A DNA stretch of 49,255 bases, from assembly GCA_003212415.1 (NCBI GenBank), contig QCPT01000009.1:1-49255 (forward strand). Reading direction: 5' to 3'. This DNA is from Pelagibacteraceae bacterium AG-439-F23. GTDB taxonomy: Bacteria; Pseudomonadota; Alphaproteobacteria; Pelagibacterales; Pelagibacteraceae. Position 1 is the stretch's first letter; every line of letters begins with the position of its first letter. This document shows, in pieces, positions 1 through 49,255 of the stretch. Below the pieces are notes generated by a model. That model saw only the letters and a list, made by a program, of their open reading frames with translations, was not told the origin of the DNA and did not search any database. Both the position numbers and the translations under genes were made by a program.

Positions 1-1
1 A

Positions 2-466
2 AAATCAAAATTAAAAATTTATGATTTTAAAGTTAAAGAAGTTCCTGTATTAGCTAAACTTCTTACTTTAGCATCCTTGCAGGGTATAGCGGACCTTTTA
101 ACTGGCGAAGGTATTAGATTTGATGAGTTTGAAATGGACTACGAATCTTCAAAAAGTTTAACAAAAATAAAAGAAATTTACGCAATTGGTCCAGCAATTT
201 CTATTTTAATGAGTGGATATATTGAAAAAGAAAAATTGACAAGTCTAAGAGGAACATTAGTTCCTGCCACAACAATTAATAAAAATATAGCTAAAATACC
301 TTTAATTGGAGAATTGCTAGTTGGAAAAAAATCAGGTGAAGGAGTTTTCGGAGTTAGTTTTAAAATTAAAGGACCACCCAAAAATCTTAAAACAACTGTT
401 AATCCAGTTAAAACACTTACACCCAGATTTATTACTAGAACTTTAGAAAAATTGAAAAAGAATTAA
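2..466 (+). CDS. AsmA/YhdP-like protein, C-terminal fragment (partial)
   Basis: The reading frame is open from the window edge, so only the C-terminal ~154 residues of a larger protein are seen; a TTG at 77 is internal, not a start. The visible part has the pattern 'VLAKLLTLASLQGIADLLTG' followed by 'GIRFDEFEMDY' and a final 'KIKGPPKNLKTTVNP', which is typical of the C-terminal region of AsmA-like/DUF3971 (YhdP) proteins. That family consists of very large inner-membrane-anchored periplasmic proteins thought to help move phospholipid to the outer membrane. The function is inferred from the family only. Its stop codon overlaps that of tyrS on the other strand within a shared TTAA. Confidence 0.75.
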   Translation, partial: KSKLKIYDFKVKEVPVLAKLLTLASLQGIADLLTGEGIRFDEFEMDYESSKSLTKIKEIYAIGPAISILMSGYIEKEKLTSLRGTLVPATTINKNIAKIPLIGELLVGKKSGEGVFGVSFKIKGPPKNLKTTVNPVKTLTPRFITRTLEKLKKN

Positions 467-1686
467 ATTATAATTTTGTAATGTTTCTTTTTTCCTATGG
501 ACAACTTAATAAATCCTTTTTCTGAAAACAATTTATTATCAATAATAAATTTTTCATCATTTACTAGTTGATTGTCAATTTTAATACCATTTGCTTTAAT
601 CATTCTTCTTATTTCACTTTTTGAAATGTCTTTTCTTACATAAGCCGCAAGTTCAACTATATTTTTATTTAAAATTTCTTTATTAATTTTAATGTTAGGT
701 AAATTTTCTCCTGAAGAATTATCTTTAAATGTAGATTTAGCCATTTTTTCAGAAACTTTTGCAGTTTTTTCCCCATGCAACATTTCTGTAGCTTTGTTTG
801 CAAGTATAATTTTTAAATCATTAATATTTTTTTCTTTAATTTTTTCAATTTCATTTAAAGATATGTCAGTAAACATTTTTAAAAATTTAACTACATCTCT
901 ATCATCAGTATTTCTCCAAAACTGCCAGTAATCATAAGGTGATAACATTTTTTTATCTAGCCAAACTGCTCCTTGCTCTGTTTTTCCCATTTTAGCACCA
1001 GATGCTAAAGTTATTAAAGGTGTTGTTAATCCATAAACATGATTTCCAGACTGTCTTTTAATTAATTCAACACCATTAACTATATTTCCCCATTGATCTG
1101 ATCCACCAATTTGCATTAAACAATTCTTACTTTTGTTTAGTTCAAGAAAGTCATAAGCTTGTAAAATCATATAATTAAATTCCATGTAGCTGAGTGACTG
1201 TTCTCTTTCTAAACGCAATTTTACACTATCAAAACTTAACATTTTATTAATTGTAAAATGTCTTCCAATTTCTCTTAAAAATTTTATATAATTTAATTTT
1301 CCCAACCATTTATAATTGTTCACAAAAATTGGTTTTAACTTAGGATTATTTGTTTTTAAAAATATTTTAAAAACATTTTTAATATTTTTTATATTTTGTT
1401 CAATTTGTTTTTCTGATAAAATTTTTCTTGTTTCTTCTTTACCAGATGGGTCACCTATTCTTGTAGTGCCACCACCAAGCAATACAATAGGTCTATGACC
1501 ATGATTTTGTAATAATTTTAGACACATAATTTGCATCAAACTACCAACGTGCAAACTGGGTGCTGTGCTATCAAAACCAATATAAGCGTTAATACTTTTT
1601 TTATCTAATAAGACAGATAATTCATTTTCATTTGTACACTGGTAGAAATATCCTCTATCTTTAAATTCTTTTAAAAATTTATTCAT
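463..1686 (-). CDS. tyrS: Tyrosyl-tRNA synthetase
   Basis: This is a class I aminoacyl-tRNA synthetase that charges tRNA-Tyr with tyrosine. At 407 residues it has the bacterial TyrRS length. The HIGH-type motif appears as HVGS at residues 46-49, and the KMSKS loop is KMGKT at 232-236. The tyrosine/ATP-site segment GGSDQWGN lies near 194-201. The last ~65 residues look like an S4-type RNA-binding domain (RKDISKSEIRRMIKANGIKI). The start is an ATG with no clear Shine-Dalgarno sequence, separated by 47 bases from the divergent anmK. Its stop codon overlaps that of the convergent AsmA-like gene. Identification is very secure. Confidence 0.97.
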   Translation of the reverse strand: MNKFLKEFKDRGYFYQCTNENELSVLLDKKSINAYIGFDSTAPSLHVGSLMQIMCLKLLQNHGHRPIVLLGGGTTRIGDPSGKEETRKILSEKQIEQNIKNIKNVFKIFLKTNNPKLKPIFVNNYKWLGKLNYIKFLREIGRHFTINKMLSFDSVKLRLEREQSLSYMEFNYMILQAYDFLELNKSKNCLMQIGGSDQWGNIVNGVELIKRQSGNHVYGLTTPLITLASGAKMGKTEQGAVWLDKKMLSPYDYWQFWRNTDDRDVVKFLKMFTDISLNEIEKIKEKNINDLKIILANKATEMLHGEKTAKVSEKMAKSTFKDNSSGENLPNIKINKEILNKNIVELAAYVRKDISKSEIRRMIKANGIKIDNQLVNDEKFIIDNKLFSEKGFIKLSIGKKKHYKIII

Positions 1687-1733
1687 AGGTTTATAGTTCT
1701 ACAATATACAAATTTTATTAAAAAAAAATAAGA

Positions 1734-2849
1734 ATGGGAAAGATTTATACAGCATTAGGATTAATGAGTGGTACTTCAATGGACGGGGTAGATGCATCAA
1801 TTATACAAACAGATGGAAAATCCAACTATAAACCAATTTTAGACAAATATTTTGAATATCCCAAAGGTATTTATAGCGATTTAACAAAACTAAGAGATAA
1901 AATAAAAAGCTCGAAAGATCTAAAAAAACATCAAAAACAAATAAAATTAGTTGAAAAAGAAATAACAATTTTTCATGCAAAAGCAGTTAATGAAACTCTG
2001 AAAAAAACGAAAGTAGGTGTAGATTTTATAGGATTTCATGGTCAAACTATTTTTCATAACTCAAAAAAAAAAAAAACTAAGCAGTTAGGAGACGGCAGTC
2101 TTTTATCAAAATTAACAAAGAAAAAAGTTGTCTATAATTTTAGACAAAATGATATAAAAAATGGAGGCGAAGGAGCTCCACTTACACCTATTTTTCATGA
2201 ACTCATTGCAAACAAATATAAATTTAATCCACCAAATATTTTTGTAAATATTGGAGGCATTTCAAATTTTACATACTTAGGTGTACCACGCATAGGTGCA
2301 AATAAAATAAAAAATTGGTATGCAGGAGATTTATGTTTGGGCAATTGTTTAATTGATCAATGGATAAGAAAAAAATCAAAAAAAAATTTTGATAAAGATG
2401 GAAAAATAGCCAAAACAGGAAAAATTCACAAAAATAAATTAAAGCTTGCATTACAAAATTACAAACCTAAAAAAGAAGACTCTCTAGATATAAAAGATTT
2501 TGATTTATCTTTTGTAAATGGTTTATCTTTAAAAGATGGAGCTGCAACTTTAACTGAATATACCGCAAATATTTTAGCTCATCATTTAATTGTACATACA
2601 GTTCATAATATTAAAATAATTCTTTGTGGCGGGGGAAGAAAAAATAAACTTTTAGTTAAAAAAATAAAAAAAAAATTAACTTTCCCAATATTATTGATCG
2701 ATGATTATGGAGTAAATGGAGACTTTGTTGAGTCCCAAGCATTTGGTTATTTTGCAATTAGATCGTTTTTAAAATTACCAATTTCTTTTCCCAACACGAC
2801 TGGTTGTAAAAAACCTTGTACTGGAGGAGTGTTAGTTAAAAATTATTAA
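1734..2849 (+). CDS. anmK: Anhydro-N-acetylmuramic acid kinase
   Basis: AnmK phosphorylates and opens 1,6-anhydro-N-acetylmuramate to MurNAc-6-phosphate during recycling of cell-wall fragments in the cytoplasm. The protein is 371 residues, normal for the family. The diagnostic N-terminal segment GLMSGTSMDGVDASI is at about residues 9-23, GFHGQTIFH near 100, FVNIGGISNFTYL near 172, and CGGGRKN near 299. The lysine content is very high, as in neighbouring genes. The start ATG gives the usual short N-terminal lead before the ATP-binding loop. It converges on the downstream hydrolase with a 4-base stop-codon overlap. No other murein-recycling gene is seen here. Confidence 0.96.
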   Translation: MGKIYTALGLMSGTSMDGVDASIIQTDGKSNYKPILDKYFEYPKGIYSDLTKLRDKIKSSKDLKKHQKQIKLVEKEITIFHAKAVNETLKKTKVGVDFIGFHGQTIFHNSKKKKTKQLGDGSLLSKLTKKKVVYNFRQNDIKNGGEGAPLTPIFHELIANKYKFNPPNIFVNIGGISNFTYLGVPRIGANKIKNWYAGDLCLGNCLIDQWIRKKSKKNFDKDGKIAKTGKIHKNKLKLALQNYKPKKEDSLDIKDFDLSFVNGLSLKDGAATLTEYTANILAHHLIVHTVHNIKIILCGGGRKNKLLVKKIKKKLTFPILLIDDYGVNGDFVESQAFGYFAIRSFLKLPISFPNTTGCKKPCTGGVLVKNY

Positions 2850-3511
2850 TAAAGTGCAGTTTCTTTTGCTATATATCTGTTTAGTGATTTAATTAGTTTT
2901 TCGTCAGCTTTGGAAAAAAAATGATTAGCATCTGAAATCATGTCAAATTCTACTTTAATTCCTTTTTGTGCACTTAATCTTTTATTCAATTCATTTATGC
3001 TGTCAAAAGGAACTAATTCATCTTTTTTTCCGCTTATTATAATTCCAGATGTTGGACAAGGTGTAAGAAATGAAAAATCATAAACATTTGGTTGTGGGGA
3101 TATTGCCACAAATCTATTTATTTCTGGTCTTCTCATTAATAACTGCATTGCAATTAAAGAACCAAAAGAAAATCCTGATATCCAACATTGAGAATTATCA
3201 AAATTTTCTTTTTCTAGCCAATCTAAAGCCGCCGCAGCATCAGCCAATTCACCCTGTCCATTATCAAATTCACCGTCACTTTTTCCAACGCCTCTAAAGT
3301 TAACTCTACAAACAGAAAAATCATTGTTCATAAAAGTTTGAAATGTATCAACTACAACTTTATTATTCATCGTACCTCCATATTGAGGGTGAGGATGTAA
3401 AACTAAAGATATTGGCGAAGTATTTTTTTTACTCTTATAATATTTTGCTTCAAGTCTTCCAGCTGGTCCAGGAATAAATACTTCTACAATTTTATTATCT
3501 TTAGATGTCAT
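2846..3511 (-). CDS. Alpha/beta hydrolase (serine esterase-like)
   Basis: This 221-residue protein has an alpha/beta-hydrolase fold resembling the small bacterial group annotated as 'alpha/beta hydrolase, YqiA/dienelactone-like'. Visible features are the oxyanion-side segment LHPHPQYGGTMNN near residue 37, GVGKSDGEFDNGQGE near 74, and a nucleophile elbow GFSFGS near residue 118 with Ser as the probable nucleophile. A conserved Asp (KKDELVPF) and a C-terminal His (DANHFF) complete a plausible triad. The substrate cannot be told from sequence. It is divergent from the IscR-suf operon across 130 bases, so the two may share regulatory DNA. Its stop overlaps that of anmK. Confidence 0.85.
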   Translation of the reverse strand: MTSKDNKIVEVFIPGPAGRLEAKYYKSKKNTSPISLVLHPHPQYGGTMNNKVVVDTFQTFMNNDFSVCRVNFRGVGKSDGEFDNGQGELADAAAALDWLEKENFDNSQCWISGFSFGSLIAMQLLMRRPEINRFVAISPQPNVYDFSFLTPCPTSGIIISGKKDELVPFDSINELNKRLSAQKGIKVEFDMISDANHFFSKADEKLIKSLNRYIAKETALY

Positions 3512-3593
3512 TGATAATTAATCTCAAAAAAAAATTATATTTTTCTATCAAAATTGTGAGATAAAAAGCAAGACCTTATATTTTCTATTAAAC

Positions 3594-3621
3594 TTGACTA
3601 ATTTAGTCAGGTATATATAAA
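3594..3621 (+). promoter_or_regulatory. Putative IscR/suf operon promoter with Rrf2-type operator
   Basis: The 13-base perfect inverted repeat GACTAA-T-TTAGTC occupies 3596-3608. It overlaps a good -35 hexamer (TTGACT, 3594-3599), which is followed at 16 bases by TATAAA (3616-3621). The ATG of the Rrf2-family regulator is at 3642. Autorepression of suf/isc operons by an IscR-type regulator binding over the promoter is well known in proteobacteria, so this is the expected position for the operator. The site itself has not been compared with a motif collection. Confidence 0.65.
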
Positions 3622-3641
3622 AGCCGTAAATTGCGGAAAAT

Positions 3642-4064
3642 ATGAAATTATCTAGTAAAGGCAGATATGCCGTGATGGCACTTACAGATCTTGCGAAATT
3701 TAATAAGGTAGACGACCCGGTTTCACTAAGAGATATATCTCTAAGACAAGGAATATCATTGGTCTATTTAGAACAATTGTTTTTAAAGTTGAAAAAAAAC
3801 AAAATTGTAAAAAGCATTAGAGGAAATAAAGGAGGGTATATTTTATATAAAAATCCATCTGAAATTAAAATATATGAAATTTTCTTAGCAGTAGATGAAA
3901 AAATAAAAACAATTGGATGTAAAAAACATTCAAAACAAGGTTGTAATGGAAGATCATCAAAATGTATCACACACAATTTATGGGAAGAGCTAGAAAATTA
4001 CATAAATGATTTTTTTAAAAAGAAAAATCTAGAAGATTTAATCAATCAAACAAAATTTAATTAG
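3642..4064 (+). CDS. iscR: Rrf2-family transcriptional regulator, IscR-like
   Basis: This winged-helix regulator probably senses Fe-S cluster status and controls the suf operon that follows. The N-terminus MKLSSKGRYAVMALTDLA is the family signature, and the recognition-helix region runs around residues 28-60. Three cysteines, C93, C101 and C108, followed by H111, match the [2Fe-2S] ligand arrangement of IscR (three Cys and one His), although the first spacing is a little longer than in E. coli. Length is 140 residues. Its TAG stop touches the ATG of sufB with no spacer, so the two are co-translated. RirA or another Rrf2 member is an alternative, but the ligands and context favour IscR. Confidence 0.9.
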   Translation: MKLSSKGRYAVMALTDLAKFNKVDDPVSLRDISLRQGISLVYLEQLFLKLKKNKIVKSIRGNKGGYILYKNPSEIKIYEIFLAVDEKIKTIGCKKHSKQGCNGRSSKCITHNLWEELENYINDFFKKKNLEDLINQTKFN

Positions 4065-5501
4065 ATGAGAGAAAAAGAATTAGAAAAATTAAAAGATTAT
4101 AAATATGGTTTTTCTACAGATATAGAAACAATTAAAGCTCCTAAAGGATTGAATGAAGAAATTATTAAATTTATTTCAAATATAAAAAAAGAACCAGATT
4201 GGATGTTAGATTGGAGATTAAAAGCCTTTAATAGACTAAAAGTTTTAAAAGAACCAAATTGGCAGAAACCAAAATATCCAAAAATTGATTATCAAGATAT
4301 TTATTATTATTCTGCTCCAAAAAATGTTAGTGAAAAACCTAAAAACTTAGAAGATCTAGATCCAAAAATTTTAGAAACATATAACAAACTAGGAATCCCT
4401 TTACAAGAACAAAAAAGATTGAATGGAATTGCGGTCGATGCTGTATTTGATTCAGTTTCAGTAGCAACCACATTTAAGGACAAGCTTACAGAAAAAGGAA
4501 TAATTTTTTGTTCTATTTCTGAAGCTATTCAAAAACATCCTGATCTAATTAAAAAATATCTTGGAACTGTAATACCAATAACAGATCATTTTTTTGCTAC
4601 ATTAAATTCAGCAGTTTTTACAGATGGTTCATTTGTCTATGTTCCACCAAATACAAGGTGCCCAATGGAATTGTCTACATATTTTAGAATTAATGCATCT
4701 GATACAGGTCAGTTCGAAAGAACATTAATTATTGCCGATAAAGGAAGTTATGTAAGTTATCTTGAAGGATGTACCGCACCTATGAGAGACGAGAATCAAC
4801 TACATGCTGCTAATGTCGAACTAATTGCTTTAGATGATGCTGAAATAAAATATTCAACTGTTCAAAATTGGTATCCTGGAGACAAAGATGGAAAAGGTGG
4901 AATTTATAATTTTGTTACTAAGAGAGGACTTTGCAAAGGAAAGAATTCTAAAATTTCATGGACACAAGTAGAAACAGGCTCTGCTATAACTTGGAAATAT
5001 CCAAGTTGCATTTTAAAGGGAGATAATTCTGTTGGTGAATTTTATTCAATAGCTATAACAAATAATCATCAAAAAGCTGATACAGGCACAAAAATGATAC
5101 ATCTTGGAAAGAACACTAAGAGTAAAATTATCTCTAAAGGAATAAGTGCAGGATTTTCTGATATGACTTATAGAGGACTGGTAGATATTTCTAATAAGGC
5201 CCATAATTCAAATAATTATACTCAATGTGACTCATTATTAATGGGCAATAAGTGTGGCGCGCATACAGTCCCATATATAAAAAACAAAAATTTAGATTCA
5301 AATATTGCACATGAGGCAACAACCTCAAAAATTAGTGAAGAGCAATTACATTATTGTCAGCAAAGAGGTTTAAATACTGAAGAAGCCGTAGGATTAATAG
5401 TTAATGGTTTTTGCAAAGAAGTATTGCAACAATTACCTATGGAATTTGCAGTGGAGGCTCAAAAATTAGTTGGAATTAGTTTGGAAGGGAGTGTTGGATA
5501 A
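4065..5501 (+). CDS. sufB: Fe-S cluster assembly protein SufB
   Basis: SufB is the scaffold subunit of the cytoplasmic SufBC2D complex, on which iron-sulfur clusters are built from sulfide delivered by SufS. At 478 residues it is full length. Recognisable blocks include [19 protein letters not shown] near residues 173-191, [20 protein letters not shown] near 233-252, the right-handed beta-helix core, and the C-terminal segment containing [18 protein letters not shown] near residue 440. It starts immediately after the iscR stop and ends immediately before the sufC start. It is the first structural gene of an operon that appears complete for cluster assembly. Confidence 0.98.
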
Positions 5502-6236
5502 ATGCTCAAAATAAAAAATCTTAATGCTAAAATAGATAAAAAATCTATTTTAAATGGTTTTTCACTCGAAATAAAACCTGGTGAAGTACATGCTATAATG
5601 GGCCCTAACGGTTCAGGAAAAAGCACTCTATCAAACATATTGTCTGGAAAAAAAGGTTATGATTTATCAGGCGAAATTTTGTTTGAAAATAAAAATTTAT
5701 TTGAACTTGAAACTGAGGAAAGAGCCCATAGAGGAATATTTTTAGCTTTTCAATATCCACTGGAAATTCCAGGGGTGAATACAAATATATTTTTAAAAAC
5801 ATCATTGAACTCCATTAGAAAAGCAAGAGGAGAAAAAGAGCTGGATGCAATAGAATTTTTAAGATTAGTAAAAGATAAAGCTAAAAAATTAAAATTTGAT
5901 GAAGACAAATTAAATAGACAACTAAATGTTGGTTTTTCTGGAGGAGAGAAAAAGAAAAATGAAATATTACAAATGTCAATTTTAAAACCAAAACTTGCTA
6001 TTTTGGATGAAACAGACTCAGGTTTAGATATTGATGCTTTAAGAATAGTAGCAGATGGAGTTAATTCATTAAGACAAAAAAATAATTCTTTTTTAATAAT
6101 TACTCATTACCAAAGACTTTTAGATTATATAAAACCAGACTTTGTTCATGTTCTTACGAACGGAAAAATAATTAAATCTGGCGGCCCTGAATTGGCTTTA
6201 GAATTAGAAAAGAAAGGATATAAAAATTTCAATTAA
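5502..6236 (+). CDS. sufC: Fe-S cluster assembly ATPase SufC
   Basis: SufC is the soluble ABC-type ATPase of the SufBCD complex; it powers conformational change and iron acquisition rather than membrane transport. The Walker A motif GPNGSGKST is at residues 34-42, the ABC signature is the SufC-typical FSGGEKKKNE near 145-154, and the Walker B region is LAILDETDSGLDID. The switch histidine lies in IITHYQRLL. The length of 244 residues is standard. It abuts sufB and sufD with zero-base spacing on both sides and no visible Shine-Dalgarno sequence, which suggests termination-reinitiation during translation of the operon. Confidence 0.98.
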   Translation: MLKIKNLNAKIDKKSILNGFSLEIKPGEVHAIMGPNGSGKSTLSNILSGKKGYDLSGEILFENKNLFELETEERAHRGIFLAFQYPLEIPGVNTNIFLKTSLNSIRKARGEKELDAIEFLRLVKDKAKKLKFDEDKLNRQLNVGFSGGEKKKNEILQMSILKPKLAILDETDSGLDIDALRIVADGVNSLRQKNNSFLIITHYQRLLDYIKPDFVHVLTNGKIIKSGGPELALELEKKGYKNFN

Positions 6237-7484
6237 ATGGAAAATCAATTAAAAAATGATTTTGAAAAAATTGTAAAAACATCAGGTTTTTCAAAAAAAG
6301 ATATAGATATAAAAAAAAATTATTTAAATAAATTTATAAAAAAAGGTTTTCCAAATAGAAAACTAGAGAATTGGAAATTTTCAGACATTAATCAAATTAT
6401 AAAAAAAAATATCGGTGACTTAGATTTTTATAATGATTATTCATTTACAAATAAAATTGACTCTTCCATTTTTGTTAATGGATTAGAACATAATAAAATA
6501 GTTTTTATTAATGGTAGAATTGAAAAGATAGAATTTAATTACGAAGATGATGATAAAATTGAAATATTAGATGAAGTTGAGTTTAAAGACAAACATGACT
6601 TTGAAAATTCTTTAATTGATCTTAATAATGCTTTTACAAACAAGCACTATAAAATCGTTGTTAAAGAAAATTATTCTTTAAAAAAGCCTTTAATTATCTA
6701 TCATTCTACTAACGAAAATTTACAACTTAAAAATATCAATCTAAGATTAGATTTTTTATTGAAAAAAAATAGTTGCTTAAAACTAATTGATATATCTGAC
6801 GATATATCAAAAAAAAATTTCATAAATACAATTTACAATTTTGAATTAAACCAAGATTCAATTTTAAAAAATTACAAAATAGATCACAAAATCAATAGTA
6901 ATATTAAATATTCTTTCAATAATATTGAACAAGATATAAATAGTGTCTCAGAAACATTTATATTATCTTCTGGTTCAAGTTTTATAAAAAACGAAATTAA
7001 CTGTAATTTAAATGGAAAATATGCATCTGCTTTTATAAATGGAATTTTCTCTTTAAATGAAAAACGTCATCATGAAATAAGAACATCAGTTAACCATTTA
7101 ATTGATAATACAAAAAGTTATCAATTAATAAAAAGTGTATTAGAGAATGATTCAAAATCTGTGTATCAGGGAAAAATATTTGTAAATTCAGATGCACAAA
7201 AAACTGATGGATATCAGTTAAGCAAAGCAATACTTTTAAGTGAAAACGCAGAATTTAATGCTAAACCAGAATTAGAAATTTATGCCGATGATGTAAAATG
7301 TTCTCATGGGTCAGCATCTGGTAGTTTAAATCAAGAATCAATATTCTATTTAATGTCAAGAGGGCTTAATTATAAAAAAGCCAAGGAGCTTTTGGTAAAT
7401 GGATTTTTATTAGATGTTATTGAAAAAATAACTGACCTCGAAGTTAGAAATTTAGTTAAAAATTTAATTGGAGTTAAAGAATGA
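6237..7484 (+). CDS. sufD: Fe-S cluster assembly protein SufD
   Basis: SufD is the SufB paralogue and partner in the SufBC2D scaffold. The 415-residue protein has a divergent lysine/asparagine-rich N-terminal half and a conserved C-terminal beta-helix region. The latter includes KSVYQGKIFVNSDAQKTDGY near residue 302, a block with AKPELEIYADDVKCSHGSASG near 343, and FYLMSRGLNYKKAKELLVNG near 370. These C-terminal blocks identify it clearly. It follows sufC without a gap and overlaps sufS by four bases (ATGA). Confidence 0.96.
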   Translation: MENQLKNDFEKIVKTSGFSKKDIDIKKNYLNKFIKKGFPNRKLENWKFSDINQIIKKNIGDLDFYNDYSFTNKIDSSIFVNGLEHNKIVFINGRIEKIEFNYEDDDKIEILDEVEFKDKHDFENSLIDLNNAFTNKHYKIVVKENYSLKKPLIIYHSTNENLQLKNINLRLDFLLKKNSCLKLIDISDDISKKNFINTIYNFELNQDSILKNYKIDHKINSNIKYSFNNIEQDINSVSETFILSSGSSFIKNEINCNLNGKYASAFINGIFSLNEKRHHEIRTSVNHLIDNTKSYQLIKSVLENDSKSVYQGKIFVNSDAQKTDGYQLSKAILLSENAEFNAKPELEIYADDVKCSHGSASGSLNQESIFYLMSRGLNYKKAKELLVNGFLLDVIEKITDLEVRNLVKNLIGVKE

Positions 7485-8701
7485 ATATTGCTGAAATAAA
7501 AAAGGAGTTTCCAATTTTTAATAATAAAGTGCAAAATAATGATCTAGTTTATTTAGATAGTGCTAATTCAGCGCAAAAACCAAAAGCTGTAATTGATAGA
7601 GTGTATGATTTTTATACAAAAGAGTTTTCTAACGTAGGTAGAAGTGTTCACTATTTAGCAGTAGCTGCAACTAATTTATATGAAAATACTAGAGCATCAG
7701 TTCAAAAATACATTAATGCAAATGATAAAAATGAAATAGTTTTTACTAAAGGTGCTACGGAAGCAATAAATTTAATTGCTAATACTTTTGGTCAAAAACA
7801 CTTAAATGATGGAGATGAAGTTTTAATTACTGAGCTAGAACATCACTCTAACTATGTCCCTTGGCATTTTTTAAGAAAATCAAAAAAAATAAATATTGAA
7901 TTTGCAGAAGTAAATAAAGATGGCGAAGTTACTCTAGAAAGTATTGAAAAAAAAATTAACAGTAAAACCAAAATTATTGGAGTAACCCATCTATCAAATG
8001 TTACAGGCGCTATATTACCCATTAAAGATATAGTGTCGCTTGCTCATTCAAAAGGGATACCAGTTTTAGTTGATGGCTGCCAAGGCGCACCTCATTTAAA
8101 ATTAGATATGCAAGATTTAGATTGCGATTTTTATGCAATTTCAGGACATAAAATGTATGGACCTACTGGCATAGGTATTCTTTATGCTAAAAAGAAATGG
8201 TTAGAAGATTTACCTCCATATCAAGGTGGAGGCGGTATGATCAGCGAAGTAAAAAAAAGTGGGATTTCTTATGGAGAGTTGCCAAATAAATATGAGGCAG
8301 GCACAATGGCAACGGCACAAGTTATAGCTTTTAATGAGTCTATTAAATTTTTAGAAAAAATCGGAATTAAAAATATAGAAAAACATGAAAAGGAATTACT
8401 AAATTATGCATTAGAAATTTTAAGAAAGAATAATTCAATTAATATTGTTGGCAATCCAGCTAAGAAGGGTGGAGTGATATCTTTTACAGTTGAGGGTATT
8501 CACCCACATGATGTTGCAACAATCTTAGATGAAGATGGGGTAGCTATAAGGGCCGGACATCATTGTTGTCAAATACTTCATGAAAAATTAGGATTATCTG
8601 CTACTGCAAGAGCTTCTTTTGGAGTCTATAATACTAAAGATGACATTGACCTATTAAATGAATCTTTAAATAAATGTAAAAAAATTTTTAATTTAAAATG
8701 A
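7481..8701 (+). CDS. sufS: Cysteine desulfurase SufS
   Basis: SufS is a PLP-dependent class II cysteine desulfurase that takes sulfur from cysteine and passes it as persulfide to the scaffold. The protein is 406 residues. The PLP Schiff-base lysine is K224 in SGHKMYGPTG, the PLP-phosphate region FTKGATEAIN is near residues 88-97, and the catalytic cysteine is C362 in RAGHHCCQ. The N-terminal YLDSANSAQKP is also family-typical. It overlaps sufD by ATGA and is overlapped the same way by the next gene. No sufE is present; the adjacent SufU-like protein is the likely sulfur acceptor or scaffold. Confidence 0.97.
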   Translation: MNIAEIKKEFPIFNNKVQNNDLVYLDSANSAQKPKAVIDRVYDFYTKEFSNVGRSVHYLAVAATNLYENTRASVQKYINANDKNEIVFTKGATEAINLIANTFGQKHLNDGDEVLITELEHHSNYVPWHFLRKSKKINIEFAEVNKDGEVTLESIEKKINSKTKIIGVTHLSNVTGAILPIKDIVSLAHSKGIPVLVDGCQGAPHLKLDMQDLDCDFYAISGHKMYGPTGIGILYAKKKWLEDLPPYQGGGGMISEVKKSGISYGELPNKYEAGTMATAQVIAFNESIKFLEKIGIKNIEKHEKELLNYALEILRKNNSINIVGNPAKKGGVISFTVEGIHPHDVATILDEDGVAIRAGHHCCQILHEKLGLSATARASFGVYNTKDDIDLLNESLNKCKKIFNLK

Positions 8702-9165
8702 ATTTAAAAGAGCTTTATCAGGAAATTATCTTAGATCATGGGAAAAATCCAAGAAATCTAAGAAAAACAGAAAATTTTAATAAGGATGCAAAAGGGAACA
8801 ACCCATTGTGTGGAGATAAAGTTCATATTTATTTAAAACTTAATGAAAATAAAAAAGTAGAAGATATTTCCTTTGAAGGACAAGGTTGTGCGATTTCAAT
8901 GGCATCTGCATCTATAATGACAGATTTAGTTAAAGGAAAAGAAGAATTTGAAGTCAAGGAAATTGTAAGTGATTTTTTGGATATGATTAAAGAAAAAGAT
9001 GAACTAAATAATGATATTTTGCATGATGACGAAAAAACTAAACTTATGTGTCTATCAGGTGTTAAAAATTATCCAATGAGAGTTAAATGTGCAACTTTAT
9101 CTTGGCATACTTTAACATCTGCAATAAATAATTCACAAGAAGAAATTAATACTGAAAGTAATTAA
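8698..9165 (+). CDS. sufU: SufU-like sulfur acceptor / Fe-S scaffold protein
   Basis: This 155-residue NifU-N/IscU-fold protein carries the three conserved cysteines C38 (in PLCGDK, with D40), C64 (QGCAIS) and C133 (VKCATLSWHTL). There is an insertion of about 20 residues between the second and third cysteine, as in SufU rather than IscU. SufU proteins receive sulfur from SufS through a zinc site and are typical of SUF systems lacking SufE, which matches this operon. It overlaps sufS by ATGA and lies one base from the DUF59 gene. Whether it acts as sulfur transferase or as scaffold cannot be decided from sequence. Confidence 0.9.
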   Translation: MNLKELYQEIILDHGKNPRNLRKTENFNKDAKGNNPLCGDKVHIYLKLNENKKVEDISFEGQGCAISMASASIMTDLVKGKEEFEVKEIVSDFLDMIKEKDELNNDILHDDEKTKLMCLSGVKNYPMRVKCATLSWHTLTSAINNSQEEINTESN

Positions 9166-9166
9166 A

Positions 9167-9463
9167 ATGGAATTAAAAGAAAAAGTAATAGCTGAAATAA
9201 AAAAAATTTATGATCCAGAAATTCCAGTAAACATTTATGAGTTGGGATTAATTTATGATATTTCAATTAAAGATAAAAATGTGAAAGTGAAAATGACTTT
9301 AACAACGCCTAATTGTCCAGTAGCCGAAAGTTTGCCTAAAGAAGTAAAAGATAGTATAATGGAAATCAAAGAAGTTGACAAAGTAGATCTAGATTTAGTT
9401 TGGGAACCCCCGTGGGATAAATCAATGATGTCTGAATCAGCTAAATTAGAATTAAATTTATGA
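9167..9463 (+). CDS. sufT: SufT-type DUF59/MIP18-family Fe-S maturation protein
   Basis: This 98-residue MIP18/DUF59 protein assists Fe-S protein maturation; homologues often sit at the end of suf operons. Signature blocks are DPEIPVNIYELGLIYDI near residues 16-32, a TTPNCPVAESLP segment containing the conserved reactive cysteine near residue 49, and VWEPPWDKSMMSE near 80-92. The last four bases overlap the start of the A-type carrier gene. The PaaD subunit of phenylacetate oxygenase belongs to the same family but is excluded by context. Confidence 0.92.
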   Translation: MELKEKVIAEIKKIYDPEIPVNIYELGLIYDISIKDKNVKVKMTLTTPNCPVAESLPKEVKDSIMEIKEVDKVDLDLVWEPPWDKSMMSESAKLELNL

Positions 9464-9795
9464 CAAAACAAATTATTTCATTAAGTGATAATGCTGCAAA
9501 AAGAATTAAAGAGATTATGTCTTCGGCAGAAAAAGAATCTTTAGGTGTTAGAGTAGGTGTAAAATCAGGTGGATGTGCAGGAATGTCTTATATTATGGAA
9601 TACACAAAGGAAGCAAAACCAAACGATGAATTAATTGAAGATAAAGGTGTAAAATTGTTTATAGATTCTGCTGCAATTATGTATCTTTTGGGTACACAAA
9701 TGGATTATAAAAAAGATGATTTTTCATCATCGTTTGTATTCAAAAATCCCAATGAAACTGAGCGTTGCGGATGCGGAGAATCTTTTAAAATATAG
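9460..9795 (+). CDS. sufA: A-type Fe-S carrier protein (SufA/IscA/HesB family)
   Basis: This A-type carrier transfers assembled [2Fe-2S]/[4Fe-4S] clusters to target apoproteins. The 111-residue protein has the three conserved cysteines: C39 in SGGCAGMSY and C103/C105 in the C-terminal RCGCGESF. It is the last gene of the iscR-suf operon and overlaps sufT by ATGA. ErpA or IscA naming is possible because the members are close in sequence; position in the suf operon favours SufA. No terminator hairpin is visible in the 60 bases that follow. Confidence 0.95.
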   Translation: MTKQIISLSDNAAKRIKEIMSSAEKESLGVRVGVKSGGCAGMSYIMEYTKEAKPNDELIEDKGVKLFIDSAAIMYLLGTQMDYKKDDFSSSFVFKNPNETERCGCGESFKI

Positions 9796-9855
9796 TTTTA
9801 ATTATAATGCATATCTGAATTGCAAGAAATGCATAACTATGTTATTTAATGATTC

Positions 9856-10044
9856 ATGAGAGATACAAAGCATTTAAAATCAAATTCAGATAAATTGGCT
9901 CAGACAAATAAAGAAAAGATTTTGTTTAGATCTCAAAGAAAAGCAGTTAATGCTGGAGCAAATGGAACATTGGAATACACAATTAAAGAAGGTGTAAATA
10001 AGCAAAAAATTGCAGACAGCCAACTAATTAAAAACAAAAAATAA
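9856..10044 (+). CDS. Small basic hypothetical protein
   Basis: I do not recognise this 62-residue protein. It is rich in Lys, Asn and Gln, has no cysteine, no membrane segment and no signal peptide, and looks soluble and possibly helical. It lies 60 bases after sufA in the same direction and 19 bases from the end of the convergent glnA, so it fits a gap that would otherwise be empty. Codon usage looks like that of neighbouring genes. The 60-base leader contains two copies of ATGCATA 22 bases apart (9807-9813 and 9829-9835). It could be a real small gene or a chance frame. Confidence 0.5.
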   Translation: MRDTKHLKSNSDKLAQTNKEKILFRSQRKAVNAGANGTLEYTIKEGVNKQKIADSQLIKNKK

Positions 10045-10063
10045 TTTAGTAAAATATATTTTA

Positions 10064-11470
10064 TTAACTACTGTAGTACATATCAAACTCAATAGGGTGA
10101 GGCGTATGTTCAAGATTGTAAATCTCTTCAAATTTAAGAGCTATATAGGCATCAATTTGATCATCTGAAAATACATTTCCTTGTTTTAAGAATTTTCTAT
10201 CAGTATCTAAACTTTCCATAGCTTCTCTTAAGGATCCACAAACAGTTGGAATATTTTTTATTTCATTTTCAGAAAGTGTATACAAGTCTTTATCAAATGA
10301 TTTACCTGGATCAATCTTGTTCTTTATACCATCTAAACCAGCCATTAACATAGCAGCAAAAGTTAAATATGGATTACCAGCAGCATCAGGAAATCTAATT
10401 TCACATCTTGCACCTTTTTTATTTAAAGTAATAGGTATTCTACACGAAGCTGATCTATTTCTTGCTGAATACGCTAAAAGTACTGGGGCTTCAAAACCTG
10501 GTATTAATCTTTTGTAGCTATTTGTAGTAGCATTTGAAAATGCGTTTATTGCTTTAGCATGTTTTAATATTCCACCAATGTAATACAAAGCGGTTTGGGA
10601 TAATCCAGAATATTTATTTCCAGAGAAAACTGGAGTTTTTCCTTTCCATATAGATTGGTGAATATGCATACCAGATCCATTATCTCCTTTTACTGGCTTT
10701 GGCATAAAGGTTGCAGTTTTTCCAAAAGAGTGAGATACCATTTGAACAACATATTTATATAGTTGAACGTTATCTGCTTGATCTACAAGTGTGCCGAACA
10801 ACATTCCTAATTCATGTTGGCTTGGCGCAACTTCATGATGATGCTTTTCAACAACTATACCAACATCTCTTAAACCTTTTAAATATTCTCCTCTCATATC
10901 TTGAGCACTATCAACTGGAGGCACTGGAAAATATCCACCTTTTACCCCAGGTCTATGACCCATGTTTCCATTATCATATTTTTTTCCAGAGTTATAAGGA
11001 CCTTCTGAACTATCAATTACAAATCCAGTTTCATTCATATCGTTTTTAATTCTTACATCGTCAAAAACAAAAAACTCAGGTTCGGGTCCAAAATAAGCTT
11101 TGTCGCCTATACCAGTTTTCTTTAAATAAGCTTCAGCTTTTTTTGCTATACCTCTTGGGTCTCTTTCATAAGGATCTTTTTTTACAGCGTCTAAGATATC
11201 GCAAAATAGAACTAAGGTATTATGAGAAGTGAAAGGATCAATAATTTTTCTATTAAGATCAGGTTTTAATATCATATCAGACTCGTTAATAGCTTTCCAG
11301 CCAGCAATAGAAGAACCATCAAAAAATACACCATCATTTAGCATGCTCTCATCTACTGCAGTTGCATCCATTGTAAGATGTTGCAATTTTCCTTTTGGAT
11401 CAGTAAATCTTAAATCCACAAATTCGATTTCTTTGTCTTTCATTAATTTTAATACTTTTCCTGAGCTCAT
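10064..11470 (-). CDS. glnA: Glutamine synthetase type I
   Basis: GlnA makes glutamine from glutamate, ammonia and ATP and is the main route of ammonium assimilation. At 468 residues it is a standard GSI dodecamer subunit. Visible signatures are the N-terminal FVDLRFTDPKGKLQHLT, FFDGSSIAGW near residue 48, the ATP-site segment KPVKGDNGSGMHIHQSIW near 258-275, and NRSASCRIPI near 338. The adenylylation-loop region near residue 397 reads DLYTLSENE and contains a tyrosine, so covalent control is possible. A purine-rich AGGAAA precedes the ATG. The upstream 153 bases, shared with the divergent ybaK-like gene, carry AT-rich promoter-like DNA but no riboswitch that I can fold. Confidence 0.98.
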   Translation of the reverse strand: MSSGKVLKLMKDKEIEFVDLRFTDPKGKLQHLTMDATAVDESMLNDGVFFDGSSIAGWKAINESDMILKPDLNRKIIDPFTSHNTLVLFCDILDAVKKDPYERDPRGIAKKAEAYLKKTGIGDKAYFGPEPEFFVFDDVRIKNDMNETGFVIDSSEGPYNSGKKYDNGNMGHRPGVKGGYFPVPPVDSAQDMRGEYLKGLRDVGIVVEKHHHEVAPSQHELGMLFGTLVDQADNVQLYKYVVQMVSHSFGKTATFMPKPVKGDNGSGMHIHQSIWKGKTPVFSGNKYSGLSQTALYYIGGILKHAKAINAFSNATTNSYKRLIPGFEAPVLLAYSARNRSASCRIPITLNKKGARCEIRFPDAAGNPYLTFAAMLMAGLDGIKNKIDPGKSFDKDLYTLSENEIKNIPTVCGSLREAMESLDTDRKFLKQGNVFSDDQIDAYIALKFEEIYNLEHTPHPIEFDMYYSS

Positions 11471-11623
11471 TTTTTTTCCTATTAAATTTTGTTAGTTTTT
11501 AATATCAAAAAATTATAGATTAATATTGTTTATTATTGATATATCACCTATGCATTTCTTACATATATAAATGGGAATTAATGAGAAATAATCAATTCAC
11601 AATTTGTTACAATTATTAGTTGA

Positions 11624-12103
11624 ATGGAAAATATATTAGACAAGGAATCAGTTAGAAGAGTTATTAAAATTTTAGATGAATTTGACCCAAGTTTAAAGGT
11701 AGAAATATTAAATAGTTCAGCCAGAACTGCAAAAGATGCGGCCTCATCTTTAAATTGTGAGGTTGGGGCAATAGTAAAAAGTTTACTATTAAGAACTGAA
11801 AATGATTTTATTTTATGTTTAGTGTCAGGTGATAATCGTTGCTCTCTAAATAAGGTTAAAAAAATTATTAATTTAAAAGATGTTTCCATGGCAGATGCTG
11901 ACCAAGTTAAAATTGTAACTGGTTTTTCAATAGGAGGGGTCTCACCTGTTGCTCATTTAAAAAAAATTAAAATACTGGTAGATTTATCTTTATCAAGGTT
12001 TGAGTATGTTTATGCAGCAGCAGGTCATCCTCATTCTATTTTTAAGATTACTTATAAACAACTAGTTAAGCTTACTAATGGCAAAGAAGAGGATATAATT
12101 TAA
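11624..12103 (+). CDS. YbaK/EbsC-family aminoacyl-tRNA deacylase
   Basis: This 159-residue protein belongs to the YbaK/ProRS-editing-domain family, which hydrolyses mischarged tRNAs such as Cys-tRNA-Pro or Ala-tRNA-Pro. The conserved block CEVGAIVKSLLL (about residues 46-57) contains the catalytic lysine, and IGGVSPVAHLKK (about 103-114) together with AAAGHPHSIFKI near 137 is family-typical. Which tRNA it edits cannot be read from the sequence. Its stop touches the start codon of the EamA transporter gene, so the pair is an operon. Confidence 0.88.
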   Translation: MENILDKESVRRVIKILDEFDPSLKVEILNSSARTAKDAASSLNCEVGAIVKSLLLRTENDFILCLVSGDNRCSLNKVKKIINLKDVSMADADQVKIVTGFSIGGVSPVAHLKKIKILVDLSLSRFEYVYAAAGHPHSIFKITYKQLVKLTNGKEEDII

Positions 12104-12997
12104 ATGAGAGAACCAAAACTATTAGACTATTTTCTTCTAACAATTTTAGCTTTGATATGGTCTTCAGCATTTTTTAATATTAAAATAGCAACCTATTCTT
12201 ATGGTCCTGTTACAATTGCTTTTTTAAGGATATTTTTTGGAACTATACCTTTGATTGCTCTATGTTTTTTTAAAAAAATAAAAATTGAAGCATTTTCAAA
12301 GGATTGGTATTGGTTTGCTTCTATAGGAATAATAAATTTAGTTATACCATTTTTTTTAATAGCCTACGGAGTTCAAAAAGTCCAAAGTAATCTAGCGGCC
12401 ATTTTAATGGCAAGTACACCATTAAGTGCAACACTGTTAGCCCATCTTTTCACTGATAACGAAAAAATTAATTTTACCAAAGCAATAGGTGTCCTAGTTG
12501 GTTTTTCAGGAATCGTTTTTTTATTTTCTGATAATATTTTAATAAATAAGGAAAATTTTCTTTCAGCACTATTAATATTAATTGGATCAACTTTTTATGT
12601 TATTGGTGGATTGTTGACTATAAAAATAAGTAATAAAAAAAATGAAAACGTAACAGCTTCGATATTAATTTGGGCAACTATTTTTTTGTTTCCTATTACA
12701 GCCTATTTTGAAAAACCTTGGAATTTAAATCCAAGCATAGAATCTACAATATCTGTTATTTATCTTGGAGTGTTTGCGACAGGTCTTGCTTGGTTACTTA
12801 GATTTAGAATTTTAAAAAATAACGGATTAGTTTTTCAAGCTCAAGTAGCTTATTTAATTCCAATATTTGGTGTAATTTTAGGATATGTATTTTTAAAGGA
12901 GTTAATTACTCCAAAAGTTTTAGTAGCACTTGTTGCTGTTATAATTGGAATTTATCTAGTAAAAAAATCTAACAAAAATAATATTGTTCCGGAATAG
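12104..12997 (+). CDS. EamA-family (DMT superfamily) permease
   Basis: This 297-residue inner-membrane protein has about ten predicted hydrophobic segments arranged as two EamA repeats. The first repeat begins LLTILALIWSSAFFNIKIA and the second starts near residue 150. The C-terminal stretch resembles the FKE-type motif (FLKELITP) found in RhaT/YdcZ/EamA exporters. Family members export amino acids or metabolites, or import sugars; the substrate here is unknown. It begins directly at the end of the deacylase gene and is followed eight bases later by the PhyH-type dioxygenase gene. Confidence 0.9.
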   Translation: MREPKLLDYFLLTILALIWSSAFFNIKIATYSYGPVTIAFLRIFFGTIPLIALCFFKKIKIEAFSKDWYWFASIGIINLVIPFFLIAYGVQKVQSNLAAILMASTPLSATLLAHLFTDNEKINFTKAIGVLVGFSGIVFLFSDNILINKENFLSALLILIGSTFYVIGGLLTIKISNKKNENVTASILIWATIFLFPITAYFEKPWNLNPSIESTISVIYLGVFATGLAWLLRFRILKNNGLVFQAQVAYLIPIFGVILGYVFLKELITPKVLVALVAVIIGIYLVKKSNKNNIVPE

Positions 12998-13005
12998 ATT
13001 TTATT

Positions 13006-13842
13006 ATGTCTAAACTTATCTCTAAAGAAGAAATAGAAAAATTCAATAAAGAAGGAGCTATTTTTTTAAAAAATAAATTTGATATTAAATGGATAGAAAA
13101 ATTAAAAAAAGGAATCAAATATGATATAAAAAATCCAAGTCCTAGATTTAAATCTCATACTATAAAATCAAATGTTCCAGCTTATTTAGAAGATTATTGG
13201 ACTTGGGATTTGGTTCCAGAGTTTAAAGACTTTGTATTTAACTCACCATATGCTGAGATTGCATCTGAATTAATGCATGCAAAAAAAATAAATCTTGTAA
13301 TGGATAATTGGTTTTTAAGAGAAAGTGGTTCTAAATCATCAACACCTTTTCATCATGATATAAGCTATTTTGATATGGAAGGAACAATGTGTGTTCTTTG
13401 GTTGCCACTTCAAGCAACAGGAAAAGATGAAGGCGTGGCTTGGGTTAAAGGTTCCCATTTATGGAATAAACTTTTTTTAAGAGTTCTCTTTAAAGATGGA
13501 CATAAGATTGAAGGAAATGAATGCATTATAAATGGAAAAAAATATGAATTACCTCCTGATATTCTGGGTAATAAAGAAAAATATGAATTTTTGAAATGGG
13601 ATTGTGAACCTGGAGATTGTGTTATTTTTGATATGAGAACTCTTCATGGAGTTCTTAGTACTTCAATACCTAAAAAAACATTAAGCAGATATACTTTGAG
13701 AGTTGCTAAAGAAGATGCAAAAATTAGTTACATAGGAGATTGGACTAGTTATAATTATAGAAAAGCTATGCAAGAAGCAGGATATAAAAACGGAGATAAA
13801 TTAGGGGGTAAAATGTTTCCCGTTTTATATGAAAAAAATTAA
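13006..13842 (+). CDS. Phytanoyl-CoA dioxygenase (PhyH)-family oxygenase
   Basis: This 278-residue protein has the fold signature of Fe(II)/2-oxoglutarate-dependent PhyH oxygenases. The iron ligands appear as the HxD pair in FHHDISYFD near residue 117, with the distal His in RTLHGVLST near residue 214. An Arg a few residues later (SRYTLRVA) probably binds 2-oxoglutarate. The start follows the EamA gene closely, suggesting joint expression. The substrate is unknown; marine members hydroxylate small osmolyte- or phosphonate-like compounds as well as lipids. Its TAA overlaps the TAA of the ABC ATPase gene on the other strand. Confidence 0.87.
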
Positions 13843-14636
13843 TTTGATTTATTAATTCTATCCATTTCTTGAAGTTCTACTTCAAGCTTGTCTAATTCTT
13901 CACCACCAGCCATCATTCCTAGTAGTTTTTCTCTTGTTAAATCTTTTTTTGAATAAGTACCTAGACTTTTTCCTCTATTTAAGACTGTAAAACTATTTCC
14001 AACAGGGAATGCATGATGAACATTGTGAGTAATCAGGATAACCCCCAAACCTTGTGAAGCTGCTTTGACTATGTATTTTAAAACTACAGAAGCTTGATGT
14101 ACACCTAAAGCTGAAGTTGGCTCGTCTAAAATTAAAAGCTTTGCACCAAAATATATTGCTCTCGATATTGCAAGACATTGTCTTTCTCCTCCTGACATTG
14201 TTCCTACTGCTTGAGAAGGATCTCTTATGTCAATACCTATTTGTCCCATTCGTTCTGCAGCAATTTTATTAGATTTTTCAATATCAAAGGATTTAAAAAA
14301 AGGAATTCCTTTTTGAGGCTCTCTACCCATAAAAAAGTTTCTTGTAACACTCATTAAAGGAACCAAAGCAAGATCTTGATAAACAGTTGCTATTCCCATA
14401 TCCAAAGCATCTTTTGGAGAGTCAAACATAGTTTTTTCTCCTTCAACAATTATTTCTCCTTCATCTGGTTTATGTACTCCAGATAAAGTTTTAATTAATG
14501 TTGATTTTCCTGCTCCATTATCGCCAAGGAGACACATTATCTCTCCTTTTTTGACTTTCATTGTAACATCTTTAAGGGCAATTACTTTTCCAAAGAATTT
14601 ACTTATATTATTGAATTGAACTAAATATTCAGACAT
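13839..14636 (-). CDS. Sugar/polyol ABC transporter ATP-binding protein (FrcA-like)
   Basis: This cytoplasmic ATPase energises import of a sugar or polyol. It has a single ABC domain of 265 residues, as in FrcA, rather than the double domain of RbsA. Walker A is GDNGAGKST at residues 38-46, the signature is [15 protein letters not shown] near 145, and Walker B is [12 protein letters not shown] near 169. It starts inside the TAATG overlap at the end of the permease gene. Genomic position with iolG and iolE makes myo-inositol or another cyclitol a plausible substrate, but the sequence alone does not show it. Confidence 0.92.
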
Positions 14637-15763
14637 TATTTGCTTTCAGTAACTTTTCTTCTTATATAATTATTAAATATTACAGCTATCAACATCATAG
14701 CTCCTAAAAAAACTTTAAACCAATCAGTATCTATATCTGTGTAAAAAATTCCCATCGAAACTGTTCCAAATATTAAAGCACCAAATGCTGCTCCAATTGC
14801 TGATCCATATCCTCCAGTTAACAAACAACCTCCAACAACTGCTGCTGCAATTGCTTCTAATTCTTTAAGCGTTCCTCTCATAGTATCTGCAGATCCTGCA
14901 TCTAAAACTTGAATACAGGCAAAAATAGTAGAAGCTACAGCTGTTCCTATAAATAAACTGATTTTAACTCTTCCTACTGGAACTCCAACATTTGTCGCTC
15001 CAACTTTGTCACCACCTGATGCAAAAATCCAATTTCCATATCTTGTTTTCATTAAAATCCAAGTTGCAAAAATTGTTAGTCCGATAAACCACATTACTGA
15101 CGGAGGTATACCAGTTGCCAATGGAGTGCCGTCCGTTCTTAATTCTATTAATTTCATAGAACCTAACCAAGTAAAAAGCCATTTAAAAGTATCCGTTGCA
15201 AATATCCATGCAATAGGATCGTTTTCAATTAATACTCTTAAACCGGGCACTTGAGTCCTTCCCGTGATTAATCTTGTAATTGCTAAAGTTGCTCCTCTTA
15301 AAATAAACAGCATTGCCAAAGTTACTATAAAAGATGGCAGACCAGTTCTAACTACCAGTATACCATTAAAGTATCCGACCAACACAGCCATAGCTAGCGC
15401 AAAAATGATACTCATCCATAATGGCCAACCCCAATATATTGCTGGAATTGCTATACATATTCCAGCAAAACCGATCATTGATCCTATTGACAAATCAAAT
15501 TCACCACCAATCATTAACATAGCAGCTGCGATTGCAATAATTCCTAAATTTGCAGAAACATCTAAAAAATTTAATGCTCCATAAGCACTAAACATTCCTG
15601 TATCACCCGCAACAATACCAAAAAATATAAATACAAGTATAGACCCACCTAAGGCACCCAGCTCAGGTCTATTTAATAATACTTTTAAATTTGAAACTTT
15701 TTTAAGTCTTTCGTCTTTATTAAAATCTTTTTTTGATGAAATACTTTTAGATTTTTCAGACAT
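14636..15763 (-). CDS. Sugar/polyol ABC transporter permease (RbsC/FrcC-like)
   Basis: This inner-membrane permease is of the branched-chain/ribose (BPD_transp_2) type: 375 residues with roughly ten hydrophobic segments after a charged N-terminal extension of ~45 residues. Typical blocks are [19 protein letters not shown] near residues 78-96, [17 protein letters not shown] near 141, and [21 protein letters not shown] near 303. It is the second gene of the binding protein-permease-ATPase operon and is separated from the binding protein gene by a strong terminator-like hairpin. Its stop codon and the ATPase start share one base (TAATG). Confidence 0.93.
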
Positions 15764-15780
15764 TTGTAAAAATTTTATTG

Positions 15781-15816
15781 AAAAAAAAGGCCTGACTATA
15801 TTTTAGTCAGGCCTTT
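15781..15816 (-). terminator. Hairpin with T-tract between binding-protein and permease genes
   Basis: A perfect 13-bp stem (15786-15798 paired with 15804-15816; core GGCCTGACTA) with a 5-base loop is followed on the minus strand by eight T residues (complement of 15781-15788, partly used in the stem). This has the full form of a Rho-independent terminator for the binding-protein transcript. The permease and ATPase genes lie downstream on the same strand and have no obvious separate promoter, so it probably acts as a partial terminator that makes the binding protein mRNA more abundant. Confidence 0.88.
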
Positions 15817-15826
15817 AAATTATATT

Positions 15827-16750
15827 TTATCTATAACCTTGAGCTGCCCACTTAATTACTTTGCTAGCATTGTCAGGAGTTACAAATCCAGGACCAGTCA
15901 TTACTACACCAGCTGGCATTGTTCCCCATCTCATATACTGTCCAAAGATAGCTATAGGCAAATACCCTTGTAGGTATTGTTGTTGGTCAATTAAAAACTC
16001 TACTTTACCTGCAGCAGCAGCTTTTAACATATTAGGAGACATATCAAATGTTCCAAGTCTTACTGAACCAACTTTACCAGCAGCTTCTAAAGCTTTAAGA
16101 GCCGCTTCACCAGATAAACCTGCGCCTAAAGTTAGGATAGTATCATATCCACCACCTAATTTAGCAGCAACAGCTTTTTGAATTTCTGTTGGGTCATTAG
16201 AAGTACCAAGTATATCAACACTTCCTCCGAAACCTTTTTTGAAACCCGCACATCTTCTATCAAGAGCTACGTTTCCAACCTCATGGTTAACGCATAGTGC
16301 TTTTTTTCCACCAGCAGCTTTCATTTTTTGTCCGCCACCAACACCAGCTTCAAACTCAGTTTGTCCAACGTGAGCACTGATACCTAAAGATGCATAATCA
16401 TCTGAACCAGAGTTCATTGAGATTACAGGTATACCAGCAGCGATTGCAGCTTTAACAGATTTTCCTAAAGCAGCAGCATCTGGTAATGTAATCACAATAC
16501 CTTTTGGTTTTTGCGATACAGCGTTATCAATTAGTTTTGCCATTTCAACCATGTCAAATGTTGCTGGAGCTGTATATTTGCAAGATATTCCCATATCTTT
16601 ACAACCAGCATCAACACCATTTTTAGCTACTGACCAAAAAGGGTCGTTAGCTTGACCGTGTGAAACAACAATTACATCTGTTGCCAATGCAGACACGGAC
16701 ATCAACGCCCAAGCAGCAATTGCCAACACAAAGTTTTTTAATGTTTTCAT
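15827..16750 (-). CDS. Sugar/polyol ABC transporter periplasmic binding protein
   Basis: This 307-residue periplasmic binding protein of the ribose/galactose (PBP type 1) family captures the substrate for the adjacent permease. A Sec signal peptide is clear: MKTLKN, a hydrophobic core, and cleavage after SALA at about residue 23. The mature N-terminus DVIVVSHGQANDPFWSVAKN is the usual first-domain strand and ligand region, and VGQTEFEAGV and DQQQYLQGYLPIA are further binding-protein blocks. It is less AT-rich in codon use and richer in Ala and Gly than its neighbours, as for abundant secreted proteins. A strong AGAGGG Shine-Dalgarno precedes it. Linkage to iolG, iolE and iolD suggests inositol; ribose or fructose remain possible. 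Confidence 0.92.
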   Translation of the reverse strand: MKTLKNFVLAIAAWALMSVSALATDVIVVSHGQANDPFWSVAKNGVDAGCKDMGISCKYTAPATFDMVEMAKLIDNAVSQKPKGIVITLPDAAALGKSVKAAIAAGIPVISMNSGSDDYASLGISAHVGQTEFEAGVGGGQKMKAAGGKKALCVNHEVGNVALDRRCAGFKKGFGGSVDILGTSNDPTEIQKAVAAKLGGGYDTILTLGAGLSGEAALKALEAAGKVGSVRLGTFDMSPNMLKAAAAGKVEFLIDQQQYLQGYLPIAIFGQYMRWGTMPAGVVMTGPGFVTPDNASKVIKWAAQGYR

Positions 16751-16757
16751 TAATTTT

Positions 16758-16763
16758 CCCTCT
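16758..16763 (-). promoter_or_regulatory. Strong Shine-Dalgarno for the binding-protein gene
   Basis: AGAGGG on the minus strand lies seven bases before the ATG at 16750. Most genes in this window have no recognisable Shine-Dalgarno sequence, so this marks the binding-protein gene as one expected to be translated heavily. Confidence 0.75.
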
Positions 16764-16772
16764 ATTGTTGTT

Positions 16773-16786
16773 AAAAGTTAACTTTT
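16773..16786. promoter_or_regulatory. Palindrome upstream of the binding-protein gene, possible operator
   Basis: AAAAGTTAACTTTT is a perfect 14-base palindrome 22 bases upstream of the binding-protein ATG. Its position in the leader or promoter of the transporter operon suits a repressor site. It is mostly A/T, so chance is a real possibility. Confidence 0.3.
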
Positions 16787-16860
16787 ATAAAAATAAAATT
16801 AGCATGAATTTAACAAGAATGTAAAGGTAGCTGGTTGTATTCTACTCTTGGTTGATTCAA

Positions 16861-17862
16861 TTAGAAATTCAATATTTCAAATTTTTTTGATGTTAATGAT
16901 TTTTTTGCAGCATTTGCCATTATTAAAGCTCTTCTTCCTTCTTCAAATTCTGCTAAAGGTTTAATGTTTTTTTTTATAAATTTTGAAAAGTCATAAAGTT
17001 GATTTCTGTAAGCGTCTTTGTATCTTTCAACGAAGAAATTCATTAAAGGAGCTTTGTTAGAAGTAGAATTATTTAGATATAAAGAAGCTTCATTTTCTCT
17101 TTTATTCTCCGAGACAATCATCCCTTTTGATCCAAATAACTCAACTCTTTGATCATAACCGAAGCTACAATGTCTTGAATTTGTAATTATACACTGAACT
17201 CCATTTTTGGATTTAATAACACAAGTAGCCAATTCATGATCTTTGATTTTATTAAATCTTTTGTCTGAAATATTACTTCCTGTTGCAATTAGATTAACAG
17301 GTTCATCTTTATCAAGATAAAATCTGACTAGATCAAAATCATGTATCATCATGTCTCGGAAAATACCGCCCGACTCTTTTAAGTATTTTATTGATGGTGG
17401 AGCTGGGTCACGACTAGTAATTATTATTTTTTCTAACTTTCCTATTTTTCCTTTTAAGAGTTGTTTTTTTAAATGATTGTGTCCTGGATCATATCTTCTG
17501 TTAAATCCTAGCTGAATTTTAGGATGAGATTTTTTTATTTTTTTTTTACAATCATTAATTTTTTTAATATTCAAATCTAATGGTTTTTCACAAAAAATTG
17601 CTTTTTTATACTTTACAGCTTCGAGTATTAATTTTATATGAGTTGATGTAGTTGAAGCAATAAATATTGCATCTAAATTTTTATCTTTAAATGCTATTGA
17701 AGGGCTTTCAATAGGAGAAGACTTTAATATTTTAGAAATTTTTTTAGTTAAATTTCTATTTAAATCGTACACGTATTTTAAATTAAAATCTTTATTCCTC
17801 ATAAGATTTTTCCCATGCATTAAACCAATTCTGCCAAGTCCAAATAATGCGATATCAATCAT
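16861..17862 (-). CDS. iolG: Inositol 2-dehydrogenase-like oxidoreductase (Gfo/Idh/MocA family)
   Basis: This 333-residue NAD(P)-dependent dehydrogenase most resembles IolG, which oxidises myo-inositol to 2-keto-myo-inositol. The Rossmann motif is LFGLGRIGLMHGKN near residues 5-18, the family EKP motif occurs in IFCEKPLDL near residue 93, FNRRYDPGHN is near residue 120, and the catalytic-site DMMIHDFDL is near 170. It is transcribed toward the ABC binding-protein gene 110 bases downstream and is divergent from iolE across 54 bases. That context supports the IolG call, although the family is broad and scyllo-inositol or other polyol dehydrogenases are alternatives. Confidence 0.85.
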   Translation of the reverse strand: MIDIALFGLGRIGLMHGKNLMRNKDFNLKYVYDLNRNLTKKISKILKSSPIESPSIAFKDKNLDAIFIASTTSTHIKLILEAVKYKKAIFCEKPLDLNIKKINDCKKKIKKSHPKIQLGFNRRYDPGHNHLKKQLLKGKIGKLEKIIITSRDPAPPSIKYLKESGGIFRDMMIHDFDLVRFYLDKDEPVNLIATGSNISDKRFNKIKDHELATCVIKSKNGVQCIITNSRHCSFGYDQRVELFGSKGMIVSENKRENEASLYLNNSTSNKAPLMNFFVERYKDAYRNQLYDFSKFIKKNIKPLAEFEEGRRALIMANAAKKSLTSKKFEILNF

Positions 17863-17875
17863 TTTTTTTGTTTGA

Positions 17876-17894
17876 ATTAAATTATTAATTTAAT
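17876..17894. promoter_or_regulatory. AT palindrome in the iolG-iolE divergent promoter region
   Basis: ATTAAATTA-T-TAATTTAAT is a perfect 19-base inverted repeat centred in the 54-base gap between the divergent iolG and iolE start codons, the expected place for a shared operator. It contains only A and T, so the chance rate is high in this genome. Confidence 0.3.
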
Positions 17895-17916
17895 ATCTTA
17901 ACTAAAATTATTTATT

Positions 17917-18819
17917 ATGTCAGTAAAATTAGGAGTAGCACCAATCGCTTGGAGCAATGACGATATGCCAGAGTTAGGAGGCGATACTACACTTGAACAA
18001 TGTTTGTCCGAAGCAAATCAAGCGGGGTATATCGGTGTAGAATTTGGAGGAAAATTTCCTAAAACTTCAGAAGAATTAATGCCAAAATTAAACGAATTTA
18101 ATTTAAATTTATGTTCTGGTTGGTATGGGGCAAATTTAAGAAAAAATAGCTTTATTGAAGAAAAAGAATCTATCCAGCAACAGTTAAAACTTTTTAAAGA
18201 TTGCAATTCACCTTGCATAGTATTTGCTGAGGTTTCTGGATCAATTCAAGGAGATCAAAATAGAAAATTATCTACAAGACCAAAAATGGATTTAGATGAG
18301 TCAAAAAATTATTATAAAAAAATATCTGAAATGGGAAAATATTTGGAAGACAAAGGTATGCCCTTAGCTTACCACCATCACATGGGAACAGTCATAGAAA
18401 GTCAAGAAGACACAGAAAGGTTGCTTGAAAATACTCATGATAGTGTCAAACTTACACTTGATACCGGACATATGTTATTTGCCCAAGGAGATTCAAAAAA
18501 AATTATTAATGATTTTAACGAAAGATTAATACACGTTCATTGTAAAGATATTAGAAAAAAAGTTTTGGATAATTCTTTAAAAAATGATTTAAGTTTTAGA
18601 GAAGCTTTTTTAGAAGGCGCATTTACTGTTCCGGGGGATGGGTGCATAGACTACAAGCCATTATTTGATATTTTAAAAGAAAAAAAATATTCTGGATGGT
18701 TAGTTGTTGAGGCCGAACAAGATCCTGCTAAGGCAAATCCATTTGAATATGCAAAGATAGGATATAAATATCTTACAGAAACTTTGCAAAAGTCTAATAT
18801 AGAAATTTTTAATAATTAA
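17917..18819 (+). CDS. iolE: Inosose dehydratase-like TIM-barrel protein
   Basis: IolE dehydrates 2-keto-myo-inositol to 3D-trihydroxycyclohexane-1,2-dione, the IolD substrate. The 300-residue TIM-barrel protein starts with KLGVAPIAWSNDDMPELGGD, a hallmark of IolE, followed by GVEFGGKFP near residue 45. Metal-ligand regions YHHHMGTVIES near 152, TLDTGHMLFAQGD near 186 and HVHCKDIRKKV near 208, plus VEAEQDPAKANP near the end, all match the xylose-isomerase-like family. It converges on the pilin-like gene, the two stop codons abutting as TAATTA. Confidence 0.92.
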   Translation: MSVKLGVAPIAWSNDDMPELGGDTTLEQCLSEANQAGYIGVEFGGKFPKTSEELMPKLNEFNLNLCSGWYGANLRKNSFIEEKESIQQQLKLFKDCNSPCIVFAEVSGSIQGDQNRKLSTRPKMDLDESKNYYKKISEMGKYLEDKGMPLAYHHHMGTVIESQEDTERLLENTHDSVKLTLDTGHMLFAQGDSKKIINDFNERLIHVHCKDIRKKVLDNSLKNDLSFREAFLEGAFTVPGDGCIDYKPLFDILKEKKYSGWLVVEAEQDPAKANPFEYAKIGYKYLTETLQKSNIEIFNN

Positions 18820-19323
18820 TTATCTATAAATTGAAGTTAACTCGTTATTTCCTGCTGCCACACATGGTGATTTAAAACATGTGCCAACAATCCATTCTGA
18901 TCCAGGATCGGGCAAAAAATTTGCAGACATAAGGAAAATAACTCCCATTTCTACAGATTGACCCGCTTTTCCTTCAGCTTTAATTCTTGGGTCTGGATCA
19001 GTTTTTACCTTTGAATCATCAGAAAATGGATTTTCTATCTTCATATTATTATTTATATAAGAAACAACTTTTTCAGCTATCCATTCACCATTGCATGGAT
19101 CACCCCATTTAGTCTTTTTGGTTTCATCTGCATTTCCACATTCATTTACTTCATTATTAATAAAGTCGACTACTTTTTTATGGTTTTCTTTAACAAGATT
19201 TGCTTTTGCTTCAACAGCCGGTCTCGTGCTAGCTGTCCAAATCAACATTCCAACTACATATACTAATGAAGCAATTACTAAGAATTCTAAAAGTCCGAAT
19301 TTTTTTATATTTATTTTTATCAT
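18820..19323 (-). CDS. Pilin-like hypothetical membrane-anchored protein
   Basis: I do not recognise a specific function for this 167-residue protein. A short basic N-terminus (MIKINIKKFG) is followed by one hydrophobic segment (about residues 10-31), a helix with charged residues (KANLVKENHKKVVDFINNEV) and a soluble C-terminal domain with four cysteines in two spaced pairs. The architecture resembles a type IV pilin or pseudopilin, with Gly before the hydrophobic helix and a Glu inside it. However, the Glu sits at +3 rather than +5 and the canonical prepilin motif is not exact. The gene overlaps the hydroxyacid dehydrogenase gene by one base, an odd partner for a pilin. Confidence 0.6.
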   Translation of the reverse strand: MIKINIKKFGLLEFLVIASLVYVVGMLIWTASTRPAVEAKANLVKENHKKVVDFINNEVNECGNADETKKTKWGDPCNGEWIAEKVVSYINNNMKIENPFSDDSKVKTDPDPRIKAEGKAGQSVEMGVIFLMSANFLPDPGSEWIVGTCFKSPCVAAGNNELTSIYR

Positions 19324-20288
19324 TATAATTTTACTGTTTTTGATTTGTCCAATTTTTCATCAAAAAAATCAATAATATTTTGAATAGTTTCCATACCCAT
19401 TCTTTTCATACATTCTTCTGTAAAAGCGGCGGTATGAGGACTTAAAAAAACTTTTTCGTTATTAAGAAGAGGATTGTTAATTTCTGGAGGTTCTTTTTCA
19501 AAAACATCAAGACCTGCGCCAAAAATTAAGTCTTCATTTAATGCTTTATCTAAGTCAATTTCATTTATCATTCCACCTCTTGCAGCATTTATAATAATGC
19601 AATTCTTTTTCATTTTTTTTAATAAATCGTAATTAATTATATTTTTCGTTTTTTCAGTTAAAGGCATATGTAGAGAAATAGCATCCATCATTTTTATTGA
19701 TTCATCTAAGTTTTCTATCTTTTTACCTCCTAAATTTTCAACTTCATTTGAATTTACAAAAGGATCATAGACAAAAACATTCATTTCAAAACCCAAAAAT
19801 CTTTTAATTAATGCTTTTCCGATTCTGCCAAATCCTAAAATTAAAACATTTTTTTTCCATAATTCTATTGTTTTGGGAAGCTTGTTTCTTTCATTAAACT
19901 TACCTTTTTTTACTGCATTATCGTACATATTTTTTCTTTTAGAAATATTTAACAACATAAACATTACATGTTCAGCTACCGCAACTGCATTTGCTGTTGC
20001 TGTTATGGCTATAGTAATATTATTTTTTTTAGATGAGTTTAGGCCAATATTGTCATAACCAACACCATGTCTAGAAATAATTTTTAATTTTTTTCCTAGA
20101 TTTATAATTTCGTCTGGTAATTTTGCAGTTCTTATCGATAAGCCATCACATTCAGTAATTTTTTTTTTTATAACTTCAGGATTAACATCTTCAATAATTT
20201 CAAATTCATAGTTTGGATTTTCTTTTAGTAATTTAATACCGGCATCATGAATATTTTGAATTACTAATATTTTTTTTTTATCAGACAC
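19323..20288 (-). CDS. D-2-hydroxyacid dehydrogenase (NAD-dependent)
   Basis: This 321-residue D-isomer-specific 2-hydroxyacid dehydrogenase is related to SerA and glyoxylate/hydroxypyruvate reductases. The NAD-binding loop is ILGFGRIGKAL near residues 149-159. The catalytic Arg lies in NAARGGMINE near 234, the Glu in FEKEPPE near 263, and the His in LSPHTAAFTEE near 281. There is no C-terminal ACT domain, so a feedback-regulated SerA is unlikely. It lies six bases after the aldolase gene in what looks like one operon with the aldehyde dehydrogenase, suggesting a role in reducing or oxidising a 2-oxo/2-hydroxy acid of the same pathway. Confidence 0.88.
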   Translation of the reverse strand: MSDKKKILVIQNIHDAGIKLLKENPNYEFEIIEDVNPEVIKKKITECDGLSIRTAKLPDEIINLGKKLKIISRHGVGYDNIGLNSSKKNNITIAITATANAVAVAEHVMFMLLNISKRKNMYDNAVKKGKFNERNKLPKTIELWKKNVLILGFGRIGKALIKRFLGFEMNVFVYDPFVNSNEVENLGGKKIENLDESIKMMDAISLHMPLTEKTKNIINYDLLKKMKKNCIIINAARGGMINEIDLDKALNEDLIFGAGLDVFEKEPPEINNPLLNNEKVFLSPHTAAFTEECMKRMGMETIQNIIDFFDEKLDKSKTVKL

Positions 20289-20294
20289 TGAAAA

Positions 20295-21086
20295 TTAGTA
20301 TGCTTTAGATTCTTCTTTAGACTTAATATTTTTTAATTTTGATACAGAAGATTTGGCTCCAGCACTCATATATCTTTGGTCAGAACCTATAGTCACAAGT
20401 TGAAAACCCAAATCTATCATTTTTTGTGCATATTCTGGAGTTGCATTGTGAATTCCTGCAACTAAATTATTTTTTTTAGCATGTTTTAATATATTTGTTA
20501 TCTGTTCGTAAGTTGGACTTCCTTCTGGATTATCAAAAGCTGGTTTTTGACCAATAGCTAGACTTAAATCTGCTGGCCCTATGTAAATTCCATCTAATCC
20601 TGGTGTGCTCATTATTTCATCTAGTTTCTGCAAAGCTTCACTAGTCTCAATCATAGCCAGTTTTAAAATTTCATCATTTGCATGATTTGCATAATCACTT
20701 CCACCATAAATTAAACCTCTTATAGGACCAAAACTTCTGTATCCTTTGGGAGGATATTGACAAGCTTGAACAAACTTTTCAGCCTGTTCTCTATTACTTA
20801 CCATTGGACAAATTACTCCATATGCTCCAGCATCAAGTATTTTCATTATTTGCCCAGGTTCATTCCAATTTACTCTTGCCATTGGAATAGTGTCTGTTGA
20901 AGATATTGCTTGAAGCATTTGTAAAGCATTAGGATAATCTATTACTCCATGTTGCATATCTATGGTTAAAGAATCCCAACCTTGATGTGCCATTACTTCT
21001 GCAGAAAATGAACTTGGGATTTGAAGCCAACCGTTAATTACAGATTTATTTTGTTTAAAAATCTCTTTTAATTTGTTTTTTCTCAT
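20295..21086 (-). CDS. HpcH/HpaI-family 2-keto-3-deoxy acid aldolase
   Basis: This 263-residue class II aldolase of the HpcH/HpaI family cleaves 2-keto-3-deoxy acids to pyruvate plus an aldehyde. Visible signatures are INGWLQIPSSFSAEVMAHQG, TIDMQHGVIDY near residue 38 with the catalytic base His, MARVNWNEPGQIMKILDAGA near 72, and a metal-binding region with LAMIETSEAL and GIYIGPADLSLAIG. Neighbouring L-rhamnonate dehydratase and aldehyde dehydrogenase genes make 2-keto-3-deoxy-L-rhamnonate (giving pyruvate and L-lactaldehyde) a likely substrate, as in RhmA/YfaU. Heptanedioate aldolase is the main alternative. It sits six bases from each flanking gene. Confidence 0.88.
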   Translation of the reverse strand: MRKNKLKEIFKQNKSVINGWLQIPSSFSAEVMAHQGWDSLTIDMQHGVIDYPNALQMLQAISSTDTIPMARVNWNEPGQIMKILDAGAYGVICPMVSNREQAEKFVQACQYPPKGYRSFGPIRGLIYGGSDYANHANDEILKLAMIETSEALQKLDEIMSTPGLDGIYIGPADLSLAIGQKPAFDNPEGSPTYEQITNILKHAKKNNLVAGIHNATPEYAQKMIDLGFQLVTIGSDQRYMSAGAKSSVSKLKNIKSKEESKAY

Positions 21087-21092
21087 CTAGTT

Positions 21093-22535
21093 TTAGCCTT
21101 TAATTCCTAGGTGAGTATATTTAACATTTAAATAATCTTTAATTGCATTTGATCCACCTTCACGTCCATATCCAGTTTGTTTAATTCCTCCAAATGGAGC
21201 TTCGGCTATGGCAACCACAGGAGTATTTACTGCAACAACACCAGTTTCCATTAATTCTGATGCTCTATGCGCTTGTTCCATGGAGTTAGTGCAAATATAA
21301 CTACACAATCCCAAATCATTATTGTTTGATCTTTCTATTATTTCGTCAAAACTTTTAAAAGACAACATAGGAACCAGAGGTCCAAAAGGCTCTTCTTTCA
21401 TTATTGTAAAATTATCTTCTACACCATCGAAAACAGTAGGTTCATAATAAAAACCTTTATTAAATTCTGGAGGTCTTTTTCCTCCCATTAAAACTTTAGC
21501 ACCTTCTTTTTTAGTTGTTTCAACTAGCTTTTCTACTTCTTCAAGCCTTTTTTTTGTAGTTAAAGGACCAAGTTGAACATCTTTATCCATACCATTGCCA
21601 ATTTTTAATTTCTTTGCTTTGCTTATAAATGTATTGATAAATTCTTCTTTCTTTTTTTCTTGAATATAAAATCTATTTGGAGATATGCAAACTTGACCAT
21701 TGTTTCTAAATTTTGAAATTATTGCCATATCAGCTGCTTTATTAATATCTGCATCATCAAAAACAATAAAAGGTGAATGACCACTAAGTTCCATAGTAAC
21801 TCTTTGAACTTTTTCTGCTGCTTGTTTCAAAATTAATTTACCGACTCTAGTTGAACCAGTTACAGAAATTTTTTTAACTATATCAGATTTTATTAATTGT
21901 TCTGCTATAGCAGGAGGATCTCCTGATAGTAAATTTACTACTCCTGGAGGAACACCTGCTTCTCTACAAATGTCAACCAATTCCATTACACACCCAGGAG
22001 TTATTACATCTGGTTTACAAATTACTGAACATCCAGCTGCTAATGCAGTAGAAATTTTTCTTGAAGCTAATACTAAAGGAAAATTCCAAGGGACTAGTGC
22101 AGCCACAACACCGACAGGTTGATAATATACATGCACCCTAGTATCTGGAAATCTACTTTCAACAGTTTGACCATAAATTCTTTTTGTTTCTTCTGCGTTC
22201 CACTCAAATATATCTGCAGATCCGCCAACTTCTCCAACACCTTCAGCCAAAGGTTTTCCAACTTCAAGTGTTAACCATTTAGCAAGCACATCACTTTTCT
22301 CCCTCATTAGATCTGCAATTTTTCTAATAATATTTGCTCTCTGCCAAGGAGCGGTATTTCTCCAAACCTTCAATCCTTTTTCTGCAGATTTTAAAGCTTT
22401 TTCAACATCAACAGGCGAAGCTTTAGATGCATTACCAATAATTTCTTCCGTAGCAGGATTTATGACTTCGTAAGTCTCTTTTTTTTCAGACTCCCGCCAT
22501 TTACCATCTATGAATTGTCCAAATTTGCTATACAT
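21093..22535 (-). CDS. NAD(P)-dependent aldehyde dehydrogenase
   Basis: This 480-residue ALDH-superfamily enzyme oxidises an aldehyde to the acid. Cofactor-site blocks are VVAALVPWNFPLVLASRKI near residue 148 and SVICKPDVITP near 172. The catalytic Glu is in VTMELSGHSPF near 246 and the nucleophile Cys in NNGQVCISPNR near 280. A late block KEEPFGPLVPML is also typical. It most resembles the succinate-semialdehyde/lactaldehyde/glycolaldehyde dehydrogenase branch, not the methylmalonate-semialdehyde (IolA) branch. It is the first gene of the operon with the HpaI-type aldolase, so the aldehyde released by the aldolase, such as L-lactaldehyde, is the logical substrate. Confidence 0.93.
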   Translation of the reverse strand: MYSKFGQFIDGKWRESEKKETYEVINPATEEIIGNASKASPVDVEKALKSAEKGLKVWRNTAPWQRANIIRKIADLMREKSDVLAKWLTLEVGKPLAEGVGEVGGSADIFEWNAEETKRIYGQTVESRFPDTRVHVYYQPVGVVAALVPWNFPLVLASRKISTALAAGCSVICKPDVITPGCVMELVDICREAGVPPGVVNLLSGDPPAIAEQLIKSDIVKKISVTGSTRVGKLILKQAAEKVQRVTMELSGHSPFIVFDDADINKAADMAIISKFRNNGQVCISPNRFYIQEKKKEEFINTFISKAKKLKIGNGMDKDVQLGPLTTKKRLEEVEKLVETTKKEGAKVLMGGKRPPEFNKGFYYEPTVFDGVEDNFTIMKEEPFGPLVPMLSFKSFDEIIERSNNNDLGLCSYICTNSMEQAHRASELMETGVVAVNTPVVAIAEAPFGGIKQTGYGREGGSNAIKDYLNVKYTHLGIKG

Positions 22536-22587
22536 AATTTATTGGCTTACTTAATGTGATTTTATAAAATAAAATATATATACAAAA

Positions 22588-24432
22588 ATGAAAAAAATAA
22601 AGCTTACATGTGCTCATGCGATAGTTAAACACTTAATCGCTCAAAAAATTTTAATTGATGGGAAGAAGCAGCCTCTTTTTGCAGGAGCATTTGGAATATT
22701 TGGACATGGTAATGTTGCTTGTTTGGGGCAAGCTCTAGAAGAAAATAAGGACAAATTACCAACTTATAGAGGTCATCATGAACAAAACATGGCTCTTACA
22801 GGAATTGCTTATGCTAGAGCAAAAAGACGTCAACAAATATTTGTGGCAACAAGTTCAGTTGGCCCAGGATCAACTAATATGGTTACAGCCGCAGCTGTTG
22901 CAATGAGCAATAGAATTCCAATATTATTTTTACCTGGTGATACTTATGCAAATAGAATGCCAGATCCTGTTTTGCAACAAGTTGAGCATTTTAATAATCC
23001 AGGAATAACTCAAAATGACGCTTTTAAACCAGTTACAAAATATTTTGATCGACTGACAAGACCAGAACAAATTTTACAAACTCTTCCACAGGCTATACAA
23101 ACAATGCTAGATCCTGCAGATTGTGGACCAGCTTGTATTTCTATGTCACAAGATGTTCAAGGTGAAGTTTTTGAATATCCTGAAGAATTTTTTAAAGAAA
23201 CTATTCACAATATTAGAAGACCAAGGCCAGATGATTTTCAAATTAAACAAGCGGCAGAAAAAATTAAATCATCAATAAATCCAATAATCATTTCTGGAGG
23301 AGGAGTATTTTATTCTGATGCAATGGAAGATGTAGCTAACTTTGCAGAAAAACATAATATTCCAGTAACACAGACAGTTATGGGATATTCAACAATGAAG
23401 AGAGATCATTCACATTTTTTAGGTCCCATAGGAGGACTTGGAGGAAAAGCGGCAAATAATTTAGCTAAGCAAACTGACCTTGCAATTGCAGTTGGAACGA
23501 AATTGGGAGATTTTACTACAGGTTCTTGGGCAAATTTTGAAAATCCTAATTTTTCGTTAGTCTCAATAAATGTTGCAAGATTTGATGCTAGCAAACATAT
23601 GGCGCAATCAGTTATTGGAGATGCTAAAGTTTCTTTAAATGAACTTTCGCGAATACTAGGTGATTGGAAAGCTTCGGAAGAATGGCATAGAAAATCTAGA
23701 GAAGAATTAAATTCATGGAATGAATATGTTGATAAAGAAAGTGGACCAACAAACCAAAAACTCCCAAGTTATGCTCATGCAGTTGGAGCAGTATATAGAA
23801 ATTCAGAACCAAGCGATATTGCAGTAACAGCAGCCGGAGGTTTAGTTGGTGAAGTAGTACAAATATGGAGACCAAGAGAATTAAATACTCATGAAACAGA
23901 ATGGGGATTTAGTTGTATGGGTTATGAAATTTCTGGAGCACTCGGAATAAAAATGGCGAATCCAAAAAAAGAAGTAATCGTTTTTATTGGAGATGGATCA
24001 TACTTATTATATAATTCAGATATCTATTCATCTGTTATTACAAATAACAAACTAATTATTATCGTATGTGATAATGGTGGACATGCAGTTATTAATAGAC
24101 TTCAACTTTTTAAAGGCGGTAAAGAATTTAACTGTTTATTTGAAAGTTCTAAAACATCAAATTTAGTTGGTATTAATTTTGCTCAACACGCTGCAAGCAT
24201 GGGAGCTAAATCTGAAGAAGTTTCATCAATCAATGAATTAGAAGAAGCATTTAAAAGAGCTAAAAAATCTAATGTAACATATGTAATTTCTATTAAAACT
24301 CATTCTTATCAGTGGTTAGAAGGATCATCGTACTGGGAAAGTCCAACTTTAGAAATTCCAACTACAAAAGAAAACGAAGAAGCGCTTAAACTTCACAAAG
24401 AAGGCAAATCTAAACAAAGACAAGGTGTTTAA
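22588..24432 (+). CDS. iolD: 3D-(3,5/4)-trihydroxycyclohexane-1,2-dione acylhydrolase
   Basis: IolD is the thiamine-diphosphate enzyme that opens the cyclohexanedione ring in inositol catabolism. The 614-residue length is normal. The N-terminal block CAHAIVKHLIAQKILIDG, GIFGHGNVACLGQALEE and the ThDP-activating Glu in YRGHHEQNMALTGIAYA near residue 69 are all highly IolD-specific. The C-terminal pyrophosphate-binding motif contains FIGDGSYLLYNSDIYS near 467. It is divergent from the aldehyde dehydrogenase across 52 bases and is followed eight bases later by a Gfo/Idh/MocA oxidoreductase gene. Together with iolE and iolG it indicates inositol or cyclitol use. Confidence 0.96.
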   Translation: MKKIKLTCAHAIVKHLIAQKILIDGKKQPLFAGAFGIFGHGNVACLGQALEENKDKLPTYRGHHEQNMALTGIAYARAKRRQQIFVATSSVGPGSTNMVTAAAVAMSNRIPILFLPGDTYANRMPDPVLQQVEHFNNPGITQNDAFKPVTKYFDRLTRPEQILQTLPQAIQTMLDPADCGPACISMSQDVQGEVFEYPEEFFKETIHNIRRPRPDDFQIKQAAEKIKSSINPIIISGGGVFYSDAMEDVANFAEKHNIPVTQTVMGYSTMKRDHSHFLGPIGGLGGKAANNLAKQTDLAIAVGTKLGDFTTGSWANFENPNFSLVSINVARFDASKHMAQSVIGDAKVSLNELSRILGDWKASEEWHRKSREELNSWNEYVDKESGPTNQKLPSYAHAVGAVYRNSEPSDIAVTAAGGLVGEVVQIWRPRELNTHETEWGFSCMGYEISGALGIKMANPKKEVIVFIGDGSYLLYNSDIYSSVITNNKLIIIVCDNGGHAVINRLQLFKGGKEFNCLFESSKTSNLVGINFAQHAASMGAKSEEVSSINELEEAFKRAKKSNVTYVISIKTHSYQWLEGSSYWESPTLEIPTTKENEEALKLHKEGKSKQRQGV

Positions 24433-24440
24433 TCCTTATA

Positions 24441-25598
24441 ATGAATAAGGTATTTAAAGTAGGATTAATTGGTTGTGGTCATATAGCAGAAACATATTTT
24501 AGAGCTCACAAATATTTTAATAATTTTAAAATAATAAAATGTGCAGATATTTTAGATTCAGCATCCAAAAAATGTGCTTTAAAATATGGAATAGAAAATC
24601 TTACAGTTAATGAAATATTAAAAGATAAAGAAATTGAAATAATTTTAAATTTAACTATACCCAAAGCGCATTACGAAGTAGCCAAAAAGGCTCTTTTGCA
24701 TAATAAACATGTCTATTCCGAAAAACCCATGGCAATAAATTTAAAAGATGGCAAGGAATTATTAAAAATAGCAAAGAAAAGAAAATTATATATTGGCAAT
24801 GCGCCCGATACATTTCTTGGAGGTGGAAATCAAAAATCTAAGGAACTTTTAGAAAAGAATGTAATTGGTAAAATTAAATTAGGAAATGCAATTTTTGCCT
24901 TTCCTGGAGTGCAATCATATCATCCAAGTCCAGAACCATGGTTTGCAAAAAAAGAAGGTGGTCCAGTAATTGATATGGGTCCATATTATTTGACTGCTCT
25001 AGTTAATCTACTTGGTCCCGCCAAAGAAGTTAGTGGAAGTTTAATGAGAGGTGTTAAAAAAAGAGTTATTGGTATCGGTCCTAATAAAGGTAAAAAATTT
25101 AAAGTTCATTGCCCAACAACATATTTATCAACAATAGTCTTTGAAAATAAAACAATAATAAGGTTAACTTTATCTTTTGATGTAATTGCCCATCAAAGAA
25201 ACCATATAGAGTTTTATGGGAAAAATGGTTCAATGATAGTTCCTGATCCCAACATGTTTGGCGGATCTGTTTATATATGTAATAAATTGGGGCAGCCTTG
25301 GAAAGAACATAAAACAGGTAAAATGTCACTTGGAAAAATTAATATAAGAACAAAGAGCTTAAGAGCAAATGAATCTCCTATAAATGCAAATTACAGAGGA
25401 GCAGGATTGGCAGAGATGGCTTACTGTATTGAAAAAAGAAAAAAACACAGATGCAGTGGAGAATTGTCTTTACATGTTTTAGATATTATTCAATCTACTA
25501 TGAGAGCATCTAAAACAGGAAAGAAACAAAAAATAACAACTACTTGCAAAATACCAAAAAGATTTATCGAAAAAGATATTAAAAAAATATTAAATTAA
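24441..25598 (+). CDS. Gfo/Idh/MocA-family oxidoreductase
   Basis: This 385-residue NAD(P)-dependent dehydrogenase has the Rossmann motif VGLIGCGHIAETYFRAH near residues 7-23, the family lysine in YSEKPMAIN near 95, and a C-terminal substrate domain with GGPVIDMGPYYLTALVNLLG near 174. It is probably co-transcribed with iolD (eight-base gap). A role in dehydrogenating a cyclitol isomer or its derivative is likely, such as scyllo- or chiro-inositol, but the substrate is unproven. It is longer than IolG and clearly a distinct subfamily. Its stop abuts the stop of the convergent dehydratase gene. Confidence 0.87.
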   Translation: MNKVFKVGLIGCGHIAETYFRAHKYFNNFKIIKCADILDSASKKCALKYGIENLTVNEILKDKEIEIILNLTIPKAHYEVAKKALLHNKHVYSEKPMAINLKDGKELLKIAKKRKLYIGNAPDTFLGGGNQKSKELLEKNVIGKIKLGNAIFAFPGVQSYHPSPEPWFAKKEGGPVIDMGPYYLTALVNLLGPAKEVSGSLMRGVKKRVIGIGPNKGKKFKVHCPTTYLSTIVFENKTIIRLTLSFDVIAHQRNHIEFYGKNGSMIVPDPNMFGGSVYICNKLGQPWKEHKTGKMSLGKINIRTKSLRANESPINANYRGAGLAEMAYCIEKRKKHRCSGELSLHVLDIIQSTMRASKTGKKQKITTTCKIPKRFIEKDIKKILN

Positions 25599-26774
25599 TT
25601 ATTCTATTATTTTAAAATCAGATTTATATTTTTCATTTAACGATATTCCTAGTCCAGGTGTATTATCATCAAGATTAATGTATCCATTTATTGGATCAGG
25701 CTCTCCTTTAAATAGATAATAAAATAATTCATTTCCTATCTCGACTTGATGAACAGGAAAGAATTCTGAAAAAGGACAATTATTACTTGCCATTGTCAAA
25801 TGATAATTGTGCATTTGGCCAGCATGTGGAACAACAGGAATATTATATTTTTCTGCTAGAGAATTTATTTTATGACCAGCTGTTATTCCGCCAACACGAT
25901 TTGCATCATATTGAATATAACTTAATGCCTTTAATTCTAATAAATGTTTAAAACCAAGAAAGCTAAATTCATGTTCACCACCTGCTATTGGAATATCTCC
26001 TAGAGAATTTAATTCAACATAACCAGGTATGTCATCTGGTATTACTGGTTCCTCAAGCCATTTTGGTTTAAATTTTATCAATTCTGGAATTATCTTTTTT
26101 GAATACTCTAAATTCCAACCCATATATGCTTCAAGCATTAAATCATTATCATAACCGATAACTTCTCTTACAGCATTAACAAGCTCTATATTATTTTTAA
26201 TTCCATCTGACCCATCTTTTGGTCCCCAGCCAAAACGCATTTTAAACATTTTAAAACCTTCTTTTAAATATTTTTCAGCTTCAATTTGAAGATCTTTAAT
26301 CGGCTGACTATATAATTTTGAAGCATAAACAGGAATTTTTTCTTTTGTTCTTCCTCCAAGAAGTTCAAATACAGGTTTTTTTTGAATTTTACCCATTAAA
26401 TCCCAGATACCAAGATCAATGGCAGAAATTCCAACCATTCCAATTCCTTTTCTGCCCCATGCCATTGTACTTCTATACATTTTGTCCCAAAGATATTCGT
26501 AATCGAAAGGATCTTCGCCAATAACTAAATCTTTTAAATAACAATCTATTGCTTTTTTAGTTACTTCAGGAGCTAAAGCTGCATTACCAAGACCTATTGT
26601 TCCATCATCAGCTATAACTTCGCAAACCAACCATTCATGAAATCTAAATGATTTCATTTTATCTCCTTTTTCTCTTAAGAGATCAGTTGGATTTGTACAA
26701 AAATTTTGTGCTGGAGGGACTATCTCACCTGTCCATTTATATATTGTAGTTTTTATATCTTTTATTTTAACCAT
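25599..26774 (-). CDS. rhmD: L-rhamnonate dehydratase-like enolase-superfamily enzyme
   Basis: RhmD dehydrates L-rhamnonate (and related sugar acids) to 2-keto-3-deoxy-L-rhamnonate. The 391-residue mandelate-racemase-type protein matches RhmD closely, especially in the C-terminal stretch with [37 protein letters not shown] and TPGLGISL. Metal-ligand acids lie in [20 protein letters not shown] and IAGGEHEF, and the catalytic His is in VPHAGQ. It overlaps the PdxA-like gene by eight bases and is transcribed after it. Together with the aldolase and aldehyde dehydrogenase genes, it defines a non-phosphorylated deoxysugar-acid pathway. Confidence 0.92.
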
Positions 26775-27768
26775 TTTTAAATTTATTTTCTGCCATCGTT
26801 AGAGCTATTTTAAAAGATTGTAATGTAGGTTCTAAATTTGCAATATTTTTACCTGCTATATCAAAAGCGGTTCCATGAGCAGGTGTTGTAATTGGAACAG
26901 GTAATCCTCCTTGAACTGTTACACCTCTATCAAATCCAAAAGCTTTAAGACCCGATTGAAGTGCATCATGATACATACCTACAATACAATCATGATTCTT
27001 ATTTTTGAAAGCAGTTATAAAAGATGTGTCGCAAGGTAATGGACCATCTGCATTAATTCCAATTTTTTTTGCTTCTTCAATGGCAGGTATAATTTCTTCT
27101 TTTTCTTCTTTTCCAAATTCAGCATGAGGATTCAAAGCTTGAACAGCAACCCTAGGTTTTTTAATACCATTAAGAATCATTGCATCATTAATTAATTTAA
27201 TTGGTTTAATGATATTTTCTTTTTTTATGTGAGATGGTACTTCAATTATTGGTATGTGAGAGGTGACTCTTGCTGTCCAAAAATTATCTACAACATTAAA
27301 TTCGCAAAAATAACTTTTTACATTTAATTTTTCAGCCATTAAATGCAATTCATCTGAAAATTTATTTCCTCCTAACTTCATGCTTGTTTTGTTAAATGGT
27401 CCAAAATTTATTGCATGTATTTTATTTTCTTTTGCTAAATCCAAAGCAAGGTTAAGCGCTTCTAAAACGCTTTCTCCTGACTCCTTAGAGCATTCTGCTA
27501 TTTTGTAATTATGATTTTTACCTTTAGAAATATCTAAAAAAAATTTATTTCCATCTTCAAAATTTATTTGTTCAAAGTTTTCAACAAATTTTAAATTATT
27601 AGATTTACCAGAAATGATATTTCCATTTTCTAAAATATTTTTTTCTCCAATTACTATTATATTTGCTTTATTAGTAATTTCTTTTGATAATAATTTAGAT
27701 ATCAATTCTGGACCAATTCCAGAAGGATCTCCCAATAATATTGCTATATTTTTTTTTTCTAGGGACAT
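26767..27768 (-). CDS. PdxA2-like 4-phospho-threonate/hydroxythreonine dehydrogenase
   Basis: This 333-residue protein belongs to the PdxA family. The N-terminus contains [18 protein letters not shown], a metal-ligand His occurs in RVTSHIPI, and the C-terminal metal/substrate region is [18 protein letters not shown] followed by [12 protein letters not shown]. The C-terminal sequence resembles PdxA2-type enzymes that oxidise 4-phospho-threonate or -erythronate more than the vitamin B6 enzyme, and its position between catabolic genes supports that. The usual DUF1537 kinase partner is absent from the window. The gene precedes and overlaps rhmD. A vitamin B6 role is less likely. Confidence 0.82.
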
Positions 27769-27827
27769 TTTTTTTCTTAAGGTTTCTAACAGATTATGTT
27801 TAAATAATTAAATATAAATTAACAAAA

Positions 27828-27832
27828 GAGGG
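27828..27832 (+). promoter_or_regulatory. Shine-Dalgarno of the TctC-type binding-protein gene
   Basis: GAGGG lies five bases before the ATG at 27838. It is one of the few clear ribosome-binding sites in the window and again precedes a periplasmic binding protein. Confidence 0.7.
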
Positions 27833-27837
27833 AAATA

Positions 27838-28809
27838 ATGAAAAAAAGTTTTAAACTTTTATTAGCAGCCGCAGTTCTTGTAACTGAAGTTTTTGTTGTA
27901 GCATTACCTATTTTAACTACATCTGCAAAAGCAGATGGAGCTATACAAGCGATTACTCACGCTGGTTTTGGTGGTGGTACTGACGTTACTACAAGAATGA
28001 TGCTTTTAAGAACTAGAAGATATCTTAAACAAGACATGCAACTAGTAAATAAAAAAGGTGGTGGTGGAGCAGCATCTATGGATTATATGATGACATTACC
28101 AGCAGATGGTCAACACACTTTAACTTGGACAACAGGTCATGCAGTTTCTATGGCGCTTGGAAAAACAAAAGTTAAGTTAAGTGATATGCAACCTTTAGCA
28201 AGAGGTACTGATGATCCTCAATTGTTTGTAGTGAATTGTAAAAATGATATTAAAGATGCTAAGAAATTTGTTAGTGCACAAAAATCAAAATCACTTAAAT
28301 ACGGAACTACTCACGTTGGTGGTATTGATGATGTAAGTGCGATTGCTTTTACAAAAAAAGGTAATTTAACAGATCCTACAATTGTAGCATACAAAGGTGT
28401 GGCACCAATTAAAACAAACTTAATCAAAGGCGATATAGATGTGGGTGTTTTAAACTTAGGTGAAGCAGTTACTGAAATCGAAGATGGGACATTATGTGTA
28501 GCAGTTGTTCTAGCTAGTAAAAGAATGGAAAAGCTAAGCAACGTTCCTACAGCAACTGAACTAGGTATCCCTGTGGTTCTTTCTACAGTAAGAGGATTTG
28601 TAACTAGAAAAGGTGTTCCTGCAGATAGAAAGAAACAATTAGAAGATGCGATGATAAAAGCTATGGAACATAAATATTTCCAAAGTTTTTTAACAGACAT
28701 TGGTCTTGATTCAACTAGTGTAGTTGGAGCTGATGAGTGGGGCAAACAAATGGAAGTTATGCTTGCAGAAATGACAGCTCAACTTAAAGCTTTGGGTTAC
28801 ATTAAGTAA
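27838..28809 (+). CDS. Tripartite tricarboxylate-type transporter binding protein (TctC/Bug family)
   Basis: This periplasmic solute-binding protein of the TctC/Bug family delivers an organic acid to the TctA-TctB membrane complex. The 323-residue precursor has a signal peptide (MKKSFK, hydrophobic core, cleavage near TSAKA-DG at about residue 32). The mature part has typical Bug blocks: FGGGTDVTTRMMLL, NKKGGGGAASMDYMM and VPTATELGIPVV. Gene context with sugar-acid enzymes suggests an aldonate or other sugar acid as ligand rather than citrate. It is followed by two RNA hairpins before the membrane genes. It is divergent from the PdxA-like gene across 69 bases. Confidence 0.9.
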   Translation: MKKSFKLLLAAAVLVTEVFVVALPILTTSAKADGAIQAITHAGFGGGTDVTTRMMLLRTRRYLKQDMQLVNKKGGGGAASMDYMMTLPADGQHTLTWTTGHAVSMALGKTKVKLSDMQPLARGTDDPQLFVVNCKNDIKDAKKFVSAQKSKSLKYGTTHVGGIDDVSAIAFTKKGNLTDPTIVAYKGVAPIKTNLIKGDIDVGVLNLGEAVTEIEDGTLCVAVVLASKRMEKLSNVPTATELGIPVVLSTVRGFVTRKGVPADRKKQLEDAMIKAMEHKYFQSFLTDIGLDSTSVVGADEWGKQMEVMLAEMTAQLKALGYIK

Positions 28810-28818
28810 TTTTAAATA

Positions 28819-28844
28819 GTACATTTTTTAAATGAATAATGTAC
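28819..28844 (+). promoter_or_regulatory. Small hairpin enclosing the TctB start codon
   Basis: GTACATT (28819-28825) pairs perfectly with AATGTAC (28838-28844). The loop of twelve bases contains the proposed ATG of the TctB gene (28832-28834). It may affect access to the start codon. The seven-base stem is A/T-rich and modest in strength. Confidence 0.4.
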
Positions 28845-29341
28845 GAACAAAAAAAAGGGCAAACAAAAAAAGTTTGCCCTTTTTTATTGGTGATGCTTTC
28901 AAAGTTTGTTTTGTAATAATAACTATTTCAGCAATTTTATTAATACAAACATTTTCATTTGATATAGTTCCACCGATCTTAAATAGAGGGATTCAGCCAG
29001 CAACATTTCCAAAAGCATTATTAGTATTAATAATAGTTCTAACTTTTGTAATATATTATTTATCTACAAAAAAACCTTGGAAGTTAGAAAAAAAATTACC
29101 TAAAGCTTTTTTTATAACTTTGTTTAATTTTATTTTATTTGTTTTTATTTCAAAATTTCTAGATTTTTTTCTTGCGATATCAATATTATCAATTTTTGTT
29201 TCCTACTACTGGGGAGAAAGAAGAGTATTATATTTATTACTAGTCAGTATTATTTTTCCAATAATTGTATTTATTTTTTTTGAAACAATATTGGGATTAA
29301 GATTTCCCGGTGGGATTATCACAAACTTATATTATTATTAA
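28832..29341 (+). CDS. TctB-family small membrane subunit
   Basis: This 169-residue protein with about four hydrophobic segments is the small TctB-like subunit of a tripartite tricarboxylate transporter. The family feature is a segment like PATFPKALLVLIIVLTFVIYY after the first membrane helix, and a final GLRFPGGIITNLYY typical of TctB. The first ~20 residues (MNNVRTKKRANKKSLPFF) are encoded by a strong terminator-like hairpin. No other ATG, GTG or TTG is available in frame before the first helix, so this ATG is kept. It is placed between the TctC and TctA genes as expected. Confidence 0.85.
   Translation: MNNVRTKKRANKKSLPFFIGDAFKVCFVIITISAILLIQTFSFDIVPPILNRGIQPATFPKALLVLIIVLTFVIYYLSTKKPWKLEKKLPKAFFITLFNFILFVFISKFLDFFLAISILSIFVSYYWGERRVLYLLLVSIIFPIIVFIFFETILGLRFPGGIITNLYYY
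28851..28885 (+). terminator. Terminator-like hairpin within the first codons of the TctB gene
   Basis: A perfect 14-bp stem (28851-28864 with 28872-28885; core GGGCAAAC/GTTTGCCC) has a seven-A loop and ends in six T residues, the form of a Rho-independent terminator. It starts 41 bases after the binding-protein stop codon and lies within the 5' coding end of the TctB gene, so translation there could open it. It probably gives partial termination favouring the binding protein mRNA. Confidence 0.85.
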
Positions 29342-29342
29342 G

Positions 29343-30815
29343 ATGGAAAATTTATCTTTAATGATGGCACCACTATTTAGTTCCAAACTATTAGCCGTTT
29401 TATTTTTTGGAACTATATTTGGTTTAATCCTAGGTGTATTGCCAGGGCTTGGACCTACTACTGGTGGTGCATTGATCTTACCTTTTACAATGACACTTGA
29501 TCCGCTTTCAGCCGTAGTTCTTTTAACTTCAATTTATTGTGCTGGTACTTATGGTGGTGCGATTACTGCAATTTTAATTAATACACCAGGAACACCGGCT
29601 GCCGCTGCAACTTGTTTGGATGGATATCCTTTAGCTCAAAAAGGAGAGGCTGGCAGAGCATTAGGAATGGCTACAGTTTCAAGTGTGGTAGGTGGAATAT
29701 TTAGTGTAATAGTATTAGTGTTTTTTGCCCCATTTCTTGCAAAATTAGCATACGAATTTGGTCAACCTGAATATTTTGCATTAGCTATTTTTGGTTTAAC
29801 AATGCTAGCTTCCATTGGAGATGGCAGTCCAATTAAAAATTTAATTGCGGGAGCTTTTGGAATTTTAATATCAACTGTAGGTAAAGATTTTATGACATCA
29901 ATTGATAGATTTACTTATGGTATTAATGAATTGTCAGAAGGTATTGGATTTATTCCAGTTGTTGTTGGATTGTTTGCAATAAGCGAAATGTTAACTCAAT
30001 CAACTTTATTAGATCAAGTTTTTAAAAGAGTTGCACTTAAGGCAGTCAAATTGCCAAGTTTGCAAGATTATAAATTGACTTGGAAAACTATAATAAGATC
30101 ATCTGGTATAGGATCTTTCATTGGAGTTTTACCTGCAGAAGGAGGTACAGTTGCTTCATTAATTGGATATTCTGAAGCAAAAAGATGGTCAAAAAATCCA
30201 GAGAAATTTGGCAAGGGATCTATTGAAGGTATTGCTGGAGCGGAAGCAGCAAATAACTCTGCAACTGGAGGGGCAATGGTTCCAACTCTTGCACTTGGAA
30301 TTCCAGGAAGTGCGACAACAGCTGTTATATTAACAGGATTAATTATTCATGGGGTAAGGCCAGGTCCTGATTTATTTAGAGAGCAACCAGACTTTCTTTA
30401 TGGAATTTTTGGATCAATGTTAATAGCCAATGTAATGTTTTTTATTCTAGGATTTTTTGGTGCAAAACTTTTTGCAAGAATAACTTTGGTGCCAAACAAA
30501 TTACTTTGGCCAATGATTTTTGCAGTTTCAGTTTGTGGAACTTATTCTCTAAGTCAATCGTTATTAGATGTTTGGATAATGCTTTTATTTGGAGTGATAG
30601 GTTTTTTTATGAGAAGATATGGTTTTTCAGTAGTACCAGTAATAATTGGTTTAATTTTAGGAGAACTGGTTGAAGGTACTTTAAGACAATCTTTAGTTAT
30701 TTTTGATGGAAATTGGTTAATGTTTTTAACTAGACCAATTGCTTTAACATTTTTTATTTTATCTTTAATTGCATTATGTTTTCCTTTATTAAAAAGAAAA
30801 AAAATAAAAAAATGA
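29343..30815 (+). CDS. TctA-family large membrane subunit of tripartite transporter
   Basis: This is the large integral membrane subunit of the tripartite importer, 490 residues from the ATG at 29343 (MENLSLMMAPL). A longer frame opens with GTG at 29310 inside the TctB gene, but MENL is the family-typical start and lies one base after the TctB stop. The TctA signature blocks are LGVLPGLGPTTGGALILPFT near residue 32, IYCAGTYGGAITAILINTPGT near 68, and a block with GAEAANNSATGGAMVPTLALGIPGSATTAV near 310. About twelve hydrophobic segments are visible. It overlaps the SDR gene by ATGA. Confidence 0.93.
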   Translation: MENLSLMMAPLFSSKLLAVLFFGTIFGLILGVLPGLGPTTGGALILPFTMTLDPLSAVVLLTSIYCAGTYGGAITAILINTPGTPAAAATCLDGYPLAQKGEAGRALGMATVSSVVGGIFSVIVLVFFAPFLAKLAYEFGQPEYFALAIFGLTMLASIGDGSPIKNLIAGAFGILISTVGKDFMTSIDRFTYGINELSEGIGFIPVVVGLFAISEMLTQSTLLDQVFKRVALKAVKLPSLQDYKLTWKTIIRSSGIGSFIGVLPAEGGTVASLIGYSEAKRWSKNPEKFGKGSIEGIAGAEAANNSATGGAMVPTLALGIPGSATTAVILTGLIIHGVRPGPDLFREQPDFLYGIFGSMLIANVMFFILGFFGAKLFARITLVPNKLLWPMIFAVSVCGTYSLSQSLLDVWIMLLFGVIGFFMRRYGFSVVPVIIGLILGELVEGTLRQSLVIFDGNWLMFLTRPIALTFFILSLIALCFPLLKRKKIKK

Positions 30816-31561
30816 TTAACTTTGATTTATCAAATAGAGTTGCAGTTGTGACTGGTGGTGCCCAAGGTTTTGGCTTTGCAATAACTGAGAGATTTATTCA
30901 ATCTGGAGCAAAAGTTATTATTTGGGATATAGATAAAAAAACTGCAGAAGAAGCAGTAAAAAAAATAAATTCAGAAAATTGTATATATCAAATTGTTGAT
31001 GTAAAAAATTTTGATCAAATAAGTAAAAATATGATTGAGGTAGAAAAAAAATTTAATAAAATTGATATTTTTATAAATAATGCTGGGATTACAGGAAGTA
31101 ATGCTACCATTGCCGAATACTCAGTCGATGAGTGGAAAAAAGTTATAGATTTAAATCTGAATTCAGTTTTTTATTGTTGCAAGGCTGTAGTTCCTTACAT
31201 GATTAAAAATAGCTATGGTAGAATAGTTAATATTGCTTCTATAGCAGGAAAAGAAGGAAACCCAAATGCAGGCGCTTATAGCAGTTCAAAAGCAGGAGTA
31301 ATTGGATTAACTAAATCTTTAGGAAAAGAACTGGCTCAAAAAAATATTGCAGTTAACTGTGTAACTCCAGCAGCAGCAAAAACAAGAATTTTTGATCAAA
31401 TGACAGAAGAGCATATAAATTATATGTTATCTAAGATTCCAAGAAATAAATTTGCAAAAGTTGAGGAGTTGGCATCACTTGTTGCTTGGTTATCCAGCGA
31501 AGAAAATTCTTTTTCCACAGCGGCTGTTTTTGATTTAAGTGGTGGTAGAGCAACATATTAG
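30812..31561 (+). CDS. Short-chain dehydrogenase/reductase
   Basis: This 249-residue SDR starts at the ATG at 30812, which overlaps the TctA stop as ATGA; an in-frame ATG at 30776 would add a lysine run and is rejected. The NAD(P)-binding motif is VTGGAQGFGFAI near residues 13-24, NNAGIT is near 90, and the catalytic Ser/Tyr/Lys are in NIASIAG and GAYSSSKAG near 143-165. The C-terminal segment has the usual DLSGGRATY. Co-transcription with the transporter, a ROK kinase and an FAH-type hydrolase suggests a sugar-acid dehydrogenase, for example 2-keto-3-deoxy-L-rhamnonate/fuconate 4-dehydrogenase. Confidence 0.9.
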   Translation: MINFDLSNRVAVVTGGAQGFGFAITERFIQSGAKVIIWDIDKKTAEEAVKKINSENCIYQIVDVKNFDQISKNMIEVEKKFNKIDIFINNAGITGSNATIAEYSVDEWKKVIDLNLNSVFYCCKAVVPYMIKNSYGRIVNIASIAGKEGNPNAGAYSSSKAGVIGLTKSLGKELAQKNIAVNCVTPAAAKTRIFDQMTEEHINYMLSKIPRNKFAKVEELASLVAWLSSEENSFSTAAVFDLSGGRATY

Positions 31562-31563
31562 TT

Positions 31564-32463
31564 ATGCAAATAGGTATAGATTTAGGAGCAACAAAAATAG
31601 AATATGTTTTATTAAATGATAAAGGAGATGAAATTATAAGAGATAGAGAAAAAACTCCACTTGATTATTCTGAAACCATAGATTCCATTAGTAATATAGT
31701 AAATAAATTGGACACAAAATATAATAATAAATTTGAAGTTGGTATATGTCATCCTGGGTCTATTTCAAATGAAACTGGATTGTTAAATAATGCAACTAAT
31801 TCTCCTTGGATGAATGAAAAATTATTTCAAAAAGATATAGCAAAAAAATTAAATAGAAATGTTTTTTGTGAAAATGATGCAAATTGTTTTACCCTATCAG
31901 AGTCAATTGATGGATCGGCAAAACACTATAATATTGTTTTTGGTGTTATTCTTGGATCAGGATGTGGAGGCGGGTTAGTGGTTAATAAAAAAATTGTAAA
32001 AGGAGCAAATAACTTAGCAGGAGAATGGGGACATAATCATTTACCTAGAGTTGATATCAATAGCTTAAAAAGAAAAACAAATATGAGAGATAGTCAAATA
32101 GAGAGTTTCATATCTGGATTAAGTTTGTCTAAAATATTTAAAGAAAAACATCATAAGGACTTAAAAGCATATGAAATTTTTGAATTATATAGAAAAAAAG
32201 ATATTGAAGCTGAAAAAATTATTGATGAATATAAAGAAAATTTATCTATTTCTCTATGTTCGTTAATTAACATTATTGATCCTGATGCCATAGTATTTGG
32301 GGGAGGAGTTTCGAATGAAATTAGTTTTTTAGATGAAGTAAAAAAAAAAATTGAAAAGTTTTTAAAAGTAGGAAAATTAAATACTGCGTTAATTAAGCCA
32401 ATGTATGGAGATGCCAGCGGTGTTAGAGGTGCTGCAAGATTAGGAAGAAAAATAAATTATTAA
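31564..32463 (+). CDS. ROK-family sugar kinase with degenerate zinc motif
   Basis: This 299-residue ROK protein probably phosphorylates a sugar. The ATP-binding N-terminus is GIDLGATKIEYVLL, the catalytic Asp lies in CENDANCFTLSES near residue 104, GVILGSGCGGGLVVNKK is near 128, and the GEWGHNHLP block near 152 carries the usual zinc-ligand His. The zinc cysteine motif normally reading CxCGxxGCxE is replaced by KRKTNMRDSQIE, so all three cysteines are gone although the following ESFISG is intact. There is no N-terminal DNA-binding domain, so it is a kinase and not a NagC-type repressor. It lies between the SDR and FAH-type genes. Confidence 0.87.
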   Translation: MQIGIDLGATKIEYVLLNDKGDEIIRDREKTPLDYSETIDSISNIVNKLDTKYNNKFEVGICHPGSISNETGLLNNATNSPWMNEKLFQKDIAKKLNRNVFCENDANCFTLSESIDGSAKHYNIVFGVILGSGCGGGLVVNKKIVKGANNLAGEWGHNHLPRVDINSLKRKTNMRDSQIESFISGLSLSKIFKEKHHKDLKAYEIFELYRKKDIEAEKIIDEYKENLSISLCSLINIIDPDAIVFGGGVSNEISFLDEVKKKIEKFLKVGKLNTALIKPMYGDASGVRGAARLGRKINY

Positions 32464-32478
32464 TGATATAATAAAATT

Positions 32479-33321
32479 ATGAAATTATTAAGAATCGGAA
32501 GTTTAGGAAAAGAAAAACCTGTTGTTTTAGACAAAGATGGAAAATATAAAGATTTAAGTTCGCATATAGAAGATTTAAATCCAAATAATTTAAATTTTGA
32601 AACTTTGTCTAAAATTCAAGATTTAGATTATTCATCTCTGCCAGAAATTTCTAAAACTGAAAGAATAGGTTCTTGTATATCTAGACCAGGTAAATTTATA
32701 GCTATAGGTTTAAACTTTTCAGATCATGCTGCAGAAACTGGAGCAAAACCTCCATCTGAACCTATTATGTTCATGAAGGCCACAAGTTCAATCTGTGGAC
32801 CAAATGATAATATAGAAATAGTTTCTGGATCAAAAAAATTAGATTGGGAAGTTGAACTCGGAGTTGTTATTGGAAAAAATGCAAAACATATTTCCGAAGA
32901 TCAGTCGCAAGATCATATTTTAGGATATTGTTTAGTAAATGATGTAAGTGAAAGAGAATGGCAAATAGAAAAAATGGGACAATGGGTAAAAGGTAAATCG
33001 CACGACACCTATGGTCCAATTGGTCCATATTTGGTTACTAAAGATGAAATTAAAGATATAAACAATCTAGACATGTCTTTAGATTTAAATGGTAAAAGAA
33101 TGCAATCAGGAAACACTAGTACAATGATTTTTAATGTAGACATTATAGTATCATATGTAAGTAAGTTTATGTCTTTACAAGCTGGAGATATAATTACAAC
33201 TGGAACGCCACCAGGTGTTGGAATGGGAAAAAAACCTCAAATATTTTTAAAAGAAGGAGATAAATTAAAATTAACAATTGATAATTTAGGTGAACAAAAC
33301 TCTCAAATAGTAGCAATATAA
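32479..33321 (+). CDS. Fumarylacetoacetate hydrolase-family protein
   Basis: This 280-residue FAH-fold enzyme probably hydrolyses a 2,4-dioxo acid. Visible blocks are KFIAIGLNFSDHAAETGAK near residue 73, DWEVELGVVIGKNAKH near 121 with metal-ligand Glu residues, a DVSEREWQ segment, a KGKSHDTYGPIGPYLVT segment near 172-188, and TTGTPPGVGMGKKP near 239. The KGKSxDTxGPxGP segment is typical of hydrolases annotated as ureidoglycolate lyase or 2,4-diketo-3-deoxy-L-fuconate/rhamnonate hydrolase. Placed after the SDR gene, it could complete an oxidative route releasing pyruvate and lactate. It is separated by three bases from ppc. Confidence 0.88.
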   Translation: MKLLRIGSLGKEKPVVLDKDGKYKDLSSHIEDLNPNNLNFETLSKIQDLDYSSLPEISKTERIGSCISRPGKFIAIGLNFSDHAAETGAKPPSEPIMFMKATSSICGPNDNIEIVSGSKKLDWEVELGVVIGKNAKHISEDQSQDHILGYCLVNDVSEREWQIEKMGQWVKGKSHDTYGPIGPYLVTKDEIKDINNLDMSLDLNGKRMQSGNTSTMIFNVDIIVSYVSKFMSLQAGDIITTGTPPGVGMGKKPQIFLKEGDKLKLTIDNLGEQNSQIVAI

Positions 33322-33324
33322 TTA

Positions 33325-36015
33325 ATGATCAAAAGAGATCTTTATTATGAAAGAATCCCAACTAAATCACTAAGAGAAGATGTTAGATATTTAGGAAATA
33401 TCTTAGGAAAAGTTATAAAGCAGCAAGAGGGAATAAATTTTTTTAGATTAGTTGAAGATGTTCGACTTTTATCAAAAGCGAATACGTCAAATACCGATAA
33501 AAGAAAATCATTTCAAAATCTTTCAAATAAAATTAAAAATTTAAGTCCAATCAATTTGTTTAAATTAACAAGAGCTTTCACACATTTTATGAATTTTATT
33601 AATATAGCCGAATCTATTGATGGATCTCGAAAGCTCGATGAATATGAAAACAAAAATCTAATTGGCAGTAATAAAAATATTTTCATTGAAGAAATATTTG
33701 AAAGTTTTTTTAAGGACAGGAAAATTCCAAATAATAAAATCTATGATATAGCAAAAAATTTAAATATTGGAATTGTTTTAACTGCACATCCAACAGAAGT
33801 AAAAAGAAGAACTTTAATACTTAAATATCGTAAAATTACTGAAATATTGGAGCAAAGAGATTTGTTAAAAAATTTTCCCTCAAAAATAAAAATTTTGGAT
33901 AAAAAATTATACGATGAATTTACAATAATATGGAATACCGATGAATTGAAAAGAACTAGACCCACACCTTCTGATGAAGCAAGATGGGGACTTGCAATCA
34001 TCGAAGATAGTTTGTGGGAAACTATTCCAAAAGTTTATAGGAGATTAAACGATATTTTTGTAAAAAATATTGGAAAAGGATTACCAAAAAACTTTAACCC
34101 AATTGAATTTGGTTCTTGGATGGGAGGAGATAGAGATGGAAATCCAAATGTTACTGCCAAAGTTACAAAAGAAGTAATTTTATTATCAAGATGGGAAGCT
34201 GCAAAATTATATGAAAAAGAATTAACAAAATTAATTAGATCTTTATCTATAGACAAATGTTCAAAAAAAATAATAAAAAAAACTGGAAAAACTTTTGAGC
34301 CCTATAGAGTTTATTTAAGGCCACTAAGAAATAAAATTCGTCAAACCTATAAAATAATAGAACAACATTTAATTGAAAGAAAACCATTAGACCAAAAAAA
34401 ACTACTATCAAACAAAGAAGAGATTTTAAAACCGTTAAGGGTAGTCAGAGAATCGTTAGAAGAAAATCAAAACGAAAATATTGCTAGTGGAGATTTATTA
34501 GATTTAATGAGAAGAACTAAATGCTTTGGAATTAATTTGGCGAGATTAGATATTAGACAAGAGTCATCAAGACATTCACAATTAATTTCTGAATTTTTAA
34601 AAAGAAAATATAAAATTAATTATGATAAATGGAACGAAAATAAAAAAATAAAATTTTTATCTTCAAAAATTAAATCAAAAATAAATGTTATAAATAAATT
34701 TTCGTTTAAAAATAAAGAAAATAAAGAAGTGTGGTCAACTTTTAACATCTTATCAGAAGAACCAAAAGAATGTTTAGGTGCTTATGTAATTTCTATGACG
34801 TCATCGGCATCAGACATCTTGTCTGTAGAATTTCTTCAAAAGGAAGCAAAAATTAAAGATTCTCTTAGAGTTGTTCCGCTTTTCGAAACTTTAGATGATT
34901 TAATAAACGCTAAATCTATAATGAAAAAATTATTTTCATTAAATTGGTATAGAAAATTAGTTAATTACAAACAAGAAGTAATGATTGGTTATTCAGATTC
35001 AAGTAAAGATGCTGGAAAATTGTCTGCAAGTTGGCATCAATATAAAGCCCAAGAAGAAATTATAAAATTAGCAAAAAAATACAAAATTGAAGTTACATTT
35101 TTTCATGGACGAGGAGGTTCCGCTGGTCGTGGAGGAGGTCCTATCCAAGCAACTTTGAGATCTCAACCACCAAATTCAGTAAATGGAAAAATTAGAATCA
35201 CAGACCAAGGTGAAGTAATACAACAAAAATATGGATATGAACCGATGGCTAAATATAATCTTTGTAGTTATATAGGTGCCGTCATGCAGGCCACTCTTAC
35301 TCCGCCACCTTATCCGAAAAAAGAATGGAGAAGCTTGATAGAAAAAATGTCAGAAATTTCAACTAACTCATACAGAAAAAATATAAATGAAAATTCTGAT
35401 TTTATTAGATATTTTAAAACTGTAACCCCGCATGTTTCTTTAGGAAAATTATCTATAGGTTCAAGACCATCAAAAAGAAAAAATGTAGATAATATTCAAA
35501 GCTTAAGAGCAATACCGTGGGTATTTGCTTGGACACAAATTAGATTGATGTTGCCATCATGGCTTGGAAGTGCAAAAGCGTTAAGGTATTCTTCCACGAA
35601 AAAATTTAAAAAAACTTTGATTAAAATGGAAAAAGATTGGCCATTCTTTAACTCTACAATGGATATATTAGATATGGTTATATCAAAAGCAGATCCTGAG
35701 ATTTCTAAAATTTACGAAGATAATTTAGCAGATTATAAATTAAAGAAAGTTGGAAACAAACTAAGGCTTCAATTCGATGAAATAAAAAAACTAAATAAAC
35801 GAATAACTCCAAAAGAAATTATTAAAGCCAGAAAAGAATTTAGAACATCGGTTATTGTTAGAAATATTTATTCAGAAGTATTAAACATTATACAAGCGGC
35901 AACAATGAGCAAACTTTCTCGAAAAAAATATAATTCAAAAGAAAAAAAATATCTTGAAGATGCGTTAATGACTTCAATTGCAGGAATTTCGGCCGCAATG
36001 AAAAATACAGGCTAA
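33325..36015 (+). CDS. ppc: Phosphoenolpyruvate carboxylase
   Basis: PEP carboxylase makes oxaloacetate from PEP and bicarbonate to refill the TCA cycle. The 896-residue protein is full length. The catalytic His is H155 in TAHPTEVKRRT; the second conserved region is GSWMGGDRDGNPNVT near 263, MIGYSDSSKDAGKLSASW is near 553, the glycine-rich loop FHGRGGSAGRGGGP is near 593, and the C-terminal NTG ends the protein as in the family. It directly follows the catabolic genes (three-base gap) and abuts ccdA. The position downstream of pathways that yield pyruvate or lactate makes sense but may be coincidental. Confidence 0.97.
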   Translation: MIKRDLYYERIPTKSLREDVRYLGNILGKVIKQQEGINFFRLVEDVRLLSKANTSNTDKRKSFQNLSNKIKNLSPINLFKLTRAFTHFMNFINIAESIDGSRKLDEYENKNLIGSNKNIFIEEIFESFFKDRKIPNNKIYDIAKNLNIGIVLTAHPTEVKRRTLILKYRKITEILEQRDLLKNFPSKIKILDKKLYDEFTIIWNTDELKRTRPTPSDEARWGLAIIEDSLWETIPKVYRRLNDIFVKNIGKGLPKNFNPIEFGSWMGGDRDGNPNVTAKVTKEVILLSRWEAAKLYEKELTKLIRSLSIDKCSKKIIKKTGKTFEPYRVYLRPLRNKIRQTYKIIEQHLIERKPLDQKKLLSNKEEILKPLRVVRESLEENQNENIASGDLLDLMRRTKCFGINLARLDIRQESSRHSQLISEFLKRKYKINYDKWNENKKIKFLSSKIKSKINVINKFSFKNKENKEVWSTFNILSEEPKECLGAYVISMTSSASDILSVEFLQKEAKIKDSLRVVPLFETLDDLINAKSIMKKLFSLNWYRKLVNYKQEVMIGYSDSSKDAGKLSASWHQYKAQEEIIKLAKKYKIEVTFFHGRGGSAGRGGGPIQATLRSQPPNSVNGKIRITDQGEVIQQKYGYEPMAKYNLCSYIGAVMQATLTPPPYPKKEWRSLIEKMSEISTNSYRKNINENSDFIRYFKTVTPHVSLGKLSIGSRPSKRKNVDNIQSLRAIPWVFAWTQIRLMLPSWLGSAKALRYSSTKKFKKTLIKMEKDWPFFNSTMDILDMVISKADPEISKIYEDNLADYKLKKVGNKLRLQFDEIKKLNKRITPKEIIKARKEFRTSVIVRNIYSEVLNIIQAATMSKLSRKKYNSKEKKYLEDALMTSIAGISAAMKNTG

Positions 36016-36723
36016 ATGATAGAATTATTCATAGCTTTTGGAGCTGGATTAATAAGTTTTTTATCTCCTTGTGTATTACCACTTATACCAGGATACATCT
36101 CTTATATATCAGGCAGTTCATTGAACGAACTTATAGAAAAAAAAACTGTTAATATTTTTCCTATAATATTATTTACATTTGGTTTCTCGCTTGTTTTCAT
36201 ATCTTTTGGTGCAACAGCATCATTTTTAGGTTCTGTTATTTTAAATAATTCTTATGAGTTAAGAATAGCATCAGGAATTATTATAATAATTTTTTCATTA
36301 CATATTCTTGGAATCATTAATTTAAATTTTTTAAATTATGAAAAAAGAATTTATACAGAAAAAAAATCAGGAATTTTTAGTTCAATATTAGTTGGTATGG
36401 CATTTGGTTTTGGTTGGACACCGTGCATAGGACCTATTCTAGGTTCTATTTTAGCTCTAGCTTCAACAGAACAAAGTTTAAATAGAGGAATTCTTTTATT
36501 AATTTTTTATTCCTTAGGTTTAGCAATACCTTTTATTTTATCTGGGTATTTGATTCAAAAATTTTTAGTTTTTTCAAAAAATTTAAAATCAAAAATGAAT
36601 ATTATTTTAAAATCAGGTGGCGCTTTATTGTTACTGACAGGTATACTTATGATTACAAATCAACTACAAGCATTAGGATTTTATTTATTAAAATACATAC
36701 CTATATTACAAAACATAGGATAA
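36016..36723 (+). CDS. ccdA: CcdA/DsbD-like membrane thiol-disulfide transporter
   Basis: This 235-residue inner-membrane protein carries reducing equivalents from cytoplasmic thioredoxin to the periplasm, mainly for cytochrome c maturation. The two conserved Cys-Pro motifs are FLSPCVLPLIPGY near residue 19 and GWTPCIGPILG near 137, each within a hydrophobic segment. About six membrane helices are visible. It starts directly at the ppc stop and ends directly at the start of the FMN reductase gene. No cytochrome c maturation gene is adjacent, so its partner is not shown here. Confidence 0.92.
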   Translation: MIELFIAFGAGLISFLSPCVLPLIPGYISYISGSSLNELIEKKTVNIFPIILFTFGFSLVFISFGATASFLGSVILNNSYELRIASGIIIIIFSLHILGIINLNFLNYEKRIYTEKKSGIFSSILVGMAFGFGWTPCIGPILGSILALASTEQSLNRGILLLIFYSLGLAIPFILSGYLIQKFLVFSKNLKSKMNIILKSGGALLLLTGILMITNQLQALGFYLLKYIPILQNIG

Positions 36724-37308
36724 ATGATGAAAATTTATCAAATTGACTGTAGTGCTAGAAAAGAAGGCTCAACTTCAAGATCATTAGCAAAAAAATTATT
36801 AAATAAAATTAAAAAACCTGAAGATGAATTAATTTATAGAGATTTGGATAATGAAATGCTGTTTATATCAGGTTTAACAGAGTCAGGAATGAAAATTCCA
36901 GAAGAAAACCAAACTGATCAACATAAAAAAATGTTTGAGTTGTCAGATAGACTGGTGATGGAATTAAAAGAAAGCGATGTCATAATTATATCTGTTCCTA
37001 TTTATAACTTTGGTCCGCCTGCCACATTAAAAGCATGGGCTGATTTAGCGGCAAGAGTTAAAATGACTTTTAAATATAATGAAGACGGTAGAAGAGTAGG
37101 TTTGCTAGAAGATAAACAAGTATATTTAGTAATAACATCTGGCGGAACAAAAATACAAGGAGATGATGACTATCTAACTCCATGGTTAATACATATGTTA
37201 AATTTTTTTGGAATACAAAAAATAGAAATAATTTCTGCTGATCAAATGGCAATTGACCATAAAAAAACAATAAAAGAGGCTGAAGCAAAGATTGATAGTT
37301 TATTTTAG
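36724..37308 (+). CDS. FMN-dependent NADH-azoreductase-like flavoprotein
   Basis: This 194-residue flavodoxin-fold oxidoreductase resembles AzoR and NAD(P)H quinone reductases. The FMN phosphate-binding start is IDCSARKEGSTSRSLAKKL near residues 6-24, the isoalloxazine region is VPIYNFGPPATLKAWADLAAR near 92-112, and the GG loop in VITSGGTKIQ near 138 is typical. It may reduce quinones for protection against redox stress. It abuts ccdA without spacer. A second ATG directly follows the first codon (MM), so the true start may be one codon later. Its TAG stop overlaps the TAA stop of the next, convergent gene. Confidence 0.88.
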   Translation: MMKIYQIDCSARKEGSTSRSLAKKLLNKIKKPEDELIYRDLDNEMLFISGLTESGMKIPEENQTDQHKKMFELSDRLVMELKESDVIIISVPIYNFGPPATLKAWADLAARVKMTFKYNEDGRRVGLLEDKQVYLVITSGGTKIQGDDDYLTPWLIHMLNFFGIQKIEIISADQMAIDHKKTIKEAEAKIDSLF

Positions 37309-38414
37309 ATATTAAATTTTCTTTTTAAATGTCTTAATTTGCCTTCGGTGCTATCAAAATCAATATAGCAACCTTGTAAAAATCTATTTCCTTCTTCTGG
37401 ATCAAATTTTGTTCTTCCGTGCAAAACTCTGTAATTATCCATCATCATAAGGTCTTTTGGAGCCAACTTAAATTCTATTCTATTTTTTTCAGCGTTATAT
37501 AAATCAGATAATTTTTTTCTAGCTTTATAATATAAATCTAATTTATTTTTTTCTAATATTGGAACATAATCTAATCTTGGGCTAAATCTTACTTGTTTAA
37601 ATTCTTTATTATCATCTAAATGAATTAATTCAGACCAATCTTCCAACACCACACTTTTGTCAGTAAATTTAAATCTAACTTTTACTTCTGATAGAATTTT
37701 ATAAAATTCTGGATCACTTTTTTTAAAATTTTCAGTTACTGTATATCCATCCACAAGTGTTGAAAAACCTCCTTTAACTTCATTTTCAATACAATGTAAT
37801 AGTTGAATGCAAGGCACTGGATTTCTATAGGGATTATCTGTATGCGGACTTAAATGCAAAGTTGTATAAGCAAGATCATTCGGATTTGACTTAGATCTTA
37901 CATTAAAATGTTCGCCAAAATTTGTTCTTCTAACGCTACCAATTGAATTGGCAAAATTAACTATAAAATTATTTTCAGTCGGTACATTTTTTATTATTAC
38001 AAAACCGTATTCATAAAAAGAAACCAGCATTTCATGCATTTCTTTAGAATCATAAAAATTTTCATTAAAATTAAAATTTTTTATATTTTCTAAACTTGAG
38101 TCCCATTTAATTTTATTAATTGATTTTATTACAGTATCTTTTTTTGAAAATTCTGAAGTTATTCTATCTAAAGCAAGTTTTAAATTTACACCATCATTGA
38201 AATGAATTTTAAGAAATCCTTCATTAATTATAGCTTTTTCTATTGATACTTCGCTGTTCATAGAAGATGGATCAAATAATCTTTGTTGAGTTCCTTTGTC
38301 TAAATATTTTTCTCCATCAACTCTTTCTCTCAACCAAAATGGGTGTATTTCTTGAATAGAAGAGCCATTATTAAATAATACTTTATTGTTATCCACTTCT
38401 ATTTTCATAAACAA
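37305..38414 (-). CDS. Gamma-butyrobetaine hydroxylase-like 2OG/Fe(II) dioxygenase
   Basis: The 369-residue protein has an N-terminal DUF971-like domain (about residues 1-85, with HPFWLRERVDGEKYLDKGTQ near 24) followed by a TauD/TfdA domain. The iron HxD motif is in LSPHTDNPYRNPVPCIQLLH near 188, and the distal His is in NYRVLHGRTKFDP near 331. The layout matches gamma-butyrobetaine hydroxylase and the marine 2-trimethylaminoethylphosphonate dioxygenase TmpA. The actual quaternary-amine substrate cannot be told apart here. Two in-frame ATGs (38414 and 38408) are possible starts; it is divergent from the HisN-type gene across 60 bases. Confidence 0.88.
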   Translation of the reverse strand: MFMKIEVDNNKVLFNNGSSIQEIHPFWLRERVDGEKYLDKGTQQRLFDPSSMNSEVSIEKAIINEGFLKIHFNDGVNLKLALDRITSEFSKKDTVIKSINKIKWDSSLENIKNFNFNENFYDSKEMHEMLVSFYEYGFVIIKNVPTENNFIVNFANSIGSVRRTNFGEHFNVRSKSNPNDLAYTTLHLSPHTDNPYRNPVPCIQLLHCIENEVKGGFSTLVDGYTVTENFKKSDPEFYKILSEVKVRFKFTDKSVVLEDWSELIHLDDNKEFKQVRFSPRLDYVPILEKNKLDLYYKARKKLSDLYNAEKNRIEFKLAPKDLMMMDNYRVLHGRTKFDPEEGNRFLQGCYIDFDSTEGKLRHLKRKFNI

Positions 38415-38474
38415 ATTAAGGATTATTTAAATTTTGTCTTTAATCAAGATAAATAACATTGTATTTCAAGTCAG

Positions 38475-39278
38475 ATGTCGGAGAAAAAAATTATAAAAAA
38501 TAAAGAGTTTCCTGGTTTTTTAAATAGATTAGCGAAAGACTTAACAAAGTATTACTATAGGAAGCTAAACAAAAAATTTAAAGTTAATAACAAGTTGAAA
38601 GGCAAAGGTTACGATCCCGTTACAACTGCTGATATCGCTTTTGAAAAATTTATTAGATCAAAAATTAGTAAAAAGTTTCCAAATCATGAAATCATAGGTG
38701 AAGAATATGGTCATAAAAAATCAAAAAGCGATTTCACTTGGATAATAGATCCAATTGATGGAACGCGATCATTTGTGATTGGCAACCCAACTTGGAGCAA
38801 TTTAATATCTTTAAATTATAAAGGGAAACCAATATTTGGATTAGCCAATTTTCCTAAGTTAAAAAAATATTACTATAATATTTCAATTGATAAAGCTTAT
38901 GTAGTTGAAAATAATAAAAAGACAAAACTAAGTGTAAATAAAAAAGCTACTTTAAAAAATATGAAAGTTTCAGGTGCATTTCATGGTTGGCTTTCATTAA
39001 ATAAACAAAAAAAAATTCCAAAAGTTTTAAAACTTATGCAATTTCCTTGTTTTGATGCGTTAAGTTATGCACATTTGTGTGAAGGAAGAATAGATGTAGT
39101 TCTTCAATGTCAAAACAAAATTTGGGATATTCATCCTCTTATTCCAATTATAAAAGCTTCAGGTGGAATTGCTACGACTTGGGATAATAAAGATGCAAAA
39201 AATGGAGGGAGCGTTCTTATTTCATCAAATAAAATAATCCATAAAAAATTTTTAAAACTTTTAAAACCTGTAGCTTAA
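38475..39278 (+). CDS. hisN: HisN-type inositol monophosphatase-family phosphatase
   Basis: This 267-residue Mg-dependent phosphatase belongs to the inositol-monophosphatase superfamily. Motifs are GEEYGHKKS near residue 74 and WIIDPIDGTRSFVIGNPTW near 91-109, the latter typical of the histidinol-phosphatase HisN branch (DGTRSF..G.P.W), and IWDIHPLIPIIKASGG near 224. It may dephosphorylate L-histidinol phosphate in histidine synthesis. Inositol monophosphate is a plausible alternative in view of the iol genes in this window, but the RSF signature favours HisN. No other his gene is near. It is two bases from the amidotransferase gene. Confidence 0.82.
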   Translation: MSEKKIIKNKEFPGFLNRLAKDLTKYYYRKLNKKFKVNNKLKGKGYDPVTTADIAFEKFIRSKISKKFPNHEIIGEEYGHKKSKSDFTWIIDPIDGTRSFVIGNPTWSNLISLNYKGKPIFGLANFPKLKKYYYNISIDKAYVVENNKKTKLSVNKKATLKNMKVSGAFHGWLSLNKQKKIPKVLKLMQFPCFDALSYAHLCEGRIDVVLQCQNKIWDIHPLIPIIKASGGIATTWDNKDAKNGGSVLISSNKIIHKKFLKLLKPVA

Positions 39279-39280
39279 AA

Positions 39281-40003
39281 ATGAAAATTATAATTCTTCA
39301 ACATATTAGTATTGAAGATCCAGGTTATATCAAAGACTTAATGATAGAGGACAAATTTGATTTAACAACAATAGAGTTAGACCAAGGAGAAAAAATCCCT
39401 CAGGATTTATCAAAATATGATGCAATGTTTTGTATGGGTGGACCGATGGATACTTGGATGGAAAAAGATTATCCATGGTTAATTGAAGAAAAAAAAAAAA
39501 TTAAAGAATTTGTTGTTGATTTAAAAAAACCATATTTGGGTTTTTGTTTAGGCTGTCAATTATTAGGAGAGGTAGTTGGTGGTTCAGTTGTCAAATCAAA
39601 AAATCCAGAAATTGGAATGTTAAATATTAATTTTTCAGATAATAAAAAATCAGATTTATTATTTAATCAATTTCCAGACCAGATAAAATCTTTGCAATGG
39701 CATTCATATGAAGTTCAAGAACTAGATAAAAAAGAAAACATAACTTTATTAGCATCATCCCCTGAAACAAAGTATCAAATATTCAAGTATCAAAAACATG
39801 CTTATGGAATTCAATTTCATATTGAAATTAAAGATACAACAGTTGAGGAATGGGGATGTGTTCCAGAATATAAATCTGCTTTAGAAAAGCAACTAGGACA
39901 AGGAGCTTTAGAGAAATTCGATGAAGATGCTAAAAACAACATGTCAAACATGAACAAATACTCAAAAATTCTTTACGAAAATTTCAAAAAATTACTTATA
40001 TAA
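39281..40003 (+). CDS. Class I glutamine amidotransferase-like protein
   Basis: This 240-residue protein has a single class I glutamine amidotransferase (GATase1) domain. The nucleophile Cys lies in LGFCLGCQLLGEVVGG near residue 88, MFCMGGPMDTWM is near 48, and the His and Glu of the triad are in IQFHIEIKD near 186. There is no attached synthetase domain, so it is of the GMP-synthase-like type found alone in many bacteria, acting on unknown substrates (gamma-glutamyl compounds are an example). It is likely co-transcribed with hisN. The 61 bases between it and the next gene hold the promoter and ribosome-binding site of the peptide transporter operon. Confidence 0.85.
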   Translation: MKIIILQHISIEDPGYIKDLMIEDKFDLTTIELDQGEKIPQDLSKYDAMFCMGGPMDTWMEKDYPWLIEEKKKIKEFVVDLKKPYLGFCLGCQLLGEVVGGSVVKSKNPEIGMLNINFSDNKKSDLLFNQFPDQIKSLQWHSYEVQELDKKENITLLASSPETKYQIFKYQKHAYGIQFHIEIKDTTVEEWGCVPEYKSALEKQLGQGALEKFDEDAKNNMSNMNKYSKILYENFKKLLI

Positions 40004-40053
40004 ATAGCTTTAGTTTACTTGATTAATAGGCTAGATTTTCGAATTAAATAATT

Positions 40054-40061
40054 AGGAGGGG
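40054..40061 (+). promoter_or_regulatory. Strong Shine-Dalgarno of the oligopeptide-binding protein gene
   Basis: AGGAGGGG ends three bases before the ATG at 40065. It is the best ribosome-binding match in the window and precedes a periplasmic binding protein expected to be abundant. Confidence 0.8.
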
Positions 40062-40064
40062 AAA

Positions 40065-41627
40065 ATGAAACCTAAAAATTTGCTAAGAATTTTACTGGCA
40101 TTTTTATTTGTTTTTGCATCAACGCAAACTTTTGCAAAAACTATCAAATGGTCAATGCAAGGAGATAGTTTAACACTAGATCCACATGCACAAAATGAAG
40201 GACCTACTACACAAGTATCAAGACAAGTCTATGAAGCTTTAGTTACAAGAGGATTAGATATGTCAATTGGACCTCAACTTGCAACTAAATGGGCAACTGT
40301 TGACGAAAATACTTGGTATTTTTACTTAAGAGAAGATGTAAAGTTTTCTAATGGACAGGCAATGACATCAGCAGATGTTGTGTATAGTATATTAAGAGCA
40401 AAACAACCTACATCAGATTTTAAAGAGTATATTAGTACAATTTCAGGAGTTAAAGCAATTGATGATTACACTGTTCAAATTAAAACAAGCAAACCAAATC
40501 CAATTCTTTTAAACCAATTGTCAAATATTTTTATAATGTCTAAACAATGGTGTGCAGATAATTTTGCGATTGTTCCGCAGAATTGGGATGCATCTCAAGA
40601 AACTTTCTCGGCTACTAATGCTATGGGAACTGGACCATTTAAAATTACTTTAAGAGAACCTAATACTAAAACGGTTTTCAAAAGAAATAAAAAATGGTGG
40701 GGATCAATGAAAGACAGCAAAGTAACTGAAATACATTTACTTCCAATTAAGAATGCAGCTACTAGAGTTGCAGCTTTATTATCTGGAGAAATTGATTTAG
40801 TTACTGATGCTCCTGTACAAGACTTAGCGCGTATTACAGCTTCAGCTGGACATAAAGTTGAAAGCACTCCACAAATGCGTACAATATTTCTTGGAATGGA
40901 CCAAGCTGCTGACAAATTAAGAACAGGTAACACTGGTGATAACCCATTTAAGAAGTTAGCCGTAAGACAAGCTCTTTATCAAGCAATTGATATAGAGGCT
41001 ATTAAGAAAAAAGTTATGAGAGGCTTAAGTGAACCTGCGGGAATTATAACTTTCCCAGGTGTAAATGGATATACTGAGGATCTAGATAAAAGATTGCCTT
41101 ATGATGTTGGTGCAGCTAAAAAATTATTAGCTGACGCTGGTTATCCGAATGGCTTTGAAGTTGAACTAAGATGTCCAAATGATAGATATGTAAATGACGA
41201 AGCTATTTGCACAGCTGTTGTTGGAATGTTAGGAAAAATTGGAGTTAAAGTAAATTTATTTGCTCAAACTAAAAGTAAACACTTCAAAGAACTTAAAGAC
41301 AACCAAGGTGATTTTTATATGCTAGGATGGGGTGTACCTACCTTAGACAGTCACTATGTGTTCCACTATTTATATGAGTCTGGAGCAAGTTGGAATAAAG
41401 TTAACTTTAGTAATTCAGATGTCGACGCCGCAATAAGAGTAATGGAAGGCGAAGTTGATTTAGACAAGAGAAATGCTGCTATAGCAAAAGCTTGGAAAAT
41501 TGTAAAAGACGATATTTCTTATCTTCCTTTACACCACCAAGTGATTTCTTGGGCATCTAAAAGCGATGTTAATGTTCCAATAAGACCGAATAACGAACCG
41601 TTATTCCGTTTTTCAAGCTTTAACTAA
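40065..41627 (+). CDS. Oligopeptide-type ABC transporter substrate-binding protein (family 5)
   Basis: This 520-residue periplasmic binding protein is of the DppA/OppA/NikA (SBP_bac_5) family. The signal peptide (MKPKNLLRILLAFLFVFAS, cleavage after TFA near residue 25) is clear. Family blocks follow: DSLTLDPHAQNEGPTTQVSR near 34, WYFYLREDVKFSNGQAMTSA near 90 and MGTGPFKI near 187. The C-terminal region has DVDAAIRVMEGEVDLDKRNA near 465. The ligand may be peptides or a modified amine; the family is broad. It is followed by a strong hairpin before the permease genes. Confidence 0.93.
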   Translation: MKPKNLLRILLAFLFVFASTQTFAKTIKWSMQGDSLTLDPHAQNEGPTTQVSRQVYEALVTRGLDMSIGPQLATKWATVDENTWYFYLREDVKFSNGQAMTSADVVYSILRAKQPTSDFKEYISTISGVKAIDDYTVQIKTSKPNPILLNQLSNIFIMSKQWCADNFAIVPQNWDASQETFSATNAMGTGPFKITLREPNTKTVFKRNKKWWGSMKDSKVTEIHLLPIKNAATRVAALLSGEIDLVTDAPVQDLARITASAGHKVESTPQMRTIFLGMDQAADKLRTGNTGDNPFKKLAVRQALYQAIDIEAIKKKVMRGLSEPAGIITFPGVNGYTEDLDKRLPYDVGAAKKLLADAGYPNGFEVELRCPNDRYVNDEAICTAVVGMLGKIGVKVNLFAQTKSKHFKELKDNQGDFYMLGWGVPTLDSHYVFHYLYESGASWNKVNFSNSDVDAAIRVMEGEVDLDKRNAAIAKAWKIVKDDISYLPLHHQVISWASKSDVNVPIRPNNEPLFRFSSFN

Positions 41628-41635
41628 ACTATTAA

Positions 41636-41669
41636 TTACAAGCCCTTTAGCAAACTAAAGGGCTTGTAA
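41636..41669 (+). terminator. Strong hairpin without T-tract after the peptide-binding-protein gene
   Basis: A perfect 15-bp stem (41636-41650 with 41655-41669; core CAAGCCCTTTAG) and a four-base CAAA loop start eight bases after the binding-protein stop codon. It is not followed by a run of T, so termination may be weak or Rho-assisted. It could instead protect the 3' end of the binding-protein mRNA or serve as a processing site, as known for intercistronic hairpins in other transporter operons. Confidence 0.8.
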
Positions 41670-41689
41670 ACAAACAAACTTTTCTAAAA

Positions 41690-42673
41690 TTGATAAAGTA
41701 TTTTTTCAAACGTCTGTTTCAATCAGCAATTGTTATGCTTGTTGTTGCTTTTGTTTCATTTTCTCTTTTTAATTTTGTAGGAGATCCAATTAATAATATG
41801 GTTGGTGAAGAAACATCGGATGAAGAAAGAGCAGAACTTAGAGAAACTTTAGGATTAACTGACCCTATATATATACAATTTTCAAGGTTTATAGTTAATG
41901 CATCAAAAGGAGAATTTGGAATATCTTATCAGTTAAGAAGACCTGTTTCAGAATTAATATCTGAAAGACTACCAGCTACAATCGAGCTTGTTTTAGTTTC
42001 AGCCTTAATTGCATTAGTTTCTGGAACTTTATTAGGAGTTTACACAGGTATAAATCGAAAAGGTTTTTTGAGTGACACGATATTAGCCATTTCTTTGCTT
42101 GGGGTCTCACTCCCCACATTTGTAATTGGTATATTATTTATTTATCTATTTGCAGTAATTTTAGGAATATTACCTTCTTTTGGTAGAGGAGAAGTTGTAA
42201 ACATAGGTTACTGGTCAACAGGATTTTTAACTATCACGGGATTAAAAGCAATAATTCTTCCATCCGTAACCTTAAGTCTTTTTCAAATGACTTACATCAT
42301 TAGACTTGTTCGAGCAGAAATGATGGAGATATTACAAACAGACTACATAAAGTTTGCAAGAGCAAGAGGTATAAGTGAAAAAAGTATTCATTACAAGCAC
42401 GCATTAAAAAATGGATTGATACCTGTAATTACAATAGCAGGAATAAACATTGGTACTTTAATTGCATTTTCAATAATTACTGAAACTGTTTTTCAATGGC
42501 CTGGCATGGGATTTTTATTTATCCAAGCTGTTCAATTCGTAGACATACCAATTATGTCTGCATATTTAGTTTTTATTGCATTTGTTTTTGTAATGATAAA
42601 TTTCATAGTAGATATTTTATATTATTTCATTGACCCAAGAATTAGAGTTAAAGCGGAGGCAGTAAGTGGATAA
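41690..42673 (+). CDS. ABC transporter permease, DppB type
   Basis: This is a 327-residue inner-membrane permease of the dipeptide/oligopeptide importer, with about six membrane segments. The N-terminal YFFKRLFQSAIVMLVVAFVSF is typical of DppB. The EAA-loop-like region EMMEILQTDYIKFARARGIS near residue 208 and the C-terminal YFIDPRIRV also match. The only start in frame near the first helix is TTG at 41690, with no ribosome-binding site, which fits lower expression than the binding protein. It overlaps the second permease gene by eight bases. Confidence 0.92.
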   Translation: MIKYFFKRLFQSAIVMLVVAFVSFSLFNFVGDPINNMVGEETSDEERAELRETLGLTDPIYIQFSRFIVNASKGEFGISYQLRRPVSELISERLPATIELVLVSALIALVSGTLLGVYTGINRKGFLSDTILAISLLGVSLPTFVIGILFIYLFAVILGILPSFGRGEVVNIGYWSTGFLTITGLKAIILPSVTLSLFQMTYIIRLVRAEMMEILQTDYIKFARARGISEKSIHYKHALKNGLIPVITIAGINIGTLIAFSIITETVFQWPGMGFLFIQAVQFVDIPIMSAYLVFIAFVFVMINFIVDILYYFIDPRIRVKAEAVSG

Positions 42674-43592
42674 TAAAAATTTAACAATATTAAATAGAAT
42701 AAAAGACAGTGATATTTACTTTAGTTTTATAAAATCACCTACAGCTATAATCTCTACTTTAATATTAATTATAATTTTCTTTTGTTCTTTTTTTGTTGAA
42801 TTAGTAACACCATATAATCCATTTGACCCGTCATCATTATCTTTAATGGATGCATTTACCCCACCATCATGGACCGAAGAAGGTCTTGCTAAATTTATTT
42901 TAGGAACCGACGGCCAAGGTAGAGATATGTTAGCGACAATTCTTTATGGTTCGCGAATTTCTTTAATTGTAGGATTTTCAGCAGTTTTATTTGCTTTAGT
43001 TTTAGGAGTAGGATTGGGATTAAGTGCAGGATATTTTGGTGGAAAATATGAAATGTTTGTTATGAGGTTTACAGATGTACAGTTAACTGTACCAAGTATT
43101 TTAATGGCACTTTTAGTTGATGGAATTGCACGTGGAATTATTTCAAGAGAATTACACGATGAAATGGCAATTTATGTTTTAATTTTTGCAATCGGAATTT
43201 CCGAGTGGCCGCAGTTTGCAAGAGTATCAAGAGCAGCAACTTTGGTTGAAAAAAATAAAGACTATGTTTCTGCTTCAACAATTATTGGTGTTTCAAATAT
43301 AATCATTATGTTTAAACATATTTTACCAAATATCATGAGACCAGTTTTAGTAATTGGAACAATAGGACTTGCGCTTGCAATAATAGCTGAGGCCACTCTA
43401 AGTTTTTTAGGGGTTGGTGTTCCACCCACAACACCTTCGTTAGGTACATTAATTAGACTAGGTAATGATTTTTTGTTTTCTGGTGAATGGTGGATAACAT
43501 TTTTTCCAGCAATATTTTTAGTTATATTAGCATTTTCAATTAACCTTTTAGGAGATTGGATGAGAGACACTCTTAATCCAAAACTTAACTAA
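42666..43592 (+). CDS. ABC transporter permease, DppC type
   Basis: This is the 308-residue second permease of the importer, starting at a GTG codon inside the end of the first permease gene. The N-terminal first helix is followed by a periplasmic loop with PYNPFDPSSLSLMDAFTPPS, then FILGTDGQGRDMLATILYGS near residue 77, the usual DppC signature. The cytoplasmic loop with EKNKDYVSASTIIGVSN and the C-terminal NLLGDWMRDTLNPKL are also family-typical. It overlaps the ATPase gene by one base (TAATG). Confidence 0.92.
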   Translation: MDNKNLTILNRIKDSDIYFSFIKSPTAIISTLILIIIFFCSFFVELVTPYNPFDPSSLSLMDAFTPPSWTEEGLAKFILGTDGQGRDMLATILYGSRISLIVGFSAVLFALVLGVGLGLSAGYFGGKYEMFVMRFTDVQLTVPSILMALLVDGIARGIISRELHDEMAIYVLIFAIGISEWPQFARVSRAATLVEKNKDYVSASTIIGVSNIIIMFKHILPNIMRPVLVIGTIGLALAIIAEATLSFLGVGVPPTTPSLGTLIRLGNDFLFSGEWWITFFPAIFLVILAFSINLLGDWMRDTLNPKLN

Positions 43593-45274
43593 TGACATTT
43601 TTAAAAATAAATAATTTAAGCGTTAACTATGAAATGCGGAGAGAGACAGTTTATGCAGCAAAAAAAGTAAATATAAATGTTGAAAAAGGCGAAATACTTG
43701 GCCTAGTAGGAGAATCTGGATCTGGAAAAAGCACAGTTGGTAATGCAATAATTAATCTTATAGATGAGCCTGGAAAAGTATCTGGTGGATCAATAATTTT
43801 AGATGGAACTGATATTTATGAAAATCCAGAAAATATTATTAAATTAAGAGGTAAAAAAATAGGTCTTATTTTTCAAGACCCTCAAACGTCTTTAAATCCT
43901 ATACTTACAATAGGCGAACAATTAATTGAAACAATTCAAACTCATTTAAAATTAAATACAGAAGAAGCAAAAAATAAAGCTATTAACTTATTAAAAGAAG
44001 TAGGAATAAAAGACGCTGAAACTAGATTTAATAATTATCCACATCAATTTTCTGGTGGAATGAGACAAAGAGTTGTTATTTCATTAGCTCTTTGTTGTGA
44101 ACCCGAACTCCTTATAGCTGATGAGCCTACAACTGCTTTAGATGTTTCAATACAATCTCAAATTTTAGATTTAATTAAAAGACTAACCAAAGAAAGAAAT
44201 TTAGCAGTTATATTAATTACTCATGACATGGGTGTTATCTCTGAAACAACAAACAGAGTAGCAGTCATGAAAAATGGATATTTAGTTGAAATTGGACCAA
44301 CTAAAGAAATACTAACCAAACCAAAAGAGATTTATACAAAAGCACTTATAAGCTCTGTTCCCCCAACGAACAAAAAAATAAATAGATTTAAAATTATTGA
44401 AAAGGAAAACAAAAATGAAGGCGAAACAAATATTAAAATTTTAAACAGATGGAGCAAAAAAGAAATTATCGAACAGGATTTAGTTAAAGTTAAAAATTTA
44501 AGCAAAACATTTGACGATAATTTTTTTACTGAAAGTTCTAAAAATTCTGTCATGGCAGTTGATGATGTGTCATTTGCTATAAAAGAAGGAGAGTCATTCG
44601 GCCTAGTTGGAGAGAGTGGTAGTGGCAAATCAACAATTGCAAAAATGATAGTAAATTTATACAGCCCTACTGCTGGAGATATTGATTTTGATAATGTTTG
44701 TATAACAAAAATTAAAAGTAATAAAGAAATGATGAAGTTTAGAAAGCAAATTCAAATGATATTTCAAGATCCTTATTCATCTTTAAATGGAAGATTAAAA
44801 GTCAAAGATATAGTTTCAGAACCTATAAAACTTCATAACCCTTCAATTAGTTCTAATGATTTAGATAATTATATTTATGATTTATTAGAATCTGTTGAAC
44901 TAACTCAACAATCTGCAGAACGTTATCCACATGAATTCTCCGGAGGACAAAGACAAAGAATATCAATTGCAAGAGCTTTGGCAACTCAACCAAGATTATT
45001 AGTATGTGATGAACCAACATCTGCTTTAGATGTGAGTATTCAGGCACAAATACTAAATTTATTGAAGGATTTACAAGAGCAATTAAATCTGACGATCTTA
45101 TTCATTAGTCATGATTTACCTGTTGTAAGACAAATGTGTGATCGAATAGCAGTATTAAAAAATGGAAAACTTTGCGAAATATCTGAAACAGAAAAGTTAT
45201 TCGAAAAACCATCGCATAATTACACTAAAGAATTACTAAACTTAATGCCAAAAATAGAATCAATTTATAATTAA
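43592..45274 (+). CDS. Fused double ABC ATPase (DppD-DppF / YejF type)
   Basis: One 560-residue polypeptide carries both ATPase domains of the peptide importer. The first domain has Walker A GESGSGKST at residues 40-48, signature FSGGMRQRVVISLALC near 151 and Walker B LLIADEPTTALDVS. The second has GESGSGKST near 340, signature FSGGQRQRISIARALA near 449 and LLVCDEPTSALDVS. Each domain has the C-terminal oligopeptide-type extension; the first contains TKALISSVPPTN. In many bacteria these are two separate proteins; fusion is known in the YejF and GsiA groups. It overlaps the PLP enzyme gene by one base. Confidence 0.95.
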   Translation: MTFLKINNLSVNYEMRRETVYAAKKVNINVEKGEILGLVGESGSGKSTVGNAIINLIDEPGKVSGGSIILDGTDIYENPENIIKLRGKKIGLIFQDPQTSLNPILTIGEQLIETIQTHLKLNTEEAKNKAINLLKEVGIKDAETRFNNYPHQFSGGMRQRVVISLALCCEPELLIADEPTTALDVSIQSQILDLIKRLTKERNLAVILITHDMGVISETTNRVAVMKNGYLVEIGPTKEILTKPKEIYTKALISSVPPTNKKINRFKIIEKENKNEGETNIKILNRWSKKEIIEQDLVKVKNLSKTFDDNFFTESSKNSVMAVDDVSFAIKEGESFGLVGESGSGKSTIAKMIVNLYSPTAGDIDFDNVCITKIKSNKEMMKFRKQIQMIFQDPYSSLNGRLKVKDIVSEPIKLHNPSISSNDLDNYIYDLLESVELTQQSAERYPHEFSGGQRQRISIARALATQPRLLVCDEPTSALDVSIQAQILNLLKDLQEQLNLTILFISHDLPVVRQMCDRIAVLKNGKLCEISETEKLFEKPSHNYTKELLNLMPKIESIYN

Positions 45275-46716
45275 TGAACGAAACAATTGTTAGCAAAACT
45301 TCCGAATATTTTAAGAAAAAGGGGATAATTTTACCAAAAATTGCAGAACTATCAGATCCTCACTCTATCAATGATGAGATAATAGAAAAATTAAAATCAG
45401 TAAAAAAAGACGCTATTGATCCTTTAAATTTATTCCGAGTTCATTGGTTTAACAATAGAGACCATAGTAGTTTTTCAAAAGTTCCTGAAAATATTGTTCT
45501 TCCTAGTGAACTTACAGGCGTTGATGCAAAAATCATTGTTAATATAGGAAGATTATTTCCTTTAATTACTGCGCATAAAGTTTTAGCAGCCTATGGTTGT
45601 TTACTTCCTAGAATATTAAATGGTGAATTTGATTACACAAAACAAAAGGCTGTTTGGCCATCTACTGGAAATTATTGTAGAGGCGGAGTCGCTATATCAA
45701 GGATATTAGGTTTAAAAAGTGTAGCAATATTGCCTGAAGGAATGAGTAAAGAACGTTTCGATTGGTTAGAAAACTGGGTAGAAGATAAAAAAGATATTAT
45801 TAAAACACCTGGCACCGAAAGCAATGTTAAAGAAATATATGATGCTTGTAATGAATTAAAAAAAGATCCGAAAAACGATATTATTAATCAATTTTCAGAA
45901 TATTATAATTATGCAATACATCGGGCAGTTACAGGCCCAGCTTTAGAAAAATCTTTTTTGGAAGTAAAAAAAGAGACAAATTTAAAACCAAGATTCTATG
46001 TGAGCGCCTCAGGTTCAAGTGGTACTTTGGCAGCCGGAGATTATCTTAAAAATAGTTTAGGAACTTTAATAGCTGTAGTTGAGGCTCTTGAATGTCCAAC
46101 TTTGTTAAAAAACGGATACGGAGAACACAATATTCAAGGAATTGGGGACAAACATGTTCCGTTAATTCATAATATAATGAATACTGATTTTGTAGTAGAT
46201 ATTTCTGATAAAGCTACCGATAACTTAAATTTAGTATTCAACACTGATATTGGCAGAGATTTTTTAATAAAAAAAATAGGATTAGAAGATTCTTTGGTAA
46301 ATAAATTACCTGAATTTGGATTTTCAAGTATTGCAAATATTTTAGCATCAATAAAATTAGCAAAATATATGAATTTAGGAAAAGAAGATGCAATTATAAC
46401 AGTAGCTACCGACGGAGCGGATCTTTATTTATCAGAATTAGAGAAAACGAAAAATAATTTTCAAGGTGTTTTTGATAACGCTGCTTGTACAAATATATAT
46501 GAAAAATACTTAAAGGAGATAGATACAGATAACATGCTTGAATTGTCGCAAAATGATAAAGAAAGAATATTTAATTTAGGTTATTATACTTGGGTTGAGC
46601 AACAAGGAGTGAGTTTAAAAGATTTTGAAAAAAGAAAAGACCAGCAATTTTGGCTTAATCATTATAATTATATGCTTTCTTTAGATGATAGAGTGGAAGA
46701 ATTTAACAAACTTTAA
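45274..46716 (+). CDS. PLP-dependent fold-type II enzyme of unknown function
   Basis: This 480-residue protein resembles the cysteine synthase/threonine synthase (tryptophan-synthase beta) superfamily. The PLP lysine is likely in TAHKVLAAYGCL near residue 103, and the substrate loop WPSTGNYCRGGVAISRILG near 130-148 matches the SxGN motif. The phosphate-binding glycine loop is SASGSSGTLAAGDYL near 247. It is longer than cysteine synthases, with an N-terminal extension of ~80 residues and a C-terminal ~90-residue tail. Its start lies in the TAATG overlap with the peptide-transporter ATPase gene, so it probably acts on the imported compound, perhaps a beta-substituted amino acid. The reaction is not known. 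Confidence 0.8.
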   Translation: MNETIVSKTSEYFKKKGIILPKIAELSDPHSINDEIIEKLKSVKKDAIDPLNLFRVHWFNNRDHSSFSKVPENIVLPSELTGVDAKIIVNIGRLFPLITAHKVLAAYGCLLPRILNGEFDYTKQKAVWPSTGNYCRGGVAISRILGLKSVAILPEGMSKERFDWLENWVEDKKDIIKTPGTESNVKEIYDACNELKKDPKNDIINQFSEYYNYAIHRAVTGPALEKSFLEVKKETNLKPRFYVSASGSSGTLAAGDYLKNSLGTLIAVVEALECPTLLKNGYGEHNIQGIGDKHVPLIHNIMNTDFVVDISDKATDNLNLVFNTDIGRDFLIKKIGLEDSLVNKLPEFGFSSIANILASIKLAKYMNLGKEDAIITVATDGADLYLSELEKTKNNFQGVFDNAACTNIYEKYLKEIDTDNMLELSQNDKERIFNLGYYTWVEQQGVSLKDFEKRKDQQFWLNHYNYMLSLDDRVEEFNKL

Positions 46717-46730
46717 CTAAATATAAAAAA

Positions 46731-46736
46731 AGGAGG
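46731..46736 (+). promoter_or_regulatory. Consensus Shine-Dalgarno of the AhpD-like gene
   Basis: AGGAGG lies four bases before the ATG at 46741. It is one of only four strong ribosome-binding sites recognised in the window, pointing to high translation of the small AhpD-like protein. Confidence 0.75.
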
Positions 46737-46740
46737 AAAA

Positions 46741-47133
46741 ATGCCAATCTTTAAACCAATTGAAGAAAATGAAGCTCAAGGAAAAGTTAAGGAGATATAT
46801 GATGAAATAAAAAAAGTAAGAAATATTACAGAAATTCCAAATTTTTGGAAAAGTCTTGCAAATAACCCCGAAACTTTAGAAAGAACGTGGACTTCATTGC
46901 AACAAGTAATGAAAAAAGGCGCTCTTGATCCAGTAGTAAAAGAATTAATTTATGTAGCAGTTTCCGTAACTAACGGATGCGAATACTGCGTAAAATCACA
47001 TAGTTTAGCAGCCAAAAAAAAAGGTGCCACAAATGATATGCTTAATGAAATGATAGCAGTTGTTGGCATGGCTAACGAAACAAACAGATTAGTTGAAGGT
47101 TATCAAGTAGAAGTTGATGAGAATTATAAATAA
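46741..47133 (+). CDS. Carboxymuconolactone decarboxylase/AhpD-family protein
   Basis: This 130-residue all-helical protein has the CMD/AhpD redox motif NGCEYCVKSHSLAAKKKGA near residues 79-97. It carries the CxxC pair plus the His used in peroxidase-type proton relay. The N-terminal part (FWKSLANNPETLERTWTSL) is typical of the group. AhpD-like proteins reduce peroxides or peroxiredoxin partners. It is placed 24 bases after the PLP enzyme gene on the same strand and may belong to the peptide-transporter operon. It has a notably strong ribosome-binding site. Confidence 0.88.
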   Translation: MPIFKPIEENEAQGKVKEIYDEIKKVRNITEIPNFWKSLANNPETLERTWTSLQQVMKKGALDPVVKELIYVAVSVTNGCEYCVKSHSLAAKKKGATNDMLNEMIAVVGMANETNRLVEGYQVEVDENYK

Positions 47134-47191
47134 TCAATATAAAAAATAATTTAATAGTAAAATTGTTAAAAAATACTAATATCTTTTTTAG

Positions 47192-47371
47192 ATGTCAGAT
47201 CTTAAAGATTTAATAAAAAAGCATAAAAAAACAGAAATTCAAATTAAAAAAATTACTGAAGATAGATTAAAAGACAGGACATCAGAGTCTTGGGCAGAAT
47301 TAAGAAAACTAAAAAAAATTAAATTAAAGTTAAAAGAAAAAATTAATAAAAAAAAATTAAATATTATTTAA
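47192..47371 (+). CDS. DUF465-family small coiled-coil protein
   Basis: This 59-residue protein, too short for common length cut-offs, starts with MSDLKDLIKKHKKTEIQIKK and continues with a helix ending in a lysine-rich tail. The pattern of a short helical hairpin with charged heptads and WAELRKLKKIKLKLKEKI in the second half matches the DUF465/YdcH family common in alphaproteobacteria. Function is unknown. It overlaps the end of the convergent GMC oxidoreductase gene by 15 bases. Coiled-coil-like composition and conserved length make it a credible gene. Confidence 0.75.
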   Translation: MSDLKDLIKKHKKTEIQIKKITEDRLKDRTSESWAELRKLKKIKLKLKEKINKKKLNII

Positions 47372-48943
47372 AATAAGATCAGCAGCTTTTTCAGCTATCA
47401 TTAATGTAGGTGCATTTAAATTTCCACTTGTAATTTCAGGCATTACAGAAGCATCAACTACTCTAATGTTTTCTAAACCGTGAATTTTCAATTTTTCATC
47501 AACTACTGCCATTTGATCAATTCCCATCTTTAAAGTACAAGATGGGTGATATGCTGTTTCTGCTTTTGATCTAATATACTCTTCAAATAACTCATTACTT
47601 TGAATTTCTTCACCTGGTCCAACTTCTTTTCCTGCAAACGGTTTTAAAGAATTTTGACCAAGAATTTTTCTTGCAACATGAATACATTCAATTGTTTGTT
47701 TAAGATCATCTTCATGTTCTAAATAATTAAATTGAATTTTGGGATAATCATAAGGGTTTGAACTATTTAAAGTTATATGACCTCTGCTTTTTGGATGGTT
47801 AGGACTAGCATGAAGTTGATACCCGTGTCTATCAGGGTCAACTAAACCGTGATCAATTACAAAAGCTGGAAAAAAATGAAATTGAATATTTGGATATTCT
47901 CTTTCAGGAGAAGATTTACAAAAACCTCCGGCCTCTAAAAAAGAAGTAGAGCAAGGACCACTTTTAGTTAAAAACCATTGAATTCCAATTCTCAACATAT
48001 TTAGTTTATTTATATAAGAATATAAAGTGTCCGATGTTTTACATTCTTGTTGTACATAGGTTTCTAAATGATCTTGAAGGTTTTTACCAACACCTTCTAA
48101 AGCGTGAACAACATTAATTCCCTTTTCTTTTAAATGTTCTGCAGGACCTATACCTGAAAGCAAAAGTAGTTGTGGTGAATTAATTGAACCTCCACTTAGT
48201 ATTACTTCTTTGTTTGCATAAATTTTTTCTACTTTATTTTTAATTTTAACTTCAATTCCAATAGCTTTTTTTCCATCAAAAATTATTTTTTCTACATAAG
48301 ACTCGCCGAATACCTTTAAATTTTTTCTTTTTTTGGCTGGATTTAGATAATATCTAGAAATACTTGCTCTTTCACCTTTGTGTATTGTTACATCATACAT
48401 TCCAAATCCTTCTTGTTCTTTACCATTCATGTCGTTGTTAATTTTGTATCCAGCTTCACCGGCTGAATCTATAAATGCTTTAAATAACGGATTATCATTT
48501 TTTGATTGGTTTACTGGAAGAATTCCTTTTCCTCCTCTAAATTGATTTTCTCCTTCAGACCAAGTTTCAATCTTTTTAAAATAAGGTAAAACTTTTTCAT
48601 AAGACCAATCTTTTAAACCAAAAGAAGCCCATCTTTCATAATCATTTGGATTACCTCTTACAAATACCATTCCATTATGCGCTGAACATCCTCCAATCAT
48701 TTTACCTCTTGGGCAGAATAATTTTCTATTTTGTAAATGTGGTTCTGGTTCAGAATAATATTTATAATTATATTTTGGATCATGCATTGTATACAAGATT
48801 GCAAGAGGCATATTTACTTTCCAAATATCACTTGGTTTACCCGCTTCAAATATAGCTACATTGTTTTGCCCATTTTCAGTTAATCTATTTGCAAGAACAC
48901 AGCCAGCCGAACCAGCACCAATAATTATATAATCAAACTTCAT
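47357..48943 (-). CDS. GMC-family oxidoreductase, choline dehydrogenase-like
   Basis: This 528-residue flavoprotein has the FAD motif IIGAGSAGCVLANRLTENG near residues 7-25. The GMC signature is PRGKMIGGCSAHNGMVFVRGN near 79-98, and SGGSINSPQLLLLSGIGPAEHL is near 253. The catalytic His is in TAYHPSCTLKMG near 472 with the partner Asn in SGNLNAPTLMIAEKAADLI at the end. It is closest in style to choline dehydrogenase (BetA), but many alcohol dehydrogenases share these motifs. It starts in an ATGA overlap with the upstream HD-domain gene, so the two are an operon and may act on related amino alcohols or phosphonates. Confidence 0.92.
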   Translation of the reverse strand: MKFDYIIIGAGSAGCVLANRLTENGQNNVAIFEAGKPSDIWKVNMPLAILYTMHDPKYNYKYYSEPEPHLQNRKLFCPRGKMIGGCSAHNGMVFVRGNPNDYERWASFGLKDWSYEKVLPYFKKIETWSEGENQFRGGKGILPVNQSKNDNPLFKAFIDSAGEAGYKINNDMNGKEQEGFGMYDVTIHKGERASISRYYLNPAKKRKNLKVFGESYVEKIIFDGKKAIGIEVKIKNKVEKIYANKEVILSGGSINSPQLLLLSGIGPAEHLKEKGINVVHALEGVGKNLQDHLETYVQQECKTSDTLYSYINKLNMLRIGIQWFLTKSGPCSTSFLEAGGFCKSSPEREYPNIQFHFFPAFVIDHGLVDPDRHGYQLHASPNHPKSRGHITLNSSNPYDYPKIQFNYLEHEDDLKQTIECIHVARKILGQNSLKPFAGKEVGPGEEIQSNELFEEYIRSKAETAYHPSCTLKMGIDQMAVVDEKLKIHGLENIRVVDASVMPEITSGNLNAPTLMIAEKAADLILNNI

Positions 48944-49255
48944 ATTAATTTTGATTTTAATAAAGATTTATAGTTATCAATTGATTTCATTTTGATATTA
49001 GTTTTTTTTGCAGCTTCATCAAATTTTCTAACTAAAACAGAATTTTTAAAATATTTTTTATTTTTAAATTCTTTACTTTCTTTGTCATTAAGAACGCCGC
49101 CTTGAAGTTTTAAACTTATTTTTGATGCCTCAGACAAAAAACTTAAATATTTATTATCTCTTGCCAAATATCTTTTTGCTAAAACATGATATTTTATTGG
49201 CTCCACAATTTCTTTATTAAAGAAGTTTTTAAGATATTCATATCCTATACTTTCA
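48940..49255 (-). CDS. PhnZ/TmpB-like HD-domain protein, C-terminal fragment (partial)
   Basis: The frame runs open through the window end, so the start lies beyond it; the GTG at 49206 is internal. The visible ~104 C-terminal residues contain VEPIKYHVLAKRYLARDNKY, SEASKISLKLQGGVLND and KFDEAAKKTNIK. This matches the C-terminal part of HD-domain oxygenases of the PhnZ/TmpB type, which cleave hydroxylated phosphonates. The metal-binding HD residues lie outside the window, so function rests on this C-terminal resemblance. It overlaps the GMC oxidoreductase gene by four bases. Confidence 0.7.
   Translation of the reverse strand, partial: ESIGYEYLKNFFNKEIVEPIKYHVLAKRYLARDNKYLSFLSEASKISLKLQGGVLNDKESKEFKNKKYFKNSVLVRKFDEAAKKTNIKMKSIDNYKSLLKSKLI

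Follow-up and report, generated by a model that had tools for sequence, protein, structure and literature searches.

What is a hairpin of the intrinsic-terminator type doing inside the first codons of a transporter gene, and does it act as a switch or set a ratio between gene products? The question is raised by a contig of Pelagibacteraceae bacterium AG-439-F23 (QCPT01000009.1), whose 49,255 nucleotides are referred to here as the window. Bacteria of the SAR11 group number among the Earth's most abundant cells and rely on transporters that use binding proteins. In the window, an operon for a tripartite tricarboxylate transporter (TTT) begins with tctC, which encodes the solute-binding protein (SBP; 27838–28809, Pfam TctC E 1.2e-16), followed by tctB for the small membrane subunit (28832–29341, an ORF with a Pfam TctB match of E 4.8e-12 over residues 26–159 of 169). 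The terminator-type hairpin in tctB is followed 3′ by tctA for the large membrane subunit (29343–30815, Pfam TctA E 3e-159) and, further 3′, by genes for an SDR dehydrogenase, a ROK kinase and an FAA-hydrolase (30812–33321; Pfam adh_short, ROK and FAA_hydrolase), all in the same direction on the plus strand.

Among the best 80 of 283 TctC matches, the nearest relatives of the window are Pelagibacteraceae/Pelagibacterales genomes, with TctC identities of 94–97% in 70 loci and 86–87% in the last ten. A TctB match is found in 60 of 201 genomes of the genus, some of these matches being paralogues, and the gene is not universal.

Anatomy of the tctC–tctB junction

Two hairpins occupy tctB codons 1–19 and the bases just before them. 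The larger is an intrinsic-terminator-type hairpin with a U-run that covers codons 7–18 (28851–28885, plus strand); it can be read directly from the letters and is supported by fold prediction and conservation. Its perfect 14-bp stem joins AAAAAAGGGCAAAC (28851–28864) to GTTTGCCCTTTTTT (28872–28885) across a 7-nt loop, and begins 16 nt past the ATG codon and 41 nt past the tctC stop. The fold is predicted at −26.5 kcal/mol (z = −5.8), with none of 200 shuffles as good. The six Ts are themselves base-paired, at the end of the stem, and do not form a tail beyond it, the next bases being ATTGG, and a working terminator would consist of an 8-bp GGGCAAAC core followed by U6.

A simple terminator scan reports 28851–28885 for the minus strand alone, since the stem takes up the plus-strand T run, and the scan's count for the 9.5-kb region (four found against 3.4 expected) is not unusual. 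No stem with 14 bp or more, 5 or more G-C pairs and a loop of 3–8 nt arose in 20 Markov-simulated windows (one strand), and the element, given its conservation, is beyond chance. Read on the minus strand, 28851–28885 is a consensus terminator too, with no minus-strand gene just upstream there.

The smaller hairpin (28819–28844, plus strand) pairs GTACATT (28819–28825) with AATGTAC (28838–28844), and its arms flank the ATG start codon of tctB (28832–28834), whose G sits in a weak inner pair of the predicted fold. The GTACATT/AATGTAC motif occurs only once in the window's own genome. Both hairpins, and the position of the larger one between the binding-protein gene and the rest of the operon, had been described in the first-pass annotation and are borne out here. 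All hairpin codons precede the recognised Pfam TctB domain, which starts at residue 26.

Conservation of the pairing and of the reading frame

Orthologous junctions were collected by protein similarity alone, with the hairpins playing no part in the search, and both hairpins are present in all 91 junctions found, the small one with its exact stem. The same layout occurs in 30 further loci (29 plus L046), giving a total of 121, a set selected on the motif. Since the two sources of loci may hold some genomes twice, distinct sequences were used for counts.

The terminator stem shows compensatory changes: over 72 distinct sequences, four of its 14 pairs have changed on both sides, in six cells, and 99.3% of cells are paired, a level reached by none of 500 shuffles. 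A control with the pairing slid by +2 had a covariation score of 0.040 against 0.029 for the true pairing, but only 63% of its cells paired. In the small stem, all five aligned pairs are without variation in the same 72 sequences, an invariance that is neither for nor against pairing; the stem is, judged from the alignment, constrained as sequence, because its 5′ arm is non-coding yet invariant. A palindromic DNA-binding site at the small hairpin was considered and is disfavoured: the spacing between the 5′ arm and the ATG varies from 3 to 9 nt, which speaks against a fixed dimer site, though the arms are invariant.

A sequence that is invariant rather than covarying would also suit a small regulatory RNA, made from the 3′ region of tctC and ending at the terminator, of which GTACATT/AATGTAC would be the working part; the terminator with its long U tail would fit such an RNA, as would weak Rfam matches, some of them to sRNAs. 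These seven matches (E up to 1) lie below the gathering score, the best at 28.1 bits against a gathering score of 50, and no Rfam family reaches that score; moreover, a protein site could equally explain the invariance of the stem, and there is no promoter evidence for an independent RNA. This origin of the element is very improbable.

The ATG lies between the arms of the small hairpin in all 91 loci and keeps its spacing to the body of TctB. The distance separating the tctC stop from the ATG varies (20–26 or 28 nt in the 91 loci, and 18 nt in L113–L117, the most distant loci of the same layout); the interval between the ATG and the TctB body is 51 or 54 nt in all 91, both divisible by three, and indels in this interval come in multiples of three only, despite its A and T runs. 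No other in-frame ATG or GTG occurs in tctB codons 2–26 in any of the 121 loci. TTG, as another candidate start, lies inside the 3′ arm in all 121, at codon 26 in two of 121, and just upstream of the ATG in six of 91. A TctB start downstream of 28885, which the first-pass annotation had named as the finding that would reduce the element to a plain intergenic terminator, is therefore rejected. The TTG inside the 3′ arm could in principle serve as the start, which would leave the kept upstream frame unexplained. Should the ATG prove correct, any annotation with TctB beginning past the hairpin would be in error.

Within the frame so kept, codons 8–19 are each represented by one codon in nearly all of 98 distinct sequences, and include CCC and TTG, both rare in codons 20–51; the freeze ends at codon 19, and synonymous variation begins at codon 20. 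Distinct changes were counted over 87 distinct sequences that do not carry the one-codon insertion. Three of 16 changes in codons 8–18 are synonymous (17% expected by chance), as are two of 15 in the linker codons 5–7 and 52 of 99 in codons 22–50 (23% expected). The first 19 residues of TctB are hardly constrained as protein, while the constraint on the stems acts at the nucleotide level; it appears that the RNA is selected, with the tctB frame there merely kept open. The orthologue alignment proposed in the first-pass annotation thus upholds the hairpin pairing and the open frame, but gives the encoded residues no protein-level constraint. In this start-embedded form, regulatory RNA and code share the same bases, in codons that are kept open and otherwise ignored by protein selection.

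Two further observations concern reading frames. An ORF of about 24 aa in the +1 frame (28839–28916, MYxxKKGQTKVCPFF...) starts at the ATG in the AATGTAC arm and is probably due to chance; each of the four changes that the most distant clade shows in the stem is synonymous in this frame, the bias is weak over distinct changes (8 of 16 at that codon position), and a second coding frame is not claimed. In L131 (genome G111), tctB is in frame through the hairpins and its frame is broken further on, through either a pseudogene or an assembly error.

Hairpins behind other solute-binding protein genes

The three strongest hairpins of the window (13–15 bp, with 5–6 G-C pairs) each lie directly 3′ of an SBP gene, with a membrane component next. 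Besides the tctB element, they are a 15-bp hairpin (41636–41669, plus strand) after an SBP_bac_5 gene (40065–41627) and a 13-bp hairpin with a U-run (15786–15816, minus strand) after a Peripla_BP_4 gene (15827–16750), both intergenic and both before a permease gene; the former lacks a U-run on the plus strand.

The pattern extends beyond the window. A survey of both strands covered 20 stretches of 20 kb from one complete genome of the genus together with the window (449,255 bases, 423 crude ORF calls), a strong hairpin being one with at least 10 Watson-Crick pairs and at least 4 G-C pairs. It found 21 strong hairpins, two of which need G-U pairs on the minus strand; 13 follow SBP genes (10 of 18 when the window is left out). 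The remaining eight comprise four inside ORFs, two between converging ORFs, one after a rhodopsin gene and one after a GcvT-like gene. For nine of the ten non-window SBP hairpins the next gene was scanned (seven BPD_transp_1 permeases, one DctM fusion and one SDR), while that of the tenth lies beyond the stretch. When the starting point is instead the 18 SBP genes that Pfam searches for four families gave in the sampled genome, 15 have a hairpin with 8 or more Watson-Crick pairs no more than 110 nt past the stop, and three do not; six of these 15 are also among the 13 of the survey. In the same-strand cases among the 15, an ATG start is read 3′ of the hairpin, and L255 and L256 have an earlier in-frame GTG or TTG. 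A hairpin stands behind the SBP gene at 29 of 30 DctP loci from the genus; at the remaining one (L172), situated at a contig end, the ORF chosen may not be an SBP. Many of the SBP loci counted are close relatives and not independent.

One hairpin in the survey, on the minus strand of L232 (5253–5290), is very like that of tctB, with 15 Watson-Crick pairs (GGGCAgGTAC/GTACTTGCCC) and a U-run; it lies 3′ of a rhodopsin gene and 5′ of a further ORF on that strand. The wider rule may be one of hairpins behind very highly expressed genes.

Several SAR11 SBP hairpins are without a U-run (L164–L171, L175–L181, L123, L125–L127 and, on the plus strand, the window's hairpin at 41636), and protection or processing may be their main function, which could hold at tctB too. 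The hairpin would then be a stability element only, which blocks 3′ exonucleases after cleavage of the full-length mRNA and so stabilises its tctC part, with no termination involved. The paired state of the U6 in the window is in keeping with this account, which is nonetheless quite unlikely for tctB, where the layout is that of a canonical terminator and a T-run is present in all 121 loci of the clade (T6, T8 or T9, with T9 in 108 of 121). In six of these loci (L175 and L177–L181), very long stems of 17–20 pairs, also without a U-run, follow TRAP SBP genes and are likely of a non-terminating type.

Start-embedded hairpins in other TctB clades

Beside the window's clade A, three further SAR11 clades of TctB (B, C and D) have hairpins embedded at the beginning of the gene. 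In clade B (25 loci in five genera; L144, L137, L153, L261 and L262 are among its members), a GTG start lies inside the 5′ arm of the stem, which in most loci also holds a Shine-Dalgarno-like AGGA, and the stem has a loop of 19–23 nt and a T-rich tail within the gene; an operon of this clade is present in the window's own genome and in the sampled genome (L261, L262; read by eye). Over 23 distinct sequences, 98.1% of clade B cells pair, and seven cells in two pairs have changed on both sides, a covariation that is only suggestive, with two such pairs reached by 203 of 500 shuffles and eight such cells found when the pairing is slid by +2. Clade C (4 loci) has its arms at about codons 2–5 and 14–18, without a U-run. 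In clade D (3 loci: L128, L129 and L162) the hairpin lies at about codons 9–19, and the tctB start overlaps the tctC stop in two of the three loci (gap −1) or lies 3 nt after it. In clade E (5 loci) the hairpin is intergenic.

The location of the start ahead of the hairpin or within it in clades A to D, the overlap of tctC stop and tctB start in clade D and the placement of the clade A ATG within an invariant hairpin all favour a translation-controlled attenuator, in which ribosomes that come from tctC or initiate at the tctB ATG would melt the terminator, so that transcription of tctBA and the catabolic genes would depend on the state of translation. Upstream of tctB, a Shine-Dalgarno-like triplet (AGG, GGA, GAG or GGG) is absent from all 42 distinct clade A stretches, which points the same way, an argument weakened by tctA and the SDR and FAA genes of the window, which likewise lack one.

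Several results make such an attenuator unlikely. In the window, neither a mutually exclusive antiterminator nor a coupling device was found: no alternative pairing to the 5′ arm or loop of the terminator is available from 28600–28850 (none of at least 7 bp with 2 G-C pairs), and the predicted accessibility of the ATG is equal in the pre-terminator, terminated and read-through RNAs. In the remaining SBP operons examined in SAR11, the hairpin precedes the start. In the E. coli tR2 constructs reported by Li et al. (PMC4824070), a terminator 30 bp past the AUG loses only about 10% of its efficiency through translation and one 28 bp past a stop is about 90% efficient; the tctB stem begins 41 nt past the tctC stop. 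As reported, these efficiencies argue that the tctB terminator would work though it is in frame, and that translation is not its main control. The proposal in the first-pass annotation that ribosomes at the ATG make the hairpin a switch is thus not upheld, given also how common hairpins after SBP genes are in the genus.

A related account treats the element as a start-codon-first terminator of SAR11 TTT operons: the tctB start, placed within a conserved hairpin in clade A and across one in clade B, would be reached by ribosomes from tctC and coupled to the terminator in the first codons, so that translation of TctC would set the fraction of polymerases entering tctBA and the catabolic genes. 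It is unlikely; tctB may nevertheless depend on ribosomes from tctC, lying 20–28 nt past the tctC stop in the 91 loci and having no Shine-Dalgarno-like triplet. If the coupling were true, the ratio of binding protein to permease would respond to growth or amino-acid supply.

Probable function as a partial terminator

The reading preferred here is that the tctB hairpin is quite probably the form that the internal terminator behind an SBP gene takes in SAR11, and that it keeps TctC above its membrane partners. It is a compact version of a control known from other bacteria, and its in-frame placement in the next gene is a new variant.

We infer a mechanism in which RNA polymerase leaving tctC would terminate at the hairpin most of the time, and in which the stem would also cap the short mRNA against 3′ exonucleases, so that TctC would accumulate in excess, while a read-through minority would carry tctBA and the catabolic genes. 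Ribosomes arriving from tctC could start tctB before the stem folds in their way, and the small hairpin that encloses the ATG, invariant in its stem, probably keeps initiation low on terminated mRNAs, which have no stop codon. Because the tctB start precedes the terminator, every TctB mRNA would be a product of read-through, and since TctB would come from read-through RNA only, termination would therefore have to be partial or conditional. That hairpins so often follow SBP genes in the genus points to constitutive ratio-setting.

Several observations count against this reading. The window's U6 pairs with A6, some SAR11 SBP hairpins lack a U-run, three of the 18 SBP genes have no hairpin, eight of the 21 strong hairpins lie elsewhere than behind an SBP gene, and the +2 slide of the stem has the higher covariation score. 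Termination past a start codon would also give mRNAs without a stop codon, a cost that plain ratio-setting does not need. A complete terminator combined with a separate tctB promoter was also considered and judged unlikely, as the start codon precedes the terminator and promoter-like matches number 46 against 50.9 in shuffles. That most of the SBP genes examined are followed by a hairpin (15 of 18 in one genome) suggests one simple rule for SBP excess in small genomes, a rule that could be used for reading expression ratios from sequence.

Comparison with known systems

In pyrBI-type ribosome-coupled attenuators the reading frame spans the terminator. The tctB frame does so too, but there is no leader peptide, the frame is that of the structural gene itself, and no sensing feature was found. 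SBP excess can also arise from processed stem-loops or from a hairpin such as the REP element between malE and malF, which is a stability element without a U-run. The tctB hairpin likewise lies between the genes for an SBP and a membrane component, and differs in its U-run and its coding position.

The closest parallel is provided by Ruminiclostridium cellulolyticum, in which stem-loops after SBP genes are reported to terminate 20.7–96.1% of transcription, set the ratios of SBP to translocator and give an excess of SBP (Wu et al. 2022, PMC9045158). As with those terminators of ABC importers, the tctB element is a single stem-loop right after the SBP gene with A-tract/U-tract pairing, no antiterminator and a probable SBP excess; unlike the intergenic terminators of ABC operons described there, it belongs to a TTT operon of an alphaproteobacterium and lies in frame in the next gene, whose start is upstream, in a second, invariant hairpin. 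Measured against internal terminators of SBP operons in general, it has the stem-loop between SBP and membrane subunit and the U-run but not the intergenic position, and is called a variant rather than a plain member because it lies in codons 7–18.

Terminators within the first 100 bp of a coding region, as in the tR2 constructs (PMC4824070), share with the tctB element a position shortly past the AUG and a nonstop mRNA as by-product; those constructs are artificial, whereas the tctB element is natural, conserved and recurrent in one gene family. ORF-internal 3′ ends have been described in E. coli (PMC7815308). Structured RNA motifs of Cand. Pelagibacter ubique (PMC2704228) come from the same bacterial group and have conserved stems, one of them with a poly-U tail; the words tctC and tripartite are absent from the main text of that report. 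Likewise, the words terminator, stem-loop and hairpin are absent from the main text of a TRAP/TTT review (PMC5812351). The literature searched, with many subscription journals lying outside it, showed no natural conserved terminator in the start of a gene that follows an SBP gene, and no report of SAR11 SBP hairpins.

TctB loci outside SAR11

Beyond SAR11, the best 30 class-level TctB matches from 114 genomes were taken, of which 26 were testable and four were skipped; the loci were chosen by their TctB match, irrespective of the gene before it. Five of the 26 have a stem of at least 9 Watson-Crick pairs before the start, and one (L197) has a stem of at least 9 Watson-Crick pairs that reaches into the coding start, without a U-run. 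At L217, an 8-pair stem with a T-rich tail (ATCTATTT) lies inside the coding start, a weak case of the start-embedded form outside SAR11.
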